Source: a virus. Taken from it: 64,000 nt of DNA. Location of the stretch: positions 124,001 to 188,000 of the IMG/VR virus record IMGVR_UViG_3300026521_000003. One strand, given 5' to 3'. The notes beneath the pieces were generated by a model. The model made no database searches. It was not told where the DNA came from and worked only from the letters and a program-made list of their open reading frames with translations. Below are positions 1 through 64,000 of the stretch, piece by piece (position 1 is the stretch's first letter; every line of letters begins with the position of its first letter). A program made the translations under genes and the position numbers.

Positions 1-2
1 GT

Positions 3-197
3 TTAATCGAAATTATTGCAGAAGAGGTAAAAGATGGTGGTGAAGTAAAATTTGGTTCACTATTTAAAGTTTATAAAAAACATAAAAATGCTAGAAAAGT
101 AAGAAATCCGAGAACTGGCGAAACTTTCATGAAAGAAGCTAGAGATGAACTAGGATGTAAAGTTATGAGAGAAGGTAAATACCTTATTCAAGACTAG
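3..197 (+). CDS. HU/IHF-like DNA-binding protein, 5' end missing
   Basis: The window opens inside this gene; 64 codons and a TAG stop are visible. The readable part contains 'VKFGSLFKVYKKHKNAR' followed by 'VRNPRTGETF'. This matches the HU/IHF family pattern in which a Gly-Phe-containing turn leads into a beta-arm carrying the Arg-Asn-Pro-x-Thr-Gly signature that inserts into the DNA minor groove. The C-terminal helix then follows. HU-like proteins bend and compact DNA, and phage versions may help replication or packaging. The usual length is about 90-100 residues, so roughly a third is missing upstream. It sits 8 bases before the next gene and is probably co-transcribed with the neck genes. 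Confidence 0.72.
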   Translation, partial: LIEIIAEEVKDGGEVKFGSLFKVYKKHKNARKVRNPRTGETFMKEARDELGCKVMREGKYLIQD

Positions 198-205
198 GAA
201 TTAAC

Positions 206-547
206 ATGAATGTTAAAGTTGGTGGACCAAATTCGGAAATAGAAGCTGAAGCCAAAAAAAAACTTATTACTGAGAAAAGGATTAAAGAAATCCTTTCTCA
301 AAATCCTTCAAAACACGATTTAGAATCACTTAAAGTTAAAATACGGGAATTACTACAATTCTATGAACGTATAATTAAATCTATCAATCAAACTATACGT
401 ATGGTAAAATCAAAAACGCAGATGTCTTATTTAGAACAAAAGAATTATATTCAATCACAAGAGAAAGAATTATCACAGGCTAAACGTGAAAAAAGTAGAT
501 TAAGAAAATATTTAAAAATATTGAATGAAAAGTTAGATTTAATATAA
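206..547 (+). CDS. hypothetical coiled-coil protein
   Basis: A 113-residue protein I do not recognise. It is highly charged (Lys/Glu rich), and from about residue 45 to the end it shows a heptad-like pattern expected to form a long alpha-helical coiled coil. There is no signal peptide, membrane segment or cysteine. An AGGA-type ribosome site precedes the ATG, and the gene lies 8 bases after the HU-like gene and 23 bases before the next. Position just upstream of the neck genes suggests a structural or head-completion accessory role, but that is only inference. Confidence 0.75.
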   Translation: MNVKVGGPNSEIEAEAKKKLITEKRIKEILSQNPSKHDLESLKVKIRELLQFYERIIKSINQTIRMVKSKTQMSYLEQKNYIQSQEKELSQAKREKSRLRKYLKILNEKLDLI

Positions 548-570
548 ATAAAAAGAAAAAGGAATTTTTT

Positions 571-918
571 ATGGCATATGAATATACAAGTATAACACCA
601 GGGATATTTAGTTTCACTATCCCTGGTGAAAATAAAACAGTAAAATTATTTACAGGTGATAAAATTATTGTTAAAAAACAACTCACAGGTACATACCTCA
701 AAATGTTTATTTTTAATGGAGAAGTTCCAGATGCTGATGAAGTAAAATCTAAAAAAACTAATCCGAAAGCAAAAGTAGCAGATAAAATAACATCTGTTGT
801 TGAAACTGAAGAAATTCAATCAAATGATAATATAGATATTGAACTTAGTGATAATATTAAAGATGTTGAAGAAAAACCAACTCCTAAAAGAAGAGGGAGA
901 AAGAAAAAAGAATCATAG
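571..918 (+). CDS. hypothetical protein with basic AT-hook-like tail
   Basis: A 115-residue protein of unknown function. Residues 1-50 look like a small beta-rich domain (alternating hydrophobics, 'GIFSFTIPGENKTVKLF'). The middle is acidic and probably disordered. The last ten residues are strongly basic ('PKRRGRKKKES') and contain the GRK/RGR core typical of AT-hooks or other nucleic-acid-binding tails. A clear AAGGA ribosome site precedes the start. It is placed directly before the gp13-like neck gene, so a head/neck protein contacting DNA is one possibility. Confidence 0.75.
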   Translation: MAYEYTSITPGIFSFTIPGENKTVKLFTGDKIIVKKQLTGTYLKMFIFNGEVPDADEVKSKKTNPKAKVADKITSVVETEEIQSNDNIDIELSDNIKDVEEKPTPKRRGRKKKES

Positions 919-939
919 TGGCTCTTTATTAAAAATATT

Positions 940-1614
940 ATGACAAAAGATTTCTTAAAACAATATATATTATCTATGTTAGGAGCATCACAAACTGATG
1001 TTGAATTATCTGATGAAGATTTAGATATGTCGATATATCATGCTATAAATTATTATGGACATAATTCATCTGAGGCATGGAATGAAGAATGGGTAGTTAT
1101 ACCACTAAAAGCGGGTGAAAATTATCATGAAATAGATGATTCAATAGATTTCATTATAAGTATGAATGCTATGGCTGGACAACAAGGAGTATCATTAATC
1201 CCAGAAACTGTCGGTAAGGCTTATGAAAATGCTATGTTAGCTATGAATAATCAAGATAACGATTTACAACGAGTAATTAATCCTGTATCCACAAGGATAT
1301 TATACAGAGATAATAAAAGATTTATACAAACAGATTTTGCCCCGACATCGGATTTGAATGTAGCTGCAAAAGTTATGAGATATAAAGATTTAGCACCAAT
1401 ATATTCTGATCCTTGGGTACAAAAATATGCTTTAGCTCAAGCAAAATTTACACTAGGCAATATTCGTAGTAAATATTCTAGTGTATCTGCACCTCAGGAT
1501 ATGTCAATGAATGGTTCAGATTTAATTTCACAAGCTCAAACAGAAATTGAAAAATTAGAGCAAGAGTTATTTGATAAATCAGTTATTATGAATGGTGGTA
1601 TTTATATCGGCTAG
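940..1614 (+). CDS. neck protein, T4 gp13-like
   Basis: A 224-residue protein with the layout of T4 gp13-type neck proteins, which close the filled head at the portal and join it to the tail. The N-terminus ('KQYILSMLGASQTDVELSD') matches the family opening, in which a short helix is followed by the acidic 'sDedld..i..Ai..Y' segment. The C-terminal half has 'DPWVQKYALAQAKFTLG', the helix that in these proteins precedes a glycine and a charged loop. Context supports this: the gp14-like and gp15-like genes follow in the T4 order 13-14-15. The ribosome site is weak, but no better start exists nearby. The assignment is by pattern recognition only. Confidence 0.66.
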   Translation: MTKDFLKQYILSMLGASQTDVELSDEDLDMSIYHAINYYGHNSSEAWNEEWVVIPLKAGENYHEIDDSIDFIISMNAMAGQQGVSLIPETVGKAYENAMLAMNNQDNDLQRVINPVSTRILYRDNKRFIQTDFAPTSDLNVAAKVMRYKDLAPIYSDPWVQKYALAQAKFTLGNIRSKYSSVSAPQDMSMNGSDLISQAQTEIEKLEQELFDKSVIMNGGIYIG

Positions 1615-1635
1615 TTTATAAATTTATTGAATAAT

Positions 1636-1644
1636 GAATAAATA
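1636..1644 (+). promoter_or_regulatory. late promoter-like GAATAAATA
   Basis: GAATAAATA lies 25 bases before the gp14-like start, in a short gap between the gp13-like and gp14-like genes. It is a one- or two-base variant of the T4 late element TATAAATA and recurs before other structural genes in the window. Confidence 0.4.
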
Positions 1645-1669
1645 TATATGAAATAATGGAGATAAATTT

Positions 1670-2419
1670 ATGACTAGAACTGATTTTTTAAATGAAATAT
1701 TACCTACATCATATACTATAAAAGGTTCATTATCTGAATCGGGACCAAATTCTAGAAAGGTATATAATAATAAACCTAAAGATGTATCTTTTATTAAACG
1801 TATTGCAAGAGAAAAAATACATCTTGATGGTGCACCGATCTTATATTTTCCAATTGACCCAACTTCAAATGATTTATTACAGTCTTTAGATTTCGATAAT
1901 AGTTTAAAAGATCATACTCATCTAACATTAGGAAAACCATTAGAAATGGTTGCAACATGGACACCACAAGAATACCAAAACGATTTATCTAAATGGGGAG
2001 TTATGATGCCAGCCGGTTCTGATCACCAACTATATATTCATGTAACTGATTTAGAAGAAATTTTAAAACGTAAACCTCTAGTTGGTGATATAATTGAAAC
2101 TGTTATGGATCGAACGAGATTTAAAGTAGCCGATGTATTCTATGGGCATTCTAATTTATGGGAGAATATATTTTGTATGGTAACATTAAGTAAAGTTACT
2201 TATGATAATTATACTTCACAATTAGATCAATATGATGAATCATACAAAGATACATATACAAAATTGGAAAGTGTTTTAGATGTTATGGATGGTACAGAAC
2301 ATCATGAATCTAATGCGGAAATACAAAAAGAAAAAACAAAAACTGATAGTCATAATAATAGTAAACCTAGAAAAAAATCTATTGATACTGCATTAGATAT
2401 AATGACTATGACATTATAA
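1670..2419 (+). CDS. neck protein, T4 gp14-like
   Basis: A 249-residue protein placed between the gp13-like and gp15-like genes, as gp14 is in T4. Residues about 45-65 ('KIHLDGAPILYFPID') resemble the family segment in which a conserved pair of aromatic/hydrophobic strands follows the N-terminal helix. The region around 'NLWENIFCMVTLSKVTYDNY' near residues 160-180 resembles the conserved 'W.l.c.lf.ys' strand of gp14-type proteins. The last 40 residues are Lys/Asn-rich and probably flexible. T4 gp14 forms the hexameric tail-facing ring of the neck with gp13. The assignment relies on synteny as much as on sequence. A GGAG site is 8 bases upstream. Confidence 0.55.
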   Translation: MTRTDFLNEILPTSYTIKGSLSESGPNSRKVYNNKPKDVSFIKRIAREKIHLDGAPILYFPIDPTSNDLLQSLDFDNSLKDHTHLTLGKPLEMVATWTPQEYQNDLSKWGVMMPAGSDHQLYIHVTDLEEILKRKPLVGDIIETVMDRTRFKVADVFYGHSNLWENIFCMVTLSKVTYDNYTSQLDQYDESYKDTYTKLESVLDVMDGTEHHESNAEIQKEKTKTDSHNNSKPRKKSIDTALDIMTMTL

Positions 2420-2434
2420 AAGGAATAGTAAATT

Positions 2435-5182
2435 ATGAATCATAACTTTTATTATGAAGGTCGACAAATAAAAAATTATTTAATTGGGTTTGCAAGTATA
2501 TTTTCTGAAATACCTTATAAAAATCGAAAGGGCAAATTGGAAAGTGTGCCAATTCATTATGGTTCTCCATCAGATATAATATCATATTTAGAAATGAATG
2601 TAGATAATGATGAAACTCATAATAGAAATAGATTAAAAGATATATCTGTACCTTTATTTTCATTTCGTATGACATCGATGGAGCAAAATCTAGAACGTAG
2701 AAGAGCTCCACTCGATTCTATTGCTGTAGATTTACGTCCATTAGGATATGGAACCGGGTATGTAGCTATGAAACCATCACCATTTAAATTTACTTTTGAA
2801 TTATTGTTATGGGCGAGTAGTGATTATCAGGCGTTTGAAATAGTTGAACAAATAGTACCATATTTTAATACCCCTCAACAAGTAACAATAGAGCCCCTTC
2901 CTAGATGTCCGGTTTCAACAACAGAAGTTTTTTTAGAAAGTTTAGATATTGATACTGAGCCAGACTCTCAAAAATATTCTGCATTAGTAACAATGAATTT
3001 CAATCTAAATGGATGGTTATTATCACAACCAAGAATTTGGTCAACAAATATGCAGTTTGAATTATCTATGTTGGATAAAGAGAATATTACTCAAGGGGTC
3101 GATTTAAATGACTCTGATTATTCTATTGGACATGAGATAATTGATAATAATAGTAGAAATACCAATACAAATACTCAAAAAGAAACTACTATCGAATCAT
3201 TTATAAAAAGTTCTAATTTAAATGAATTATATTCTGAGACATTAGATATGATTAAAATATTAAAAGCAGAGGGTTATATTAGTGATGATGGTCATATTTT
3301 AACAACTGATAATATTACTATTTTTTATAAGGGTAAAGAAAAAAACCTTTCTATCGAATATATAAATTGGTTAATAGATGAAAACGAAGATCTTGAATAT
3401 CTATATGATAATTTTAATATGCAAGAAAAATTATTAGCTCAAGATTTAAAAGCTGATAATTTAGTACTTGATACTATGATTTATGATAAAAGTGAAACTG
3501 TTGAAATATATTTAAAATTGCTAGATAATAATTTAGTAACAATGGGATTTAATTTAACGGATGTACAAATAACAAATTCTGAGAAATTAAATATTTTTGG
3601 TACACCTAGAATTGATATTGATGATGCATTAAATAGAATGAAGTTATATTATAGTGTACTTAGTAATTTAAAAGTAAAAAAAGAAACTATATTATCTAAT
3701 ATTGATAGTACAATTAAACCGTCATTTATTAAATTTGATTTGCCAAATGATTTTGAAATTGATGAAAGATTAAAAAAGTATGATACTAAGTTAGTTATTA
3801 ATGATATATATACGACTATTAATGATGATTTAAGTATTGATTTAACTCTTGAAACAGAATTAGATCTTAGACTTTGTTATATAGAAAATAATGAATTGGT
3901 TGAATTAGAATATGATACAAAATTTAATTTTAGTCCACCGATTGGTACTATGAATGTTTATGCTATAATATCAAATGAATCAAATTATATCTTTGGTGGT
4001 TTATTATATGATCCATCGGATAGTTTATTTTCTAATGAGAAATATTTTATTAATGGTCAAAAAGTTCCATTGGAATTAAGTAATGATATACAAAATGTAG
4101 TTAATATAGAAAAAGTATTAAATTCTTCATTTAAAGAGATAGATAAATTTATTATTGCTATATTGATATTTAATAAATTGAAAAATAATATTGATGATAT
4201 TAATGATTTAGAAAATGATCAATTATTTAAAATCGCCAGCAAAAAATACAATATTACGAAGTATGAAATTGTTGAATTTGCAAATATCTTATATTCATTG
4301 AATAAGGAATTAAGTGATAATATTGATTTGATTAGTGTTCCATCAAATTTGCCAATTTCAACCGATGAATTTAACAATAAACAAATTAATATAGCACCAG
4401 ATTTATCTATGGTATTGGCACTAGATAAAAATAATAAGCCTATATACGATGTTAATAATGACGGTTTTATAAATAAAACCGATTTAGAAATATTGGGATC
4501 TGAGGTTGATAATATTGACTCATATGATTATGAATTGAAATATGGTGTATGGTATAAACGATTTAATATTGATAATATAACAGAAGAAAAAATACTTAAA
4601 ATATCACAAAACATTAAAACAATTTATTATTTAACTGAAAAAAACGATATGACGGAATTAAAATTATATTTAGAATTAAAAGATCAGGGATTAGTATCAG
4701 AGCAATATTCTATAATTTCTACGGAAAAAAATTTAAAAAAATTAAAAGCCTTAGGTTATAATATAGAAGAATTAGAAGATAAACTTCTTTTTATGCGAAT
4801 GTTTATAGATGCAGTAAAAAATATAATGATTGATGACCGAGATTTTATATTGTATCAAGTTCCAGAAATGAATGAAGATAGTAAGTCAATGTTATATCGA
4901 ACTGAAGGTTTGGATATTGATAGTATTGTTTTAGGTAAATTTATTGAAAAATATTTTCAATTATTAGATGATTATGACCAACGTATAATGGACGACATTC
5001 TATTTAGACAATTATTATCAAAAGATATGGGTGTGTATTATAATGCTGCATATGAATTTAATCTTGTGTGGGTAGATATAGTAAAAACGGATTTTTTTAA
5101 AAATAGTTTACAAGTAAAAACTCCAAGATTGGATGAAATTTTACCATATGTAAAAGAAAAAATAGATGAAATCCTAAAATAG
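2435..5182 (+). CDS. tail connector / sheath terminator gp15-like, with ~700-residue extension
   Basis: A 915-residue protein. The first ~210 residues match T4 gp15, the ring that caps the tail tube and sheath and binds the neck: 'PIHYGSPSDIISYL' near residue 40, 'KPSPFKFTFELLLWASSDY' near residue 115, then 'IVEQIVPYFNTPQ', and 'MNFNLNGWLL' near 190. T4 gp15 is about 270 residues, so the remaining ~700 are an unusual addition. The extension is rich in Asp, Asn, Ile and Leu with alternating helical and beta segments. It contains one dockerin/EF-hand-type calcium loop, 'DVNNDGFINKTDLEIL', at about residues 672-687. The reading frame is uninterrupted. The extension may form fibres or whiskers around the neck; this is inference. 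Confidence 0.68.
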   Translation: MNHNFYYEGRQIKNYLIGFASIFSEIPYKNRKGKLESVPIHYGSPSDIISYLEMNVDNDETHNRNRLKDISVPLFSFRMTSMEQNLERRRAPLDSIAVDLRPLGYGTGYVAMKPSPFKFTFELLLWASSDYQAFEIVEQIVPYFNTPQQVTIEPLPRCPVSTTEVFLESLDIDTEPDSQKYSALVTMNFNLNGWLLSQPRIWSTNMQFELSMLDKENITQGVDLNDSDYSIGHEIIDNNSRNTNTNTQKETTIESFIKSSNLNELYSETLDMIKILKAEGYISDDGHILTTDNITIFYKGKEKNLSIEYINWLIDENEDLEYLYDNFNMQEKLLAQDLKADNLVLDTMIYDKSETVEIYLKLLDNNLVTMGFNLTDVQITNSEKLNIFGTPRIDIDDALNRMKLYYSVLSNLKVKKETILSNIDSTIKPSFIKFDLPNDFEIDERLKKYDTKLVINDIYTTINDDLSIDLTLETELDLRLCYIENNELVELEYDTKFNFSPPIGTMNVYAIISNESNYIFGGLLYDPSDSLFSNEKYFINGQKVPLELSNDIQNVVNIEKVLNSSFKEIDKFIIAILIFNKLKNNIDDINDLENDQLFKIASKKYNITKYEIVEFANILYSLNKELSDNIDLISVPSNLPISTDEFNNKQINIAPDLSMVLALDKNNKPIYDVNNDGFINKTDLEILGSEVDNIDSYDYELKYGVWYKRFNIDNITEEKILKISQNIKTIYYLTEKNDMTELKLYLELKDQGLVSEQYSIISTEKNLKKLKALGYNIEELEDKLLFMRMFIDAVKNIMIDDRDFILYQVPEMNEDSKSMLYRTEGLDIDSIVLGKFIEKYFQLLDDYDQRIMDDILFRQLLSKDMGVYYNAAYEFNLVWVDIVKTDFFKNSLQVKTPRLDEILPYVKEKIDEILK

Positions 5183-5211
5183 AAATAAATAAAATAAAAA
5201 AGGAGATTAAT

Positions 5212-5409
5212 ATGAGAATTTCAAAATTATTTGAATCAGCACCTAGAAAGAAAGGAAAAACTACTGCTAATGATGTAAGAGTGTGGTTAGATAAAATAAA
5301 TAATGGTGAAGCTACTGAAGAAGATATACAATTATATGATGATTTAAAAAGCATATCACGAAAATTAGGTGGAAAAACAACAGTAATAGAAATACTTAAA
5401 GCGATTTAA
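5212..5409 (+). CDS. small hypothetical protein with leader-like N-terminus
   Basis: A 65-residue basic protein of unknown function, preceded by an excellent AAGGAG ribosome site. It starts 'MRISKLFESAPRKKG', similar to the short leaders ending in hydrophobic-x-E/S-A seen on several other proteins in this window, and may be an internal head protein. The rest is predicted helical ('DVRVWLDKINNGEATEEDI'). A strong hairpin overlaps its stop codon. The upstream AAATAAATA at 5183-5191 is a poor late-promoter match. Confidence 0.75.
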   Translation: MRISKLFESAPRKKGKTTANDVRVWLDKINNGEATEEDIQLYDDLKSISRKLGGKTTVIEILKAI

Positions 5410-5433
5410 TATAGGGATATTTATCCCTATATT
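5408..5433. terminator. bidirectional hairpin terminator
   Basis: An 11-base perfect inverted repeat (arms AATATAGGGAT and ATCCCTATATT) with a 4-base loop lies between the converging 5212-5409 gene and the thymidylate kinase-like gene. AT-rich tracts flank it on both sides, so it could stop transcription in either direction. Confidence 0.7.
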
Positions 5434-5441
5434 ATTATTTA

Positions 5442-6146
5442 TTAAAATATTTTACCTAATAAGACTCTCGATAAATCTTCAAGTTTATATAAACTTACAT
5501 CTTCAAACCAATGTATATTAACACCAGAGCCTTTTAAAAATTCTAACGATTTGAAATATGCATCTCTACGTTTATTTAAAATATCTATATCTAAAGTATC
5601 ATTAGAGTCTACTAAACCATTTTCAATATCTATTTCTGTTCTTTCAATTATTATCTCATTTGGTAAATCAAGAAATATAATATCTGTCGGCATTTTTATA
5701 AATTTATTTGTATTGAGTGCAACTTTTATAAATTCTAGATCGGTTCTACTATTATTATAAAATGCTTGGTATGCTAATGTAGATATAAAATAACGATCAA
5801 ATAGATAATTCGCCTCATCAATTATATTAGTATTTACAATTTGGTTATTGTTGTTAGTAGTTTCATTAATAAGTTTAGTATTTAAAAATAATTCATTCAT
5901 CCAATAGTGACTCATTTCGGATAAAAAATTAGGAGTGTTTACTATTGATAAATCTGGATTTGATGAATTTAATTCATTTCTAATTATAGCTCCAATAGGG
6001 GTAGATGCATTTGGGAATGAAAACCTATTTAATTTTTTCCCATTTGTTCCTTGCATTTGATTCCATACCATTTCAAACGAATCACAAAATGAGGATTTTC
6101 CAGTTTTATCAAGACCTTCAACGGCTATAATTTTATTAATTATCAT
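5442..6146 (-). CDS. thymidylate/deoxynucleoside monophosphate kinase-like
   Basis: A 234-residue P-loop kinase. Residues 10-19 'EGLDKTGKSS' are a Walker A of the thymidylate kinase type (E-G-x-D-x-x-G-K-S/T). 'RFSFPNASTPIG' at 51-62 corresponds to the substrate-binding segment, and 'DRYFIST' at 117-123 to the conserved Asp-Arg-Tyr motif. Such enzymes phosphorylate dTMP (or another dNMP) to the diphosphate, feeding DNA synthesis. It fits with the ThyX gene at 57.9 kb. It is transcribed alone from the minus strand between two plus-strand units. The length is near the usual 200-220. The exact substrate cannot be read from sequence. Confidence 0.78.
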   Translation of the reverse strand: MIINKIIAVEGLDKTGKSSFCDSFEMVWNQMQGTNGKKLNRFSFPNASTPIGAIIRNELNSSNPDLSIVNTPNFLSEMSHYWMNELFLNTKLINETTNNNNQIVNTNIIDEANYLFDRYFISTLAYQAFYNNSRTDLEFIKVALNTNKFIKMPTDIIFLDLPNEIIIERTEIDIENGLVDSNDTLDIDILNKRRDAYFKSLEFLKGSGVNIHWFEDVSLYKLEDLSRVLLGKIF

Positions 6147-6202
6147 AATTTAATACCTTTTTATTTTATTTATTTTTTATTTTACAATTTTGTCTAAATA
6201 AA

Positions 6203-6211
6203 GAATAAATA
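6203..6211 (+). promoter_or_regulatory. late promoter-like GAATAAATA
   Basis: CTAAATA followed by GAATAAATA lies 29 bases before the start of the acidic protein gene at 6241. It is a variant of the TATAAATA late element found before other structural genes here, at a junction where transcription diverges from the kinase gene. Confidence 0.4.
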
Positions 6212-6240
6212 AAGATAATTAATAAAAACGGAGATTTAAA

Positions 6241-6867
6241 ATGTCTAGACTAATTAATATTCTGAATAAGAATAAAATGATAAAATTAAAAGAAGCCGAT
6301 GAAGAAGCTCCGGCTGAAAATACTGATGAATTAACTTTGGATGATACTTCAGCTGATACTAAAGATCCTGGAGCAGGTGAGGCTCCAGTTGAAGGTACGG
6401 AAGAAGTTCAAGATGATACTACTGAAGATGAAGAAACATCAACTAATGATGAAAAAGACAATATGGATGACGTTCCAACAGAAGAAAAAGATGATATGAA
6501 TACACCCACAGAAGACATTGATAAAGCCATTGAAGAAATGATAGGTATGACGGAAATTCAACATACATCTAGTTCAACGATAATTGATTTTGAGGATGGG
6601 GGACAAGTAATGTTTGTTCATCCAATGGTATCATTAAAAAGTGAAACATTGAATGAAATAATTAAATTGATTATGAAAGACATAACAAAGACTTATGCCT
6701 CAAATAAAGATGAAATAACAGGAAAAGATCTAAATAAAACGAGATATTGGAAAAGTTTGAGTACTCTTATTGAAACTATGGTTAGAAGTCAATTAACAAA
6801 AAGTGATAATATGAATGGTTTGATTGATGAAATTAAACAAGTATTTAAAGTTTTAGAAGTAAAATAA
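6241..6867 (+). CDS. acidic hypothetical protein, leader-like N-terminus
   Basis: A 208-residue protein of unknown function. Residues 1-20 are basic and hydrophobic ('MSRLINILNKNKMIKLKEAD') and end in L-K-E-A, like T4 capsid-targeting leaders. Residues ~20-90 are an extremely acidic, probably disordered Glu/Asp/Thr segment. Residues ~95-205 form a compact domain ('IQHTSSSTIIDFEDGGQVMF') rich in predicted helices. No catalytic motif is seen. It has its own late-like promoter, a CGGAG ribosome site and a 9-base gap to the tail-fibre gene. An internal head or scaffold protein is a reasonable guess. Confidence 0.78.
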   Translation: MSRLINILNKNKMIKLKEADEEAPAENTDELTLDDTSADTKDPGAGEAPVEGTEEVQDDTTEDEETSTNDEKDNMDDVPTEEKDDMNTPTEDIDKAIEEMIGMTEIQHTSSSTIIDFEDGGQVMFVHPMVSLKSETLNEIIKLIMKDITKTYASNKDEITGKDLNKTRYWKSLSTLIETMVRSQLTKSDNMNGLIDEIKQVFKVLEVK

Positions 6868-6876
6868 TAGGATATA

Positions 6877-9117
6877 ATGATGGCTCAACCTTTGATGATT
6901 CAATCAATAGTGACTGATAATAGGATAACTGCAAAATTTTCTGATAACGAATTGCCTAAATATGCAAGGCATGGGGAGTTATATGTTGTTAATGGGATAT
7001 TATACATTTATGTTGATTTAGATAATACCGGTTCAGATATTGGACAATGGTTTCCTATGACATATGAAAAAGAAATTGTTATGTATGTTGAAGCTGAAGA
7101 AAAGAATATTTGGTCATTTCCTATATCATTTTATACTCATAATATACATGTTATTGTATATGATCAAAATGACCGAGTATATACTTCTAATTTTGATTAT
7201 GTTATTAAAAATGGTATAATGACTTTAACTTTTAATGAATTAATATCAGGGAAAGTCTATATTATTATGGATAAAGGATTTGATTGGATTGATTCATCAT
7301 TAATTGTTGCTGATAGAAAATTTGCTATAACATCCGATGAAAATAATTTTTATTATATTGAAGTAAACACCGAAAATTTATCTATTGATAAAAATGGTAA
7401 AATTATTATTAAAAACGATTTATCTGTAAATGGTAATTTAGATATTAATGGTGATTTAAATATTACTGGTGATTTAAAAATAATGGGTGAAAACATTGAA
7501 ATAGAATCTTCAACATTAACTGTTGCTGATAATATAATAACCTTAAATAATGGATTCGTGGGTTCTCCTTTTCAGAATACAGGGATAGAAGTAGATCGTG
7601 GTAGTTTGGGTAAATTAAATATTTTAACATTTAATGAAACGATGGATTATGTGGAGATCCCAGTTATAGATAATGAAGGACTTATTAATCAAGAAGAAGT
7701 AGCTACTAAACCGTTTGTAAATAACTCAATAATGATTGAAACAACTAGAGCACAATCTGCTGAAATTATATTACAAACAAATATTGATAACGAAATTACA
7801 AGGGCACAATCTACTGAAAGTACATTACAAACAAATATTGATGATGAAGTAAATAGAGCACAATCTGCTGAAAGTACATTACAAACAAATATTGATAATG
7901 AAATTACAAGAGCACAATCTGCTGAAAGTACATTACAAACAAATATTGATAATGAAATTACAAGAGCACAATCTGCTGAAACTGTATTACAAACAAAAAT
8001 AGATGATGAAGTTAATAGAGCTATTATAGTAGAAGGTGATATTAATAATTTACAAACTAACTCTAAATCAAATTTGGTTTCTGCTATAAATGAAAACGTT
8101 GAAAGTATTAACATTGAAAAAGGACGTATTGATTCAATCTTATCAGCTAGTGAAGCTGATAAAGATTCATTTGCAGAGATAGTAACGTTGATAAATTCGG
8201 TTGATATTGAAAATGATAATGTTTTCGCTAATTATGTTTTAGTTAATGATGAACGTAGTGCTAATATTGAACAAGCAATATTAGATGAAACTACTAGAGC
8301 ACAATCTACCGAAAGTACATTACAAACAAATATTGATAACGAAGTAAATAGAGCAACTGCAGTTGAGGATAACTTAAATATATTGGTTTCTGATTTATCA
8401 GCAAATCTAGAAACAAATTTTCTCAACAAGTCAACATCAGTCGAACAGATTATAAATCCTAATTTAAAATTAGATGGTTCAATACTGACATGGTCCTTAT
8501 CAACAGAATGGTTTTATTATTCTATAAATGAAAATTTGACTACTATTAACATTAATAGTAGTACAAATATAAACGAATATGTTTATACTATGGATGCTAT
8601 TGAGACTATTAAATTTAATAAAACAGGTCAGATATGGTCATCATTATATGGTAATTTAGAAGATTATTTTTTAGGTATTAATGATCAGTCTAAAGACAGT
8701 TTATTAATTAATGGTTTAAGCGATACACAATTTGTAAGAAGTGACATAGATTATACTATGAATGCAAATTATCATATATTAAAAGATTTAACCGTAGATG
8801 GTACACTTACAGCCGGAACAATAATTGAAACTTCATCTATTAAATATAAAGAAAATGTAAAATTGATAAAATCACCATTAGAAATTGTATCTAAATTAGA
8901 TGGAGTTCGATACGTATGGAAAGATACAAAAAAAGATGATATTGGTTTTATTGCTGAAGATGTTAATTTAGTACTTCCTGAGTTAGTTCAAATTAACGAT
9001 GGAGAAATTGAAGGAATGAATTATTCAAAAATAACTGCTGTTTTAGTTGAGGCTATAAAAGAACAACAAAAACAAATTACAGAATTAATGAATGAGGTAA
9101 AAAAATTAAAAGGATAA
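6877..9117 (+). CDS. tail fibre protein with C-terminal S74 intramolecular chaperone
   Basis: A 746-residue fibre. Residues ~1-150 are a beta-rich attachment region. Residues ~180-215 carry strand repeats ('LDINGDLNITGDLKIMG') common in trimeric fibres. Residues ~288-380 hold five 18-residue heptad-like repeats of the type 'TRAQSAESTLQTNID', and a sixth lies near residue 471. The last ~95 residues ('SSIKYKENVKLI', 'DDIGFIAEDV', then a terminal coiled coil) are the endosialidase-type chaperone (Peptidase_S74), which helps the trimer fold and then cuts itself off; the serine after the residue-650 region is the expected cleavage site. Start is ATG 6877 or the adjacent ATG 6880. Confidence 0.9.
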   Translation: MMAQPLMIQSIVTDNRITAKFSDNELPKYARHGELYVVNGILYIYVDLDNTGSDIGQWFPMTYEKEIVMYVEAEEKNIWSFPISFYTHNIHVIVYDQNDRVYTSNFDYVIKNGIMTLTFNELISGKVYIIMDKGFDWIDSSLIVADRKFAITSDENNFYYIEVNTENLSIDKNGKIIIKNDLSVNGNLDINGDLNITGDLKIMGENIEIESSTLTVADNIITLNNGFVGSPFQNTGIEVDRGSLGKLNILTFNETMDYVEIPVIDNEGLINQEEVATKPFVNNSIMIETTRAQSAEIILQTNIDNEITRAQSTESTLQTNIDDEVNRAQSAESTLQTNIDNEITRAQSAESTLQTNIDNEITRAQSAETVLQTKIDDEVNRAIIVEGDINNLQTNSKSNLVSAINENVESINIEKGRIDSILSASEADKDSFAEIVTLINSVDIENDNVFANYVLVNDERSANIEQAILDETTRAQSTESTLQTNIDNEVNRATAVEDNLNILVSDLSANLETNFLNKSTSVEQIINPNLKLDGSILTWSLSTEWFYYSINENLTTININSSTNINEYVYTMDAIETIKFNKTGQIWSSLYGNLEDYFLGINDQSKDSLLINGLSDTQFVRSDIDYTMNANYHILKDLTVDGTLTAGTIIETSSIKYKENVKLIKSPLEIVSKLDGVRYVWKDTKKDDIGFIAEDVNLVLPELVQINDGEIEGMNYSKITAVLVEAIKEQQKQITELMNEVKKLKG
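7738..8007 (+). repeat. five tandem 54-base repeats in the tail fibre
   Basis: Five in-frame 54-base units encode an 18-residue block of the form E-x-T-R-A-Q-S-A-E-x-x-L-Q-T-N-I-D-N. A sixth copy is at 8287-8340. Units 3 and 4 are nearly identical in DNA, so copy number could change by recombination. The encoded blocks should form a trimeric coiled-coil shaft. Confidence 0.9.
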
Positions 9118-9120
9118 TAA

Positions 9121-10131
9121 ATGTTTTCGTTACCTATATACCCAGATCTTGAACCAACGTATATTAGAGAAGAATTTATCCCTTTTTTGAAAAAATATAA
9201 ATCAATAATATATGATTTATATTTTACAGTACGTATACCTCCTTTTGAACAAGATGCAATGGGTACCATATTTAGTAAAGAAGATATACCATCATTAATT
9301 TCTAATGCTTTAATTATTCAAAATGAAACAAAAATACCTATTTCAGCTGTATTCAATAATATTTTTATATCTCCATCGGAGAAAAATTTAGATATTTTTA
9401 TTAAACATTTTACACCACTATATAATTTTGGGGTCAGATCAATAACAATTCCTTTTACATCATGGCTTATGTTTGATAAATTGCAGAATTCTTTCCCTGA
9501 ATTATATATAAAAAATACAGTTTTACAAAGTGTATCCGAACCAAGAGAAGTTTACAATCTAGCGATAAATGGATTTGATTATATTAATTTAGACCGAAAT
9601 TTATTACGTAATCAAAATAAACTTAAAATTATAGATAAAGCTAGAAAAGCTGCAGAATCAAAATTAGGAAAGCCTATCAAACTTAGTATTTTATTTAATG
9701 AGAACTGTATAGGTAATTGTCCTATACAGAACGAACATTATTTATATAATTCTCATAATAATATTAATAACCAACCATATACTTTTTTTAAATCATCTAT
9801 GAGTAAAATTAGTTGTCTTGAATGGGAAAAGAAATCTCCAGAGTTACTATTAAAAAAAGCATCAGTTATAAATGATGAGAAATTTATGAATGGTTTAGAT
9901 ATGATTGATGTATTTAAACTACATGGTCGTGAATCTAAAAATGTTTTTTTAAATAGTTTAAATATAATTAAGTCTACATATGATAAAACTGAAATAATAG
10001 ATGAATTATATTACACTCGTATTAAATATAATATAAAAGATATTGATTATAATCTATGGGTAGAAAAAGTAAAAAATTGTAACTTTGATTGTTGGGATTG
10101 TACTTATTGTGAGGATTTATTTAAAAAATAA
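9121..10131 (+). CDS. U32-peptidase/UbiU-V-like TIM-barrel protein with C-terminal Cys cluster
   Basis: A 336-residue protein. The mid-region 'NENCIGNCPIQNEHYLYN' (Cys196, Cys200) resembles the Cys-containing signature of the U32 family, whose characterised members UbiU and UbiV bind 4Fe-4S clusters and act in oxygen-independent hydroxylation. The preceding strand/helix alternation, such as 'FGVRSITIPFTSWL', fits a TIM barrel. A second cluster at the C-terminus, C320-x3-C324-x2-C327-x2-C330, has the spacing of an Fe-S or zinc site. A radical-SAM-type role is an alternative because of the Cx3Cx2C core, although that motif is normally near the N-terminus. It sits 3 bases after the S74 fibre and 1 base before a methyltransferase. 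The substrate is unknown. Confidence 0.6.
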   Translation: MFSLPIYPDLEPTYIREEFIPFLKKYKSIIYDLYFTVRIPPFEQDAMGTIFSKEDIPSLISNALIIQNETKIPISAVFNNIFISPSEKNLDIFIKHFTPLYNFGVRSITIPFTSWLMFDKLQNSFPELYIKNTVLQSVSEPREVYNLAINGFDYINLDRNLLRNQNKLKIIDKARKAAESKLGKPIKLSILFNENCIGNCPIQNEHYLYNSHNNINNQPYTFFKSSMSKISCLEWEKKSPELLLKKASVINDEKFMNGLDMIDVFKLHGRESKNVFLNSLNIIKSTYDKTEIIDELYYTRIKYNIKDIDYNLWVEKVKNCNFDCWDCTYCEDLFKK

Positions 10132-10132
10132 T

Positions 10133-10759
10133 ATGAATATAGAATCAATCCATACTATTAGTAATAAAAATATACTTCCTAATACTATATATCAAATAGA
10201 AGGACTAACCAGTTTTAAAACCCAAAATATATTGGCTGAATTAGCAAGAAACAAGAATGTATTAGAAATAGGTAGTTTATATGGTGCAACTACTCTAGCA
10301 TTAGCATATTATGCAAAAGAAATTACAACCGTAGATAATTGGTCTGATACTGAAATTTTACCAATAAAAAACAATATTAAAATAAAAAAAAATGTAATAA
10401 ATAAGACATATGATATATTTAAAAATAATACAAAATCTGTTGATAATATTAATTTGATTATTGGTAATATTTTTTCAAAAACTGTTTGGTCTAAATTAAG
10501 ATTAAGAAAATTTGAGTTGATATTTTATGATGGACCACATGCGGTCAAAGATATTATACAGTTTATAAACTTATATGCGTTTTTATTTAAGAAAGATACT
10601 ATATTAATTTTTGATGATTATAATTTTGATACGGTTCAAGAGGGATTAAAATATGGGTTTGAATCTATAAATATAGAAATAGATAAAACAATTAAAATAG
10701 AAACTGAAGGTGAAAGTAAAGATGAAATATGGAATGGTATTGCGATTTTCCAATTTTAA
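10133..10759 (+). CDS. class I SAM-dependent methyltransferase-like
   Basis: A 208-residue protein. I chose ATG 10133, just after the preceding stop, over an in-frame ATG 16 codons upstream that lies inside the U32-like gene. 'NVLEIGSLYGATTLALAYYA' near residues 42-61 is a glycine-rich motif I, followed by 'ITTVDNW' with the acidic residue expected to bind the ribose of S-adenosylmethionine. 'LIFYDGPHAVKDIIQFI' and 'DTILIFDDYNFD' complete a Rossmann fold of the Methyltransf_24/cephalosporin-hydroxylase-like type. The substrate is not evident. Its place between a U32-like protein and receptor-binding genes suggests modification of a tail or envelope component (inference). Confidence 0.7.
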   Translation: MNIESIHTISNKNILPNTIYQIEGLTSFKTQNILAELARNKNVLEIGSLYGATTLALAYYAKEITTVDNWSDTEILPIKNNIKIKKNVINKTYDIFKNNTKSVDNINLIIGNIFSKTVWSKLRLRKFELIFYDGPHAVKDIIQFINLYAFLFKKDTILIFDDYNFDTVQEGLKYGFESINIEIDKTIKIETEGESKDEIWNGIAIFQF

Positions 10760-10770
10760 AAGGGGTTTAG

Positions 10771-11841
10771 ATGGCTGATTTGATAAACATAGAAACTGTT
10801 GATGGTCAAGAAGTAATTGATTCTAATGCTCAAGTTAATTATGATGCAATATCTAATATCCCTCCATCTTTAGTTGATACTAGTACTCATAATCATGATA
10901 ATGAATACATGAGTAAGAATACTATTGAAGATGAATTTACACGTATAATGAATAAAGTAGCATCTTTAACAAAGGCATTAACCATTAGACCTTTAAAAAC
11001 GAAAGGTTTTTTAAACGGTGGTTATAAAAGTGGTTATGTTTATGCACAAAGAGTCCAACGGTTTAATACTGTTACTGAAACTGGAGTTGAAATTGGACAA
11101 ATAGGTACAGTTGCATCGTATTATACACCTGGTGCTTCATCGGAATTGAAAGGTTATTATTTTGGTGATGCTAATAGTAGTACAACTGCTGGAGATCATT
11201 CTAGAACTGGAAGAGATTTAGATAAAATTACATATTTAACTGAGGTAGAAGAATATGTAGGAAATATAACATTACATAATACAAAATCAACAATTTATAA
11301 TATATATTCGCAATCTAAAATATTTTTATCGAATGATGGAGCTGGATGGTCTAAATTATCTGTTATAACGGATACCATTGATAGTGTTTCATCAACACTT
11401 AATGGGTATGGAATGGGTAGACAAGGGTTATCTTCAGAAACGTTTGGATATGTGGTTCAAATAGGTAATTATGAAAGAACTTCATTAAAATTTGATTATT
11501 TAACAAATATAACAGATATAGGTACCACACAACAGATTAGACAACAACCTGCTGGACTTTCAAAAGATAAAGATAAAGGATATTGGATTGATTATGGTAC
11601 TGCTAATAATTGGCGAGTAGATATGTTAAATAATAGTGTGTCCAATATTGTCTGTTTTACAGAGGGATTTGGTGAAAGTAATGCGTTAGGGTCTGAGAAA
11701 GAAGGATTTATGATGGGTGGTTATGATGGTGCGCAGCACGGGAAGGTTCAAAAAATGGTATGGGAAACAGAGACTGCTAGTAATGTATTAGGTGGATCAT
11801 TAGCAATACCACAATCATCAGCTGGAATGGCAGAATCATAA
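10771..11841 (+). CDS. tail adhesin with HNHD motif and propeller-like repeats
   Basis: A 356-residue probable receptor-binding or tail-tip protein. The N-terminal ~70 residues include 'THNHDNEYMSK', the His-rich motif common in phage fibres and often metal-binding. From about residue 75 I count about six repeats of 40-55 residues, each opening with G-[FY]-x-x-G/x and containing a strand ending 'TE[TV]'. Examples are 'GFLNGGYKSG', 'GYYFGD', 'GYVVQIGNYE' and 'GFMMGGYDGAQ'. This is the look of a kelch-like beta-propeller. It is paralogous to the next gene (11853-12839). A strong AGGGG ribosome site precedes the start. Confidence 0.68.
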   Translation: MADLINIETVDGQEVIDSNAQVNYDAISNIPPSLVDTSTHNHDNEYMSKNTIEDEFTRIMNKVASLTKALTIRPLKTKGFLNGGYKSGYVYAQRVQRFNTVTETGVEIGQIGTVASYYTPGASSELKGYYFGDANSSTTAGDHSRTGRDLDKITYLTEVEEYVGNITLHNTKSTIYNIYSQSKIFLSNDGAGWSKLSVITDTIDSVSSTLNGYGMGRQGLSSETFGYVVQIGNYERTSLKFDYLTNITDIGTTQQIRQQPAGLSKDKDKGYWIDYGTANNWRVDMLNNSVSNIVCFTEGFGESNALGSEKEGFMMGGYDGAQHGKVQKMVWETETASNVLGGSLAIPQSSAGMAES

Positions 11842-11852
11842 GGTAATAAATA

Positions 11853-12839
11853 ATGGCAAAATTAAATCAACTTAAAGTAGATAATAATAATATATTTGAT
11901 ATTAACAATAGGATAGATTGGACAAGATTTAAAAATACACCATCGACATTAGTAAGTGCTTCGGGACATAATCATGATGATTTGTATTACAAATCATCAG
12001 TAGTTAATGATAAATTTAAATTGGAAGAGGATAAGATTGATTTGCTTGAAAAACGTATTGAAGTATTATCCTATAAAACAGATATAATGATGGCGGGTGG
12101 ATTTTTAAATGATACTAAAATTCATAACTATAATTTTTCAACTGAAGTAACTAATGAAATATCTACAAATACTAATATGATAAGTATTAATACACCTGGT
12201 ATTTCATCAAAAGAATTTGGTTATTTTACTAATAAAGATAAAATGATTGATAAATTTTATCATTTTACATTGGTAATTGAATCAATCCTGCAATCAAATA
12301 TTGAACCAAAAGCATCATTAATAGATTTTGCTGTTCAAAGTTTAGGATTTATTACGGATGGTATTGGGTGGAATAAACTCAATCAATTACTAGATATATG
12401 GGAAACTAAAAATGATAATCCAGTTGATGTGTCTGGACGTACATTTTTATCATCTAGTGTTACTGGATATTGTAAAGGATCGGATCTAGGTATGGTAAAA
12501 GAATTAACATATACAACGGAAGTATTAAAAGAATTATCAGAGATAAGAACAATCGGAATAACAACAGGACTTAATAAAAGTTCAAATTTAGGATATTGGA
12601 TTTCAAAGATAAACGGTAATTATGAACATAATTATCTAACAGAAAGCTTTAGATCGATAAATATTTTTATAGATGATATGGATAATTCATCAACCTCAAC
12701 AACTGAATTTTTTGGTATGATTGTAGCAGGAGGAATAGATGGTAATTTAACTAATAAATTGATGTGGTCTACTCTTTCAATTACGCAATCTATATCTCTT
12801 TCTTTAAATAAGAGTGGAGCTAGTTCAATAGAACTATAA
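11853..12839 (+). CDS. tail adhesin paralogue, HNHD motif and propeller-like repeats
   Basis: A 328-residue paralogue of the preceding gene, with the same plan. The N-terminal module has 'IDWTRFKNTPSTLVSASG', then 'HNHDDLYYKS', followed by about six repeats ('MAGGFLNDTKIHNYNFSTE', 'FGYFTNKDKMIDK', 'TGYCKGSDLGMVKELTYTTE', 'LGYWISKINGN', 'AGGIDGNLTNK'). The repeat bodies have diverged strongly from the paralogue while the attachment module is conserved, as expected if the propellers bind different receptors. Both lie in one operon, and no signal peptide or membrane segment is present. Confidence 0.68.
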   Translation: MAKLNQLKVDNNNIFDINNRIDWTRFKNTPSTLVSASGHNHDDLYYKSSVVNDKFKLEEDKIDLLEKRIEVLSYKTDIMMAGGFLNDTKIHNYNFSTEVTNEISTNTNMISINTPGISSKEFGYFTNKDKMIDKFYHFTLVIESILQSNIEPKASLIDFAVQSLGFITDGIGWNKLNQLLDIWETKNDNPVDVSGRTFLSSSVTGYCKGSDLGMVKELTYTTEVLKELSEIRTIGITTGLNKSSNLGYWISKINGNYEHNYLTESFRSINIFIDDMDNSSTSTTEFFGMIVAGGIDGNLTNKLMWSTLSITQSISLSLNKSGASSIEL

Positions 12840-12856
12840 TAAAACTGGAGAATATA

Positions 12857-13078
12857 ATGGATGTATTAAAACTAGAAATTAATAAACAAACGATATTGGA
12901 TGAAGCTAATAATATAGACTGGAGTAAGGTAAAAAACACACCTTCGATAATTATTACTAGTAATACTCATACTCATGATGATAGATATTATCGTCAAAGT
13001 GATGTTGATAGTAGAATAAATTCACTAAGTCTAGCTATAGCAGATTTAGAAGAAAAAATAAATAACTTAGGAGTATAA
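12857..13078 (+). CDS. short third copy of the adhesin attachment module
   Basis: A 73-residue protein equal to the N-terminal module alone of the two preceding adhesins: 'IDWSKVKNTPSIIITSN' and 'HTHDDRYYRQSDVDSRI', then a short coiled coil and a stop. No propeller follows. It keeps a good GGAG ribosome site, so it looks like an expressed stand-alone adaptor, not debris, though a truncated adhesin is possible. Confidence 0.7.
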   Translation: MDVLKLEINKQTILDEANNIDWSKVKNTPSIIITSNTHTHDDRYYRQSDVDSRINSLSLAIADLEEKINNLGV

Positions 13079-13080
13079 AC

Positions 13081-13767
13081 ATGATAGTTCCAGAAATAGA
13101 TTACCCAATAATTAATAATATTAAAGATAAAAAAATTGTAATATATACGGCTAATAAAGTGGGTGAATTTCCACATAATTTTACCAAATCATTTATCCCT
13201 AGTAGTATTCCTATAAAATTAGATTGGTATGTTGGGTACACAAATATTATGTTGGATGATTTTAATATGATAGAAATACCATTAGATATTGCTAGGGGTT
13301 TACAATCGTTTAATATTATTAACCATTCAAAAAAAAGATATGATCAATATAATAGACCAAATCCGAATAATGAAAAAAAAGAAATAATTATGACTGAAGA
13401 TGAGATATATCTACAAGTAAAAGCTAAAAAATTTCTAATAGAGAAAGAAATTATCCGTATTTTTAATAAAAAAATTGATAGTTTATACAATCAATACGGA
13501 CGAGAATCTGATTCATGGGAGATACAATATTCAGAAGCTATTGAATACAAAAATGGAAATAATGACACCCCATTTATAGATATTTTATCTTCAAAACGAA
13601 ATATTAGTAAAGAATTATTAATTGAAAAAATTATTGCAAAAAATAAAGAATTTAAACAAAAATTTGCTAAAATTATTGCCGAAAAACATACGCTTGAAGA
13701 TAAATTGAAAAATATGAATACAGATACATTACTAAATTTATTTATTGATGAAAATATTGTAAAATAA
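13081..13767 (+). CDS. tail-fibre-associated protein, possible assembly factor
   Basis: A 228-residue protein. The C-terminal half has the pattern 'SWEIQYSEAIEYKNGNND', then 'TPFIDILSSKRNISKELL' and a terminal helix. This is the layout of a domain often found at the end of phage tail-fibre or fibre-assembly proteins (a DUF4376-like arrangement in which a Trp/Gln-rich helix precedes 'tP.ld.la..R.is'). The N-terminal half is beta-rich and unrecognised. It begins 2 bases after the short adhesin copy. I infer a fibre attachment or chaperone role, with low certainty. Confidence 0.55.
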   Translation: MIVPEIDYPIINNIKDKKIVIYTANKVGEFPHNFTKSFIPSSIPIKLDWYVGYTNIMLDDFNMIEIPLDIARGLQSFNIINHSKKRYDQYNRPNPNNEKKEIIMTEDEIYLQVKAKKFLIEKEIIRIFNKKIDSLYNQYGRESDSWEIQYSEAIEYKNGNNDTPFIDILSSKRNISKELLIEKIIAKNKEFKQKFAKIIAEKHTLEDKLKNMNTDTLLNLFIDENIVK

Positions 13768-13793
13768 TTTAAAAATTATGAGGTAATATATCT

Positions 13794-14477
13794 ATGTCTA
13801 AATATCAAAATGAAATCAAAGAACTTATTGACATGCAGCCCACAACAATGTCCAAATATCAAATTGATAATTTTGTTATTAATGAAAAAATGACAGACTA
13901 TAAGATTCTAAAACAAATATTATTAGAATTAGGAACTCGATATAATGCTTATGAAGATATACTGATAGATTGTGAAATTTTAGAATTGGAAATAAAAAAA
14001 TCTGAAAAAGAATATATCGAAATTAAAGATGATATAACTAAAAAAATTAAAAAATTAGAAATTCAGAAACAAAAAAATAATTTAAGACGTATGAAAAAAA
14101 CTATAAAAAATCATGAATATGAAATTGCTATTTTTGAAGAAAATTATAAAAAAATTAAAGATAATTATGAATCACCAAAATTACTTTTGCAAGATGAAAC
14201 TGGAGAAGAAATATATTGGGTTAATAAGTTTATAAAAGAAGCTCAAATTGATATAATGACTAGTGGACGTATTGGTAAAGGTGTCTTAGACGCTATTCTT
14301 ATGCTTCCAGAAAAATTACAAGAAATAATAGTAAATAATGCAATTGCTCAAGCTGCCAATTCTAATTCATATATAGGTTTCAATGAAACAGAAATTATTG
14401 AAGGTATTAAATCTTCTAAAAAAGTTTCGTTGATGTTGAATACCTTAATAGGTGAGAAAAAAGATAAGGTGGATTAA
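13794..14477 (+). CDS. hypothetical coiled-coil protein
   Basis: A 227-residue protein of unknown function. Residues ~55-120 are strongly helical, Lys/Glu-rich and probably coiled coil. Residues ~130-200 ('VNKFIKEAQIDIMTSGRIG', 'AILMLPEKLQEIIVNNAI') look like a compact helical domain. No catalytic or binding motif is visible. Its stop shares one base with the start of the next gene, implying translational coupling, and the pair may form a complex. Confidence 0.72.
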   Translation: MSKYQNEIKELIDMQPTTMSKYQIDNFVINEKMTDYKILKQILLELGTRYNAYEDILIDCEILELEIKKSEKEYIEIKDDITKKIKKLEIQKQKNNLRRMKKTIKNHEYEIAIFEENYKKIKDNYESPKLLLQDETGEEIYWVNKFIKEAQIDIMTSGRIGKGVLDAILMLPEKLQEIIVNNAIAQAANSNSYIGFNETEIIEGIKSSKKVSLMLNTLIGEKKDKVD

Positions 14478-15223
14478 TGGGTTTTGATTTTAATAATTCA
14501 TCTGGAGAATCATTTGGTAATATAGAAGATGTTTTTTTTAAAAAAGACGGAAAATCTATTATAGATTCTACATCTTCTAATAATTCAGAAAAGATTAATT
14601 TGAATGAACTAAAACAATCTATTCATGAAAAAAGTATGCAACATCATAATAATGCTTCTGGGACAACAATAACGATTTCTAAGGAAATTTTAGATTTAGA
14701 TGAAGATAAAATTATTCAATTATCGCCATTAGAAGAACGTAGGATGAATATTTCGTCAGTACGTAATAAATCGTTTATTAATATAAATGATGGTTCGGAA
14801 ATTACTATTATTGAAAAAACACAAATGTATAATGGTGTAAATTTATATACTGCTAAACAAGAAAATGGTGAAATGATAACATATCCTCGTAGTATGTTTG
14901 TTGGTTCTACAAAGCAATTTGTACCAAAAGAATTTTATATTCGTGAAGCTGAAAGGGTTTTGGAGGATACAATAGTAAAACACTATAATAATATTAAAGT
15001 TTTATTAGAAAAACAAGAATTATTAGAAGAAACCCCTGATAGTAAATATTTAGAACTAATGTTGTCGGAACCATTATCAATAGGCTCTATGGTTGTACCC
15101 GATAAAGTTCAAATTCCCGTTAAAAGGATTTTTGATATGGAATACAAAATAATGTTTTTAGAGAATGTTATTTGTTTAGATAATAAAATAGCATCATTAT
15201 TGTTTATTGATATTTGGTTCTAA
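14477..15223 (+). CDS. hypothetical protein, coupled to upstream gene
   Basis: A 248-residue protein of unknown function. The first ~75 residues are Ser/Asn-rich and probably disordered. Residues ~95-150 form a likely small beta-barrel ('SFININDGSEITIIEK', 'GVNLYTAKQENGEMITYP'). The C-terminal part is helical. The start overlaps the previous stop by one base, and the 3' end overlaps the converging minus-strand gene by 27 bases. No motif suggests an enzyme; a structural role next to the tail genes is possible. Confidence 0.7.
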   Translation: MGFDFNNSSGESFGNIEDVFFKKDGKSIIDSTSSNNSEKINLNELKQSIHEKSMQHHNNASGTTITISKEILDLDEDKIIQLSPLEERRMNISSVRNKSFININDGSEITIIEKTQMYNGVNLYTAKQENGEMITYPRSMFVGSTKQFVPKEFYIREAERVLEDTIVKHYNNIKVLLEKQELLEETPDSKYLELMLSEPLSIGSMVVPDKVQIPVKRIFDMEYKIMFLENVICLDNKIASLLFIDIWF

Positions 15224-15415
15224 ATTATTATTAATTAAATAGTTTGTTAGATCACGTATGAATACAGAATTATTTGATGTGATAGGTATATCTCTAGGTA
15301 AAGTTTCTTTATCTAAAAAATCTAAAACATCAGATATTTCAAAATGATCGGTTTTTTTAATAGAGAATAATTTTCTATTCATTTCAATTTTTCTTAATTC
15401 TAATTGATCTAACAT
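15197..15415 (-). CDS. small hypothetical protein
   Basis: A 72-residue protein of unknown function. I chose the ATG at 15415, which follows an AGGA site and lies 11 bases after the stop of the upstream gene. A longer reading from 15466 would overlap that gene. The sequence is mixed charged and hydrophobic ('MLDQLELRKIEMNRKLFSIK'). It forms a two-gene minus-strand unit with 15426-15671 and overlaps the converging plus-strand gene by 27 bases. Confidence 0.6.
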   Translation of the reverse strand: MLDQLELRKIEMNRKLFSIKKTDHFEISDVLDFLDKETLPRDIPITSNNSVFIRDLTNYLINNNLEPNINKQ

Positions 15416-15425
15416 AAATAAAATC

Positions 15426-15671
15426 CTACATACTTTTAAAATTGAATGAAAATGATAAATCATCACTTTCTATATTTTTTTCATCTTTTAATTCTGATTC
15501 AATTAATTTTTTAATTTTTTCAGCTCTCATCTTTTTAACAATAGTTTCATTTATTTTTGCTAATGTTTCTTCACTATAATTCGCAGTAGGTATATTTGGA
15601 TTTTCATCAAAACTCATACTTATTACTTCATCATTTACACTATCAAATGGTATTTTTTTTAGTTCTGCCAT
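15426..15671 (-). CDS. small hypothetical protein
   Basis: An 81-residue protein of unknown function, with a strong AAGGAG ribosome site and a consensus late-type promoter upstream on the minus strand. The middle is a predicted Lys/Glu-rich helix ('KINETIVKKMRAEKIKKLI'). The ends are Asp/Ser-rich. It is first in a two-gene unit and is expressed late if the promoter call is right, so it may be a virion or assembly protein. Confidence 0.68.
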   Translation of the reverse strand: MAELKKIPFDSVNDEVISMSFDENPNIPTANYSEETLAKINETIVKKMRAEKIKKLIESELKDEKNIESDDLSFSFNFKSM

Positions 15672-15696
15672 TTTTTAACTCCTTCTATTTTAATAG

Positions 15697-15704
15697 TATT
15701 TATA
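15697..15704 (-). promoter_or_regulatory. late promoter, TATAAATA (minus strand)
   Basis: Read on the minus strand, GATATAAATACTATT matches the T4 late consensus including the CTATT that follows TATAAATA. It lies 26 bases upstream of the 15671 start, back to back with the plus-strand element before the helicase. Confidence 0.7.
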
Positions 15705-15710
15705 TCAAAA

Positions 15711-15736
15711 AAATGTAAAATAACTAAAAATATAAT
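15711..15736 (+). promoter_or_regulatory. AAATGTAAAAT element with TATAAT, before the helicase
   Basis: AAATGTAAAAT (15711-15721) followed 9 bases later by TATAAT (15731-15736), ending 17 bases before the helicase start. The 11-base element is identical at five divergent junctions in this window, each just upstream of a plus-strand unit, so it is a probable early or middle promoter element. Confidence 0.5.
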
Positions 15737-15752
15737 ATAAGGATAAAAAATA

Positions 15753-17558
15753 ATGGGTATGACACAAGAACAAGAAGAATTTTCTAAAACACGAGACACC
15801 CATATATTGGCATTAGCATCAGCTGGAGCAGGAAAAACTCATACTTTAATCCATTTTATTCATGATAAAATTAAAAGTGGATTACGTCCAAATCAAATAA
15901 TTTCATTTTCATTTACTCGTAAAGCTGCAAATGAATTGAAAGATAGAGTTAATAGTCATTTTAAAGGTATGGATTTTGATTTTAAATATATATCAACTAT
16001 ACATTCATTTTGTTGGAATGAAATTATTAAACCATTTTATAATGAAATTGGTTATTCATCAATACCAACCATTGTACATGAATTTCCAGATGAATTTATG
16101 GAAAAAGAATACAAAGAACATGGTAAAAAACAAGATAGAGCTGGATTTAATCGAAAATTTATGGATGTAGTTTCTAAAGATTTACAAGAAGAAGATTTTA
16201 CGGCTCCAGAGACAGTACGATTATTACAATATCTTGTCGGTCATAATTTAACTATGTTTGATTTTATGATTCATTTAGCTAATTTTGTATTAAAAGAAGA
16301 GCCAGGTAAAGTACAAAAACATATAGGTACAATAGGATATGTTATAACTGATGAAGCACAAGATTTAAATCCGGCACAATATAAATTTACCAAGTTATTG
16401 CAGTCAGTTTTTAGTAATGAAAATAATAGTGTAAATCTAGTAAAAGTTGGCGATTTTAAACAATCAATATATGGTTTTAGAGGCAGTGATCCTAGAATAA
16501 TAAATACTTTTGTTGATGAATTTAATCCTGTTGTTAAAATATTATCTTATAATTTTAGGAGTGCTCCAGAAATTGTAGATTTAGCTAATGAAATTGCTGA
16601 AACTATTGATTTAGGAAATGATGCACTTAATGAATCAAAATATGCACAACATGGGTCTAGTATATCTGAAGGAGAAGTATATAATATATATGATGTTGAA
16701 GAATTTATTGATGAGCTGAAATTAATTGAAAAACCATTAGAACAAACTTGTATTTTAGCTAGAACTAATATGGTTATAAAATCATTAGCTAAGATTTTAG
16801 GAAAATTAGAAATACCGTATTATCTACATACTGAATTTGATATATTAAAGAGATCAGAAGTAAAATTTTTAATGAGTATGTTGAGTATTGTAAGTCATGG
16901 GTATAATAAAGCTATAGTTTTAGATATTATTAAAGCTGCAAAAGGTGGGATACCTATGAAAGTTGCTGCTTCAATTAATAAATGTGATAATATGCAAATG
17001 GTTGGAAGAATGTTTCAAGATATTAAAAAGATACCAGAAATTATAAAAATTTACAATGATTTAGAAAAAGGAGCATTTAATGCGGCAATACCTAAAATAG
17101 CAAAGCTTATGGAAAATTCAAAAAAATCATCTGAACAAATACAACAGTCTTTAGAACGTTTTTATCGTGACCTAAATACTGTTAAAACAACTGAAGGACT
17201 AGATTCTTGGATGGAAGCATTAGAAGAATTATTATTTGAAGCTCAATTTTTAGAAGAAAAACAGCAAGGGAAAGTACAGTTAATGACGGTTCATAAAAGT
17301 AAAGGGTTGCAATGGGATAATGTTATTTTTATTTATGATTTCAGTTTATTAGAACAGGTAGAAAATGATTTTTATGATTTGGAAGAAGAGAAACGTGTAG
17401 TATATACAGCTGTAACTAGACCAACAACCAATTTAGTTATATGGGATTTAGAACAACAGATGATTAGTAGCTATTTTACAAAAGGGTCATTATTAAAAAT
17501 GATTGAAAATGCTCTAAAAAAAGGTATTTTAGATATAGAGGATTTTTCAAAATATTAA
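15753..17558 (+). CDS. UvrD/Rep-family SF1 DNA helicase
   Basis: A 601-residue superfamily 1A helicase with all core motifs in order. These are the N-terminal Q-motif region 'MTQEQEEF', Walker A 'ASAGAGKTH' (22-30), motif Ia 'FSFTRKAANELKDR', DEAQD (200-204), motif III 'KVGDFKQSIYGFRG', motif IV 'LSYNFRSAPEI', motif V 'TVHKSKGLQWDNV' (about 512-524) and motif VI 'VVYTAVTRPTTNL'. Such enzymes unwind DNA 3'-5' and displace bound proteins; phage versions work in replication start or recombination. It is shorter than bacterial UvrD (~720), mostly in the accessory subdomains. It is first in its unit, behind the AAATGTAAAAT element. Confidence 0.93.
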   Translation: MGMTQEQEEFSKTRDTHILALASAGAGKTHTLIHFIHDKIKSGLRPNQIISFSFTRKAANELKDRVNSHFKGMDFDFKYISTIHSFCWNEIIKPFYNEIGYSSIPTIVHEFPDEFMEKEYKEHGKKQDRAGFNRKFMDVVSKDLQEEDFTAPETVRLLQYLVGHNLTMFDFMIHLANFVLKEEPGKVQKHIGTIGYVITDEAQDLNPAQYKFTKLLQSVFSNENNSVNLVKVGDFKQSIYGFRGSDPRIINTFVDEFNPVVKILSYNFRSAPEIVDLANEIAETIDLGNDALNESKYAQHGSSISEGEVYNIYDVEEFIDELKLIEKPLEQTCILARTNMVIKSLAKILGKLEIPYYLHTEFDILKRSEVKFLMSMLSIVSHGYNKAIVLDIIKAAKGGIPMKVAASINKCDNMQMVGRMFQDIKKIPEIIKIYNDLEKGAFNAAIPKIAKLMENSKKSSEQIQQSLERFYRDLNTVKTTEGLDSWMEALEELLFEAQFLEEKQQGKVQLMTVHKSKGLQWDNVIFIYDFSLLEQVENDFYDLEEEKRVVYTAVTRPTTNLVIWDLEQQMISSYFTKGSLLKMIENALKKGILDIEDFSKY

Positions 17559-17580
17559 TTTAAATTCGATAAATAAATTT

Positions 17581-17958
17581 ATGATTGATATAAAAAAAAT
17601 TAAAAAAGATGATGTTGTTTGGTGTGTTTCACAATCATTAGATCAAATGATATATCCTATAAAAGCTAAATTTTTAGATATAGAATCTCCTATATCTAAT
17701 AAATTAATTCTTGTAAAATATAATAATAAAACATTATGCTACCCATCACATTTATTATTTGAAACTAAATTAGACGCTAAAGTTTATGGCTCAATAAATT
17801 TTATGAAATTATATTATAGTTTTGATCCATTTTTCATTTCAGAAAATATTGATGAAGAAATTTTAAAAGAGGCATCATTTTTAGTAAATAAGTTTGAAAA
17901 AAATAATCCTTCAAAATTTTTATATTATTGGATGGGAAATGTACCAAATAGATTCTAA
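17581..17958 (+). CDS. hypothetical protein, paralogue of next gene
   Basis: A 125-residue protein of unknown function. It seems related to the following gene: both have a small beta-rich N-terminal part, a 'YxN[KR]' strand, a segment with a 'K-[LI]-D-A-[KD]-[VI]-[YF]' core, and a C-terminal helix ending near 'NNP'. No motif points to a function. There is no clear ribosome site, so it may be translated by coupling from the helicase 22 bases upstream. Confidence 0.65.
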   Translation: MIDIKKIKKDDVVWCVSQSLDQMIYPIKAKFLDIESPISNKLILVKYNNKTLCYPSHLLFETKLDAKVYGSINFMKLYYSFDPFFISENIDEEILKEASFLVNKFEKNNPSKFLYYWMGNVPNRF

Positions 17959-17959
17959 A

Positions 17960-18274
17960 ATGTGGAGTATTATTTATAAATTTGATACTCCAAAATTGGT
18001 AACTATTAAAGATATAATTACAACTAAAAATAGTCTAAAATATAAAGTTGAATATAAAAATAGATTGTTTGAAATTTTAAATATGGATATGTATCCATCA
18101 AAAATAGATGCTGATATATTTTGGGCAATTACGATGCAAGAAGAATTTAAATATACACAAAAACACCCGACTTTATTTATGACAGATGAATTTGAAATTG
18201 CAGTAAGAAAAGCAGATAAAATAATATTATATTATGCTGAAAATAATCCAGATATTTTATTAAAGTATTTTTAA
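17960..18274 (+). CDS. hypothetical protein, paralogue of previous gene
   Basis: A 104-residue protein. I use ATG 17960, one base after the previous stop. A longer in-frame start at 17894 would overlap the neighbour and has no better ribosome site. It shares the plan of the preceding protein ('YKNRLFEIL', 'PSKIDADIFWAI', 'KADKIILYYAENNPDIL'), so the two look like an old tandem duplication. The 3' end overlaps the converging minus-strand gene by 4 bases. Function unknown. Confidence 0.62.
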   Translation: MWSIIYKFDTPKLVTIKDIITTKNSLKYKVEYKNRLFEILNMDMYPSKIDADIFWAITMQEEFKYTQKHPTLFMTDEFEIAVRKADKIILYYAENNPDILLKYF

Positions 18275-18471
18275 GATATTACTACTTTGAATTCTCTACC
18301 TGGATAATGATCTTCATTTTTATAAAACTCACATTTAAAACTTCTTTCAGAAACTCTAAAACTGAATTGTTTTTTTGCACTTTTAAAAATTGAACAACCA
18401 TCAAAATGGTCACAACATATACACGCATAGTAAGTACAAGACTTTTCATTTAATATTGTATTTAATTTCAT
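18271..18471 (-). CDS. small Cys-rich protein, possible zinc binder
   Basis: A 66-residue protein starting 'MKLNTILNEKS', which matches the leader-like N-termini seen on several other late proteins here (hydrophobic-x-E near residue 9). It holds six cysteines, five of them in 'CTYYACICCDHFDGC' (residues 12-26), suggesting one zinc or Fe-S site. A TATAAATA promoter read on the minus strand lies 24 bases upstream, with a GGGGG ribosome site. Possibly a packaged internal protein; function unknown. Confidence 0.68.
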   Translation of the reverse strand: MKLNTILNEKSCTYYACICCDHFDGCSIFKSAKKQFSFRVSERSFKCEFYKNEDHYPGREFKVVIS

Positions 18472-18494
18472 AGGACCCCCTTATAAATTTATAT

Positions 18495-18502
18495 TATTTA
18501 TA
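18495..18502 (-). promoter_or_regulatory. late promoter, TATAAATA (minus strand)
   Basis: A perfect TATAAATA on the minus strand 24 bases before the Cys-rich gene, back to back with the plus-strand AAATGTAAAAT element at 18507. Confidence 0.6.
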
Positions 18503-18506
18503 TAAA

Positions 18507-18535
18507 AAATGTAAAATATACTAAAATCTTATAAA
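18507..18535 (+). promoter_or_regulatory. AAATGTAAAAT element with TATAAA, before polymerase-fragment/gp55 unit
   Basis: AAATGTAAAAT (18507-18517) with TATAAA at 18530-18535, ending 8 bases before the start at 18544. The spacing between the two parts (12 bases) differs from the other four copies, so the -10 assignment is tentative. Confidence 0.45.
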
Positions 18536-18543
18536 GGTGAAAT

Positions 18544-19050
18544 ATGGATGAGTTAGCTCCAGGTCTAATATATCTTAATGATTTAAATAAATTGGTGTAT
18601 TCAAATTCCTATATTATAAATTCTGGAAGTAAATTGAGTTCAATTTCTAATGATTTGGGGGTGTATGCTGAGTATATTTCAGATGATGATAGAGATTTAT
18701 TATATGCTAAGTCTATTGGGGTTAAAGTTTTTAATGAGGTAGTAAATGAGTTTGATTATTCACTTATATCTGATATTGATACAGATATAGAAATCGAGAA
18801 GTTGAAAAAACAATTTTCTGAGTTAAGTGAATTAATTGAAGAAGAATATACTTATATTAAGTTATCAGAACATAATATACTTTTATTAAAAATGGCTTTT
18901 ATACTTAAAAAACATTTGGATTCATTAAATACATCGGTTTATTTAATGCGTGGATCTGGAGTAGCATCATTTATATTTTATTTAATAGGTTTAAATAAAG
19001 TTAATCCTATTAAATTTGGATTAGATTATAAAAATTTTTGGAATAATTAA
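18544..19050 (+). CDS. fragment-like protein related to C-family DNA polymerase III alpha palm
   Basis: A 168-residue protein. Residues ~139-168, 'MRGSGVASFIFYLIGLN' followed by 'KVNPIKFGLDYKNFW', align well with the conserved 'GRGSgagSLvaYaLkITdlDP' and 'F.LLFERFLN' segment of bacterial DnaE. In DnaE the catalytic 'PDxDxD' aspartates come immediately afterwards; here the protein stops exactly before them, so it cannot be a polymerase by itself. It has a proper ribosome site (AAGGTG) and is coupled to the gp55-like gene. It could be a decoy or clamp-interacting remnant, or one part of a split polymerase. Confidence 0.6.
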   Translation: MDELAPGLIYLNDLNKLVYSNSYIINSGSKLSSISNDLGVYAEYISDDDRDLLYAKSIGVKVFNEVVNEFDYSLISDIDTDIEIEKLKKQFSELSELIEEEYTYIKLSEHNILLLKMAFILKKHLDSLNTSVYLMRGSGVASFIFYLIGLNKVNPIKFGLDYKNFWNN

Positions 19051-19061
19051 TGGAGAATAAA

Positions 19062-19667
19062 ATGGAAGAACAAACATCAACAGAACAAGTTAAGAAAAAA
19101 GGTCGACCTAAATCGGAACACTATGTTAAAGAAAGTGAATTAAGAGATGAAATTGCAATAGCTCAACAAAATGCTATAAAGGCTATTGATGAAATTACTA
19201 AAGAGTGGGATAAAAAAATTGAAAATGCATCTACGGAACCTGAAAAAGAGGCATTACGAATTGAAAAAGAAAAAGCTTTAGATAGAGCGAAGACTAAAAC
19301 GTACTGTACTCCAAGGTTAGGAGAAATTGTTGTTCTTACGGTAGATAGAGTTGGTACACAAACAAAGTTTAGACATTATACTTATTTAGATGATATGAAA
19401 GCTGAAGCTATTTATCAATCAATTAGAGGTATTATAAAATTTAATTTGGATAAAACGAATGATGCAGGACAAAAAAGTTCATCATTTTCTTACCTTACAC
19501 AAATTATTACAAATGCATTTAGACAGATATTAAAAAAAGAGAAAAAAAATCGAGAGATTAAAGATCAAGCAATTGAAATGGCGTTAGATCAACATAGTGA
19601 TATTGATGTTGATTTTGAATCTATAAAAAGAAAGAAAGATCGTTTAGATATAGCACATAGAGATTAA
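19062..19667 (+). CDS. late-transcription sigma factor, T4 gp55-like
   Basis: A 201-residue protein. ATG 19062 has GGAG at 6-base spacing; an in-frame ATG at 19050 lacks one. Residues ~105-170 ('YTYLDDMKAEAIYQSIRG', 'SSFSYLTQIITNAFRQILKK') match the core of T4 gp55, in which 'Y.qswkqEMiadgIeasIkg' and 'a.aYitQ.cfnAFvqrIKKE' form the sigma-2-like region that contacts RNA polymerase and opens promoters. The N-terminal ~70 residues are charged and extra compared with T4 (185 residues total). gp55 directs host RNA polymerase to TATAAATA promoters and needs the sliding clamp, encoded next door. Confidence 0.8.
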   Translation: MEEQTSTEQVKKKGRPKSEHYVKESELRDEIAIAQQNAIKAIDEITKEWDKKIENASTEPEKEALRIEKEKALDRAKTKTYCTPRLGEIVVLTVDRVGTQTKFRHYTYLDDMKAEAIYQSIRGIIKFNLDKTNDAGQKSSSFSYLTQIITNAFRQILKKEKKNREIKDQAIEMALDQHSDIDVDFESIKRKKDRLDIAHRD

Positions 19668-19697
19668 TTTTTAATTTAATTTTAATTTTAATTTTTG

Positions 19698-19703
19698 TAT
19701 AAT
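19698..19703 (+). promoter_or_regulatory. possible -10 box before the clamp gene
   Basis: TATAAT preceded by a long T/A-rich run (TTTAATTTTAATTTTTG) and followed by AAATAAATA, in the 71-base gap before the clamp gene. It could be a sigma-70-type promoter; the -35 is not clear. Confidence 0.3.
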
Positions 19704-19738
19704 ATATAGAAATAAATAAAAAAAGAAGGGTTTACCAC

Positions 19739-20470
19739 ATGACATATTTTGAATTTTTAGATGATATCATAGAAAATTTTAGAGTTTCTAAAATGATTGA
19801 GATTGTTAAAATTGAACAAGACGTAGAGGAAAATGAATTGCTTGCTGTTGCATATGAGGCAACAAGAAGTTTAATTGTAGTTGCAAATTATAAAGAAAGA
19901 CCTGATATTGATATGCCTCAAATTCAAGGTTTTTCACAATTAGATTTTGTCAAACAAATTATTAATATTGAAAAAAATGCTAAGAAAAGTTCTGTTAAAT
20001 TTAAAGAAAATGATGAATTAGCAGTTGAAACTATTTTTAAAATGGATGCTGCAACTATTAAAAATAAAAATGTTGCAAAATCGCTTCTACCTGAAACCCC
20101 TAAAAAACTTTCAGGATTTAAACCTGATATTGAAGTGGAATTAACATCAGATGACATTTCATCTATTGTCACTCATTTAAGTCTTAATATTTTTAATGCT
20201 AGTATATTTTTAACAAAATCATCAAAGGGTAAGTTAAGCTTTAAACTTACAAATGATGTGGATACTGTTGATTATGATACTGATTTTGATGTTGAAGATG
20301 GTATCTTAGAAGAACCATTTAAAATCGATTTAGAGAGATTACTTGCTATTTTAAGAGTTGGTAAAGAAGGTGTTAAGATTGCTATTTCTGAAGGTCAGAA
20401 TCTTGCAAGAATAATCAAAGAAGATGATAAAGCAGAATATAAATATTTCATGATTAAAAAAGCATCATAA
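19739..20470 (+). CDS. sliding clamp, T4 gp45-like
   Basis: A 243-residue protein close in length to T4 gp45 (228). Two similar halves can be seen. The first ends near 'SVKFKENDELAVETIFKMD', and the second runs from 'DIEVELTSDDISSIVTHL' to 'GVKIAISEGQNLARIIKEDD' and 'YKYFMIKKA'. The final 'I.eg..laki..dd.a.YkYfm' strand pattern is typical of PCNA/gp45-type clamps. The trimeric ring tethers the DNA polymerase and, in T4, also activates late transcription through gp55 and gp33. Its place directly after the gp55-like gene supports the call. Sequence similarity to T4 is low, as usual for clamps. Confidence 0.66.
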   Translation: MTYFEFLDDIIENFRVSKMIEIVKIEQDVEENELLAVAYEATRSLIVVANYKERPDIDMPQIQGFSQLDFVKQIINIEKNAKKSSVKFKENDELAVETIFKMDAATIKNKNVAKSLLPETPKKLSGFKPDIEVELTSDDISSIVTHLSLNIFNASIFLTKSSKGKLSFKLTNDVDTVDYDTDFDVEDGILEEPFKIDLERLLAILRVGKEGVKIAISEGQNLARIIKEDDKAEYKYFMIKKAS

Positions 20471-20479
20471 AAAAACAAT

Positions 20480-20511
20480 CTCCCTATATAAATATAAGAA
20501 AGTATAGGGAG
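20480..20511 (+). promoter_or_regulatory. hairpin that hides the ribosome site of the 20521 gene
   Basis: Arms CTCCCTATA (20480-20488) and TATAGGGAG (20503-20511) are perfectly complementary over 9 bases. The right arm contains GGGAG, the ribosome site of the gene starting at 20521. The loop carries a late promoter (20487-20494), so only transcripts reading in from the clamp gene contain both arms. It may also work as a weak terminator. Confidence 0.6.
20487..20494 (+). promoter_or_regulatory. late promoter, TATAAATA, inside hairpin loop
   Basis: A perfect TATAAATA, partly overlapping the left hairpin arm. A transcript starting about 6-8 bases downstream would begin near 20501, right at the free ribosome-site arm. 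Confidence 0.6.
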
Positions 20512-20520
20512 TATTAAATT

Positions 20521-21135
20521 ATGATAAATGAAATATATAATATTGATGAAATTCTGTTAGAAATTAATCTAGAAGATTATAATGATCAGGATATTAATGA
20601 TATTATAAATTATATATTATTAGAAGATGTTGATACATCAACATTACTTACCGAAATCCCCCAAATTATATCAAAGAAAAGAATTTTTGATGGTCAATTT
20701 AATTATTCATTTGACCCAATATTAAATGAGAGTAATATACTATTAATTGAGATAGTTTCTCCAATAATAGAAAAATATATACCTCAACACATATATAGAA
20801 GTTTTACTAATTTACATGTAAAATATATAGTATCGGAAATATTAAATGTAGATATTTCTACTGCTACAAATATTGAATATATTAAGCAAAAAATAACTGA
20901 AGTATTTTTATCTGGTGATATTAAGATTCCTATACAATCATTACGCTCCGAACCAATTGCTAATGATGTAATTAAATACGGTTTATTCGCACCAGTATTA
21001 TTCAAACTTATAAGTTTAGATAATTTAAATACTGCAAAAACTCTTAATGATTTGATCCAACCAATTAATGATGACATATATTCAATTAATATTGTATCGA
21101 GATTATTACAATTTAAAAAGGATTCTAAATGCTAA
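20521..21135 (+). CDS. hypothetical protein
   Basis: A 204-residue acidic protein of unknown function, rich in Ile, Asp and Asn. The first 60 residues are predicted helical ('IYNIDEILLEINLEDYND'); the rest is mixed. No catalytic or binding motif is visible. It overlaps the next gene by 7 bases, suggesting coupled translation. Its expression may be held back until late by a hairpin over its ribosome site (20480-20511). Confidence 0.72.
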   Translation: MINEIYNIDEILLEINLEDYNDQDINDIINYILLEDVDTSTLLTEIPQIISKKRIFDGQFNYSFDPILNESNILLIEIVSPIIEKYIPQHIYRSFTNLHVKYIVSEILNVDISTATNIEYIKQKITEVFLSGDIKIPIQSLRSEPIANDVIKYGLFAPVLFKLISLDNLNTAKTLNDLIQPINDDIYSINIVSRLLQFKKDSKC

Positions 21136-21746
21136 CAGAAGAATTACGTATATTAGCCGGTTTACAAGAATCAAAAGAGATAGTAAATCCTTTACCAGAA
21201 ATAATTAAAAATGAAGAAAATAATAGTAAAATAATTAAATTGCGTAAAGAAAATGAGCAAAAAACAGTATTAGGTCATTTTCAAATATTTGAAGATAAAT
21301 TTAATAATCTATCTAATATAATGCACCGATTTGATAATTTAATAAAAAATAAAGATGTATTTATGGATGGTTTGATTGATAATAATTATCAATATTTACA
21401 GCAAGCTATTGAAATTATGATAAATGAATCTACTGAAGTTTTTATAATGTTTATAGAAAATAATAAAAATGATTTGATAAAAGAATTTGACATGATTGAT
21501 AATATCAAAGTAAACATAGATGAATCAAAGCTTAAGGATTTTTTTGTAGCTTCAGATTTAAATAAGACATTATATAAAGATATTTTATTAAAAGAAAAAA
21601 AAGATAATATCGGCATTGAATATGGTGATCATATTTTAATATTGAATGATAATTTAGCAATTATAAAAAAAAATAATAAACGATTTTATTTTAAATTAAC
21701 AGAGCAAGAAATTTTATATATGGTAGATAATAATATTTTACTATAA
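21129..21746 (+). CDS. hypothetical protein
   Basis: A 205-residue protein of unknown function. It begins 'MLTEELRILAGLQES', a leader-like opening with L-x-E that recalls N-termini of phage head-associated proteins. The rest is a helical region (to ~residue 130) and a C-terminal beta-hairpin domain ('IEYGDHILILNDNLAIIKK'). It overlaps the previous gene by 7 bases. No motif indicates an enzyme. Confidence 0.72.
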   Translation: MLTEELRILAGLQESKEIVNPLPEIIKNEENNSKIIKLRKENEQKTVLGHFQIFEDKFNNLSNIMHRFDNLIKNKDVFMDGLIDNNYQYLQQAIEIMINESTEVFIMFIENNKNDLIKEFDMIDNIKVNIDESKLKDFFVASDLNKTLYKDILLKEKKDNIGIEYGDHILILNDNLAIIKKNNKRFYFKLTEQEILYMVDNNILL

Positions 21747-21758
21747 AAAATTTTTTAA

Positions 21759-21766
21759 TATAAATA
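21759..21766 (+). promoter_or_regulatory. late promoter, TATAAATA
   Basis: A perfect TATAAATA 30 bases before the acidic protein gene at 21797. Confidence 0.6.
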
Positions 21767-21796
21767 ACAATAATAATTAAAATAGAAGGAAAAAAA

Positions 21797-22360
21797 ATGA
21801 ACGTAACACGTTATATAAAAGAATTATCTCTATTGGAAGAATCTGAAAGAAAATCATATATTGCTCATTTGGAAATAAAAAATTATGGTTCGAATGAATT
21901 GACTGAAACTGAAATGTGGATATTGACAAATGCCAGTCAAAATGCAGAGTATCTTAATGATAAATTAAAAGAAGCCGAAGAGTTATCATTGGATCTAGAA
22001 GCACCAGAAGAAACAGAAGAAAAAGTAACTATTGAACCCGATTTGACTGTGGATGATAATGAAAGTAATGATGAAGAACTAAGTTTAGATATACCATCAG
22101 AATCAGAACCAACAACTGAAATAGACTCTAATAATGACAATGATACAGAATTAAGTTTAGATGTTTCTGATGAAGAATCAAATCAGCCAGATGAAGTAAG
22201 TACAGATAAAGACGCATCTGAGAAAAAAGAAATTGAAACATCAAAAGAAGGGATAGGCATTCTACCTTTATTAGGTGAAATTCAAGAAAAATTAGCAAAT
22301 GGGAAACCATCGGAAGTTGAATTAGCAGCACTTAAAGCGTTAAAGAAATTAGTAGGATAG
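21797..22360 (+). CDS. very acidic hypothetical protein with ELSLD repeats
   Basis: A 187-residue protein. The N-terminal ~60 residues are helical ('SLLEESERKSYIAHLEIK'). Residues ~60-145 are a Glu/Asp/Ser-rich, probably disordered region with three copies of '[ED/T]-E-L-S-L-D'. The C-terminal ~35 residues are helical ('GILPLLGEIQEKLANGK'). It has its own late promoter and an AAGGA ribosome site. The strong acidity and low complexity are reminiscent of scaffold or internal head proteins, but no homologue is recognised. Confidence 0.74.
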   Translation: MNVTRYIKELSLLEESERKSYIAHLEIKNYGSNELTETEMWILTNASQNAEYLNDKLKEAEELSLDLEAPEETEEKVTIEPDLTVDDNESNDEELSLDIPSESEPTTEIDSNNDNDTELSLDVSDEESNQPDEVSTDKDASEKKEIETSKEGIGILPLLGEIQEKLANGKPSEVELAALKALKKLVG

Positions 22361-22366
22361 AATATT

Positions 22367-22906
22367 TTAAATATATGATTTAATATAGTCTAGAATTGGT
22401 TCTATATTATTTTCTGAACTAACAAATGATTTATACTTGATTTTATTTTGGAATAGTTGGTATTTAATTAAATTGTCTATGTGTATTGATTCCTCTAAAT
22501 TTTGAATTCTGCCAGATTGTTCATAATTTATTTCTGGATTGCGTTCTAAATAGATATTGATATTTTCAGATGCACTAAACCATTTTAATATCGCAGCTTT
22601 AGTTTTATCTTTGTCTGAAGTATTATCAGGGTTAATCATATTATATACTAAACCATGTAATAAACATCCATCAGTTATAATGAAGTCGGTCTTATTATTT
22701 AATGCTTGAATTAGTTTATTTTGATAATATGATACATGGTATTGATTATTTAATAGGTCAAATTCTTCAGTCCATACTAATTGTTTTGCATATTCTGGCA
22801 CAATTTCACAATTCATTCCAGCCATTTTCATATTTGCAAAAATCAATGATGTCATTACAGATTTACCAACCCCAGGACCGGCTATAAAATTAATAACTTT
22901 ACTCAT
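22367..22906 (-). CDS. P-loop ATPase/kinase, NadR-like AAA_28 type
   Basis: A 179-residue protein. 'FIAGPGVGKSV' (Walker A at residues 10-16) is followed by 'EIVPEYAKQLVW' and 'DFIITDGCLLHGLVYNM', then 'INIYLERNPEINYEQSGRIQ'. That order is seen in the AAA_28/NadR-type P-loop family, whose members include nucleoside and ribosylnicotinamide kinases. The substrate here is unknown; a nucleotide or NAD salvage kinase is plausible. It is the only gene on its minus-strand unit and ends 6 bases from the converging acidic protein gene. Confidence 0.72.
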   Translation of the reverse strand: MSKVINFIAGPGVGKSVMTSLIFANMKMAGMNCEIVPEYAKQLVWTEEFDLLNNQYHVSYYQNKLIQALNNKTDFIITDGCLLHGLVYNMINPDNTSDKDKTKAAILKWFSASENINIYLERNPEINYEQSGRIQNLEESIHIDNLIKYQLFQNKIKYKSFVSSENNIEPILDYIKSYI

Positions 22907-22982
22907 GTATTATACCCTGATATTTTTAAAATTATTATACATTTTTTTAAAAAAATTGTTACTATAATCTTTAAAATAAAAG

Positions 22983-22990
22983 TATAAATA
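22983..22990 (+). promoter_or_regulatory. late promoter, TATAAATA
   Basis: A perfect TATAAATA (context AGTATAAATAAAG) 27 bases before the 23018 start, heading the two giant helical genes. Confidence 0.6.
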
Positions 22991-23017
22991 AAGATAAATT
23001 AACTTAATGGAGCCAAT

Positions 23018-25180
23018 ATGATTAAGATTGAAACGTTAGAAAATTCAAAATATAAATTTGGATACCCATATAATGATTCAATAGATGTTTTTTTTGAAAG
23101 TCTACCTGAAAGTTTTATAAATGTTTATAATTTAACTGATGATGAAATAACTCTTATGCATGAATTTAAAAATAAAGTATTAGAATTAGATAGATCATTA
23201 TTTAAAAGTCTTTTAGAAATTAACTCCTTTATATTTGAATTTAATAATGTTGGAAAAGTTTTACAAGATGATTATGATGAACTTATGAATGATTATAATG
23301 CATTATTAGTTGAATTAGATAATTTACGTATAGAATTTGATCAAGTAGTTAAAACTTTTGATGATTACTCTAATACAATCTCACAATTTAATGATGATAT
23401 TGTGAAATTAGATGAGTTGGTATTATATTATTCGAGTAAACTAGTTGATAATACATATGTGTATAATAACGATTATATTGATAAAACTACATCAGATTTA
23501 ATGGTAATTGATGATGTGATCGATCAATCTAATCAAGAATATTTATATTATAAAGATAAACTTAAAATTACTATTGATGAAATGATTTCAAAACTTTCAA
23601 ATTTAGGTGACTATGATTTTTACCAAGTAAGTTTAAAGACTTCATACGAAGAATGGCTCAAAAGACCTGAGGATTATTATAAACAATTAGTAGTGTATTT
23701 TAAAGAAGAGTATGATTCGATATGGACTTATGGCAGTAGTCTTATGTATGATGAACATTTAGAGTACGTTAATATTTCTAAAGCATTAGTCGAGGAAACA
23801 TATTATATAATGCGTGGCCATTTATTTAAAAATTATTCCTTTAAAATTGAGAAAGATATAAAACTTTATTCATTAGAATGGTTAGAAAACCATGAAACGT
23901 TTGAATATGATGAATTTACAATTGCAATAGAGAAAAAGAAAAAAGAAATTATAGAATCTAAATTGATAGAAATTGAAAATATTATAGCATCTTCATCTTT
24001 TGCATTAAACTCTGTTATTTCAAAAGAGGATATGGATGTATATTATTTATATAAAGAAATAGTATTAGAGAAACGAAAATACATATATCTTCACATTGAT
24101 AATATTACAGATGATGTGCTTGAAAATTATAATCTGCGTATTGAAGAGTTATATCCGACATATTTAAAAGTTGAAAATAAGCTTAATCAATCAACCTATT
24201 GGATTTATTATTATGACTTAGAACAATATAAATTTATACGTGATGATTTACAACGTCAAATAACTCTTTCAGATCTAATAATTAGTCAAGAAGCTCAACA
24301 AACTTTAAATAATAATGAAGAATATGTTTCAAAAATTAATTTTTATACTTTAGAAAAAGATTCATTATTATTAAAAATAGATGATTTAATAGAATTGAAA
24401 GATAAGGTTGAAATTGAAAAAAATGTATATGGTGATGAAATAACAATAAAAGAATCAAAATTATTTGAAATGTTGGAAAAGAAAGAAGAATTAGTGGATA
24501 GTTATAAAAATTATTTTATGACTAGATTAGATTTTTATATTAATAATATCATACAACGTGATATAGATATTTATACTATTATTGCAGAAGGATTTAATCT
24601 GTCATATGTATTGCAGTTGGATGAATTAGATAGTACAATCCCTAATAATATTTCATGGTATGATAAAGATAATAAAGATAAATTATTTGGATATTATTAT
24701 TATATACTTGATACGTTAAAAAATAATTTAAGTGATCAATGGGAAGTAGAATTTAATCATGAAATTTATATTAATGAGTATATTAAAATTATGAATGATT
24801 ATCTAAATATAGTCATGCTTGAATATTTTGCTTGGAGTAATAAGTTTTTATTAGATGAAACATTTGATAATGAATTGAACTTAAATATAGATGTCTATGA
24901 AACTAAACTAATTAGTATATTTAAGGAATTATCAGAGAAAGCATTTAAATATAAGGTTAATATTATGGTTAAAAAAGATATGTTTGATTATGAAATTGAA
25001 CAAGTTTTTTACATTGATAATACATTAGGTGATATTGAAAGTATTAACAAAATTTTTAAAGGTATATTGGATAATATTCGATATATACTAGTATTAAAAA
25101 ATAGTGAATATGGATCTTTAATAGATAAGATTGAAGAAAATATAGAAATTAATAAAATATGGGATCAAATTGGGGTGTAA
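23018..25180 (+). CDS. large helical hypothetical protein, probable virion component
   Basis: A 720-residue protein of unknown function. Nearly the whole length is predicted alpha-helical and rich in Asp, Glu, Tyr, Leu and Ile, with long stretches compatible with coiled coil (around residues 85-130 and 430-500). No cysteine-based, nucleotide-binding or membrane motif is visible. It is headed by a consensus late promoter and a GGAG site, and is followed 2 bases later by an even larger gene of the same character, so both are probably structural. I could not match either to a known tail or head protein. Confidence 0.75.
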   Translation: MIKIETLENSKYKFGYPYNDSIDVFFESLPESFINVYNLTDDEITLMHEFKNKVLELDRSLFKSLLEINSFIFEFNNVGKVLQDDYDELMNDYNALLVELDNLRIEFDQVVKTFDDYSNTISQFNDDIVKLDELVLYYSSKLVDNTYVYNNDYIDKTTSDLMVIDDVIDQSNQEYLYYKDKLKITIDEMISKLSNLGDYDFYQVSLKTSYEEWLKRPEDYYKQLVVYFKEEYDSIWTYGSSLMYDEHLEYVNISKALVEETYYIMRGHLFKNYSFKIEKDIKLYSLEWLENHETFEYDEFTIAIEKKKKEIIESKLIEIENIIASSSFALNSVISKEDMDVYYLYKEIVLEKRKYIYLHIDNITDDVLENYNLRIEELYPTYLKVENKLNQSTYWIYYYDLEQYKFIRDDLQRQITLSDLIISQEAQQTLNNNEEYVSKINFYTLEKDSLLLKIDDLIELKDKVEIEKNVYGDEITIKESKLFEMLEKKEELVDSYKNYFMTRLDFYINNIIQRDIDIYTIIAEGFNLSYVLQLDELDSTIPNNISWYDKDNKDKLFGYYYYILDTLKNNLSDQWEVEFNHEIYINEYIKIMNDYLNIVMLEYFAWSNKFLLDETFDNELNLNIDVYETKLISIFKELSEKAFKYKVNIMVKKDMFDYEIEQVFYIDNTLGDIESINKIFKGILDNIRYILVLKNSEYGSLIDKIEENIEINKIWDQIGV

Positions 25181-25182
25181 CA

Positions 25183-28100
25183 ATGTTTGAAGAGAAATTT
25201 AATGATTTAGTAATTGGTATCAACGCTTTTATTATAAAGACAAAAAAAACTTTAGGTTTTGAAACACTTGAAGAAAAAATCGATTTTTATCATAATTTGG
25301 TTGATGAATTTAATTTTTATACTTTACTTATAAGTGAGCTAGGTAATGAAGTAGATAAAGATAAATATATAGATATTTATTCATCTTTAACTGATTATAA
25401 AGAAGATCTAAATAATGCATTCGATAGTATTAAAGATAACCCAATTATCAAGGCTTATATCGAAGATTTAAATAATGATATTATAACAAAAGGATTATAT
25501 TCTGAAATATACAATTATGAACGAAGTCTAGTAAATATACCATTACGTAAAATAGATATTGAGTATATTCAAAGAGTAATGGATGTCGTTAATAATTATA
25601 ATATTGAACTATTTGAATTTTATAAAAATAATCCATATAATATTGATGAAAGTCTAGATTTAGTAATTCCAGAAAAAGTAGAATGTATAGACAAGAATGA
25701 TTTTACGAATAAAATATATAATTATTTACTCGAATTATTTAATATTTATAAAATCCAGAACAAATTATTATTGGAAGAATTAGAGGTTCAAGAAAAAAAT
25801 ATTGATGAATTGCTAATTGAAACTAATACGATACTTCGGGATTATAATAATAATAAAGAAATATATGAATATGGTATGACCTCAGAAGAATATTATAATG
25901 CTGCTAATACACGTATAGATATATTAAATGGGTATATTTCTAGATTAATAAACTTAGAAATTGAAAGATTTTATAATAAATATATTTCATTTGAATTATT
26001 ACAAACTCAAATAAAAAGCTTAATATCATATTATACAGATAATAGTTTATATAAAGAATTTTTAAATAAAATTAAATTTAACAATCTCTTAGAAGAATTA
26101 CAGTCGGTGCTAACATTAATTGAAGATGGTAAAATTAATATTGACAAAAATTATATAGTTGACAATATTAACTTAAAGGATATTACATTAGAAATTGTTG
26201 AATTATCATCCATATTGAAACAAAAAATTTATTATGTTGAAAATATTAATATTACTGGTGTACCATTACTTAAAGAGTTTGAGTTTTATCAATCTTCAGA
26301 CTTTCTAGAAAGTATTAAAAAATACTATTATAATTTAGTTAATAATACTATATCAAATAATTCTCAATTAACAGTATATGAAATAGGTGATAATACTATT
26401 GATGATGTCCGTAATGAGTTCTTAAATTTATATGCTAATTATAAAAAAATGGTTTCATTTCCTATTCAATATATGACTTTATATCAGATCGAAGATTACG
26501 TAGATGATATTATCAAAACACAAGAAGAATTAAAAAAAATAGCTACTATATTTTATAATTCTGCAATATTGACTTCGCCTCCAACTTATAAAACAAGTAT
26601 TGAAAATCAATTTAATCTTTTTTTAGATGAGATAAAAGAAGATTTAATAAATGTATCTAACATAAAAAATTCAAAATCTCTCGATAGTTTAGATGAAAAC
26701 TATGAAAGTGCGAATATAATAATGGATAAAATTCAAAATAATTTAAGTGTATTAGACAATATTATAACTTTATCTGATAAAACTATTCTTCTAGGTTATA
26801 AAGATTTTATATATGATAAATTAATAAGTAAGATTAATATCATATATACAAAGCTAATTCAATTTTATAACAACAAACAATATATAGAACTTATTGAATA
26901 CTATAATATTGAATATAAGAAAAATCTAATAGATTTTAATTTTATGTATAGCCTGGAAAATTATAGTGATTTATTATCGAATATTATTGATGATGAACAA
27001 AACGTAGATAAATTATTTATGGAAGAACAAATATCTAAAAAAAATGATAGCTCTATGGAATATATACGGGCATTTTTAATTTCGCTAATAGAAGAAGAAA
27101 AATATAAAACTATAAGAGTAGAAATCTATAAAAGTCTTGATAATTTATATAGTTATTTTATTGATGATAATATTTATGATTTGACATTTTTAAACAATGA
27201 AAAAAAGCTTAAAAAACTCTATTTAGATAATATCTTAATAAAGGAGAATTATATTTATTGGTATGATCGAATTATCAATGTTATGGATCGATTTAATCAT
27301 ATTGACAAAACTTTATTTAGTAGTAGTCTATTAGATTCTAAAGTAATAGAGTTTAATTCATATACATTGTTAGAACAAATAGAAAATCTAGTTATGAATC
27401 AATATAGAATTATTGCGGACATTAATAGAATGTTACAAGAAGGAATATCTAGTACTTATGATGAAAGTATTGAAAATAGTATTGAAATTATTGATAAATT
27501 CAATATTAAATTTATAGAGGATTTTAATGAATATCAAAAATTGGTTGAAAATATTGAAAAATTAGAAGCAAGTTTTAAGATAGATTTGGAATTTAATACT
27601 AAATTATTAAAAGTCAAAGAAGAATGGGATAATTTAATTGAAATGAATAATATAAGAGATATAATCCCAGTCTCGTATGGTGATATAGACATTATAACAG
27701 GTAATATTCCTTTTAATGTTGAATTTAGTGCTAGACCAGAAATTATAGAATTTAATAATGATGATGTAGTAGAAACGACTTTTAAATGGTATATTGACGG
27801 TAATGTTATAGAAGGAGATAAAATAAATTATACCTTTTATAGAGAAGATAATTATAAAATTGAGTGTGAAATGAATTATCCCGATGGACGTATTTCTACT
27901 CGAAGGATTGAATTAGAATTAGGTGGACCAACAAATTCACAGATTGTTAAAGAATCAAGTTTATTATATAATCCTATAAAAAATATCAACCAACCAAAAC
28001 TAACTTATTTTGATATAGAATTAAATATGCAGCGTACTATACCACTCATTATAGATGGTGACATAGCTCCTATGATTGATGAAGGGAATATTAAAATAGC

Positions 28101-29574
28101 TTTAGATGACAATGGTTTATTGGATAATAAAGTAGGTTATATTATAATGGGTTATGAAGGAGTAATATTTGCAGGTCAAGAGTTTGATACAACTCAAATA
28201 TTTTCTGATGATTTTGAATTTCCTAATGATAATGAATTTTTATTTGATTTTCATGTTAGTGATCCTATTGTAGGTAAGTCATATTTAACAATTAAAAACT
28301 CTAGATTAGTAGAATTTATGGTTAAATTATCACCTGAGAGAATTAACTCGGTTTATGAGATAGATGATGCATCAATATTCTTGGATCATAGTATGGAAGA
28401 AACCGAAATAATCAATGGTGATTTAATTCTTATGAAGAATATTTCTGGTAGATATATGGTTTTTGAGATTATTGAGATAAATGAAAGTACTAATATAGAG
28501 TTAGAAGAATTTTACTTCGAGATGAATTTTAAGTTTTATGTTAATATTGCTATAAATGAATATGAACGTTCAACGTTTAAACCGTTAAGTACTAATTATG
28601 TTGTGCCTACATTAATTTTTGAGTTAGATTCTAAAGAAATATTTACATCTCTTATTTCTAGACTCAAAAAGATAGAATCACTTAAATTAGAATTAGATAC
28701 AAATAATGATTATGAAACGGTAATAAACATACATAATGAAATAGAATTATTAGAAAATGAAAACAAAAGCTTTTTTATTTTTGAAGAATTAAATCATATT
28801 ATGATGAATATTAATCAACTTAATGATAGTATGAAATATTTTAATTCATGTATTATAGATGAAAATAATGTTGATGATTGTATCAATATTGAGGAATATA
28901 CTTCTAAGTATAGAAATGAAATTGATACTTGTCTTACTTTTGAACAATTAGTAAATAGTATAACTAGTGTAGAATTTAAGGATAATATGATACATAAAAA
29001 AATTATATTATCTTACTATCAAGAAGAATATGAATTGTTATCATTGTTAATAGATACTTTTAGTTATAATAATTTTAATATTTCATATTTTAAAGAAAAA
29101 CTTAGTAATATTTTATCTAATAATATATATTTTGAAAATGAAAATGATTATAATTTATTTATATGTGAAGTAGTTGAATTGATACGTAAAAGAATGTATA
29201 AACTTAAATTAATTATTAATATGCTTATAATGAGTGTCGACAATGATATAATTCTTACAACACCATATTTACGTTATTCGCTTGATACAAATGGTAATAT
29301 TATTTCGTATGAAGAAGATAATATGTATTTATTCTATAAAAAAATAGAATTAAACTATGGGTATGAAAATTTAAAATTGGAAGAAGGCGAAAAATTAATA
29401 GATTCCCTTAGTGATATAGTTTCAAAATCTAAGAATCTTTTTGGTAAAGGACTTTCAGAAGATGAAGAAGATAATTTATCCAATTATATCAGTACTTTAG
29501 AAGATCTTTTAATAACTGAATATGATAATTTTTTTATGATTCCATATTGGATAGATTATTTAAATCAAAAATAA
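25183..29574 (+). CDS. giant helical protein with central PKD-like domain
   Basis: A 1,463-residue protein. I chose ATG 25183 (GGGGTG site 5 bases upstream) over an in-frame ATG 8 codons earlier that lies in the previous gene. Residues 1-820 are mostly helical and Asn/Ile/Tyr-rich. Residues ~835-920 ('GNIPFNVEFSARPEI', 'TFKWYIDGNVIEGDKINYTF', 'NYKIECEMNYPDG') form a PKD-type immunoglobulin-like domain with the usual W-x-x-D-G and Y-x-[VI] strands. About 200 beta-rich residues follow, then a helical C-terminus. PKD folds are common on phage and cell surfaces as spacers or adhesion modules. Late transcription and size suggest a virion fibre or tail appendage. Confidence 0.72.
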   Translation: MFEEKFNDLVIGINAFIIKTKKTLGFETLEEKIDFYHNLVDEFNFYTLLISELGNEVDKDKYIDIYSSLTDYKEDLNNAFDSIKDNPIIKAYIEDLNNDIITKGLYSEIYNYERSLVNIPLRKIDIEYIQRVMDVVNNYNIELFEFYKNNPYNIDESLDLVIPEKVECIDKNDFTNKIYNYLLELFNIYKIQNKLLLEELEVQEKNIDELLIETNTILRDYNNNKEIYEYGMTSEEYYNAANTRIDILNGYISRLINLEIERFYNKYISFELLQTQIKSLISYYTDNSLYKEFLNKIKFNNLLEELQSVLTLIEDGKINIDKNYIVDNINLKDITLEIVELSSILKQKIYYVENINITGVPLLKEFEFYQSSDFLESIKKYYYNLVNNTISNNSQLTVYEIGDNTIDDVRNEFLNLYANYKKMVSFPIQYMTLYQIEDYVDDIIKTQEELKKIATIFYNSAILTSPPTYKTSIENQFNLFLDEIKEDLINVSNIKNSKSLDSLDENYESANIIMDKIQNNLSVLDNIITLSDKTILLGYKDFIYDKLISKINIIYTKLIQFYNNKQYIELIEYYNIEYKKNLIDFNFMYSLENYSDLLSNIIDDEQNVDKLFMEEQISKKNDSSMEYIRAFLISLIEEEKYKTIRVEIYKSLDNLYSYFIDDNIYDLTFLNNEKKLKKLYLDNILIKENYIYWYDRIINVMDRFNHIDKTLFSSSLLDSKVIEFNSYTLLEQIENLVMNQYRIIADINRMLQEGISSTYDESIENSIEIIDKFNIKFIEDFNEYQKLVENIEKLEASFKIDLEFNTKLLKVKEEWDNLIEMNNIRDIIPVSYGDIDIITGNIPFNVEFSARPEIIEFNNDDVVETTFKWYIDGNVIEGDKINYTFYREDNYKIECEMNYPDGRISTRRIELELGGPTNSQIVKESSLLYNPIKNINQPKLTYFDIELNMQRTIPLIIDGDIAPMIDEGNIKIALDDNGLLDNKVGYIIMGYEGVIFAGQEFDTTQIFSDDFEFPNDNEFLFDFHVSDPIVGKSYLTIKNSRLVEFMVKLSPERINSVYEIDDASIFLDHSMEETEIINGDLILMKNISGRYMVFEIIEINESTNIELEEFYFEMNFKFYVNIAINEYERSTFKPLSTNYVVPTLIFELDSKEIFTSLISRLKKIESLKLELDTNNDYETVINIHNEIELLENENKSFFIFEELNHIMMNINQLNDSMKYFNSCIIDENNVDDCINIEEYTSKYRNEIDTCLTFEQLVNSITSVEFKDNMIHKKIILSYYQEEYELLSLLIDTFSYNNFNISYFKEKLSNILSNNIYFENENDYNLFICEVVELIRKRMYKLKLIINMLIMSVDNDIILTTPYLRYSLDTNGNIISYEEDNMYLFYKKIELNYGYENLKLEEGEKLIDSLSDIVSKSKNLFGKGLSEDEEDNLSNYISTLEDLLITEYDNFFMIPYWIDYLNQK

Positions 29575-29593
29575 TAAAAAATATCTAAATTGT

Positions 29594-29602
29594 GAATAAA
29601 TA
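29594..29602 (+). promoter_or_regulatory. late promoter-like GAATAAATA
   Basis: GTGAATAAATAAG lies 41 bases before the 29644 start and heads the three-gene unit that includes the MoxR-like and VWA genes. Confidence 0.42.
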
Positions 29603-29643
29603 AGATAAAATTAAGATAAAATTCTTTAGAATAGGAGAAAATA

Positions 29644-30012
29644 ATGGGTCGATTAACAGATTTATTGTCAGCTAATAACGTAGTTGAAAATAAAATAAAG
29701 ACGAATAAAATAACTACTAAGTTAGATACTAATACGATAACTGAAAGTGAAACAAGTACCATAGGAACTCTAACAGTTGATGAATATCAAATGGTTAAAG
29801 ATTCTATAAAACAAATTGATATGAATAATAAAACAAGACGAGAAATTATAATAGGTATGTATGGAAGTATTACCAATCCTAAAACTAATAAAAGGTTTGT
29901 TATCCCTATGCTTTCATATCAAGATGAAGACTATATATATCAATATGCAAAGTATATGAAAACATTAATTAATAGACCTGAAGAGTTTACAAAAGTAATG
30001 GAAATGGAGTAG
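29644..30012 (+). CDS. small hypothetical protein at head of MoxR/VWA unit
   Basis: A 122-residue protein of unknown function starting 'MGRLTDLLSANNVVENK', comparable to the leaders of its two downstream partners. Residues ~20-50 are Thr/Lys-rich and probably flexible. The C-terminal ~70 residues are helical with 'YQMVKDSIKQIDMNNKTR'. It is 3 bases before the ATPase gene, with a good AGGAG site, so it is likely part of the same complex or delivered with it. Confidence 0.72.
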   Translation: MGRLTDLLSANNVVENKIKTNKITTKLDTNTITESETSTIGTLTVDEYQMVKDSIKQIDMNNKTRREIIIGMYGSITNPKTNKRFVIPMLSYQDEDYIYQYAKYMKTLINRPEEFTKVMEME

Positions 30013-30015
30013 GAA

Positions 30016-33000
30016 ATGAATAAATTGAAATCTATAATATTAACAGAAGCATCATTAAATGATAAAATAACATCTAGAGCAAAAATAACGTATGATGCAT
30101 TAATAGCAATAATTTTAGCAACTGATGATGGTAAAATCACAGATAAAAATAAAAAAGAAATAGCTGATGAATTAGATATTACTATTCCTACATTAGAACG
30201 GTATATCAAACAAGCAGTCACAAATAAATTTATTAGTTCATCTGGAGAGGTTCTTGACAAATATAAAAAGGAATCTACTGGTAAAGTAAAAGCATCGGGT
30301 AAAGTATCTCAAGCATTAAATGCGAGAGTTAAAAAATTTAAAGCACCAAAAGTTTCTTCTAATAATTTATTTTCTGAACAAGTATTTAAAATGTTATCAT
30401 TAATGGATGGTCAAGCAGCACAGGCAGGTGTTAAAAACTCATTAATGTTGACAGGAGATCCTGGAACTGGAAAAACTTCATTTATTCGTAATTTCGCTAA
30501 ATTATTAGGATTACCTCTTATTCCAATAGAGGCACCTCATATTACAGAAGAACATATTATAAATATACCATTTATGATTATTAGAGGTAATAAAGTAAAA
30601 AAAGAAAATGCTATTATTGAAACTGCTGGAAAAGCAAATTTGGATGATAAACAAGAATTTGATATTGTTCAAGCAGAATCAAATCTAGTCACTAAATTAA
30701 AAGCTATGAAGAATCTTAAACTAAAAGATCAACAACATATTGCATCAATAGCTAGTGATAAAAATTTAAGACCTATATACTTAAATTATAAATCATTAAT
30801 TGATTCAATTAGAGATAGTTACCATTGTATTTTATTTTTAGATGAATATTATAGAAATGATAATATGAAAATCAGAAATATTCTTAGAAATATTTTAAAT
30901 GGGCGAATAGGTAATGATAAAATACCAAAAGGGACATTTATTGTTTATGCATCAAATATGGAAGATGATGGTGTTGAAGATATTCCTATGAATAACGATT
31001 TTGCAGAAATGGAATTTAAAACTCCTGATAGAGAACAATGGTTTAAATATATATTAAATAAATATGAAGAGAATTCAGGAAATGATTATCCTGGTGTAAA
31101 ACTGCAACCAGAAGTTTTTAATAAATTTTATGACGTATTAGAGCAATCAGATTTATCATATGAAGATGCTACAGCAGAAGTTAGAAATTCTCCAAGAAGA
31201 TGGGAGCAAATATTATTATATGTTAATGCATCTTTACCGGTATCAAATATTAAAGAAGCTAGAACATTAATGTCAAATTTACAAGTTAATTTTAGAAATT
31301 ATACTGAAGAAACTGTTTCAAATTTATATCCTAAATTTGAAAAAATGGTAGTTGGATTAATTAAAGAAACTTCAGGAATTGAATTTGATGGACGACCAAC
31401 TAATCAAGTTGATTGGAAAGATACTCTCCAACAACAATTAGAAGTTAAAATTAAATTAGATGGACAAAGTGATTCTGAGAAAGAGGTTAGACAATACGTG
31501 CCTGTTGTTTCGGGTGAACCTGGTATTGGTAAAACGGCGCATATGAGAACGGTAGCTGATGATTTAGATCTCCATTTTATTCATATTGATGTATCGACAT
31601 TAACTAGAGAATCAACTACCGGTATTCCTAAAGCAAGTCAAGCAACAGATATTGATGGTAATCCAGAATTTGATCAAAATGGTAATCCTGTTATGACCAC
31701 AGAATTTTCAAAACCTGAATTGTTAGATTTGATTGAGAAAAAAATGCAAGAAGAATTAGCTGAAGATGAAATGTTTCCAGAAGATCAAAGAAAAAAAGGT
31801 AAAGGTAAATATAGATTTTTATTATTATTTGATGAATTAACAAGAGCAGATGCACAAGTCTTCAATGCTATTAGAAAATTATTATTAGAGAAATCATTTA
31901 ATGAACAATATGATTTACCAAAATCAATTATGACTGTTGGTGCTCTCAATCCAGTTGATAATGGAGCAGAAGAATTAACAAAACATATGAGAGATGTATT
32001 GGATATTATTCCATCTAGAGCATCATGGGCTAAAACAGAATCATACTTATTGAGTGAAGAACGTCCTGTTGGATTAGAAGAAGTTATGGGGTTTGATTTA
32101 AATACTGCAACAGTTGGAGCATTAAAAGGTTTACTACAACAATATCAATCTAAAGATGAAGATTGGAGAGGTAATCCAGTTTCAAAAGAAGAGCGATTAT
32201 TCAATTTACGAGATGGGTCAAATATAATTTATATTTCGCCAAGAGAAATTACGGATATTGTTACTATGACTAATGCTAATATCGTTAATAGATTAACAAA
32301 AGTTGGATTAAAAAGTTTTTCAAATGAAGTTCAATCTGAAGAAGTAGATGGTATGAGTGATGATGAATTTATGCAACTTATGATGCAACAAGCTGAAAAC
32401 CCAGATAGTGTAAAGGAAAAAATTGCTCAAGATAAGGGTATTTTTAATTTAAGAAATAGGTATAGTGAAGAAGATTACGATGTGTTTATAAGAGCTATGA
32501 TTAATGAATTTCGGGAAGCGTGGGCTTCAAAATTAACTTTTATTTGTAAAAAAATGGATATTGATGCGGCAAACGTTTTATCATTAACAACAGGTTTTAT
32601 ATCTACAAATAGTGTAGTATATGATCAATATGAGGCTATTAAAACATTAGTTGTGGATGATGTTAAAAATATTGAAGAAATGTTCGATGCTTATTGGGAT
32701 AATCCAGAAGAATTATATGATTCACCGCATTTTGATAATTATTTAACTGTAAACTTTACAGCTCCTCAAAAATTTACACAAGAAATAACAGATTATTTAA
32801 GTGATAAATTGGTGGAAATTGAACAAGATACTAGTACGGATATGGTAACTGTTGAATCTGAAAATGGACCTGTTGAAATTCCTAAAAATATAGCTAAGAA
32901 GATGGAATTATTTTATAAGTATATTTTATATACAAAGTCAATATTAAAAGTTTTAACTGATAAAAGTGAATATGCAGGGAAAGTAAAAGAGGCTCAAAGA

Positions 33001-33183
33001 ACGGGTCAATATCTAAGTAATCTTCATATCGCATTACAAATGCATGGTAAAGATTTTATGTCTAAAAGTGGATTATTACCATATGTATTAAATAAAAATC
33101 TTGATGCTGATATGGTTAAGAAAGTATCGGAAGCAGGAAATGAAATTAGAACAATGTTAAGTAATTTTGGTATTAAAGGTTAA
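30016..33183 (+). CDS. tandem-AAA MoxR-like ATPase
   Basis: A 1,055-residue protein with two AAA+ modules. Module 1 has Walker A 'TGDPGTGKTS' (about 144-153) and Walker B 'CILFLDEYYR' (~270). Module 2 has Walker A 'SGEPGIGKTA' (~498-507), Walker B 'FLLLFDELTRAD' (~600) and sensor region 'MTVGALNPVDNG'. The pattern, especially 'GALNP' and the paired partner, is MoxR-like. Residues ~25-75 resemble a winged helix ('IADELDITIPTLERYIKQA'). It opens 'MNKLKSIILTEASLN', a leader-like N-terminus with L-T-E-A. MoxR ATPases work with VWA proteins as chaperones that remodel or activate targets; the VWA gene follows 5 bases later. Two AAA modules in one chain are unusual for MoxR. Confidence 0.85.
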   Translation: MNKLKSIILTEASLNDKITSRAKITYDALIAIILATDDGKITDKNKKEIADELDITIPTLERYIKQAVTNKFISSSGEVLDKYKKESTGKVKASGKVSQALNARVKKFKAPKVSSNNLFSEQVFKMLSLMDGQAAQAGVKNSLMLTGDPGTGKTSFIRNFAKLLGLPLIPIEAPHITEEHIINIPFMIIRGNKVKKENAIIETAGKANLDDKQEFDIVQAESNLVTKLKAMKNLKLKDQQHIASIASDKNLRPIYLNYKSLIDSIRDSYHCILFLDEYYRNDNMKIRNILRNILNGRIGNDKIPKGTFIVYASNMEDDGVEDIPMNNDFAEMEFKTPDREQWFKYILNKYEENSGNDYPGVKLQPEVFNKFYDVLEQSDLSYEDATAEVRNSPRRWEQILLYVNASLPVSNIKEARTLMSNLQVNFRNYTEETVSNLYPKFEKMVVGLIKETSGIEFDGRPTNQVDWKDTLQQQLEVKIKLDGQSDSEKEVRQYVPVVSGEPGIGKTAHMRTVADDLDLHFIHIDVSTLTRESTTGIPKASQATDIDGNPEFDQNGNPVMTTEFSKPELLDLIEKKMQEELAEDEMFPEDQRKKGKGKYRFLLLFDELTRADAQVFNAIRKLLLEKSFNEQYDLPKSIMTVGALNPVDNGAEELTKHMRDVLDIIPSRASWAKTESYLLSEERPVGLEEVMGFDLNTATVGALKGLLQQYQSKDEDWRGNPVSKEERLFNLRDGSNIIYISPREITDIVTMTNANIVNRLTKVGLKSFSNEVQSEEVDGMSDDEFMQLMMQQAENPDSVKEKIAQDKGIFNLRNRYSEEDYDVFIRAMINEFREAWASKLTFICKKMDIDAANVLSLTTGFISTNSVVYDQYEAIKTLVVDDVKNIEEMFDAYWDNPEELYDSPHFDNYLTVNFTAPQKFTQEITDYLSDKLVEIEQDTSTDMVTVESENGPVEIPKNIAKKMELFYKYILYTKSILKVLTDKSEYAGKVKEAQRTGQYLSNLHIALQMHGKDFMSKSGLLPYVLNKNLDADMVKKVSEAGNEIRTMLSNFGIKG

Positions 33184-33188
33184 ATGAA

Positions 33189-35378
33189 ATGAATTTTTTA
33201 GAAGATATAGAAAATCTAGCTTCAATATATTTAAATGAAGCGGGTTTGAATTATAAACATAAAAAAAAGGGTGAAACCCCCTTTGAAAAAACTGATGGGA
33301 CTGAATTTCATATTCAAACCATACTTGAAAAATTTGCAGAAGCTAATAAAATTACTAAGCAGGAAGCACAACAATATTTTGATTTAAAAAAACAAGAAGC
33401 TATAGATAATATGAAAAAATCTATGAAAATTAATGGTACTATGATTGATAATATTGGTGAGAGTATTGCATTTGAAATGTTGGAATCTATCGAAATAGAA
33501 GATATTAAATTTAATAAACGTACTTTCTTAGATTTATTTGAAAAGGTAAAATATGAAGTGCCAGAATTTTACCCTCTTTCAAATTCATTTGAACCTAGAC
33601 GAATAGAACCAAAAATTGTTTTTGTACCAGATCCATTGTCTCCAGAATATGCTAGTGTAGGTACAGCTGCATGTACACCAACTGCAACATTAATATTTAA
33701 TGTTCCTTTTTTAGAAAATCTTATGAAATTTTCAAATATAAAAGGTCTTAAAGCTAATCCAAATTTTTTACATGGTCAAAAGTATGTATCACAAGGTGGA
33801 GATATTCCTGATGAATATCTGTATTGTGAATTTGTTTTATTACATGAAATTATGCATTATGCTAATGGAGATTTCTTTTTTGAAAAAGCTTTCAATTTAA
33901 ATGGGAAATTAGTCAATTATGTCGGAGATTTCATAACTAATTATAATTTGGTTAAAAGTGGTTATGCTCAATTACCGATAGGTTTATTTAATGATGAAAT
34001 TAATTATGATCGTTATAATTCATATCAAGAAATGTACAATGTAGTTGAAGAAGAAATGAAACGATTATCTGATGAAGAAAAAGAAAAAATGATGGATCAG
34101 TTAGATCAATTAGGTGATGAAATGCCGGATGAGGGAGAAGGTGCAGATCCTGAAAATAAGAATGGACAACCTCAAGATGGACAACCTCAAGATGGACAAC
34201 CTCAAGATGGACAACCTCAAGATGGACAACCTCAAGATGGACAACCTCAAGATGGACAACCTCAAGATGGACAAAATGGTTCTGGAGATGGTGAAAAATC
34301 AGATGATAAACAAGATGGACAAAATGGTTCTGGAGATGGTGAAAAATCAGATGATAAACAAGATGGACAAAATGGTTCTGGAGATGGTGAAAAATCAAAA
34401 GAAGAGTTAGATAAAGAAGCTCAAGAAGCTGAAAAAAGAGCAAAAGAAAGAGAAGAGGCAGAAAATGAAGGTAAAACTTCTGGAACAGTTCCAAAAAGTA
34501 TTGATGATGCCATTAAACAAAATCAACAAATGCAACAAAAAGGTCAAGAAGACTTAGGACGAGAAACAAAACCCGGAATGAATAAAGATGGTATGCAACC
34601 CGGTGATATATCAAATATTATGAAAGGTAATAATAATGGAGGACCGTTAAGTGCTGATGGAAATCCATATGCTCTTCCTGAAAGACAATATAAACCAAAG
34701 TTAAATTGGAAACAAATGCTTAAGAAAATGATACCTAGTGGTACTGATAAAGACGAAACTTATACGAAACCATCGAGACGAACAACTTCATCGATGGTAT
34801 CTATAGCTCAAACAGGTTCTGGTGTTGTTAAACCAGGAATTAAAGAAAATCCTTCAGATAAGAAAGGTTTATGTTTTGTATTGGATGAATCTGGTTCTAC
34901 AATGGGTGCAATTGGTGAAATGAAATCAGCTATCCTAAAACTTATGGAGAAAAATGCAAAACAACTTAATGGTATTATGTATATTATTAAGTTTTCAAAT
35001 GATGTACATTTATTTAAAGTAGATGTTAAAAAGAAAAAATATGGTCGAGTAACAAATATCCAAGAGTTTATTAAAACTGGTAAATCGGATATTAAATGTA
35101 CTAAAAATGCATTGGAATTATTTAAATCTACTTATGGTGGTGGAACAAATTTAAATAGTAAAATTGCTAATATTGTTATTAAAATGAAAACACAATTAAA
35201 TTTTAATACTGTTATATTTAGTGATACAGATATAGCATATGGTGATAATGCTCAAACACTTAAACGTATGTATAAACAATTAGGACCAAAAGCATTTGCT
35301 TTAATAGGTACTGATCTTGAAGATTATAAAGCTTTTGTTAAACTTTTAGGCGACAAAAAAAATATTACTCACTTTTAA
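33189..35378 (+). CDS. HExxH metallopeptidase-like protein with C-terminal VWA domain
   Basis: A 729-residue protein of the DUF2201 plan (putative metallopeptidase plus VWA-like). Residues ~218-224 'LHEIMHYANGD' carry the zinc-binding HExxH. Residues ~320-405 are a disordered acidic linker with seven GQPQD repeats and 2.7 copies of a 16-residue repeat. The C-terminal VWA domain starts near residue 560 with the MIDAS-type 'CFVLDESGSTMGAIGEM' and includes 'STYGGGTNLNSKI' and 'NTVIFSDTDIAYGD'. The N-terminus 'IENLASIYLNEAGLN' contains the L-N-E-A leader end. It is the expected partner of the MoxR-like ATPase; whether it cuts protein is unknown. Confidence 0.85.
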   Translation: MNFLEDIENLASIYLNEAGLNYKHKKKGETPFEKTDGTEFHIQTILEKFAEANKITKQEAQQYFDLKKQEAIDNMKKSMKINGTMIDNIGESIAFEMLESIEIEDIKFNKRTFLDLFEKVKYEVPEFYPLSNSFEPRRIEPKIVFVPDPLSPEYASVGTAACTPTATLIFNVPFLENLMKFSNIKGLKANPNFLHGQKYVSQGGDIPDEYLYCEFVLLHEIMHYANGDFFFEKAFNLNGKLVNYVGDFITNYNLVKSGYAQLPIGLFNDEINYDRYNSYQEMYNVVEEEMKRLSDEEKEKMMDQLDQLGDEMPDEGEGADPENKNGQPQDGQPQDGQPQDGQPQDGQPQDGQPQDGQPQDGQNGSGDGEKSDDKQDGQNGSGDGEKSDDKQDGQNGSGDGEKSKEELDKEAQEAEKRAKEREEAENEGKTSGTVPKSIDDAIKQNQQMQQKGQEDLGRETKPGMNKDGMQPGDISNIMKGNNNGGPLSADGNPYALPERQYKPKLNWKQMLKKMIPSGTDKDETYTKPSRRTTSSMVSIAQTGSGVVKPGIKENPSDKKGLCFVLDESGSTMGAIGEMKSAILKLMEKNAKQLNGIMYIIKFSNDVHLFKVDVKKKKYGRVTNIQEFIKTGKSDIKCTKNALELFKSTYGGGTNLNSKIANIVIKMKTQLNFNTVIFSDTDIAYGDNAQTLKRMYKQLGPKAFALIGTDLEDYKAFVKLLGDKKNITHF
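34164..34400 (+). repeat. in-frame tandem repeats in the VWA protein linker
   Basis: Seven copies of a 15-base unit (GQPQD, 34164-34268) are followed by 2.7 copies of a 48-base unit (34269-34400; GQNGSGDGEKSDDKQD). DNA copies are essentially identical, indicating recent expansion and easy slippage. The encoded linker is acidic and flexible. Confidence 0.95.
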
Positions 35379-35407
35379 AATATGCTTTCTAGATAAGAAA
35401 GCATATT
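35379..35407 (+). terminator. hairpin after the VWA gene
   Basis: A 12-base perfect inverted repeat (AATATGCTTTCT / AGAAAGCATATT) with a 5-base loop immediately after the VWA stop codon. There is no clear T-run, so termination may be partial or it may protect the transcript end. Confidence 0.6.
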
Positions 35408-35472
35408 ATCCACGATATACACTTATCAGACTTTTTGTAAAATAGTTAATATTAATTTAAGTATTAATTTAA

Positions 35473-35478
35473 TATAAT
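35473..35478 (+). promoter_or_regulatory. possible promoter -10 before clpS/clpA
   Basis: TATAAT in the context AATTTAATATAATAA, 27 bases before the GTG start of the ClpS gene. Very similar contexts occur at 58926 (before the nuclease-like gene) and 54513. No TATAAATA is present, so this unit may be transcribed early or in the middle period. Confidence 0.35.
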
Positions 35479-35505
35479 AACTAAGAAAAGAAACAAGGAG
35501 TTTTA

Positions 35506-35814
35506 GTGGGTGCAATTTCAACACAAACAGAATCAAAAACAAAAACTAAAATCAAAAAACCTAGTAAATATGCTGTATATATATTGAATGATGATTATAC
35601 ACCATGGAATTTTGTAGTATCTACGCTTGTTAAAATATTTAATAAAAGTGAAGAAGAAGCAAATAATTTGACATCGAGTGTTCATAATTCTGGTGAAGGT
35701 TTATGTGGTATTTATACTAAAGAAATAGCAGAATCTAAGGTTGCAGCATCTACTGAATATGCTAAAATTAATAAACAACCTCTTAGAACAACAATGCGTA
35801 TTGTTGAAGATTAA
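35506..35814 (+). CDS. clpS: ClpS-like adaptor
   Basis: A 102-residue protein starting with GTG, fixed by an AAGGAG site 5 bases upstream. It carries the key ClpS features. 'ILNDDYTPWNFVV' (residues 26-38) has the Asn-Asp-Asp that binds the free amino group of N-degron substrates, then 'VHNSGEGLCGIYTKEIAE' with the conserved His60. In E. coli ClpS these residues form the N-end-rule pocket. The first ~20 residues are the flexible extension needed to engage ClpA. The gene is followed 14 bases later by a ClpA-like gene. Phage-borne ClpS is unusual; it could redirect degradation to chosen host proteins. Confidence 0.88.
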   Translation: MGAISTQTESKTKTKIKKPSKYAVYILNDDYTPWNFVVSTLVKIFNKSEEEANNLTSSVHNSGEGLCGIYTKEIAESKVAASTEYAKINKQPLRTTMRIVED

Positions 35815-35828
35815 AAAGGAAAAAATCA

Positions 35829-38132
35829 ATGATTAAATTATTAAGTGAAGAAGTAGAAAATATTATTAATGTTGCATGGGAAGATGCCGCTAAACGTAAA
35901 CAGGAATATTTATTATTAGAAAATATTTTATTTAGTGCATTGGATAATAAAGAAGTTCAAGATATTATGCATGATTTGGATGTTGAATGGAAAGATTTAA
36001 AAGCTAAATTGGATTCTTTTTTAGAAACAGAAATTGAAAAAGTTGACAATGTACAACATCCTAAGCAAACGATAATGTTTAAGAAGATTCTTCAGCATTT
36101 GATATTTCATTCTCAAAATAGTGGTAAGATTGCTCAAGTCGAAGACCTACTTATTGCGATGTTTAATGAGCCAGAAACTACAGCCGTTTATCTTATGAGT
36201 GAATTCGGTATTGATGAATATGCTCTTAAAGAATTAGCAACAGAAATTCGTCATCCTGAAGATATGGATGAAGATGACGAAGATGAAGATGTAGTTCAAC
36301 CACGTAATAGTAGATCTAAGAAGAAAAAGAAATCTGCATTAGAACAATATGCTATGAATATTACGGATATGGCAAAAGAAGGTAAAATCGACCCTGTTAT
36401 TGGGAGAGATGAAGAGACAGATAGGGTTATTCAAATTCTTTGTAGAAAAAAGAAAAATAATCCACTACTTGTCGGTGAAGCTGGTGTTGGTAAAACAGCA
36501 TGTGTTGAAAAATTAGCATTAGATATTGTGAATGATGATGTCCCTTCTCAAATAAAAGATTGGCAAATTTTTTCTATAGACATTACCGCTATGATTGCAG
36601 GAGCTAAATTTAGAGGTGATTTTGAAAAGAGATTACAAGATATTTTAACTGAGTTAGAAGAAAAAGATAAATGTATTGCATTTTTTGATGAATTCCATAC
36701 AATGTTTGGTCTTGGAGCTAATAGTTCAAATCAATTAGATGCTACTAATATTCTTAAACCTGCTATGATGAATGGTAAAATTAAAATCATGGGTGCTACA
36801 ACATATGAAGAAGCTAAGAATACTGTTGATAAAAATAAACCTATGGCTAGAAGATTTCAAAAAGTAGATATTTTAGAACCTGATGAGGAAACAACATTTA
36901 AAATTTTAAAAGGTTTAAAAAATACATTTGAAGAATATCATAATGTTAGTTACTCTGATAAGATTTTAAAACAGATAGTTTCATTAAGTGGTAAACATTT
37001 AGTAGACAATCATTTTCCAGATAAAGCGATAGATATTGTTGATGAAGTCGGCTCTGTTATAAAATTAGCTACTCAAACAGAAGAAAGAGTTGCAATCAAA
37101 GAAAAAGATATTACTGATTTAATTTCAAGTAAAGCAAGAGTACCAGTAACTATTGAAGATGGTGATGATAAATTAGGATTAGAAAATCTTGAAACTAATA
37201 TCAAAGCTAAATTATATGGTCAGGATCATGCTGTATCAGAAATAGCCGAAAAAGTTATGTTAGCAAGAGCAGGATTAAATGAACCAGGGAAACCTATGGG
37301 AGCATTTATGCTTGCTGGTCCAAGTGGTGTAGGTAAAACAGAATTAGCAAGACAGTTGTCTGAACAATTAGGAAACCTTAAACTACTGCGTTATGATATG
37401 TCTGAATTTATGGAAGAAACTGGTGTAGCTAAACTTACAGGATCTGCTCAAGGGTATGTAGGATATGAAGAAGGAGGAAGATTGATTAATGATATTAAAA
37501 AGCATCCTCATTCTATTCTTTTATTGGATGAATTTGAAAAATCACATCCAAAAATTCAGAATACATTCCTTCAAATTTTAGAAGAAGCAGAATTATCTAG
37601 TTCTGATGGTACAAAAGCCGATTTTAGAAATGTATTTATTTTATTCACTACTAATGCGGGAAGTAAAGTTAGTAAAACTGTTGGTTTTGGTGGTAATGCA
37701 GGTAAATCAAAATCTATAGCAGCTATTGAAAAAGCATTTTCTCCTGAATTTAGAAATAGATTAGATGGTGTAATTCAATTCAATCCATTGGGTGATGAAC
37801 AAGTATTTAAAGTAGCTGAAAAAATACTTAATGAGATAAGAGATCAACTTAAAACTAAAAATGTACAACTTACAGTTACAAAATCAGCAAAACAAGTTAT
37901 GGCTGATAAAGGCTTTGATCCAACTATGGGTGCTCGTCCTATGAAGAGAGTTATTCAAGATCTTATTAAGAAACCAGTAGCAAAAGAAATAGTATTAGGT
38001 AAATTAAAAGATGGTGGTCGAGTTAAGGTTGATACTGATAAAGATGGTGAAATCATTTTAAAATTTACATCTCAAGAAGAATTAAATGTTAAAAAAGATA
38101 AAAAAGAGATTGTTTCTGATAAGGTGGAATAA
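35829..38132 (+). CDS. clpA: ClpA-like AAA+ unfoldase
   Basis: A 767-residue protein (E. coli ClpA 758). Residues 1-145 are the double helical repeat Clp_N domain that binds ClpS. D1 has Walker A 'GEAGVGKTA' (216-224), Walker B 'CIAFFDEFHTMFG' and pore loop 'GAKFRGDFEKRL'. D2 has Walker A 'GPSGVGKTE' (497-505), 'SILLLDEFEKSHP', pore 'GSAQGYVGYEEGG' and 'FSPEFRNRLDGVIQF'. A 'VGF' tripeptide at 618-620 sits where ClpA has the IGL loop that docks into ClpP, so it probably can still pair with a protease. No ClpP gene is in the window. About 40 acidic/basic linker residues (~140-175) separate N domain and D1. Confidence 0.93.
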   Translation: MIKLLSEEVENIINVAWEDAAKRKQEYLLLENILFSALDNKEVQDIMHDLDVEWKDLKAKLDSFLETEIEKVDNVQHPKQTIMFKKILQHLIFHSQNSGKIAQVEDLLIAMFNEPETTAVYLMSEFGIDEYALKELATEIRHPEDMDEDDEDEDVVQPRNSRSKKKKKSALEQYAMNITDMAKEGKIDPVIGRDEETDRVIQILCRKKKNNPLLVGEAGVGKTACVEKLALDIVNDDVPSQIKDWQIFSIDITAMIAGAKFRGDFEKRLQDILTELEEKDKCIAFFDEFHTMFGLGANSSNQLDATNILKPAMMNGKIKIMGATTYEEAKNTVDKNKPMARRFQKVDILEPDEETTFKILKGLKNTFEEYHNVSYSDKILKQIVSLSGKHLVDNHFPDKAIDIVDEVGSVIKLATQTEERVAIKEKDITDLISSKARVPVTIEDGDDKLGLENLETNIKAKLYGQDHAVSEIAEKVMLARAGLNEPGKPMGAFMLAGPSGVGKTELARQLSEQLGNLKLLRYDMSEFMEETGVAKLTGSAQGYVGYEEGGRLINDIKKHPHSILLLDEFEKSHPKIQNTFLQILEEAELSSSDGTKADFRNVFILFTTNAGSKVSKTVGFGGNAGKSKSIAAIEKAFSPEFRNRLDGVIQFNPLGDEQVFKVAEKILNEIRDQLKTKNVQLTVTKSAKQVMADKGFDPTMGARPMKRVIQDLIKKPVAKEIVLGKLKDGGRVKVDTDKDGEIILKFTSQEELNVKKDKKEIVSDKVE

Positions 38133-38135
38133 ATT

Positions 38136-38441
38136 ATGCCATATTTAATTTTAATAATGATTGGACTGATAATCTTATGGTTATTGATTGGGTTTTCATT
38201 AAAGAGAAAAAAAGAAGTTACGTTCTCTGACGAATTTTATGATCAGGTTGATTATTTTAAGCTTGATGGTAATGAGGTTGTTGCTGTTATGATTAACAAT
38301 GATAAAAAAATAGTATATAATAGTCGACGATCGAGTGCTGCTCAAGAATATTTTGATTCTATTCAAGAAAACTATAAGAAATGGTTGAGTAAAAATTCTA
38401 AATCTAAAGATAATTTAGATGGTGTAGTAAAATTTAGTTAG
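38136..38441 (+). CDS. small single-pass membrane protein
   Basis: A 101-residue protein. Residues 1-22 are a hydrophobic segment ('PYLILIMIGLIILWLLIGF') followed by 'KRKK', predicting an N-out/C-in single membrane span. The cytoplasmic part ('YFKLDGNEVVAVMINNDKK') is small and unrecognised. It starts 3 bases after the ClpA gene and ends at a terminator, so it may anchor the phage Clp complex at the membrane; this is inference. Confidence 0.75.
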   Translation: MPYLILIMIGLIILWLLIGFSLKRKKEVTFSDEFYDQVDYFKLDGNEVVAVMINNDKKIVYNSRRSSAAQEYFDSIQENYKKWLSKNSKSKDNLDGVVKFS

Positions 38442-38445
38442 GTTT

Positions 38446-38470
38446 TGATAGTGGATTAACTCCACTATCA
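38446..38470. terminator. bidirectional hairpin terminator
   Basis: A 10-base perfect inverted repeat (TGATAGTGGA / TCCACTATCA) with a 5-base loop between the end of the ClpA unit and the converging minus-strand gene. A TTTT tract lies on the left side, favouring termination of minus-strand transcripts. Confidence 0.65.
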
Positions 38471-38476
38471 GAGAAA

Positions 38477-38920
38477 TTACATATCTTCTTCAGTTTCTGC
38501 AAACTCAGAAATACCTTCAATATCAGCTAATGCTTTCTTTAGGAAATTCTTTTTATTTCCGGCAGCTCTTAAAAGTTTATCTTTTCCACCATGTGCTTTA
38601 ACTAATAATTCCATATAATCAATAGTTTCTTTAGTTAAATTACCTTTTAATAATTTTCTAAATGCCATAATATCACCACTCATAAATGCACTAATAATTT
38701 GATTTCTAGCTTCAACAACTTTATCATCTTTTAAGTTACTTAATGCTTTTTTAGCTTGCATTTTTGAAACTTTACCTTTACCAGTAATTACTTTGAATGC
38801 TTTACTTCTATCTTTTTTATATTTTGTTGCGATTTTTTCTTTTGATGCTTCACTTAAAACTTCATCAGTCTCAACAGTATTTAACTTTTCAACTTCATTT
38901 AGAATGTCCATTAATTTCAT
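38477..38920 (-). CDS. hypothetical basic protein, leader-like N-terminus
   Basis: A 147-residue protein of unknown function. It starts 'MKLMDILNEVEKLN', and residues ~31-35 read 'VLSEAS'; both fit the hydrophobic-x-E cleavage pattern seen on other late proteins here. The remainder is Lys/Ala-rich and helical ('KIATKYKKDRSKAFKVIT'), with an acidic C-terminus. A perfect minus-strand TATAAATA lies 34 bases upstream and an AGGAG ribosome site precedes the start. I infer a basic internal head protein bound to DNA. Confidence 0.75.
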   Translation of the reverse strand: MKLMDILNEVEKLNTVETDEVLSEASKEKIATKYKKDRSKAFKVITGKGKVSKMQAKKALSNLKDDKVVEARNQIISAFMSGDIMAFRKLLKGNLTKETIDYMELLVKAHGGKDKLLRAAGNKKNFLKKALADIEGISEFAETEEDM

Positions 38921-38953
38921 ATTCTAACTCCTATTAGGTATTATAATTTATTT

Positions 38954-38961
38954 TATTTATA
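38954..38961 (-). promoter_or_regulatory. late promoter, TATAAATA (minus strand)
   Basis: Read on the minus strand the context is AGTATAAATAAAATA, matching the plus-strand late promoter at 48149 over 15 bases. It drives the 38477-38920 gene. Confidence 0.65.
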
Positions 38962-39009
38962 CTAAAAATTAAATTTAATATAGTTATTTGATGCAAAACT
39001 ATAAAAAAA

Positions 39010-39017
39010 TATAAATA
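39010..39017 (+). promoter_or_regulatory. late promoter, TATAAATA
   Basis: A perfect TATAAATA 19 bases before the 39037 start and followed by a strong AAGGAGG ribosome site. Confidence 0.6.
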
Positions 39018-39036
39018 AAAGAAAAAAGGAGGAATC

Positions 39037-39432
39037 ATGCAATCATTAACATTTGAAATGATAGGAGCAAGACCACCGGTAGAACTACTAGATAGTGAAG
39101 AAGTTAGAGTACGTTTAAATAATATTGGGTATTTAGATCCATCTATTATTATACGTACGGATAATACTGTTGCTTTAAATATTGATAAAAATGTTTATAC
39201 TATAACATCAAATTTGATTTTAGATTCCGAACAATTATTAGTTAATGGATCAACGATTTTATTGAGTAAAGATAATTTTGGTATTCAAGAATTATTAGTA
39301 AATGTAGAAACAAGTGCCGATCCAGGTTATATTGAAGTTATAAACTATGTATCTGATAATAAAATAATTACCTTAGATACGGATGAATATGATGGTAAAG
39401 AAGTTTTTATAAAATATTTAACGATTCGATAA
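39037..39432 (+). CDS. small beta-rich structural protein
   Basis: A 131-residue protein of unknown function. It is mostly predicted beta-strands ('NVYTITSNLILDSEQLLVNG', 'GYIEVINYVSDNKIITLD') and ends 'GKEVFIKYLTIR'. A similar ending ('KVKYII' or 'KVCYLTTE') occurs in the 50793 gene and within the 45094 fibre, suggesting a shared small beta-domain. It is preceded by one of the best ribosome sites in the window and its own late promoter. Probably a fibre or tail accessory protein. Confidence 0.72.
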   Translation: MQSLTFEMIGARPPVELLDSEEVRVRLNNIGYLDPSIIIRTDNTVALNIDKNVYTITSNLILDSEQLLVNGSTILLSKDNFGIQELLVNVETSADPGYIEVINYVSDNKIITLDTDEYDGKEVFIKYLTIR

Positions 39433-39468
39433 AAAATACTTAATACCCCAAAAAAATTAATATATTGA

Positions 39469-39476
39469 TATAAATA
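39469..39476 (+). promoter_or_regulatory. late promoter, TATAAATA
   Basis: GATATAAATATAAAG, 61 bases before the giant fibre start. The leader between them holds a small hairpin (GGAGA/TCTCC at 39484-39498) and a GGGGG ribosome site. Confidence 0.6.
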
Positions 39477-39536
39477 TAAAGTGAGGAGAGATTATCTCCA
39501 ACAAACTTTATAATTAAAAACACACGGGGGTTTTAC

Positions 39537-42500
39537 ATGACACATTTTATTCAATTGCCTAACAAAACGGTTTCTTTATTAGACCAAGAGTTGGCATTAA
39601 AAAATGGAAATATTGCGTTTGAATTTGGTGGTACTGAAAAAGTACTTGTTACTGAAGAAGCACTACAAACAGCAATAGCAGGGATGTCTGCACCGATTAC
39701 TGTTGCAACTAAAGCCGATTTAGATGCATTGACAAATAATGATGTAATGACACATCAGAGAATTTTTGTACAAGATGATGGTGATGGTAAATGGGCATAC
39801 TATATGATTACAGATGTTACAGGAACAGTCCCAGCATATATTAAGGTATCTGACGAAGATATTTTTGGGGCTTTATTTTCTGATGATGTAACAGCACAAA
39901 TATCTAAAATCGGAGATTTAGCTAATTTAAATACTGGTATTTCTGTTAATTTGACAGATCCTACAACAATTATTGAAGCTATTAACGAAGTTTATGCTCA
40001 ACATTTAGCTCTTAACACAAGAGTTGGTGATAATGCTGATTTAACTACTACTGAAAAGGGTACTATTGTAGGTGCTATCAATGAATTGGTTGTAAATATC
40101 TCTTCTAATGATGGTGATATTTTAACAATCCAAAACAATATTGGTGATTTAACTACTATCAACTTAACAGAAGCTGTTGATAAAGCTTCAATCGTTGCGG
40201 CAATCAACAAGGTTATTGCAGTTCAAAATACTAAATTAGATGCAGAAGATGTTGTTCCTATCATAGTTTCATATACAGGTCTTTTAACTGAATTAACAAC
40301 AACTAACCAAAATTCTTTAGTAGAAGCAATTAATGAAATTGTTGCTGATGTTCAAGCTAATGAAGATGCTACAATTGCTGTTACTGGTGATTTAGCTAAT
40401 TTAGTTACTACTGATAAAACTAATTTAGTTGCTGCAATTAATGAGGTTCAAGGAAATGTTGTTACTGAAACTAATAGAGCTACTGGAGCTGAAGCTACAT
40501 TACAATCTAATATTGATGCTGAGGTTGCTAGAGCAACAACTGCTGAAAATACATTACAAACTAATTTAGATACTGAAGCTGCTACAAGAGCTGCTAATGA
40601 TGGTGATTTAACTACTTTAACTACTGATGTTAAATCTAATTTAGTTAATGCTATTAATGAAGTTGATGCTAATACTGATGCAGAGGCTGCAAGAGCAATA
40701 GCTGCTGAAACACAATTAACAACTGATTTAAATAATGAAGTAACTGCAAGAACTGCTGCTGATACTGCGATTCAAGCTGAGTTAGATGCTACACAAGTTG
40801 CTGCTGGATTGGGTGAAGATGGAAGTTATACAGCTGATGCTACAACAAATTATATAGCGACTGCAACAACTTTAACTGGAGCTGATAAATTATTAGATGC
40901 ACAAACTAAAGTAAATGCTGATGCAATCGCTGCTGAAACTACAAGAGCGACAACTGCTGAAACTACATTACAATCAAATATTGATACTGTATCTGCAGAC
41001 TTAGCTACAGAAACAACCGATAGAATAACAGCTGATAATGCTTTAAGTGATAGAATCGATTCATTAGAATCTGATGTAGATGGCGCAACAGGTGATTTAG
41101 CCGATTTAACTACTGATGCAAAAGACACTTTAGTTGATGCAATCAATGAAGTTGATGCACATGCTGATAAAAATGCGGCTGATTTAGCTACTGAAACTAC
41201 AAGAGCCACTGCTGCTGAAACAACTCTTCAAACTAACTTAGATAATGAAACTGCTAGAGCACAAGCTGCTGAAGCAACTTTAACAACTGATTTAGCAAAT
41301 GAAGTAACTAGAGCAACAGCTGCTGAACAAGCTAATACTGATGCGATTACTACTGAAACTACAAGAGCCACTGCTGCTGAAACAACTCTTCAAACTAACT
41401 TAGATAATGAAACTGCTAGAGCACAAGCTGCTGAAGCTAATTTACAATCTAATATTGATGCTGAAGCTGCTACTAGAGCAACTAATGATGGTTCATTAAC
41501 ATTCGATGAAAGTTTAAATACTACTACTACTGTTGAAAATGAAGATGGTACAACTTCTGAAGTTGTAACAACTCCAAGTGATTTAACTGATGCTATTAAT
41601 AAAGAAAATGCTAGAGCTAAAACTGTTGAAGCTGCTATTCAAGCTGATGTTGATGCTAATGAAGCTGCTATAACAGCAACTACTGATACATTAAGAAGTG
41701 ATTTAGATGCTGAAATTGCTAGAGCTACTACTGCTGAGCAAACTTTAGATACTAAAATTGATACAGCTGTTTCTAACTTAGTTGATGGTGCTCCAGAATT
41801 ATTAGATACTTTAAATGAACTGGCTCAAGCAATCAACAATGACGAAAATTTCTCTGTAACTGTTGCTAATGATATAGCTAACGCTAAATCTGAGTTAAGA
41901 GGTGCTGCATCTGAAGCTATGGATACAATGAAAGAAATTGAAGATGCTTTCAATGCTGAAAAAGCTGCAAGAGATGCAAGAGATGCTGAACAAGAACAAG
42001 CACTTACTGATGAAGTAACTAGAGCAACAACAGCAGAAGCTACATTACAAGCTAATATCGATGATTTAGCAGCAGAAGTAGAAAGTGGTAATGATGGATT
42101 ACAAACTGAAGTAGATGCTATTGAAAGTAATGTTGGGTTAAACGCTGATGGTTCTTATACTGCAGATACAGCAACAAATTATATTGGTACTGCTTATTCA
42201 GTAAGAAATGAAACTAAATTATTAGATACACAAGTTAAAGCTAATGCTGATGCAATTACTGCTGAAACTACAAGAGCTACTGATGCTGAAGCAACTTTAA
42301 CAAATGATTTAGCAAATGAAGTTACAAGAGCAACTACTGCTGAAACTACATTACAATCAAACATTGATACTGTTAGCGCAAATTTAGCTACTGAAACTAC
42401 TGCTAGAACGGATGCAGATACAGTTCTTCAAACTAATATTGATTCTGAAGCTGCTACTAGATTAGCTGCTGATAATGCATTAGATGCTAGAATTACTACT

Positions 42501-43817
42501 GTTGAAGATCAAGTTAATGGAAATATTGGTGATTTAAATACATTAACTACTGATGATAAAACTAATTTAGTTGCTGCAATTAATGAAGTTGATGCTCATA
42601 CAGACACAAATGCTGCAGGTTTAGCTACTGAAATTACAGCTAGACAAGACGCTATAACTAATGAAGCTACTTTAAGAGCTAATGCTGATACTCAATTAAC
42701 TAATGATATAGCTGCTGAAACTACAAGAGCGACATCTGCTGAAGCGGCAAATACAGCGGCGATTGCGACTGAAACTACAAGAGCAACTACTGCTGAAGGT
42801 AATTTAGGTTTTAATGCTGTATTAACTGTTGATGATGGTGAAGGTGGTACTAGATTAGCTGGAAACTTAACTGAAGCAATTAATGCTGAAGTTGCTAGAG
42901 CAACTGCTGCTAATACAAATACTAATAACGATTTATCTGCTGAAATTACTAGAGCTACTGCTGCTGAAGCAACTCTACAAAGTAATATTGATAATGAAGC
43001 AACAAGAGCACAAGCTGCTGAAGCTACATTAACTAATGATTTAGCAAGCGAAGTAACTAGAGCTACTGCTGCTGAAGCAACTTTACAAACTAATTTAGAT
43101 AATGAAACTACAAGAGCAACTACTGCTGAAAGCACACTTCAATCTAATATTGATGCAGAAGCATTAACTAGAAGTACTAATGATGGTTCATTAATTTTCA
43201 ACTCGCCATTAGCAGATGCTACTAATTTAACAGATGCTATTAATGCTGAATTATTAAGAGCAACTACTGCTGAAGCTGCTAATACTACTGCTATCAATAA
43301 TGAAAATACAAGAGCAACTGCTGCTGAGACTGTATTAACTGATAATTTAAATACAGAAATTGCTAGAGCTACAGCAGCAGAACAAGCTAATGCTGATGCA
43401 ATCGCTGCTTTAGATGGTGCAACAGATGCAAAAATAGGAGATTTAACAACTCTTACTACTGATGCTCAAAATACTGTTGTTGCTGCTATTAATGAAGTTA
43501 ATGCTGAAACTGATGCTAATACAAATCAAGTATCAGTTATTAAAGCATTTATTAATGATATGCTAAGTAAATCTGGAAAAACAGTTGATGCGATTGAGTT
43601 AGTTGCTAATACTGAGTATTCAATCGATATTTCTGATTTAGCTTCTACAAATGTTGCTGTAACAGTTTATTCTGTTAATGGTACCATTTTGAGTCAAGAA
43701 TACGGTATGTTTATTGATATTGATACTGCTAATGCGATTGTAAAAATCACTTCTTCAATAGATGTTACTGTTAAAGCTGTTATTGCTTCTGATATTTCAG
43801 GATTAACAATAGCGTAA
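39537..43817 (+). CDS. giant repeat-rich tail fibre (1,426 residues)
   Basis: The N-terminal ~120 residues form an attachment region ('TKADLDALTNNDVMTHQRI', 'WAYYMITDVTG'). The rest is a shaft of two alternating repeat types. One is Ala/Thr-rich heptad blocks such as 'ETTRATAAETTLQTNLDNE'. The other is a 'GDLxxLTTDxKxNLVxAINEVxA' block found about nine times (for example 'TNLVAAINEVDAHTD'). Both imply a trimeric coiled-coil rod. The last ~85 residues are a small beta-domain ('ANTEYSIDISDLAST') that may be the tip or trimerisation cap. GCT alanine codons raise local GC above the surroundings. It is probably a long tail fibre segment or whisker. Confidence 0.85.
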   Translation: MTHFIQLPNKTVSLLDQELALKNGNIAFEFGGTEKVLVTEEALQTAIAGMSAPITVATKADLDALTNNDVMTHQRIFVQDDGDGKWAYYMITDVTGTVPAYIKVSDEDIFGALFSDDVTAQISKIGDLANLNTGISVNLTDPTTIIEAINEVYAQHLALNTRVGDNADLTTTEKGTIVGAINELVVNISSNDGDILTIQNNIGDLTTINLTEAVDKASIVAAINKVIAVQNTKLDAEDVVPIIVSYTGLLTELTTTNQNSLVEAINEIVADVQANEDATIAVTGDLANLVTTDKTNLVAAINEVQGNVVTETNRATGAEATLQSNIDAEVARATTAENTLQTNLDTEAATRAANDGDLTTLTTDVKSNLVNAINEVDANTDAEAARAIAAETQLTTDLNNEVTARTAADTAIQAELDATQVAAGLGEDGSYTADATTNYIATATTLTGADKLLDAQTKVNADAIAAETTRATTAETTLQSNIDTVSADLATETTDRITADNALSDRIDSLESDVDGATGDLADLTTDAKDTLVDAINEVDAHADKNAADLATETTRATAAETTLQTNLDNETARAQAAEATLTTDLANEVTRATAAEQANTDAITTETTRATAAETTLQTNLDNETARAQAAEANLQSNIDAEAATRATNDGSLTFDESLNTTTTVENEDGTTSEVVTTPSDLTDAINKENARAKTVEAAIQADVDANEAAITATTDTLRSDLDAEIARATTAEQTLDTKIDTAVSNLVDGAPELLDTLNELAQAINNDENFSVTVANDIANAKSELRGAASEAMDTMKEIEDAFNAEKAARDARDAEQEQALTDEVTRATTAEATLQANIDDLAAEVESGNDGLQTEVDAIESNVGLNADGSYTADTATNYIGTAYSVRNETKLLDTQVKANADAITAETTRATDAEATLTNDLANEVTRATTAETTLQSNIDTVSANLATETTARTDADTVLQTNIDSEAATRLAADNALDARITTVEDQVNGNIGDLNTLTTDDKTNLVAAINEVDAHTDTNAAGLATEITARQDAITNEATLRANADTQLTNDIAAETTRATSAEAANTAAIATETTRATTAEGNLGFNAVLTVDDGEGGTRLAGNLTEAINAEVARATAANTNTNNDLSAEITRATAAEATLQSNIDNEATRAQAAEATLTNDLASEVTRATAAEATLQTNLDNETTRATTAESTLQSNIDAEALTRSTNDGSLIFNSPLADATNLTDAINAELLRATTAEAANTTAINNENTRATAAETVLTDNLNTEIARATAAEQANADAIAALDGATDAKIGDLTTLTTDAQNTVVAAINEVNAETDANTNQVSVIKAFINDMLSKSGKTVDAIELVANTEYSIDISDLASTNVAVTVYSVNGTILSQEYGMFIDIDTANAIVKITSSIDVTVKAVIASDISGLTIA

Positions 43818-43827
43818 GCTTACTTTT

Positions 43828-43852
43828 TCTAACCGAGTAAAACTCGGTTAGA
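43828..43852 (+). terminator. rho-independent terminator after giant fibre
   Basis: A 10-base perfect stem (TCTAACCGAG / CTCGGTTAGA) with a 5-base loop, followed by ATTTTAAATTT. It is the most GC-rich hairpin in the window and sits 11 bases after the fibre stop. Confidence 0.75.
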
Positions 43853-43878
43853 ATTTTAAATTTAAAGGAAATAAATTA

Positions 43879-44988
43879 ATGCAAGTTATAGAAGTAAAAC
43901 AAACAGATATTATAAATGATATACCAAATAATGTTATAGTTTTTAATAAAGAAACTCAATCATATTTTAAAAAAGACCAGTCGGTTATATTGACTGATAA
44001 TTTGACATTTAGAGATGCTATCTTGAATGAATATGCTAGCTGGGCAAGGTTTAGAGAAAAAGAGTTAGAGAGTGACTTTATTAAATACTATGATACCAAT
44101 GATAAAGAAAAGATTCTGAATGTTTTTAATGAAGACGATAAAATTATAGCTTTAGCGGAAGCTAGAAAACTAGAATTTGATACCACCCACATTTATTCTA
44201 ATATAAATGATGATATAAAAAATATATTTGAACAAAATAGACTAATAATTGATGATTTATACCTAACTCAATTTAATAAAGTAATATACGTAGATCAAAC
44301 CATAGGTTTAGATACTAATGGTGGTAGTATCGATTATCCTGTAAAAACTATACGTAGAGCGGAATCAATGATTATTGAAAAAACCGCTATAGTTTTAATG
44401 CATGGTATCTATGATATAACAAAAGGTAATACTAGATCGAATAAAAGATATTGTATCTCTGGCTTAGCAAGTAATATTGATAGCAATAATAATATTTTAT
44501 CAGTTGAATATATTAATATCGGTGCGATAGGTGATGTTATACTAATGGTTGATACAGATGGATTAGACTATGAATCAAGAGATTTATCGTTTGTTAATGG
44601 TATTATGAATGAAAATTCAAAAGCTATTGGTATTATATTTAAAATGCTTGATAAAAATAAAGAAAGCAACTATTCTGTAAGTATTGTGAGAAATTCAGAA
44701 GGATTTCAATTAATAGATTGTGTTTGTGATTTGGATGTTATGAATGGTAGTGTCGTGTATAATAAAACTGAGAATATCATTTCGGTAAAATTTATTAATA
44801 CTATTATAAATTATAAAAAAGCCTTAAATGGTGAGCAATATGATAGACCATATAGAGGTATATATGAACTTGAAAATTCTTTTATTAATAATGATCTTAA
44901 AATAAAAATTGATACGTATGATTCAAAACCTATGGATATAAATGGTAATGTATCAATGCTACAAAATTTAAATTTACGCAATTTTTAA
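43879..44988 (+). CDS. virion protein with probable beta-helix domain
   Basis: A 369-residue protein. The N-terminal ~135 residues are helical and charged. Near residue 135 'VIYVDQTIGLDTNGGSIDYP' followed by 'VKTIRRAESMI' is the classic entry to right-handed beta-helix proteins ('yVdp..G.Dtn.Gs...P.kTi..A'). The following ~200 residues show short beta-strands with turn Asn/Gly, as in pectate-lyase or tailspike folds. No catalytic Asp/Glu set can be assigned. It lies between two fibre genes, so a tailspike or fibre-tip role is likely. It has no visible promoter of its own, and readthrough of the hairpin at 43828 would be needed. Confidence 0.7.
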   Translation: MQVIEVKQTDIINDIPNNVIVFNKETQSYFKKDQSVILTDNLTFRDAILNEYASWARFREKELESDFIKYYDTNDKEKILNVFNEDDKIIALAEARKLEFDTTHIYSNINDDIKNIFEQNRLIIDDLYLTQFNKVIYVDQTIGLDTNGGSIDYPVKTIRRAESMIIEKTAIVLMHGIYDITKGNTRSNKRYCISGLASNIDSNNNILSVEYINIGAIGDVILMVDTDGLDYESRDLSFVNGIMNENSKAIGIIFKMLDKNKESNYSVSIVRNSEGFQLIDCVCDLDVMNGSVVYNKTENIISVKFINTIINYKKALNGEQYDRPYRGIYELENSFINNDLKIKIDTYDSKPMDINGNVSMLQNLNLRNF

Positions 44989-45030
44989 AAAAATACAATA
45001 TATCAGTTTAAATAATTTTTTCTCTTTTTT

Positions 45031-45039
45031 GAATAAATA
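45031..45039 (+). promoter_or_regulatory. late promoter-like GAATAAATA
   Basis: TTTGAATAAATAAATAG, 54 bases before the 45094 fibre start. It is the same variant as at 1636, 6203 and 29594. Confidence 0.42.
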
Positions 45040-45093
45040 AATAGAAAGTTAATTATGTGAACAAATAGTTTACAATAAAGGGAGAGTAAAATT

Positions 45094-48000
45094 ATGGCGA
45101 TTTTAAAAAGAAGTAAACAATCGATTGTTGGATTAGATGTTCAATTAGCAAATATTGAAACAAATATAACTAATAATCTAACCAATCTTAATGCTGAAAT
45201 TACAAGAGCACAAAATGCAGAAGGTGTAATAAACAATAATCTTAATAGTGTTACGGCTACAGTTAATATATTAAATGCTGATAGTACTACTGTGGGATCA
45301 GTTGATAAAAAAATAATCGACGCCACTTCAGAGTTAATGACCGCTACAAATACATATACTAAGGTGGAAGTTGATAATATTGTATCAACAAAACTTGATA
45401 GTTCATTGGTGTTAAGTACTGTTTCATCGGGTAATTTGATTGTAACCCAAACAGAATTAAATTTAAAAGCTAATTCGTCGGATGTTTATAGTAAATCTGA
45501 GATGGATACTAATTTAGATGGTAAAGCTGATGCATCATCAACTTATACGAAAACAGAAGTTGATAGTATAGCGGCTAATTTAGCTAATACATCTGATGTT
45601 TACACTAAAACAGAAACAGATAATCTAATTGCACCAAAAGCCAATTCATCCGATGTTTATACTAAAACAGAAGTTGATTCTAGTTTAGCTAATAAAGTAA
45701 ATACCACCGATACTATAACTGCAATTTCATCAACAAATAAAATAGCGACTCAAACAGAATTAGATTTAAAAGCTAATTCATCCGATGTTTATACTAAACC
45801 GGAAGTTGATTCTAGTTTAAGTGGTAAGATTAATACTACTGATACAGTTACGGGGATATCATCTACTAATAAGGTAGTAACTGAAGCTGAACTTTCAACT
45901 AAAGCTAATACTACTGATGTTTACACCCAAACACAGATTAATGATGCTTTAGCATTGAAACTGAATTCGACAGATGGTGGAAAAATTGGACCTTCACTTA
46001 AAGTTGTTGATGAAACTAATATTGCAGATACAAAAATATTATCGTATGATGCAGCTAGTGGTAATATAGTATATGTTGATAAGCCATCTTCTGGTGATTC
46101 TATTGATGATGGTACTATAACTAGTACTACTACTTGGAGTTCATCAAAAATTAAAACAGAATTAGATTTAAAAGCAGATGCGGATAATGTTTATACTAAA
46201 ACAGAAGTTGATACATCTATTTCTGCAGCAAGTCAAGGGATAAAATATGCTGTTGCTGATATAGATGCATTGAATGCTTTAACAGATATGGAACAAGATG
46301 ATCAAGCATTGGTTGAATCGGATAGATATGTCTATAAATATGATGCTACAGATGGTTGGGTTCAATTCTATGCAATGGATGCTACACATAATCACGATGA
46401 TTTATATTACACTAAATCAGAAGCCGATACATTTTTAGGAACAAAACTGAATTCGACAGATGGTGGAAAAATTGGACCCTCACTTAAAGTTGTTGATGAA
46501 ACTAATATTGCAGATACAAAAATATTATCGTATGATGCAGCTAGTGGTAATATAGTATATGTTGATAAGCCGGCAGATGGTCTTCCAGGAGAGGATGGGG
46601 CTGATGGTACATTGGCTGATGATTCTGTTGTATCTACAAGCACTACATGGACATCTAGTAAAATTGATAGTGAATTAAGTTTAAAAGCTGATGCAGCAGA
46701 AACATATACTAAGACAGAAGTTGATGATATTGCTTTAACAAAGGTTAATGTAGGAGATGTATTAAGTGAAATTTCAACATCAAACAAAGTTGTTACTCAA
46801 ACAGATATTGCAGGCAAAGCAGATGCAACAAATGTTTATACTACTTCAGAAATAGATTCATTAGCATTATCAAAAGTGAATACCAGCGATGTGTTATCAT
46901 CTATTACTGATAGTAATAAAGTTGTTACTCAAACAGATATTGCAGGTAAAGCGGATGCAACAAACGTATATACTAAGTCGGAAAGCGATAGTAATTTATC
47001 ATTAAAGGCTAATACATCAGATGTATATACAAAATCAGAAATAGATTCTAGTTTAGCTGGTAAATTAAATACTACGGATAGTGTTACTTCTGTTTCGGAT
47101 ACTAATAAATTAGTTACAGAATCAGAAATAACTAGTTTTGCTAATTCTGCGGATGTTTATACTAAATCAGAAGTTGATGCTATCGTTTTACCGAAATTTG
47201 ATGATGCTGTAGCTTTAACTAGTGTTTCAACAAGTAATAAGTTAGTAACTGAAACGGAATTATCAACAAAAGTTAATACTACTGATATTAAAACATCAAC
47301 ATCGTCTACTAATAAAATTGTAACAGAATCAGATGTAACCGCTGCAATAGATGCAAATAATGCTACACTATCACAAGCCCCAATTATTGCTGTAGATAGA
47401 CCTATATTATCTACACAATCTGCGAACGATCTTGATTATGTGTTTTCTTTCCCTTTAAGCAAAACACCACACGGTTTAATTGCAGTAAATGATGAAATTA
47501 CTATTTATGATTATGATGGTTCTGGACAATCGATAGTATTTGAAAATGTTTCTCTTTTTTCTGATAAACATGGTGAAATCGCAGTAACGTTAGCAAGTAC
47601 ATCAGATGAAGATGATTATGCAGGAAAAACAATTAAAGTATGTTATTTAACAACTGAAACAACAGTTACTCCAGGAACAGATGAAGCGCACCCAATTATA
47701 ATTAATACTAATGTTGAATTTGAATCACAAGGTTCGGGAACAACAAATTATTCGATTGATTTTTCACAAGGTAACTATTATATGGTACAATTTGACGTAA
47801 CAGAAGATGCTGATGGTAATGGTACTGATTGGAATCCAAAAGTTTCAGTAGTATTAGATACTTCACATTCTGCTAATGGTGGATTTCATTCTTCTAATTC
47901 AACTGATTATGAAGCAAATCTTTATTTAAATGATGACGATTACGCTGCTTTAGATAAAAAATCTATTGCATGGCCAGGAACTAGTGATGAAGCTCAGTAC

Positions 48001-48111
48001 ATTCAGTATAATTGGACAATGGCTATTGAAGCAGATGCAAATGATTCTACAGGAAATATTTATATTTTATCATTCACTCAAGGTGATTCTGTTGGTGGTG
48101 GAGCACTATAA
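45094..48111 (+). CDS. long tail fibre with YTKxExD repeats and C-terminal beta-domain
   Basis: A 1,005-residue fibre. A short coiled coil near residues 8-60 is followed by more than ten copies of the phage fibre repeat '[DV]-V-Y-T-K-[ST]-E-[VI]-D' with 'ANSS' or 'LNTTD' spacers. Within these, a 43-residue block beginning 'LNSTDGGKIGPSLKVVDE' occurs twice, a metal-binding-like 'THNHDDLYYTKSEAD' near residue 430, and a short collagen-like 'GLPGEDGADG'. The C-terminal ~140 residues form a beta-domain ending 'GDSVGGGAL', which is repeated as a separate protein by the next gene. It is a trimeric adhesion fibre by all these signs. Confidence 0.87.
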   Translation: MAILKRSKQSIVGLDVQLANIETNITNNLTNLNAEITRAQNAEGVINNNLNSVTATVNILNADSTTVGSVDKKIIDATSELMTATNTYTKVEVDNIVSTKLDSSLVLSTVSSGNLIVTQTELNLKANSSDVYSKSEMDTNLDGKADASSTYTKTEVDSIAANLANTSDVYTKTETDNLIAPKANSSDVYTKTEVDSSLANKVNTTDTITAISSTNKIATQTELDLKANSSDVYTKPEVDSSLSGKINTTDTVTGISSTNKVVTEAELSTKANTTDVYTQTQINDALALKLNSTDGGKIGPSLKVVDETNIADTKILSYDAASGNIVYVDKPSSGDSIDDGTITSTTTWSSSKIKTELDLKADADNVYTKTEVDTSISAASQGIKYAVADIDALNALTDMEQDDQALVESDRYVYKYDATDGWVQFYAMDATHNHDDLYYTKSEADTFLGTKLNSTDGGKIGPSLKVVDETNIADTKILSYDAASGNIVYVDKPADGLPGEDGADGTLADDSVVSTSTTWTSSKIDSELSLKADAAETYTKTEVDDIALTKVNVGDVLSEISTSNKVVTQTDIAGKADATNVYTTSEIDSLALSKVNTSDVLSSITDSNKVVTQTDIAGKADATNVYTKSESDSNLSLKANTSDVYTKSEIDSSLAGKLNTTDSVTSVSDTNKLVTESEITSFANSADVYTKSEVDAIVLPKFDDAVALTSVSTSNKLVTETELSTKVNTTDIKTSTSSTNKIVTESDVTAAIDANNATLSQAPIIAVDRPILSTQSANDLDYVFSFPLSKTPHGLIAVNDEITIYDYDGSGQSIVFENVSLFSDKHGEIAVTLASTSDEDDYAGKTIKVCYLTTETTVTPGTDEAHPIIINTNVEFESQGSGTTNYSIDFSQGNYYMVQFDVTEDADGNGTDWNPKVSVVLDTSHSANGGFHSSNSTDYEANLYLNDDDYAALDKKSIAWPGTSDEAQYIQYNWTMAIEADANDSTGNIYILSFTQGDSVGGGAL
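45958..46085 (+). repeat. 128-base direct repeat, copy 1
   Basis: Almost identical (one mismatch seen) to 46444-46571, 486 bases downstream in the same reading frame. Identity even at third codon positions indicates recent duplication or gene conversion inside the fibre gene. Confidence 0.92.
46444..46571 (+). repeat. 128-base direct repeat, copy 2
   Basis: Second copy of the 45958-46085 repeat. Recombination between the copies would remove 486 bases (162 codons) in frame, giving a shorter fibre that lacks the HNHDD segment. Confidence 0.92.
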
Positions 48112-48118
48112 TATAGAT

Positions 48119-48138
48119 GAGAGATTATAAAATCTCTC
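48119..48138 (+). terminator. hairpin after the 45094 fibre
   Basis: An 8-base perfect stem (GAGAGATT / AATCTCTC, 4-base loop), followed by CTATTTTAG, directly before the late promoter at 48149. Confidence 0.6.
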
Positions 48139-48148
48139 TCTATTTTAG

Positions 48149-48156
48149 TATAAATA
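48149..48156 (+). promoter_or_regulatory. late promoter, TATAAATA
   Basis: TTTAGTATAAATAAAATAAAGGAG: a perfect TATAAATA 17 bases before the start at 48173, heading a row of six small structural genes. Confidence 0.65.
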
Positions 48157-48172
48157 AAATAAAGGAGTTAAC

Positions 48173-48520
48173 ATGGCACGACAAAAAACTATAAAAGTTA
48201 AATCATCGTTTGAAAAACAAAATAAACATTCAGAATTTAAATTGGATTTTAATAAAACAAATAAATATAAAATTGTTTTTGAAGATGGTTACTATGCTAC
48301 AATAACTGACCATACAGAGCATATTTTGAATGATGATGATGTCGAAGCTGTTTTATATTCTCCAGAAGGTAAGAAAAAACTAATAAATTGGGTGTCGGCA
48401 AAAGCTGATGAAGCTCAATTTATTGCATATAATTGGTTTATGCAAATTCAGTTATTAAAAAATAATATTTATTCATTAACATTTTATCGTGGTAAAAGTG
48501 TTGGTGGTGGTGTTTTATAA
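48173..48520 (+). CDS. stand-alone copy of the fibre C-terminal domain
   Basis: A 115-residue protein homologous to the C-terminal end of the fibre at 45094-48111. Matches are 'ADEAQFIAYNWFMQIQ' versus 'SDEAQYIQYNWTMAIE', and 'NNIYSLTFYRGKSVGGGVL' versus 'GNIYILSFTQGDSVGGGAL'. The basic N-terminal ~30 residues differ. It could be a subunit that caps or competes with the fibre tip, or a swap cassette for tip variation. The AAGGAG site and own promoter show it is expressed. Confidence 0.75.
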   Translation: MARQKTIKVKSSFEKQNKHSEFKLDFNKTNKYKIVFEDGYYATITDHTEHILNDDDVEAVLYSPEGKKKLINWVSAKADEAQFIAYNWFMQIQLLKNNIYSLTFYRGKSVGGGVL

Positions 48521-48529
48521 GGAGTTATA

Positions 48530-48988
48530 ATGGCATTAATAAAAGAAGAATGGATTATACGGAAAACTTCGACTGTTAGTATTGATGCGGCTAATAGTTA
48601 TATTCGAGATCAATTAGACAACAAACAGGATGCAGAGGAAAATATAAGTTCGTCTGGTGATTATATTGATAATTTTTTCGCAGATCTATTTGATTCGAGG
48701 GATGGGTCGTTATATCGTATTTATTCGGTTGGTGCAACAAATAATTCTGCCGTAATTGATGGAGACGCAGATAACGGAGATTCATATTTTAATGTTGTTT
48801 TGACAGCAGACGTAATTACAGAGATTGAAAACTCTGGAACTTTCTTAAAAACAAGCGACGCTTCAGTAACTTATGCTACTAAAGATGAAATCCCTGATTT
48901 AACAAATTATAGAGTGGAATCAGAGATTGTACAAATTGTAGATGATAAAATTGGTGCAATTCAAATAGATGAAGTTATAATAGGATAG
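48530..48988 (+). CDS. hypothetical tail/fibre protein
   Basis: A 152-residue acidic protein of unknown function. It includes a fibre-like segment 'LKTSDASVTYATKDEIPDL' (residues ~104-122) similar to the YTKxE repeat family, and an N-terminal helix 'DAANSYIRDQLDNKQDAEEN'. It starts 9 bases after the preceding gene with an AAGGAG site. The company it keeps suggests a virion protein in the fibre or baseplate periphery. Confidence 0.72.
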   Translation: MALIKEEWIIRKTSTVSIDAANSYIRDQLDNKQDAEENISSSGDYIDNFFADLFDSRDGSLYRIYSVGATNNSAVIDGDADNGDSYFNVVLTADVITEIENSGTFLKTSDASVTYATKDEIPDLTNYRVESEIVQIVDDKIGAIQIDEVIIG

Positions 48989-48992
48989 AATA

Positions 48993-49970
48993 ATGGCTAT
49001 AAAAACAATTAATGGTATATTAAAATCAGATAGTGCTAAAACAGCTGATGAATTCAATTCAGATATTTTAAACGCGTGTAATAATGCAGAGAGTTTAGAT
49101 ACGGCTAATAACTATGTGGGTTTAGTATTTAATCTTAAAGATAAAAGAATAGATTTTGTTCCTAGTGATTCTGTTAGTACTGATTTTAGTGTTAATTCTA
49201 CTACCATTGTGGATGGTAGTTCTGGTACAAATATAGAAGATGCTTATGTAAGAACGGAAGCTACACCAATTTCTGTTGGTGGTGTAACAACAGGAACAAC
49301 GTTTGATGGAACAGTTGCAGATGCATTGGATAAAGTTTTATATCCATATGTTCAACCAACATTTTCTTCATTTTATTTATCATCACAACTTACATCATTA
49401 GAAGTAGGAGATAAAATTTCGGGTGGTAGTAGAACATTTACATGGGCTACAACTACTTCTGAAAATATATCAAGTAATTCAATTAAAATTACGTTGGATT
49501 CAACAATTTTATTAGAAAATGTTGCAGATAGTGGCTCTGCAACAATAGATATTGGTTCTGATATTATTAATACAAGTGCAACATCAAATTACTTCTATAT
49601 TTATGCAACTGATACTCAAGGAGATACTATAAGTCGAATATTTGCAGTTTATTGGAAGTGGCGTTTATATTATGGTTCATCTGCATTAGAAGTAATTGAT
49701 GAAAATAATGTAAAAACACTACAAAATAGCTTTTTATATACCACAGAGAATTACACTTATGCAACTCCAGCTGAAAATTTTAAATGGATTTGTTATCCAG
49801 TATCTTTTGGATTAGCTAGTAAATTTACAGATATTGATACTGGATTTAGTGTAGCTATGGAAAGTCCACAAACGGTATCAATAACGAATGATTTTGGTGT
49901 TACAACGGATTATTATTGTTATCGTACTACTAATAGTCTGACTGGCGCAGTTAATATCAAAATAGGTTAA
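48993..49970 (+). CDS. virion structural protein, beta-rich
   Basis: A 325-residue protein. 'TTGTTFDGTVADALDKVLYP' near residue 102, then 'YVQPTFSSFYLSSQ' and 'LEVGDKISGGSRTFTW', are typical of beta-sandwich domains in phage tail or fibre proteins, where a 'tv.eaLd..LYPy..P.fssf' linker precedes an Ig-like fold. The C-terminal part ('VYWKWRLYYGSSAL') continues beta-rich. No enzyme motif is present. It starts 4 bases after the previous stop in a tight operon. Confidence 0.72.
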   Translation: MAIKTINGILKSDSAKTADEFNSDILNACNNAESLDTANNYVGLVFNLKDKRIDFVPSDSVSTDFSVNSTTIVDGSSGTNIEDAYVRTEATPISVGGVTTGTTFDGTVADALDKVLYPYVQPTFSSFYLSSQLTSLEVGDKISGGSRTFTWATTTSENISSNSIKITLDSTILLENVADSGSATIDIGSDIINTSATSNYFYIYATDTQGDTISRIFAVYWKWRLYYGSSALEVIDENNVKTLQNSFLYTTENYTYATPAENFKWICYPVSFGLASKFTDIDTGFSVAMESPQTVSITNDFGVTTDYYCYRTTNSLTGAVNIKIG

Positions 49971-49984
49971 AGGGGAGATATAAT

Positions 49985-50779
49985 ATGGCATCATATAGCG
50001 GTACAATAGTTTTATCTGGTATGATAAGTCCAACGGATACGTTAGACCAATATCCAACACATGAAGATATTTTAGGGAAAGGTGGTTATAGTACAGTATT
50101 AGATCTTACTGCTAGAGATAACATTACATCATTGCGACGTAAAAGTGGAATGATGGTATATGTTGAATCAGAAGATATGATTTATATATTAAAAGGGGGT
50201 ATAGATAATACTAATTGGACTGAATTTAGTGCATCATCTACATCTTCAACCGATGAATTGTTGATTACTACTATACCAGTCACAAATATTATTAATACTA
50301 TATTTTCAGGTGTGACAATACCGGATGGTGAAATATTATATGTGCGTGGTAATGAGGGAGAGATTGATACTACTATTTATTCTGGTACTTTATCGACAGT
50401 ATTAATCAATAATAATTACAATGATTTTATTATTGTTTTTGATGGAACTAGTTCATCGGTTTATGTAAACAGTAAGGTCGATGAATCACATGTACAGATA
50501 GCAATTAATGAATATCCAAAAAATTATGATGTAATTGATTTAAGTGTAAATTCTATTTCAGCTAATATTACATCACTTTTATCTACTAGTTATACTGATG
50601 CAGTGCAGGTATTTTCTTATGAAGGTATAATCTCAACATTAGAACGAGAGGATAATAGTTTTACTGCTTTAAATAAGAATAAAGAATTTGTAGTTATGTA
50701 TGATGGTCAGACTTTTTCAGCTTATAAAAAGCAGAAAGTTACTATTGCGGATCTACAAAATAAAAAAGTAATAATATAG
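49985..50779 (+). CDS. virion protein with common tail-fibre module
   Basis: A 264-residue protein. Residues ~5-85 ('GMISPTDTLDQYPTHEDILG', 'KGGYSTVLDLTARDNI', 'RRKSGMMVYVES', 'NTNWTEFS') follow a module often found in T4-like tail and whisker proteins: 'G.i.ptd..D.yP...d.l.kGGy..V....eRd.I...rR..GmmvyV'. The rest is beta-rich, with 'SVYVNSKVDE' and a 'YDGQTFSAYKK' end. A strong GGGGAG site precedes it. The role is presumably attachment between fibre parts; the precise function is unknown. Confidence 0.74.
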   Translation: MASYSGTIVLSGMISPTDTLDQYPTHEDILGKGGYSTVLDLTARDNITSLRRKSGMMVYVESEDMIYILKGGIDNTNWTEFSASSTSSTDELLITTIPVTNIINTIFSGVTIPDGEILYVRGNEGEIDTTIYSGTLSTVLINNNYNDFIIVFDGTSSSVYVNSKVDESHVQIAINEYPKNYDVIDLSVNSISANITSLLSTSYTDAVQVFSYEGIISTLEREDNSFTALNKNKEFVVMYDGQTFSAYKKQKVTIADLQNKKVII

Positions 50780-50792
50780 AGAGGAAATATTA

Positions 50793-51458
50793 ATGGGTTT
50801 GGTGAAAAAAAATAAATTACATAATCCTCAAATTATATCTGATACACCACCCGTATCAATTACTTCTGATGATATCGGTAGATTATGGGTTGATAAGACA
50901 ACTAATACTATGTCGATTGCAATAGGTAGTAAAGTTGATGGATCTCCAGAATTACGAAATATTTTAGATTCAAACGATTTAACTAATATAGATGATAGTT
51001 TTTATAAAGGTATATCAGAAGAATTTGTTGATATAGTTTTACAAGTTTCTGGTGATAAACATTTCGATAACGGTTATGATTTTTTTAGTGATCCGGTTTT
51101 CTTAGAAAATTCAAATCAGGATTTAGATGATTATTATTCATTTTTTTATAAAGAAGTTGTAGACTCAACTTCAAATGGATATATACGTTCAATTTCAACC
51201 ATAGATGGAGTAAAGCATGTTCGAGCTGCAAATGGAAATGATTCATATTTATATGATGATAATACTATAAGTCATGTTAAATATTCTAAAATTATATTAA
51301 CATTAAAAGTTAAAGATGTAATAGGTATTACTTTTGATAATAAAGATATTTTAGAATCTGGATTTGAATTACAGTCAGATAAACAGACAATATTAATTTA
51401 TGCAGATCCAGAAGGTTTTTTTATAAATAAAAGGGTTAAAGTGAAATATATAATATAA
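50793..51458 (+). CDS. hypothetical tail/fibre protein
   Basis: A 221-residue protein. The opening 'VSITSDDIGRLWVDKTTNTM' is a module common in phage fibre-linked proteins (a short 'p..p...igtlwvdtttn' strand pair). The remainder is Asp/Ser-rich, with 'FEPQ'-free beta segments and an end 'KVKYII' that resembles the 39037 protein. It lies in the same operon as its neighbours (13-base gap, AGAGGA site). Function unknown. Confidence 0.72.
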   Translation: MGLVKKNKLHNPQIISDTPPVSITSDDIGRLWVDKTTNTMSIAIGSKVDGSPELRNILDSNDLTNIDDSFYKGISEEFVDIVLQVSGDKHFDNGYDFFSDPVFLENSNQDLDDYYSFFYKEVVDSTSNGYIRSISTIDGVKHVRAANGNDSYLYDDNTISHVKYSKIILTLKVKDVIGITFDNKDILESGFELQSDKQTILIYADPEGFFINKRVKVKYII

Positions 51459-51469
51459 AAGGTTGTATT

Positions 51470-51937
51470 GTGAAAATTGAAAAAGATACCATAATGGGTC
51501 AAGTTCTTCATCAAGTTAATGAAGATAAAAAAAATGCAAATATTATTGAAAAAATACATAACCTTATTAATTCGATTGAAGAAGAAGAATATGAGTTTAA
51601 TGATCAATTATGGACTTCATCAGATCTAATAGTTACAGATAAAAAAAATATAAGTTCTAATGATGAATTAATCATAATAACTGAATATGCTTATGAATTT
51701 AGTTGGTTGGTATATAAATTAAATGCAATATATTGTCCAAATAGAGTAACATCCAATAGATTATTTACTACTATCGGTTTTTTATTTGATATTTATATGG
51801 ATAAATATGAGGACATTATGATTGTTCTTAAAATGGTTATATTGGTATCGCTAGTTTGGTTGCACCCAGACCATATAGGACAAGATAAATTTTTAGTACA
51901 TCCGATTGATTTACCAAATTTTGGAAAGGAATTTTAA
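51470..51937 (+). CDS. hypothetical protein, GTG start
   Basis: A 155-residue protein of unknown function. The GTG at 51470 has an AAAGG site and follows the previous stop by 11 bases; an ATG eight codons in (51494) is an alternative. Residues ~65-145 are helical and hydrophobic ('FTTIGFLFDIYMDKYEDIMI' then 'VLKMVILVSLVWL'), perhaps one membrane-associated helix. Its 3' end overlaps the converging minus-strand gene by 4 bases. Confidence 0.65.
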   Translation: MKIEKDTIMGQVLHQVNEDKKNANIIEKIHNLINSIEEEEYEFNDQLWTSSDLIVTDKKNISSNDELIIITEYAYEFSWLVYKLNAIYCPNRVTSNRLFTTIGFLFDIYMDKYEDIMIVLKMVILVSLVWLHPDHIGQDKFLVHPIDLPNFGKEF

Positions 51938-52695
51938 AATTTAGAAAAAATATAAATAAATTCTGGTTTCCAATTAAGAATACTTATTCTTTTAGTAATT
52001 TCAAAATCGCCAATTATATTTGTTAATACATCTATAGCATCTTGGTCTTCTCTAATATCATCATCAGTTACCTTATCAAAATCTATATAATCGATAATTT
52101 TATCAAATATACTTTCTGAATTATCTGCAGCTAAATTTAAAAGTATATTATATTTTTCATCTAATGGTAATGACTTCTCTATTTCTAATTCTTTAGATAA
52201 TCCATTTATATCTATAAACTCTTTATAGACCATTAATAAATCTTTTGAGTCATCACTATATAGATTATCTTCTAAGTTTGATCTATGAAATTCTTTAGCT
52301 GTAGCCATCAACATATCGTAATTATATAATTCAAACAGTTCTCCATTTACTTCATATGTTACAGGGTCATCATAAGTAACATTTTCTTCTTTTATTTCAT
52401 TGAATGGTACTAATGTGAATTGGCGTAAAGCCTCAGCCATCTGTAAATTATCAAATAATAAATTTGCTAATTCTAATGTTGCAGTCTCAATATCTAATGA
52501 TTTAGACATTAACACATCTTCATTTATAGTATATTCAGACTGAAAAAACATATCTCGAGCAATAGTAAAATCTTCAATAATTTTACCTAAATTAGTATTC
52601 CATAATTCTAATCTATAACCTTTATAACGTAAAACCTCATCCTCAAATAATACATTTTTTAATTTTAAATACTCTAAATCAATTTCAATATTCAT
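51934..52695 (-). CDS. hypothetical acidic protein
   Basis: A 253-residue, strongly acidic, mostly helical protein that I do not recognise ('LNIIGDFEITKRISILNWK'-like C-terminal region; exact role unknown). It has a GGAG ribosome site and a perfect minus-strand TATAAATA 23 bases upstream, so it is probably a late protein. It stands alone between the plus-strand structural operon and the topoisomerase gene. Confidence 0.72.
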   Translation of the reverse strand: MNIEIDLEYLKLKNVLFEDEVLRYKGYRLELWNTNLGKIIEDFTIARDMFFQSEYTINEDVLMSKSLDIETATLELANLLFDNLQMAEALRQFTLVPFNEIKEENVTYDDPVTYEVNGELFELYNYDMLMATAKEFHRSNLEDNLYSDDSKDLLMVYKEFIDINGLSKELEIEKSLPLDEKYNILLNLAADNSESIFDKIIDYIDFDKVTDDDIREDQDAIDVLTNIIGDFEITKRISILNWKPEFIYIFSKF

Positions 52696-52717
52696 AACAT
52701 CTCCAATTTATATAGTA

Positions 52718-52725
52718 TATTTATA
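52718..52725 (-). promoter_or_regulatory. late promoter, TATAAATA (minus strand)
   Basis: On the minus strand, TCTATAAATATACTATAT lies 23 bases before the 52695 start, matching the late consensus. It is back to back with the AAATGTAAAAT element at 52749. Confidence 0.65.
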
Positions 52726-52748
52726 GATTTAAAAATAATTTTTCTAAA

Positions 52749-52769
52749 AAATGTAAAATAGTATATAAT
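52749..52769 (+). promoter_or_regulatory. AAATGTAAAAT element with TATAAT, before the topoisomerase
   Basis: AAATGTAAAAT (52749-52759) and TATAAT (52764-52769), ending 20 bases before the topoisomerase start. It is identical in its 11-base core to the copies at 15711, 18507, 61516 and 63514. Confidence 0.5.
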
Positions 52770-52789
52770 AAATGATATAAGGAAAATGA

Positions 52790-54421
52790 ATGGCAGATAA
52801 AAATTATTCAGCTAGTGATATTAAAGTATTAAGTGATCGCGAACATGTTCGTTTAAGAACAGCAATTTACTTAGGTAGTACTGAGGAGACATCATATGAA
52901 GTGCCAATTTTTGAAAAAGATGATATAAAAATTAAGCAGAAATTTTTCATACCTGCAATTTATAAAGCATTTAATGAAATTTCAGATAATGCAATAGATG
53001 AATTGACTCAGCTTGCTAAAAAAGATAAAAAAATATCTTTTGCTCATGATACTATAAAAAATAGATTTAAAGTCTGTGATAATGGTCGAGGTGTACCTAT
53101 TGATATGCACCCTCAAACTGGTAAATATACACCTGAAACCGTTTTTACAGAATTAAGATCTGGTAGAAACTTTGATGATGATGCTAAGGATTCTGGGGTA
53201 ATTGGTACAAATGGGGTAGGTTCATCATGTGTTGCTATGTTATCTGAAGAGTTTTTAGTCCAAATTAAAAGAGATGGTAAGTTTTATGAACAAATGTATA
53301 GAGATGGTACAGCATCAATAGATGAACCAGCAATTAATAATTATAAAGGTAGAGATTCTGGAACGTGTATTGAATTTAAAATTGATACTGCATTACCTCA
53401 ATTTACTACAACGAAAATGGATCCGGAACTAATTCAAAATAGAGTTGTTGAGATTGCACTTAATAATCCACAATTAGATTTATCATATGTTAGAAAACAG
53501 TTAGATGAAGATGGAGAAGAAGAACAAATTCAAGCACATTATGCTTTTAAAGGTGGTATGTTAGAATATGTCAAGCGTGTTTCTGAAAGATTTTTTGAAT
53601 TTAAGTATGACCATGACGAATTTACAGCCAGATACTATGTAATTCTTGACAAATATCAAGGAATAGATGAAAAAATATTCGTATATGTTAATTCATCATT
53701 ACTTTATGAAGGTGGTACAGCTGCACATATGTTTTTTAATACGTTCTTTTCTAGTGTGAATGATGGTTTAAAAAGAGAAATTAAAAAACGTAAAATTGAT
53801 TTAAATAAAAATGATGTTAAACAAAACCTTTTAGTTGTTGCTGATGTTAAGATGAAAAATCCAAGATATGATAATCAATCAAAAACTAGATTAATTTCAC
53901 AAGAGATTAAAAAACATATTGATAAAATGATTGGTGATCAAATTTCAAAATTTTTATCAATTAATAAACAATGGATAGAAGAAATTCTTGATAGAGCCGA
54001 ATTTAGACAACGTATTGCTGATATGGCTGAAGTTAAGAAAAAACAAAAGAAGAAAAAAGGTAAATTGGCAAAACTAATCGATTGTTATACAAAGGATAGA
54101 AGCCAAGCAACAATCGCATTCTCAGAAGGAGATTGTATTGACTCTAACACTAAAATTCATTATGAAGGTGGCATTAAACCAATCAAAGATATTTTAGTTG
54201 GTGAAAAAGTTTTAACTCATGATGGTACTTATCAATTTGTTATTGCTAATAATTCAGTTGAGAAAGAAGAATATATTATTGAATTTGGAGATGAAAAAAT
54301 ATCATTTTCTAAAAACCATAAGCATCCTATTTTCAATACTGAAACTGGAGAGGTAGAGGTAATCGAAACTTATCTTATTAATCCAGAAGTACATAAATTA
54401 CTTAGAAAGAAAGGGTTATAA
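52790..54421 (+). CDS. type II topoisomerase large subunit (GyrB/T4 gp39-like), fused to intein N-half
   Basis: A 543-residue protein. The GHKL ATPase domain has 'NEISDNAIDE' (N-box), 'DNGRGVPIDM' (G1) and 'GVIGTNGVGSSCV' (G2). A GyrB-like transducer follows, ending at 'LIDCYTKDRSQATIAFSEGD' (to residue 448). In GyrB this is where the toprim motif 'EGDSA' begins. Here, instead of Ser, Cys449 starts a 95-residue Hint segment and the frame then stops. The protein therefore lacks the toprim metal site and rest of the subunit. With a matching C-half intein plus toprim encoded elsewhere, trans-splicing would rebuild it. T4 also splits this subunit (genes 39 and 60), but differently. It controls replication and DNA topology. 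Confidence 0.9.
   Translation: MADKNYSASDIKVLSDREHVRLRTAIYLGSTEETSYEVPIFEKDDIKIKQKFFIPAIYKAFNEISDNAIDELTQLAKKDKKISFAHDTIKNRFKVCDNGRGVPIDMHPQTGKYTPETVFTELRSGRNFDDDAKDSGVIGTNGVGSSCVAMLSEEFLVQIKRDGKFYEQMYRDGTASIDEPAINNYKGRDSGTCIEFKIDTALPQFTTTKMDPELIQNRVVEIALNNPQLDLSYVRKQLDEDGEEEQIQAHYAFKGGMLEYVKRVSERFFEFKYDHDEFTARYYVILDKYQGIDEKIFVYVNSSLLYEGGTAAHMFFNTFFSSVNDGLKREIKKRKIDLNKNDVKQNLLVVADVKMKNPRYDNQSKTRLISQEIKKHIDKMIGDQISKFLSINKQWIEEILDRAEFRQRIADMAEVKKKQKKKKGKLAKLIDCYTKDRSQATIAFSEGDCIDSNTKIHYEGGIKPIKDILVGEKVLTHDGTYQFVIANNSVEKEEYIIEFGDEKISFSKNHKHPIFNTETGEVEVIETYLINPEVHKLLRKKGL
54134..54418 (+). other. split-intein N-terminal half (IntN)
   Basis: Residues 449-543 of the topoisomerase gene. Splicing block A is 'CIDSNTKIHYEGG', with Cys1 as nucleophile. 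Block B is 'KISFSKNHKHPIFN', with the conserved His and a Ser in the usual Thr position. 'VGEKVLTHDG' lies between them. The length (95 residues) matches known IntN pieces such as those of split DnaE inteins (~100), and no endonuclease domain or C-terminal His-Asn is present. Insertion is exactly after the toprim Glu-Gly-Asp. Confidence 0.82.
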
Positions 54422-54537
54422 AAACTCTTTCTCAACCATCTTAAACTCTCATATTATCTTTTCTAATAAACAATCTGAATTCTTTTTAATATATATTTAA
54501 GTTAAATTATAATATAATAATGATAAAGGGTTTTATT

Positions 54538-54738
54538 ATGAAAAAAGAAATTATCATTGAACAATTAAAAAATATAAAAAAGTCAATTGAACAGTCCGCA
54601 AAAGAAGCTGAAAAAGGGTGGTCTAGAGCTTCATGTTATCCAGAAGAAAATGCATATTGTTCTGGTTTAGATAGAGGTATTGAAATATCCTTATATGCCA
54701 TAGATGACCTTATTGATGAACTGAATGAGGACTATTAA
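54538..54738 (+). CDS. small hypothetical protein
   Basis: A 66-residue protein. ATG 54538 is chosen because AAAGGG lies 7 bases upstream; an ATG at 54520 lies before that site. It is helical and charged ('QLKNIKKSIEQSAKEAEKGW'), with two Cys (around 'SCYPEENAYCSG') that might bind a metal or pair. It abuts the next gene with no gap. Function unknown. Confidence 0.65.
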   Translation: MKKEIIIEQLKNIKKSIEQSAKEAEKGWSRASCYPEENAYCSGLDRGIEISLYAIDDLIDELNEDY

Positions 54739-55044
54739 ATGAGTAAACAAATAATTCCATATGGCAATCCAAAAAAATATTTAATATACTCTAGTATTTC
54801 TGATGATATTATAGTGTATGATGCAACAGATGATGAAATTATTGAATATTTTGCACAAGAAGCTGCAGAAAGAGCTAGAGAACAAGCTATGAGTGTATTA
54901 GAAAAATTAGATAATGGCACAAAACCTTATTTTCAGTTTACAAAAACAATAGATGAAGTATTTGAGACTATTGAAATGATACATGGGAAACGAGTATTAA
55001 ATGAAAGAAAAATAGAATTAGGACTTCAAGATGAAAAAGAATAG
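54739..55044 (+). CDS. small hypothetical protein
   Basis: A 101-residue protein of unknown function, starting right after the previous stop and overlapping the next gene by 14 bases. The N-terminal ~35 residues look beta-rich ('KYLIYSSISDDIIVYDA'). The rest is helical ('FAQEAAERAREQAMSVLEKL'). Part of a three-gene unit 54538-55912 of unknown purpose. Confidence 0.68.
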   Translation: MSKQIIPYGNPKKYLIYSSISDDIIVYDATDDEIIEYFAQEAAERAREQAMSVLEKLDNGTKPYFQFTKTIDEVFETIEMIHGKRVLNERKIELGLQDEKE

Positions 55045-55912
55045 AGGAAATAAATCTAAAATAAAATTAGCCAAAGAGGCTAAATTTAAACCAAAAAGAT
55101 GGCAAGATAGTCATAATAGTTCTAAACAATTATGTTTGGTGTGCTTTAAAGCATATAAAGATACCCCCATATGTTGTAATGTGCAAACCTATAATATTGG
55201 AACTAGAGCTAGACCTCCAAAAGTAAGAGCTTCAAAAAATGAATGGAAAAAATTTATTGATATGTTTATTCACGGTGGTAGAAGTAGAAATAAATTTCAA
55301 CTTAAACAAGTTATAGAACTAAGAAAAAAATATAATCTTAGTACATTTGAAGATGAAAAACAATTAGAGAAATTGGAAAATTATATAGAAAATGATTTAA
55401 TAACTTCTTTAGATATTAAACGACATGAAGCTATACATATTAAACCATCCCAAAGCTTTTTTGATGATATTATTGCAGCAGCCGAAAAATTTAAACAGCT
55501 CCATTTACGTACAGAAATAAATGGGCAACAAGTTTATGTTGTACCTATTTTAGCATCTGATGATTATAATCATTATTTACCATCTGATTCACAACATTTT
55601 AAGATAAAGAAGGCAAGAACGAGAGTAATTACATCTGAAAATGGTCGTAGAGAATTAAATTTACAAATTATGACGAATAATACAAAAGAATTAATACCGG
55701 TTAATTACAGACCTAATTCTAAATACGCTTATCGACAAAATTTCTTCATTTTTGAAGAAAAATTGAATGCTATAGCATTTCAACAAATATTTCTAGAAAT
55801 GCTTTCAGAAATAAAAGAGACTAAAAATTTAGACTATTTTAAAGAATTATTATTGTATCAGGATATTGGTTTTGATAAAGTTTTAAAAAAAGCCCCAGAG
55901 TTATTAATTTAA
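55031..55912 (+). CDS. hypothetical protein with N-terminal Cys motif
   Basis: A 293-residue basic protein. 'CLVCFKAYKDTPICC' (residues ~35-49) has CxxC and a later CC pair, a possible zinc knuckle, after a Lys-rich N-terminal 30 residues. The middle has helices ('FKLKQVIEL'-like spacing) and the C-terminal 60 residues are helical ('AIAFQQIFLEMLSEIKE'). Together this suggests a nucleic-acid-binding protein, but I recognise no family. It begins inside the end of the previous gene with an AGGA site 7 bases upstream. Confidence 0.7.
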   Translation: MKKNRGNKSKIKLAKEAKFKPKRWQDSHNSSKQLCLVCFKAYKDTPICCNVQTYNIGTRARPPKVRASKNEWKKFIDMFIHGGRSRNKFQLKQVIELRKKYNLSTFEDEKQLEKLENYIENDLITSLDIKRHEAIHIKPSQSFFDDIIAAAEKFKQLHLRTEINGQQVYVVPILASDDYNHYLPSDSQHFKIKKARTRVITSENGRRELNLQIMTNNTKELIPVNYRPNSKYAYRQNFFIFEEKLNAIAFQQIFLEMLSEIKETKNLDYFKELLLYQDIGFDKVLKKAPELLI

Positions 55913-55962
55913 ATTTAAGTTGACTTAGTATAAAATATAGAAAAAAATAAAAGGTATATAAA

Positions 55963-56901
55963 ATGCAATTAAGTAATACTATTAAACAACGATTTGTAAA
56001 AGATTGGAAATTACCCTTTCATGTAGTTCAGGAACCTATGTTCAGCTATATGATTAATGAGGTGGATACTCATTTTAAATCAAAAGATAAACTTAAACTG
56101 TTAGAAGATGTTGTCGACGCATTAGGTAGTGAAGAAGCATTTTTTTCTGAGTCAAATAGAGTAAAAAATGATATAATTCAAAATATACAATCTACTCCAG
56201 TTTATAAACAATTACAAGATGATAAACTTACTAAATATGATATAGAACCGAATGGTATTAAGCAGAAAGATATTTATACGATGGAGAATGTTAATAGAAC
56301 ATTTATTTCATTGGATTTAGTTAAAGCTAACTTTAATGTTATGAAAATGTATGATAGTTCTTTAACGTTAGGGTATCAAACTTATGATGAATTAGTATCT
56401 AGTGTAACTGATTTTGACTATTTTAAAAAGTCTAAGTATTTACGCCAAGTAATATTTGGTAATATGTTGCCTAAAAAACAACAAAAATTACAAAAATGGG
56501 TTATGAGACAACTTGTCGAAATGCTAAATAAAGATATAGGTATTGATATGAATGATTTTGTATCAGCTAGTGCCGATGAAGTATTATTTGCTATTGATCC
56601 AAAAGATGCCGATAAATTTGTTGGTATGATTGAAAGAAAATTAAAAAGTAATGATAATACATCGGATTTTGCAGCATGGGTTCGAGTTGAGGCTTTCACA
56701 TTAAAATCAATAGGTAATAAGAAATTTTTTGTTAAAGAGTTTTTAGATAGTACTATTGAATTTAAGGGTATCCCAAGTTTTTTATTTATGCAAGTGTATA
56801 AACGATTTGTAAATAAAGAAGTTATAAAAATGGATAAAATGTTTTTTCACGAAGGTTATTTAGCTAGCTTTGAACAGGGAGTTTTTGATGAATCTAGTTA
56901 A
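55963..56901 (+). CDS. hypothetical phage protein with palm-like motifs
   Basis: A 312-residue protein that I cannot assign. Two segments look like nucleic-acid polymerase palm motifs: 'RTFISLDLVKANFNV' (Asp118) resembles motif A, and 'FVSASADEVLFAI' (Asp205-Glu206) resembles a hydrophobic-x-D-[DE]-hydrophobic motif C. Between them lies 'SKYLRQVIFGNMLPKKQQKL'. No fingers or thumb domain is evident, so a nucleotidyltransferase or an unrelated fold is possible. It has an AAGG ribosome site and overlaps the next gene by 14 bases. Confidence 0.7.
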   Translation: MQLSNTIKQRFVKDWKLPFHVVQEPMFSYMINEVDTHFKSKDKLKLLEDVVDALGSEEAFFSESNRVKNDIIQNIQSTPVYKQLQDDKLTKYDIEPNGIKQKDIYTMENVNRTFISLDLVKANFNVMKMYDSSLTLGYQTYDELVSSVTDFDYFKKSKYLRQVIFGNMLPKKQQKLQKWVMRQLVEMLNKDIGIDMNDFVSASADEVLFAIDPKDADKFVGMIERKLKSNDNTSDFAAWVRVEAFTLKSIGNKKFFVKEFLDSTIEFKGIPSFLFMQVYKRFVNKEVIKMDKMFFHEGYLASFEQGVFDESS

Positions 56902-57112
56902 GTTTGGTAGTTTTTTTGGGTTTCAACATAAATTTTGGGAATTACAAGTCTGTAATACTATGGAAACATCATGGTTTAAAGTTTCGATAGATTGGACTAG
57001 AAAAGTAGATCACGCCGGTTTTTATTTTGTATTTGAATGTTATCATTTTTTTATAAATTTTATGATTTATGATTCAAGACATTGGGATTATGATACTGAT
57101 GATTATTTATAG
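56888..57112 (+). CDS. small hypothetical aromatic-rich protein
   Basis: A 74-residue protein, very rich in Phe, Trp, Tyr and His ('WFKVSIDWTRKVDHAGFYF', 'HFFINFMIYDSRHWDY'). ATG 56888 is chosen because GGGAG lies 6 bases upstream; a longer frame from 56870 has no such site. The pattern suggests a small beta-sheet fold of unknown function. Overlaps both neighbours by 14 bases, suggesting coupled translation. Confidence 0.68.
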   Translation: MNLVKFGSFFGFQHKFWELQVCNTMETSWFKVSIDWTRKVDHAGFYFVFECYHFFINFMIYDSRHWDYDTDDYL

Positions 57113-57407
57113 TATTAAAGTACGTTTAACTTATATAGATGAAGAAGAAGTTACAAATATTAAAATATGTACTGAAGAAATGGATGAGTATCCTACAAAT
57201 TATGTTGATTATACTACTGAAGGTAAAGTAGATTATGATACATATGAATATAACCATTTTGCTATAAATCAATATGAACTATATAAGAAAATTTTAACGT
57301 ATAAGAAATATAATTTAGAGCATTATCTATTATATAGTCCTAATCAATATTTAAAAGGATTATTCACTCAGAATCATATAGAAACATATCCAGAATTATA
57401 TATTTAG
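57099..57407 (+). CDS. small hypothetical protein, start uncertain
   Basis: About 102 residues of unknown function. Three in-frame ATGs (57069, 57090, 57099) all lie inside the previous gene and none has a well-placed ribosome site, so I use the shortest. The protein is Tyr-rich, with beta-strands first ('SIKVRLTYIDEEEVTNIK') and helices later ('HFAINQYELYKKILTYKKY'). No motif found. Confidence 0.55.
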   Translation: MIIYSIKVRLTYIDEEEVTNIKICTEEMDEYPTNYVDYTTEGKVDYDTYEYNHFAINQYELYKKILTYKKYNLEHYLLYSPNQYLKGLFTQNHIETYPELYI

Positions 57408-57426
57408 TAATTTTTTCTTTAATCTA

Positions 57427-57434
57427 TATAAATA
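57427..57434 (+). promoter_or_regulatory. late promoter, TATAAATA
   Basis: CTATATAAATAAAAG, a perfect TATAAATA 23 bases before the zinc-ribbon gene at 57457. Confidence 0.6.
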
Positions 57435-57456
57435 AAAGAAAAAGAAGGAATTAAAA

Positions 57457-57720
57457 ATGAAATTATCGGATATGCTAAATAACTCTGAAGAAATGGTTGA
57501 AGCTTGTAAAAAGAAAAAGAAAAAAGTTTTAAAAGAAGAAGATATGGTTATTTGTGCTAAATGTGGAGAAGAGTATAGTACGTCAGAGGATAAATGTCCA
57601 AAATGTGGTTCAATAGAAACAAAAGCAATTATGAAAGAATCGGTTGAAACATTAGTTGAAACTGAAAATGCGGCTGAAAAAGCAGAGATGGATTATTTAC
57701 TTAAATTATCTGGGATTTAG
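57457..57720 (+). CDS. small zinc-ribbon protein, leader-like N-terminus
   Basis: An 87-residue protein. 'CAKCGEEYSTSEDKCPKCGS' (residues ~33-52) is a rubredoxin-type CxxC...CxxC zinc ribbon. The N-terminus 'MKLSDMLNNSEEMVEACKKK' matches the recurring leader pattern (hydrophobic start, then V-E-A near residue 16), followed by a run of five lysines. It could be a packaged DNA-binding protein. It has its own late promoter and an AAGGA site and is 2 bases before the next small gene. Confidence 0.74.
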   Translation: MKLSDMLNNSEEMVEACKKKKKKVLKEEDMVICAKCGEEYSTSEDKCPKCGSIETKAIMKESVETLVETENAAEKAEMDYLLKLSGI

Positions 57721-57722
57721 TA

Positions 57723-57917
57723 ATGAATTTACGAGATATAAATGAAAGTATTATTAATTTATTAGAAGCTCCAACACATTTATTACGATTAAAACGTAAT
57801 AAAAAGAAAATTATGAAAGGTACAGTTGAAACGATTGATGCTTTTCTAGATGGTAAAGATATGTCAAAATATGAGATTATCTCATTAGATAATTTAGATG
57901 AAGAGAATGGGAGATAA
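57723..57917 (+). CDS. small hypothetical protein, leader-like N-terminus
   Basis: A 64-residue protein starting 'MNLRDINESIINLLEAPTHL', again with a leader ending L-L-E-A, then a basic stretch ('LLRLKRNKKKIMKG') and an acidic end. If the leader is cut, the mature protein would be about 49 residues and basic at its start, like T4 internal proteins. It ends one base before the converging ThyX gene. Function unknown. Confidence 0.68.
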   Translation: MNLRDINESIINLLEAPTHLLRLKRNKKKIMKGTVETIDAFLDGKDMSKYEIISLDNLDEENGR

Positions 57918-57928
57918 TTACTCCCATT
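57906..57928. terminator. bidirectional hairpin across converging stops
   Basis: An 8-base perfect stem (AATGGGAG / CTCCCATT, 7-base loop) formed from the last codons of both the 57723 gene and the ThyX gene. The two stop codons lie in the loop, so both transcripts can share this compact terminator. Confidence 0.6.
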
Positions 57929-58847
57929 TACCACTATTGATTTTAGCTTCTAAATTCTTAAATTGGTTTTTCTTAGCATCATTAACTATTAAGTCCAAAT
58001 AAGTTTCTGGTATTTCTTTATATATAGAATATGCTAACCATTGCATTTGATAGTATGCAGCACCACTTAATCTTAAATCAAAGAAATTCTTTAAACTTCT
58101 TAAATTAATACTAAACATTAAATCTACACTAAATGTATCCGCTATTACAGTACCTTTTACAACGTCACCAACATTTCTCTTAGCTTTAGAAGAAAGTAAT
58201 TTAAAACATTCATCTTCATTACCTTCAAAATTATTAAATTGATCTATTAATGATTTAGCAATGGTAAGTGAAATAAATTTTTCTTCGCCTAATATAATAT
58301 ATTGGTGTTGTAATTTATTGAAAATAGTTCCAAATTCAATTGCATTATAATCTATATCGTCTGTTACTAAAAGACCTTTAAATCGGTTCATTCTATTTAT
58401 AAAGCCACTCGCACCAAGATTGTATTTCATAACTACTAGAAACGTATTAACTAAATCGCTAAGAGTGTATCTAGTTGATTGAACTGAAAATGATGCTATT
58501 CTATGTCTAGCTAATTCTTGCAAAACACCTCTTGAAGTGTTTTTAATATTGAAATTTAGTACTACATGTTCTAATGTACTCTCATGAAAATAAGTATGTG
58601 AAAGGTCGTATAATAATTTACTTCCTTTCTCATTAACGTTTTTTTCTAAAGTTGAAAGAGTATCATTATTTTTAATATAATGGTTTTCTAATTCATCTTC
58701 TAAAGTTAGAATCTCCTGATGTTCTGATTTATCAAAACTATTATAACAAGTTCTCGCTCCAAATTCACTTACAAAGAGTGGTGTAGCGTGTAAGAGAGTA
58801 GCTCTAGGTAAACTATAATTTATACCGTATGCTGTGATTTGACTCAT
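57918..58847 (-). CDS. thyX: flavin-dependent thymidylate synthase ThyX
   Basis: A 309-residue protein carrying the ThyX signature RHRx7S as Arg114-His115-Arg116 ... Ser124, in 'ARHRIASFSVQSTRYT'. 'TYFHESTLEHVVLNFNI' upstream is the usual 'H.S.lEH..f.F.i' segment. The C-terminal 'SGAAYYQMQWLAYSIYK' includes the 'aq.Eir' type region in altered form. ThyX makes dTMP from dUMP with FAD, NADPH and methylenetetrahydrofolate, giving the phage its own thymidine supply together with the thymidylate kinase-like gene at 5.4 kb. The length is longer than many bacterial ThyX (~220-250) because of an insert around residues 130-200. Confidence 0.92.
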   Translation of the reverse strand: MSQITAYGINYSLPRATLLHATPLFVSEFGARTCYNSFDKSEHQEILTLEDELENHYIKNNDTLSTLEKNVNEKGSKLLYDLSHTYFHESTLEHVVLNFNIKNTSRGVLQELARHRIASFSVQSTRYTLSDLVNTFLVVMKYNLGASGFINRMNRFKGLLVTDDIDYNAIEFGTIFNKLQHQYIILGEEKFISLTIAKSLIDQFNNFEGNEDECFKLLSSKAKRNVGDVVKGTVIADTFSVDLMFSINLRSLKNFFDLRLSGAAYYQMQWLAYSIYKEIPETYLDLIVNDAKKNQFKNLEAKINSGKWE

Positions 58848-58925
58848 ATATTATTCCTTTATTTTTTTATATATAATTATACAAAAATAAAAGTGAGATT
58901 AAAGGTTAATTAAGTTTTGATTTAA

Positions 58926-58931
58926 TATAAT
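58926..58931 (+). promoter_or_regulatory. possible -10 box before the nuclease-like gene
   Basis: TATAAT in the context TTTTGATTTAATATAATAATAA, 26 bases before the 58958 start. The TTTAATATAATAA core is shared with the site before clpS (35473). No TATAAATA is present. Confidence 0.35.
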
Positions 58932-58957
58932 AATAAAAAAGTTTAGGAATTTAATAT

Positions 58958-59776
58958 ATGAGTAATTTATTTCAAACCCTAGAACAGTTATCATCTGATC
59001 TTATGGAAAAATCAAAAAATGCTAGAACAAAAGCTGCAAAATTAGCCTATGAAGATTCTGCTATGTTATTATTAAATGAGATTAATAGGTTGAATAAGGA
59101 AATTGAAGAAGACCAAAAAGCTAAAATAGAAGCTCAAATGAAAAAATTTGATATTCATCATCAAGATTATACAACACTTTTATCGAGAGGCCATATTGGC
59201 ATCCCCAGTAATATTCATGCTGAAATTTCATCATTTACGGTGGGACAAAAGAAAGCAGGAGAAGTTTTTCAAAATTTAAGTGAAGATTATAAACATGATG
59301 TACTAAATCATTTAGCCGCAGATAAAGAAATGATTGAACAATTAGTAGCATACCGTCATAATTATCATTATATTACTCACACAAAAGGTCATGATGGTAT
59401 TGATGAAGATAATAATGTATATGAAGTTAAAAATAGAAAATATGTTTATAAAAAAGATAAACGTGCAAATTGTGATCTTATTTTTGATAGAATTTCAAAA
59501 GCTACTGAAAGAAAATTTCGAGAAGGGCGCCCAACAATTATAATGAATATGACTGATGGTGCAAAATTATTATTAGAAATGAAAATACGTTTTTCAGACG
59601 AATTATTAGATCTTTATAGTGAAAAAGTTGAAGCATTAAAATCATCAAAAACATCTGGATTTGCAATTCCATTTAGTGAATATAAAGATTATATTGAAGA
59701 AATAACTTATGTGTGTAATGATATTGACCAATACCATATACAAAAACAGGTATTGGATTATATAACTTTATCTTAA
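58958..59776 (+). CDS. possible PD-(D/E)XK-type nuclease
   Basis: A 272-residue protein. The first ~60 residues are a helical, charged region. In the middle, 'KGHDGIDEDNNVYEVKNRKY' (143-162) fits the PD-(D/E)XK active site: Asp146 or Asp149, then Glu156-x-Lys158 on a beta-strand, as in many restriction-type nucleases. Next is 'CDLIFDRISKATERKF', a likely helix with basic residues, then a hydrophobic strand 'PTIIMNMTDGAKL'. No second domain is recognised. It may degrade host DNA or act in recombination. It stands alone on the plus strand and its stop overlaps the converging membrane-protein gene. Confidence 0.52.
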   Translation: MSNLFQTLEQLSSDLMEKSKNARTKAAKLAYEDSAMLLLNEINRLNKEIEEDQKAKIEAQMKKFDIHHQDYTTLLSRGHIGIPSNIHAEISSFTVGQKKAGEVFQNLSEDYKHDVLNHLAADKEMIEQLVAYRHNYHYITHTKGHDGIDEDNNVYEVKNRKYVYKKDKRANCDLIFDRISKATERKFREGRPTIIMNMTDGAKLLLEMKIRFSDELLDLYSEKVEALKSSKTSGFAIPFSEYKDYIEEITYVCNDIDQYHIQKQVLDYITLS

Positions 59777-61482
59777 GCGTTTTTAAGTCGACCAGAACCA
59801 GGTTTCATAATACCATTAGAAACAGCTACTCCAATCACAGCCTTTTTATTTTGGGGTATTTTTGTAAGAAAACTAAATTTTTCTTTAAGAGTTTTTTTAA
59901 GTGCATCAATTAAATTAGTTAGTGTTTTCACTAGATTATAATTGTGTAAAAGAATAATAATTGTTATTAAAGCCATTAGAATATGATTGCCTGTTATTTG
60001 TTCACCCAATATAGTAAATTCACCGAATGGTCTTTGATCTCTTAACCAAGGACATTGTGGTGGGCAGGTTGTAATATCTTTTGGGTGTTTAATACCTAGA
60101 TAATACCAAAATAAAGTAGGACCATATGCACTACTGAACCAATCATTTAAACTATATTTGCCTGCCATAGTTACTAAAACTGCAGTAAAATCAAAATCAT
60201 ATTTTGGGTCACCAATAAAAAACATTTGTGTCCATATATGATATGCCATTTTTGCGAGATAATATCCTAGAACCATCTTTAAACCTCTTACGGCATAAGA
60301 TAATGGTTTTTTAAGATTATCTGGAATTTTATAGCCTAATATTTCATCTTTTGTACCAGCTTCAAGTTCAGATAAAAAAGTATTAAATTCATCTATTTTT
60401 CTATCCCAATTTTTAATAAAAGCTAATTCTGTAAATGGTTTGAACATTTTTGCTTGAACCCCAGCTAATTTTTCCGACATTTTTATTGCTCCGGCTTCAA
60501 CCATCTTTTTAAGTTTATTTGCAAACGATTTCATGGCTTTCATAAAACCTTCATTTCTAAAGATCCCTACTAATTCTTTCCATCCATTTTTAAGGTTTTT
60601 AACAACTAGTTTAAACATTCCGACTGCCCATTTCCAACCTGCTGCTATCTTTTGTAATATATTATCAACAGATAGATTGCTTAGATCGACTGCTATTTGT
60701 TTAAGGGTATCTAGATTTTTTTTAATATCGGTTTTTAAATTTTGTAATAATGATTTTGAAGCTGCATCTAAATCTTCTAATCTTTTAGATTTTTCATTAA
60801 ATAGAGCAAGTTTTTCTTTTATTGTATTAATTGTTATTGCGTATGCATCTGCCTCTTCATTATCTTTTTGTGTTAGTGCTTCTTTTTCTAAGGTATCAAT
60901 CTCTTTAGTTAAACTTTCAAGTTCTTTTATTAAATTATTTTTTTCTTTTTCTTCCTCAGGAGTTAATTCTCTTGAACCAACTATACTATCCATAGCTCTT
61001 TTTGCCAATTCTTTAGCATTATCTAAAAATCCCTCATTTAAAGCTTCATTTAATAGACTATTATTTGATGACACATCTATTAACATCTCATTTAATGTCG
61101 GGTCTGTTTGAATTGTGTCTTTAATTTTTTTATCTAACTTATTAATAAATTTCTCAAATACTTTATCATTATTCAAACGTCCTTCATCATAATAATTAAT
61201 TTCATTTGAAATATGTTCAACAATGGTTTTAAAAAAAATATCATTTAATGATTCATAATATCTGTTAGATTCAAGGGTTTCATATATTAATGATAGTTTG
61301 TTATTTTCGGGTTGAGAAATTTTATATGGTACTAATGCATTAGCAATTCTTGCTATTTCAATAGCATCTTTATCAATATAATCATCTACTTTTAATTCAA
61401 TCAAATAAGTTTCAACTTCGGAACCCACATTAATAATGTCTGCTTCATTAAAAATATCCGTGAATGATTTTATTTTTGTCAT
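59773..61482 (-). CDS. large membrane-associated late protein, leader-like N-terminus
   Basis: A 569-residue protein. It opens 'MTKIKSFTDIFNEADIIN', the leader pattern ending F-N-E-A. Residues ~130-300 are helical with long coiled-coil stretches ('LIKELESLTKEIDTLEKEAL'). Two hydrophobic segments, ~396-425 ('SYAVRGLKMVLGYYLAKMAY') and ~500-515 ('ILMALITIIILLHNYN'), are likely membrane helices; between them lies a Cys-Pro loop ('TTCPPQCPWL'). A minus-strand GAATAAATA sits 21 bases upstream. A protein packaged in the head that inserts into the cell membrane at DNA entry would look like this, but no homologue is recognised. Confidence 0.75.
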   Translation of the reverse strand: MTKIKSFTDIFNEADIINVGSEVETYLIELKVDDYIDKDAIEIARIANALVPYKISQPENNKLSLIYETLESNRYYESLNDIFFKTIVEHISNEINYYDEGRLNNDKVFEKFINKLDKKIKDTIQTDPTLNEMLIDVSSNNSLLNEALNEGFLDNAKELAKRAMDSIVGSRELTPEEEKEKNNLIKELESLTKEIDTLEKEALTQKDNEEADAYAITINTIKEKLALFNEKSKRLEDLDAASKSLLQNLKTDIKKNLDTLKQIAVDLSNLSVDNILQKIAAGWKWAVGMFKLVVKNLKNGWKELVGIFRNEGFMKAMKSFANKLKKMVEAGAIKMSEKLAGVQAKMFKPFTELAFIKNWDRKIDEFNTFLSELEAGTKDEILGYKIPDNLKKPLSYAVRGLKMVLGYYLAKMAYHIWTQMFFIGDPKYDFDFTAVLVTMAGKYSLNDWFSSAYGPTLFWYYLGIKHPKDITTCPPQCPWLRDQRPFGEFTILGEQITGNHILMALITIIILLHNYNLVKTLTNLIDALKKTLKEKFSFLTKIPQNKKAVIGVAVSNGIMKPGSGRLKNA

Positions 61483-61502
61483 AGAAGATTCCTTTTTCTT
61501 TT

Positions 61503-61511
61503 TATTTATTC
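61503..61511 (-). promoter_or_regulatory. late promoter-like GAATAAATA (minus strand)
   Basis: On the minus strand, TTGAATAAATAAAAAG lies 21 bases before the 61482 start. It is back to back with the AAATGTAAAAT element at 61516. Confidence 0.42.
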
Positions 61512-61515
61512 AAAA

Positions 61516-61537
61516 AAATGTAAAATTAGTATATAAT
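61516..61537 (+). promoter_or_regulatory. AAATGTAAAAT element with TATAAT, before the ligase unit
   Basis: AAATGTAAAAT (61516-61526) followed 5 bases later by TATAAT (61532-61537), ending 21 bases before the 61559 start. Confidence 0.5.
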
Positions 61538-61558
61538 TAGAATAAAGAGAGTTTTAAA

Positions 61559-61858
61559 ATGAGAACAGATATTACACATTCATTTGAGGATTTTGAACGC
61601 ATAGCAGAAGATTATTTTGAATTAATCCCTCCTGATACCGATTCATTTGATTTAGAATTATGTACGTTTTGGGAGTATGAGGAATGGGATAAATTATTGA
61701 TTTTTCATTTTGATAATGAAATGGATTTAAATTTTTTCTATGATAAATTAATTGAATGTCCAAAGTATGAAGAATCTTTTGATATAGAAGATCATTTTGA
61801 AGGTGTAAATAGAAAAGTATTAACAATCACAATTGAATCAAAAAGTACAGGATTATAA
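61559..61858 (+). CDS. small acidic hypothetical protein
   Basis: A 99-residue, very acidic protein rich in Asp, Glu, Phe and Trp ('SFEDFERIAEDYFELIPP', 'FWEYEEWDKLLIFHFDNEMD'). No known motif. The alternating strand/helix pattern and charge might mimic DNA, as some phage anti-host proteins do, but that is speculation. It is first in the unit with the ligase gene, which starts directly after its stop. Confidence 0.7.
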   Translation: MRTDITHSFEDFERIAEDYFELIPPDTDSFDLELCTFWEYEEWDKLLIFHFDNEMDLNFFYDKLIECPKYEESFDIEDHFEGVNRKVLTITIESKSTGL

Positions 61859-62662
61859 ATGAAATTAAATAAATTATATGAAAAAATTTCGGGGTTAATA
61901 GCGTTAGAATTATATGATAGCAAAACTAGTAAAGAAGCAGTCGAGCAAGAATTTTCTAAAGAGTTTTTATTTTTAAATAATATGAATAAAGATCTATTTA
62001 AAGATTTATCTGATGATGAACAGTTTCAAGTTTTACGAATATATGATGTTCACTTTAGAATTGGTGCACCGATGATCACAGATGCAGAATATGATTTATA
62101 TGATTCTATATATAAACAAGAAACAAATGATACTACTCCAATTATGTTTGAACCTAGTGTACAAGCTTGGGAGAAGGAAAAACATACTATTGTTATGGGT
62201 TCATTGAGTAAATGCAATACTTTAGAAGAAGTAGAGAAATGGAATAATAAGCCTAATATTATTGCTAGTCATAAAGTTATATCTGAAAAACTAGATGGGA
62301 TTTCTTTAGAATTGATATACGAGAAAGGTGTATTTAAAAAAGCTATTACTAGAGGAGATGGTAAAGTCGGTGAGAATATAACTGAAAATGCTATTTATTT
62401 TGATGGTGTTGTAAAAGAATTAGGAGAAAAGCTAGATTGTGCTGTAAGAGGCGAGGTTATGATTTTAAAGGATAACCTTAATAGTATTAATACTATTCTT
62501 TTAAGAGAAGGAAAGGATGCATTAAAGAATACTAGAAATGGTGTTGCCGGTCAAGCAACTAAATTTAAAGATAGAAATGAGGAAATATTATCTCTTATAA
62601 CCTTTATTGCATATGAAATTCAAATTTTTAATATTTCTCATACAGGTGAAAATGTTCTTTAA
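61859..62662 (+). CDS. NAD-dependent DNA ligase, N-terminal part only
   Basis: A 267-residue protein. Residues ~65-85 ('DVHFRIGAPMITDAEYDLYD') are the Ia domain that binds NAD. 'SEKLDGISLELIY' near 143-155 has the adenylated lysine (K-L-D-G). 'TRGDGKVGENITENA', 'AVRGEVMILKD' (motif III) and 'NTRNGVAGQATKFKDRNEE' follow. Motifs IV and V, the OB fold, zinc finger, helix-hairpin-helix and BRCT of LigA (~670 residues) are missing. The gene stops after 'FIAYEIQIF'. It may need a second subunit encoded elsewhere, as in T5-like phages with a split NAD ligase, or be a remnant. The frame is intact, with an AGGA site. Confidence 0.8.
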   Translation: MKLNKLYEKISGLIALELYDSKTSKEAVEQEFSKEFLFLNNMNKDLFKDLSDDEQFQVLRIYDVHFRIGAPMITDAEYDLYDSIYKQETNDTTPIMFEPSVQAWEKEKHTIVMGSLSKCNTLEEVEKWNNKPNIIASHKVISEKLDGISLELIYEKGVFKKAITRGDGKVGENITENAIYFDGVVKELGEKLDCAVRGEVMILKDNLNSINTILLREGKDALKNTRNGVAGQATKFKDRNEEILSLITFIAYEIQIFNISHTGENVL

Positions 62663-63102
62663 GTTCTTTTAAATATACTTTCTTTCGGGTCATAACCTAC
62701 GGTGGAATCATTAATCCATTGTTGGTCTGTAGCTAATCTTAATTCTAAAATTTCTGTGGTTTCAAATTCTAGATATAATAATTCCATTACAATTATAACT
62801 TCTTGTTCTAGATTACCATGTGGATATGCTTCAATTCTAAGAACTTGTACTCTAGGTTCATATTTTTCAATAACTGTCTGAATTTCAGTTTTAGCTATAT
62901 TACGAATTCTATTAATATTTTGTTCATGAATTAATCTATGAAGATTGGTACCATATTCTGGATCATAAACTCTTGAACCTTTTTCTGTTTTTAAAATATT
63001 TAAAATGGATCGTTTTATTAATTCTCTATCATGATCTACAAATCCATCAATACTAGATCCCTCAATAGGGAATAGTCTAAACATGCCTGTATATGTGCTC
63101 AT
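62659..63102 (-). CDS. baseplate wedge protein, T4 gp25-like
   Basis: A 147-residue protein of the gp25/GPW family. 'ELIKRSILNILKTEKGSRVY' followed by 'DPEYGTNLHRLIHEQ' (residues ~27-62) matches the family core ('i..sI.niL.T..GeR...peyG..l..ll'), and 'QTVIEKYEPRVQVLRIEA' the conserved C-terminal strand. In T4, gp25 lies where the sheath meets the baseplate and starts sheath polymerisation. The 3' end overlaps the converging ligase gene by 4 bases. It follows the gp53-like gene by one base, as a baseplate pair. Confidence 0.85.
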   Translation of the reverse strand: MSTYTGMFRLFPIEGSSIDGFVDHDRELIKRSILNILKTEKGSRVYDPEYGTNLHRLIHEQNINRIRNIAKTEIQTVIEKYEPRVQVLRIEAYPHGNLEQEVIIVMELLYLEFETTEILELRLATDQQWINDSTVGYDPKESIFKRT

Positions 63103-63103
63103 T

Positions 63104-63475
63104 TTAATATCCTAATGCTTTTCTTACTGAATTCATAGAAGGTATTTTTAATTTTCTACCAAAGTAGAATCCTGTAAACGGATCTGTTATTCCATTTCGT
63201 TCGGCAATAATCCACCAAAATTTTGAATTACCATAGAATTTATATGATATTGCATCAGGTCTATTAGTGTATTTTGCATGGTCAATAGTCCATACATCAT
63301 CATCTAATTCTGCAATACTTAAATCGACTCTATGTTCCCATGTTTTACTTTTTGTTCCTGGTAACATATATGAAAATCTATTAACATCTCTTTTTGATGT
63401 ATCTTGAACTTTGAACCATTCTTGTTCTTGTTGAGGTACACTAGATCTGCTATCGTCGTATGGTCTTATAGGCAT
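63104..63475 (-). CDS. baseplate wedge protein, T4 gp53-like
   Basis: A 123-residue protein. Start 63475 (MPIRPYDDS) is chosen because GGAG lies 6 bases upstream; an in-frame ATG at 63487 has none. 'RVDLSIAELDDDVWTIDHAK' and 'PDAISYKFYGNSKFWWIIAE' then 'NGITDPFTGFYFGRKLKIPS' follow the gp53-type plan: a D-[LV]-[ST]-x-[IA] segment, a 'Yg.s.fwwii...NgI.DP' core, then 'G..L.iPs'. gp53 is essential for T4 wedge assembly and is LysM-like at its end. It is the first gene of the gp53-gp25 unit. Confidence 0.82.
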   Translation of the reverse strand: MPIRPYDDSRSSVPQQEQEWFKVQDTSKRDVNRFSYMLPGTKSKTWEHRVDLSIAELDDDVWTIDHAKYTNRPDAISYKFYGNSKFWWIIAERNGITDPFTGFYFGRKLKIPSMNSVRKALGY

Positions 63476-63500
63476 ATCAAACTCCATTTAGTTATTTACT

Positions 63501-63509
63501 TATTTATTC
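63501..63509 (-). promoter_or_regulatory. late promoter-like GAATAAATA (minus strand)
   Basis: On the minus strand, CTGAATAAATAAGTAAATAAC lies 26 bases before the gp53-like start. It is back to back with the AAATGTAAAAT element at 63514. Confidence 0.45.
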
Positions 63510-63513
63510 AGTA

Positions 63514-63535
63514 AAATGTAAAATATTTGTATAAA
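63514..63535 (+). promoter_or_regulatory. AAATGTAAAAT element with TATAAA
   Basis: AAATGTAAAAT (63514-63524) and TATAAA (63530-63535), ending 12 bases before the 63548 start; AAGGGGA of the ribosome site overlaps its end. Confidence 0.45.
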
Positions 63536-63547
63536 GGGGAAAATCAT

Positions 63548-63979
63548 ATGCAAGACTATTTAAAAAATGTTTATAGAATACATATTGTTGATAGTCATTC
63601 ATTACCGATCAATTTAATATTAGAGGAAGTTTATCATTTATACGATACAACTGAAAGTGGTTATGATGGATGGTCAAGTAATGACAAGTCAAAAAAATCA
63701 TTAATTATTAGTCATCGTAATTGGGCTAATATAGCATTAATATCAAATCCAAAAAATAGATCTATATCTGAATTAATAGGGTATGGTGCTGAATTGGTTG
63801 AAAAATCTTTAGTTTATGACACGATAACAGATGCAACAATACAGATGGCTTTTATAGCTACAAAATTTGATGTAGGTGCAGATAAAATATATGATGTTAC
63901 TAATAATATTTTAAGTGCATCGGCTTATAAACAATTACTAAAAATATTTTATAATGATTTTCCTGAAAAAATTATTTAA
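63548..63979 (+). CDS. hypothetical protein
   Basis: A 143-residue protein of unknown function. ATG 63548 follows AAGGGGA by 7 bases; a longer frame from 63527 would start before the likely transcript and is rejected. 'SKKSLIISHRNWANIALISN' and 'ELIGYGAELVEKSLVYDTIT' are the most structured parts; the rest is helical. It is first in a plus-strand unit that continues past the window (another start follows at 63989). Confidence 0.7.
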   Translation: MQDYLKNVYRIHIVDSHSLPINLILEEVYHLYDTTESGYDGWSSNDKSKKSLIISHRNWANIALISNPKNRSISELIGYGAELVEKSLVYDTITDATIQMAFIATKFDVGADKIYDVTNNILSASAYKQLLKIFYNDFPEKII

Positions 63980-63988
63980 GGATGAAAA

Positions 63989-64000
63989 ATGATAAGAATT
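63989..64000 (+). CDS. start of next gene, truncated by window end
   Basis: ATG 63989 (M-I-R-I) follows an AAGGA site 9 bases after the previous stop. Only four codons are visible, and an alternative ATG at 63982 in another frame cannot be excluded. Nothing can be said about the product. Confidence 0.35.

What the first reader, a model, noticed from the sequence alone, without database searches (positions are those of the whole stretch)
52790..54421. Topoisomerase large subunit broken by a split intein exactly at the toprim EGD
The protein reads normally to Glu-Gly-Asp of the toprim motif, then Cys449 opens a 95-residue intein N-half and the gene stops. No C-half (IntC with terminal His-Asn then Ser plus toprim) follows in the window; the next genes are unrelated. 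Split inteins in fractured phage genes are known from marine metagenomes (for example in helicase, ribonucleotide reductase and IMP dehydrogenase genes); a topoisomerase case at EGD would be a new site as far as I know.
Basis: partly seen in the sequence, partly recalled or inferred. Interest (0 to 1): 0.8.

Follow-up and report, generated by a model that had tools for sequence, protein, structure and literature searches.

The report
Scattered phage topoisomerase rejoined by split intein
A giant phage carries its DNA topoisomerase as two half-genes about 116,000 bases apart on opposite strands, each ending in half of a self-splicing intein that should join the two proteins exactly at the enzyme's active site; the same phage scatters its terminase and DNA polymerase genes in the same way.

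Summary
The window is part of a 289,880-bp phage record (G000). Window 52790-54421 encodes the T4-type topoisomerase II large subunit up to toprim Glu-Gly-Asp, then Cys1 of a 95-residue intein N-fragment. The C-half lies outside the window at G000 59244-60476, minus strand: a 49-residue intein C-fragment (...LLTHN), Ser+1, then the rest of toprim. The halves are about 116 kb apart on opposite strands, and the junction EGD|SAI is exact against intact homologues. All splicing residues are intact. Both intein pieces are conserved in relatives and under (weaker) purifying selection. Twelve of twelve IMG/VR matches to the junction pattern are free-standing intein C-fragments. They fall in at least five further lineages, and where readable the classical arrangement holds: N-half, endonuclease, C-half, adjacent. 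The window lineage differs because its halves are dispersed. The same genome also disperses terminase (three pieces; four in a relative) and DNA polymerase B. The topoisomerase is most likely made by protein trans-splicing. The kind is known (split-intein fractured genes). The phage topoisomerase site and the genome-wide scattering appear new, but the founding 2009 paper could not be read.

The parts
52790..54133 (+). N-extein: T4-type topo II large subunit, ATPase + transducer + toprim up to Glu-Gly-Asp (448 aa). Partner C-half is outside the window: G000:C1 59244-60476 minus strand (L009:744-1976; 49-aa IntC + 361-aa C-extein)
54125..54133 (+). codons of toprim Glu446-Gly447-Asp448, last residues before the splice junction
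   Evidence: aligned without gap to EGDSA of Atu_ph07 and T4 gp39
54134..54421 (+). intein N-fragment (IntN, 95 aa; Cys449 = intein Cys1) and stop codon
54134..54136 (+). block A nucleophile Cys1 of the intein
   Evidence: invariant in all 7 intein N-fragments aligned
54308..54319 (+). block B Ser-Lys-Asn-His (TxxH-type catalytic motif)
   Evidence: the His is conserved in all 7 intein N-fragments aligned
52752..52785 (+). promoter-like TGTAAAATA..TATAATA and Shine-Dalgarno-like AAGGAAA upstream of the N-half; a similar TGTAAAATA stretch lies upstream of the C-half (weak, consensus only)
   Evidence: 1 in the window vs 0.1 expected for the combined motif

Best explanation
The phage makes its topoisomerase II large subunit as two polypeptides from two distant genes. 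The 95-residue IntN on the first and the 49-residue IntC on the second associate and fold into one Hint domain. The intein then excises itself by the class 1 route: acyl shift at Cys1, transesterification by Ser+1, Asn cyclisation, final acyl shift to a peptide bond. This joins EGD to SAI and gives an uninterrupted 809-residue subunit in which the toprim catalytic Glu (N-half) and the DxDxDG (C-half) sit in one chain. Shown: both halves, exact junction, intact catalytic residues, conservation of each half in its own genomic context in relatives. Inferred: that splicing occurs, and that the scattered order arose from an adjacent N-half / endonuclease / C-half ancestor by rearrangement, perhaps driven by the homing endonucleases next to the pieces.
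For: C-half found at G000 59244-60476 minus. IntC over the curated TIGR01443 cut-off, 27.1 vs 15.6 bits. Leave-lineage-out profiles rank the window N-half first (E 1.1e-9) and this C-half first (E 5.3e-9) among 1,718 frames. PHROG positions meet exactly (20-445 and 445-502), and the junction aligns without gap to Atu_ph07 and T4 gp39. Cys1, S/TxxH, block-F Asp, His-Asn and Ser+1 are all present and conserved. The N-half is 72% identical in L025 and the C-half 66% and 95% identical in L026/L027 and L028. dN/dS: IntN 0.40, IntC 0.57 (vs L026), 0 nonsynonymous and 1 synonymous change (vs L028); exteins 0.12-0.13 against the distant relatives. 12 of 12 IMG/VR pattern hits are split IntC-toprim genes.
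Against: No splicing data. T4's own large subunit works as two unspliced polypeptides (gp39 + gp60), so covalent joining may not be essential. IntN and IntC evolve faster than the exteins. No co-fold of the two fragments could be run. AlphaFold of the C-half alone is low confidence (pLDDT 57.5, IntC region below 50). G000 is a metagenomic record of unknown completeness.
Confidence: 0.93

Rival explanations
1. The two halves assemble without splicing, as T4 gp39/gp60 do; the intein fragments are vestigial.
For: T4 topo II, Aeh1 NrdA and phage 25 gp43A/B are described as working as gene pieces without splicing (PMC2988022). The T4 break lies about 100 residues after EGD in the same domain.
Against: Every catalytic intein residue is intact and both fragments are under purifying selection over large divergence. 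Vestigial fragments ending in an exact His-Asn|Ser would not be expected to persist in at least six lineages.
Confidence: 0.04
2. The gene is a decaying pseudogene broken by a mobile element.
For: The gene is split and endonuclease genes lie beside the pieces.
Against: Extein dN/dS is 0.13 (N-half) and 0.12 (C-half); no stops or frameshifts; toprim EGD and DADPDG intact; both halves have starts with Shine-Dalgarno-like sequences. No second copy in the record.
Confidence: 0.01
3. The dispersed arrangement is an assembly artefact; the halves are really adjacent with an endonuclease between, as in other lineages.
For: All are metagenomic contigs; other lineages have adjacent halves.
Against: The C-half has the same neighbours (ClpP upstream, DUF7487 endonuclease then tail gene downstream) in G000, G002/G003 and G004. 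The upstream neighbour of the N-half is shared by G000 and G001. G001 and G002 (same metagenome) hold one half each and are largely complementary relative to G000. Polymerase pieces are dispersed the same way in G000 and G001.
Confidence: 0.02

Closest known systems
Fractured genes with split inteins (Dassa et al. 2009, NAR 37:2560; known here from memory and from papers that cite it)
   Same: A conserved phage nucleic-acid enzyme is cut in two by a split intein at a conserved motif, with Vsr-like/HNH free-standing endonucleases nearby; the topo loci of L042, L043, L045, L048 and LR756500 fit this layout.
   Different: In the window lineage the halves are about 116 kb apart on opposite strands and the endonuclease follows the C-half instead of lying between the halves.
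Cyanobacterial DnaE split intein (Ssp/Npu DnaE)
   Same: Two halves of one replication enzyme on distant parts of the genome, canonical split (about 100 + 40-50 aa).
   Different: Cellular gene, a different enzyme and site; in the phage at least two further genes are dispersed as well.
gp41-1 split intein
   Same: Only PDB sequence relative of this IntN (E 0.006-0.02); canonical split, phage helicase.
   Different: Different host protein and insertion site; low sequence similarity.
AceL-TerL / GOS-TerL atypically split inteins
   Same: The terminase pieces of G000 carry short IntN fragments (33 and 41 aa) with long IntC, the known TerL type.
   Different: Two (G000) or three (G002) such inteins in one terminase, pieces scattered over both strands.
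T4 topoisomerase II gp39/gp60 split by mobA
   Same: The same gene broken in two in the toprim region; same embedded hairpin domain.
   Different: T4 break is about 100 residues later, no intein, polypeptides stay separate.
MIJ3 PolB split intein (PMC6892783)
   Same: PolB split intein with Ser1 and ...ILVHN|S, as in G000.
   Different: MIJ3 halves are adjacent with an HNH gene between; in G000 the halves are 20 kb apart.

Membership tests
Split intein (Hint superfamily, class 1) | N-terminal nucleophile (Cys/Ser1), block A | tested here: met
   Cys449 directly after EGD; invariant in the 7 IntN aligned
Split intein (Hint superfamily, class 1) | Block B TxxH-type His | tested here: met
   SKNH at 54308-54319; S/T/GxxH in all IntN aligned
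Split intein (Hint superfamily, class 1) | Block F Asp and block G His-Asn at the C-terminus | tested here: met
   MNDIQVED...GLLTHN; D30, H48, N49 invariant
Split intein (Hint superfamily, class 1) | C-extein +1 nucleophile | tested here: met
   Ser50 of the C-half; invariant
Split intein (Hint superfamily, class 1) | Two fragments encoded by separate genes | tested here: met
   G000 176790-178421 + and 59244-60476 -
Split intein (Hint superfamily, class 1) | Trans-splicing activity | not testable with these tools
   needs co-expression
Fractured gene (Dassa 2009 arrangement) | Conserved enzyme cut at a conserved motif by a split intein | tested here: met
   toprim EGD|SA
Fractured gene (Dassa 2009 arrangement) | Free-standing endonuclease gene between the two halves at one locus | tested here: not met
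   halves about 116 kb apart; DUF7487/homing endonuclease lies after the C-half; met in other lineages
T4-type topoisomerase II large subunit | GHKL ATPase, GyrB transducer, toprim EGD and DxDxDG, TOPRIM_C | tested here: met
   EGD in the N-half, DADPDG in the C-half
GyrB cis-intein allele of bacteria/archaea | Insertion at EGD|S | tested here: inconclusive
   GyrB inteins exist (PMC4071816, PMC6390638) but their exact site was not confirmed; pattern scan of 84,980 genomes gave one hit, a phage-like split locus

The most novel reading that the evidence does not exclude
This jumbo-phage lineage uses dispersed split inteins as a genome-wide gene architecture. Topoisomerase, DNA polymerase B, terminase (three to four scattered pieces joined by two to three atypically split inteins), UvsX, NrdA and a helicase are each made from separate genes and ligated as proteins, with homing endonucleases having driven first the fracture and then the scattering.
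Probability: 0.6. Interest if true: 0.87.

Novelty: new variant of a known kind. Interest (0 to 1): 0.74.

Why it matters
It shows a split-intein fractured gene after it has left the one-locus stage: the halves sit in unrelated contexts on opposite strands, and each half keeps its context in a relative whose matched proteins are only about 55% identical. Because related phages hold intact, adjacent-split and scattered versions of the same kinds of gene, they offer material for testing how genes break and whether trans-splicing is a neutral ratchet or a form of regulation. The set is also a source of many natural split inteins that may be mutually orthogonal. Splitting of essential genes also explains why annotation of such phages can miss an intact topoisomerase or terminase.

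Tried and rejected
The insert of about 160 aa in the C-half toprim was first suspected to be a decayed intein (two hairpin repeats in AlphaFold). Alignment to T4 gp39 shows it is the T4-type toprim hairpin, apparently duplicated, and Foldseek's best hit is T4 topo. My recollection that the Ssp GyrB cis intein sits at EGD|SAGG was not confirmed: no bacterial GyrB hit in 84,980 genomes with the RD-type pattern nor in 395 genomes of one phylum with a GyrB-specific pattern. ORF 63251-63487 - as a possible helicase IntN was rejected (no extein upstream). A shared promoter for the two halves is only suggestive. The N-half of the helicase and a UvsX gene were not found in G000 (motif search only). 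Dassa 2009 could not be read.

Full report
What is in the window. ORF 52790-54421 (+) encodes 543 aa. Residues 3-448 match the T4-type topoisomerase II large subunit family (phrog_543 positions 20-445 of 661, E 3.9e-91), with GyrB and HATPase domains in Pfam. The protein reads ...RSQATIAFSEGD and then CIDSNTKIHYEGGIKPIKDILVGEKVLTHDGTY... up to a stop after 95 residues. Pfam gives only sub-threshold Hint matches; gp41-1 intein is the nearest PDB sequence (E 0.006).

The missing half. The window is bases 124001-188000 of a 289,880-bp virus record, G000. Searching it with phrog_543 gave the remainder of the enzyme at 59202-60332 on the minus strand. The ORF there (G000 59244-60476; L009:744-1976 -) is 410 aa: MQLNEINIDEFDMVEINSVYSTNKVINMNDIQVEDNETFILENGLLTHN (49 aa, IntC) followed by SAIASFTEIRDPETQAGMPLKGKVLNV... 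and the DADPDG motif. The IntC scores 27.1 bits against the curated intein C-terminus model, cut-off 15.6. The halves are about 116 kb apart (176.8 kb on + and 60.5 kb on -).

Do the halves fit? PHROG positions meet at 445/445. The joined junction AFSEGD|SAIASFTEIRDPE aligns without gap or overlap to intact Atu_ph07 (LLGEGD|SAIAGAAAVRDPE) and T4 gp39 (FLTEGD|SAIGYLIDVRDKE). Profiles built only from other lineages' inteins at this site pick the window N-half (E 1.1e-9) and this C-half (E 5.3e-9) as best of 1,718 frames, so the two fragments belong to the same intein allele. Cys1, block B S-x-x-H, block F Asp, terminal His-Asn and Ser+1 are intact. The spliced product would be 448 + 361 = 809 aa.

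Relatives. In IMG/VR the N-half has one relative, L025/G001 (72% identical over 1-543, same end of IntN). The C-half has L026/G002 and L027/G003 (66%) and L028/G004 (95%). C-half neighbours are conserved (ClpP gene upstream; a 573-595-aa DUF7487 homing-endonuclease gene, then a tail gene, downstream), and so is the gene just upstream of the N-half. G001 and G002 come from the same metagenome. Relative to G000 they cover largely complementary regions, with median identities of matched proteins of 55% and 53%; G004 is about 93% identical over G000 0-160 kb. So the dispersed arrangement is old and supported by independent assemblies, though no relative contig holds both halves. dN/dS (Nei-Gojobori): N-extein 0.13, IntN 0.40 (vs L025); C-extein 0.12, IntC 0.57 (vs L026); IntC vs L028, 1 synonymous and 0 nonsynonymous change. 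dS is near saturation in the distant pairs and the IntC sample is small, so these values show constraint but not its strength.

How common is the site? A DNA pattern for His-Asn|Ser-Ala-x7-Arg-Asp-x7-Pro-Leu-(Lys/Arg)-Gly-Lys in IMG/VR gave 12 loci. In all 12 the IntC is free-standing at the start of an ORF. One of them (L050) is the window lineage itself; the other eleven form five lineages (L042/L051; L043/44/46/47/53; L045; L048/L052; L049). LR756500 (L020) is a further one, found by protein search. Wherever the upstream region is held, the order is N-half with IntN (about 160-170 aa), an endonuclease-like ORF, then IntC with the C-half, on one strand. This is the classical fractured-gene layout. 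These intervening ORFs were recognised by eye (HNH-like or Vsr-like signatures), not by family search. The same pattern in 84,980 bacterial and archaeal genomes gave one locus, another free-standing IntC-toprim ORF on a contig binned as Chlorobiaceae. Intein and extein identities correlate across the seven pairs compared (r 0.92), consistent with mostly joint inheritance. The pairings of L025 with L026 and of L042 with L051 in that comparison assume one genome each.

The genome around it. Intein profiles over G000 reveal more scattered pieces. Terminase: 275182-275799 + (ends KIVY|CVDGETKI..., short IntN), 279367-280167 + (long IntC ...ISHN|CDEMAF..., ending FE|CLDEETKV..., second short IntN) and 196330-197670 - (long IntC ...KSHN|CQFLTF...). 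DNA polymerase B: 4431-5249 + (ISDTD|SVTK..., Ser1) and 25461-26630 + (ILVHN|SCYFRI). A helicase-like C-piece at 225480-226097 + (ILTHN|SAAGDV; this protein was not run against the family libraries, so the name rests on sequence resemblance). PHROG assigns the terminase and polymerase pieces. In G002 the terminase is in four scattered pieces, one break lying inside the Walker A region (ASRQMSK|C... / SHN|TTIGAF), where G000 is contiguous (ASRQMSKTTLAAV). G002 also has UvsX-like and NrdA genes in three pieces each with two inteins (named from sequence), while NrdA in G000 is one uninterrupted 798-aa ORF. G002 has nine IntC over the curated cut-off. Polymerase pieces are also dispersed in G001. 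Endonuclease-like genes lie beside many pieces, not all: the three NrdA pieces of G002 follow each other directly.

The toprim insert. The C-half carries about 160 extra residues between the toprim helix and DADPDG. It aligns to the hairpin that T4 gp39 has at the same place (EKEDGEWFTFELNGDTIIVNENDEVQINGKWITVGELRKN), apparently twice. It is a T4-type feature, not a second intein. T4's own gene break (gp39/gp60, mobA) lies just after this hairpin.

Mechanism. The best reading is class 1 protein trans-splicing in the infected cell, restoring a continuous toprim active site. The main rival is non-covalent assembly as in T4, Aeh1 NrdA and phage 25 gp43A/B (PMC2988022). It cannot be excluded by sequence alone, but it does not explain the conservation of the whole splicing machinery. 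That the scattered order derives from an adjacent N-endonuclease-C locus is inference from the layout in other lineages; no rooted tree was made.

Novelty. Split-intein fractured genes in phages are known, and the MIJ3 polymerase is a one-locus case (PMC6892783). [quoted passage not shown] GyrB cis inteins are known (PMC4071816, PMC6390638) but I could not confirm their exact site. I found no description of a split phage topoisomerase or of several dispersed fractured genes in one phage in ten full-text searches of the open library. Dassa 2009 is not held, so priority is uncertain.

Noticed in passing
G000:C1 275182-275799 +, 279367-280167 +, 196330-197670 - (outside window): Terminase large subunit in three pieces with two atypically split inteins (IntN 33 and 41 aa), the third piece about 78 kb away on the opposite strand; four pieces in relative G002.
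   Followed up: partly
G000:C1 4431-5249 + and 25461-26630 + (outside window): DNA polymerase B pieces joined by a Ser1 (cysteine-less type) split intein, 20 kb apart; same dispersal in G001 (42931 + and 70888 +).
   Followed up: partly
G000:C1 225480-226097 + (outside window): Free-standing IntC fused to a helicase-like C-terminal piece (HN|SAAGDVADVSEEN); no N-piece found in the record.
   Followed up: partly
L055 1678-5115 (G002): UvsX/RecA-like gene in three ORFs with two split inteins; the first has an IntN of only about 18 aa (FGDSG|CLLPHEKIKVYEFKSNIV) at the Walker A motif.
   Followed up: partly
L079 (G002 106996-110468): NrdA in three consecutive ORFs with two split inteins and no endonuclease between; NrdA is a single ORF in G000 (67373-69823 -).
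   Followed up: partly
L020 5657-8418 and L052 6803-8332: Topoisomerase small subunit (gp52-like) also fractured by a split intein at YHHGD|C, with an endonuclease-like gene after the N-piece.
   Followed up: partly
L009 1167-1682 - (C-half toprim): T4-type toprim hairpin insertion apparently duplicated, about 160 aa, between the toprim helix and DADPDG.
   Followed up: yes
L062 630-1217: Free-standing IntC-topo ORF on a contig binned as a Chlorobiaceae MAG that runs directly into bacterial transporter-like genes; likely a phage-host chimera or misbinned contig.
   Followed up: no
other lineages' IntN (L042, L043, L045, L048, L020): IntN carries about 60-70 extra residues after block B that look like a second block-B-like hairpin; absent from the window lineage's 95-aa IntN.
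   Followed up: no
L020, L048 and L045 N-halves: The residue before Cys1 is Leu (EGL) in L020 and L048 and Asn (EGN) in L045, so the spliced toprim would read EGLSA or EGNSA instead of EGDSA.
   Followed up: no
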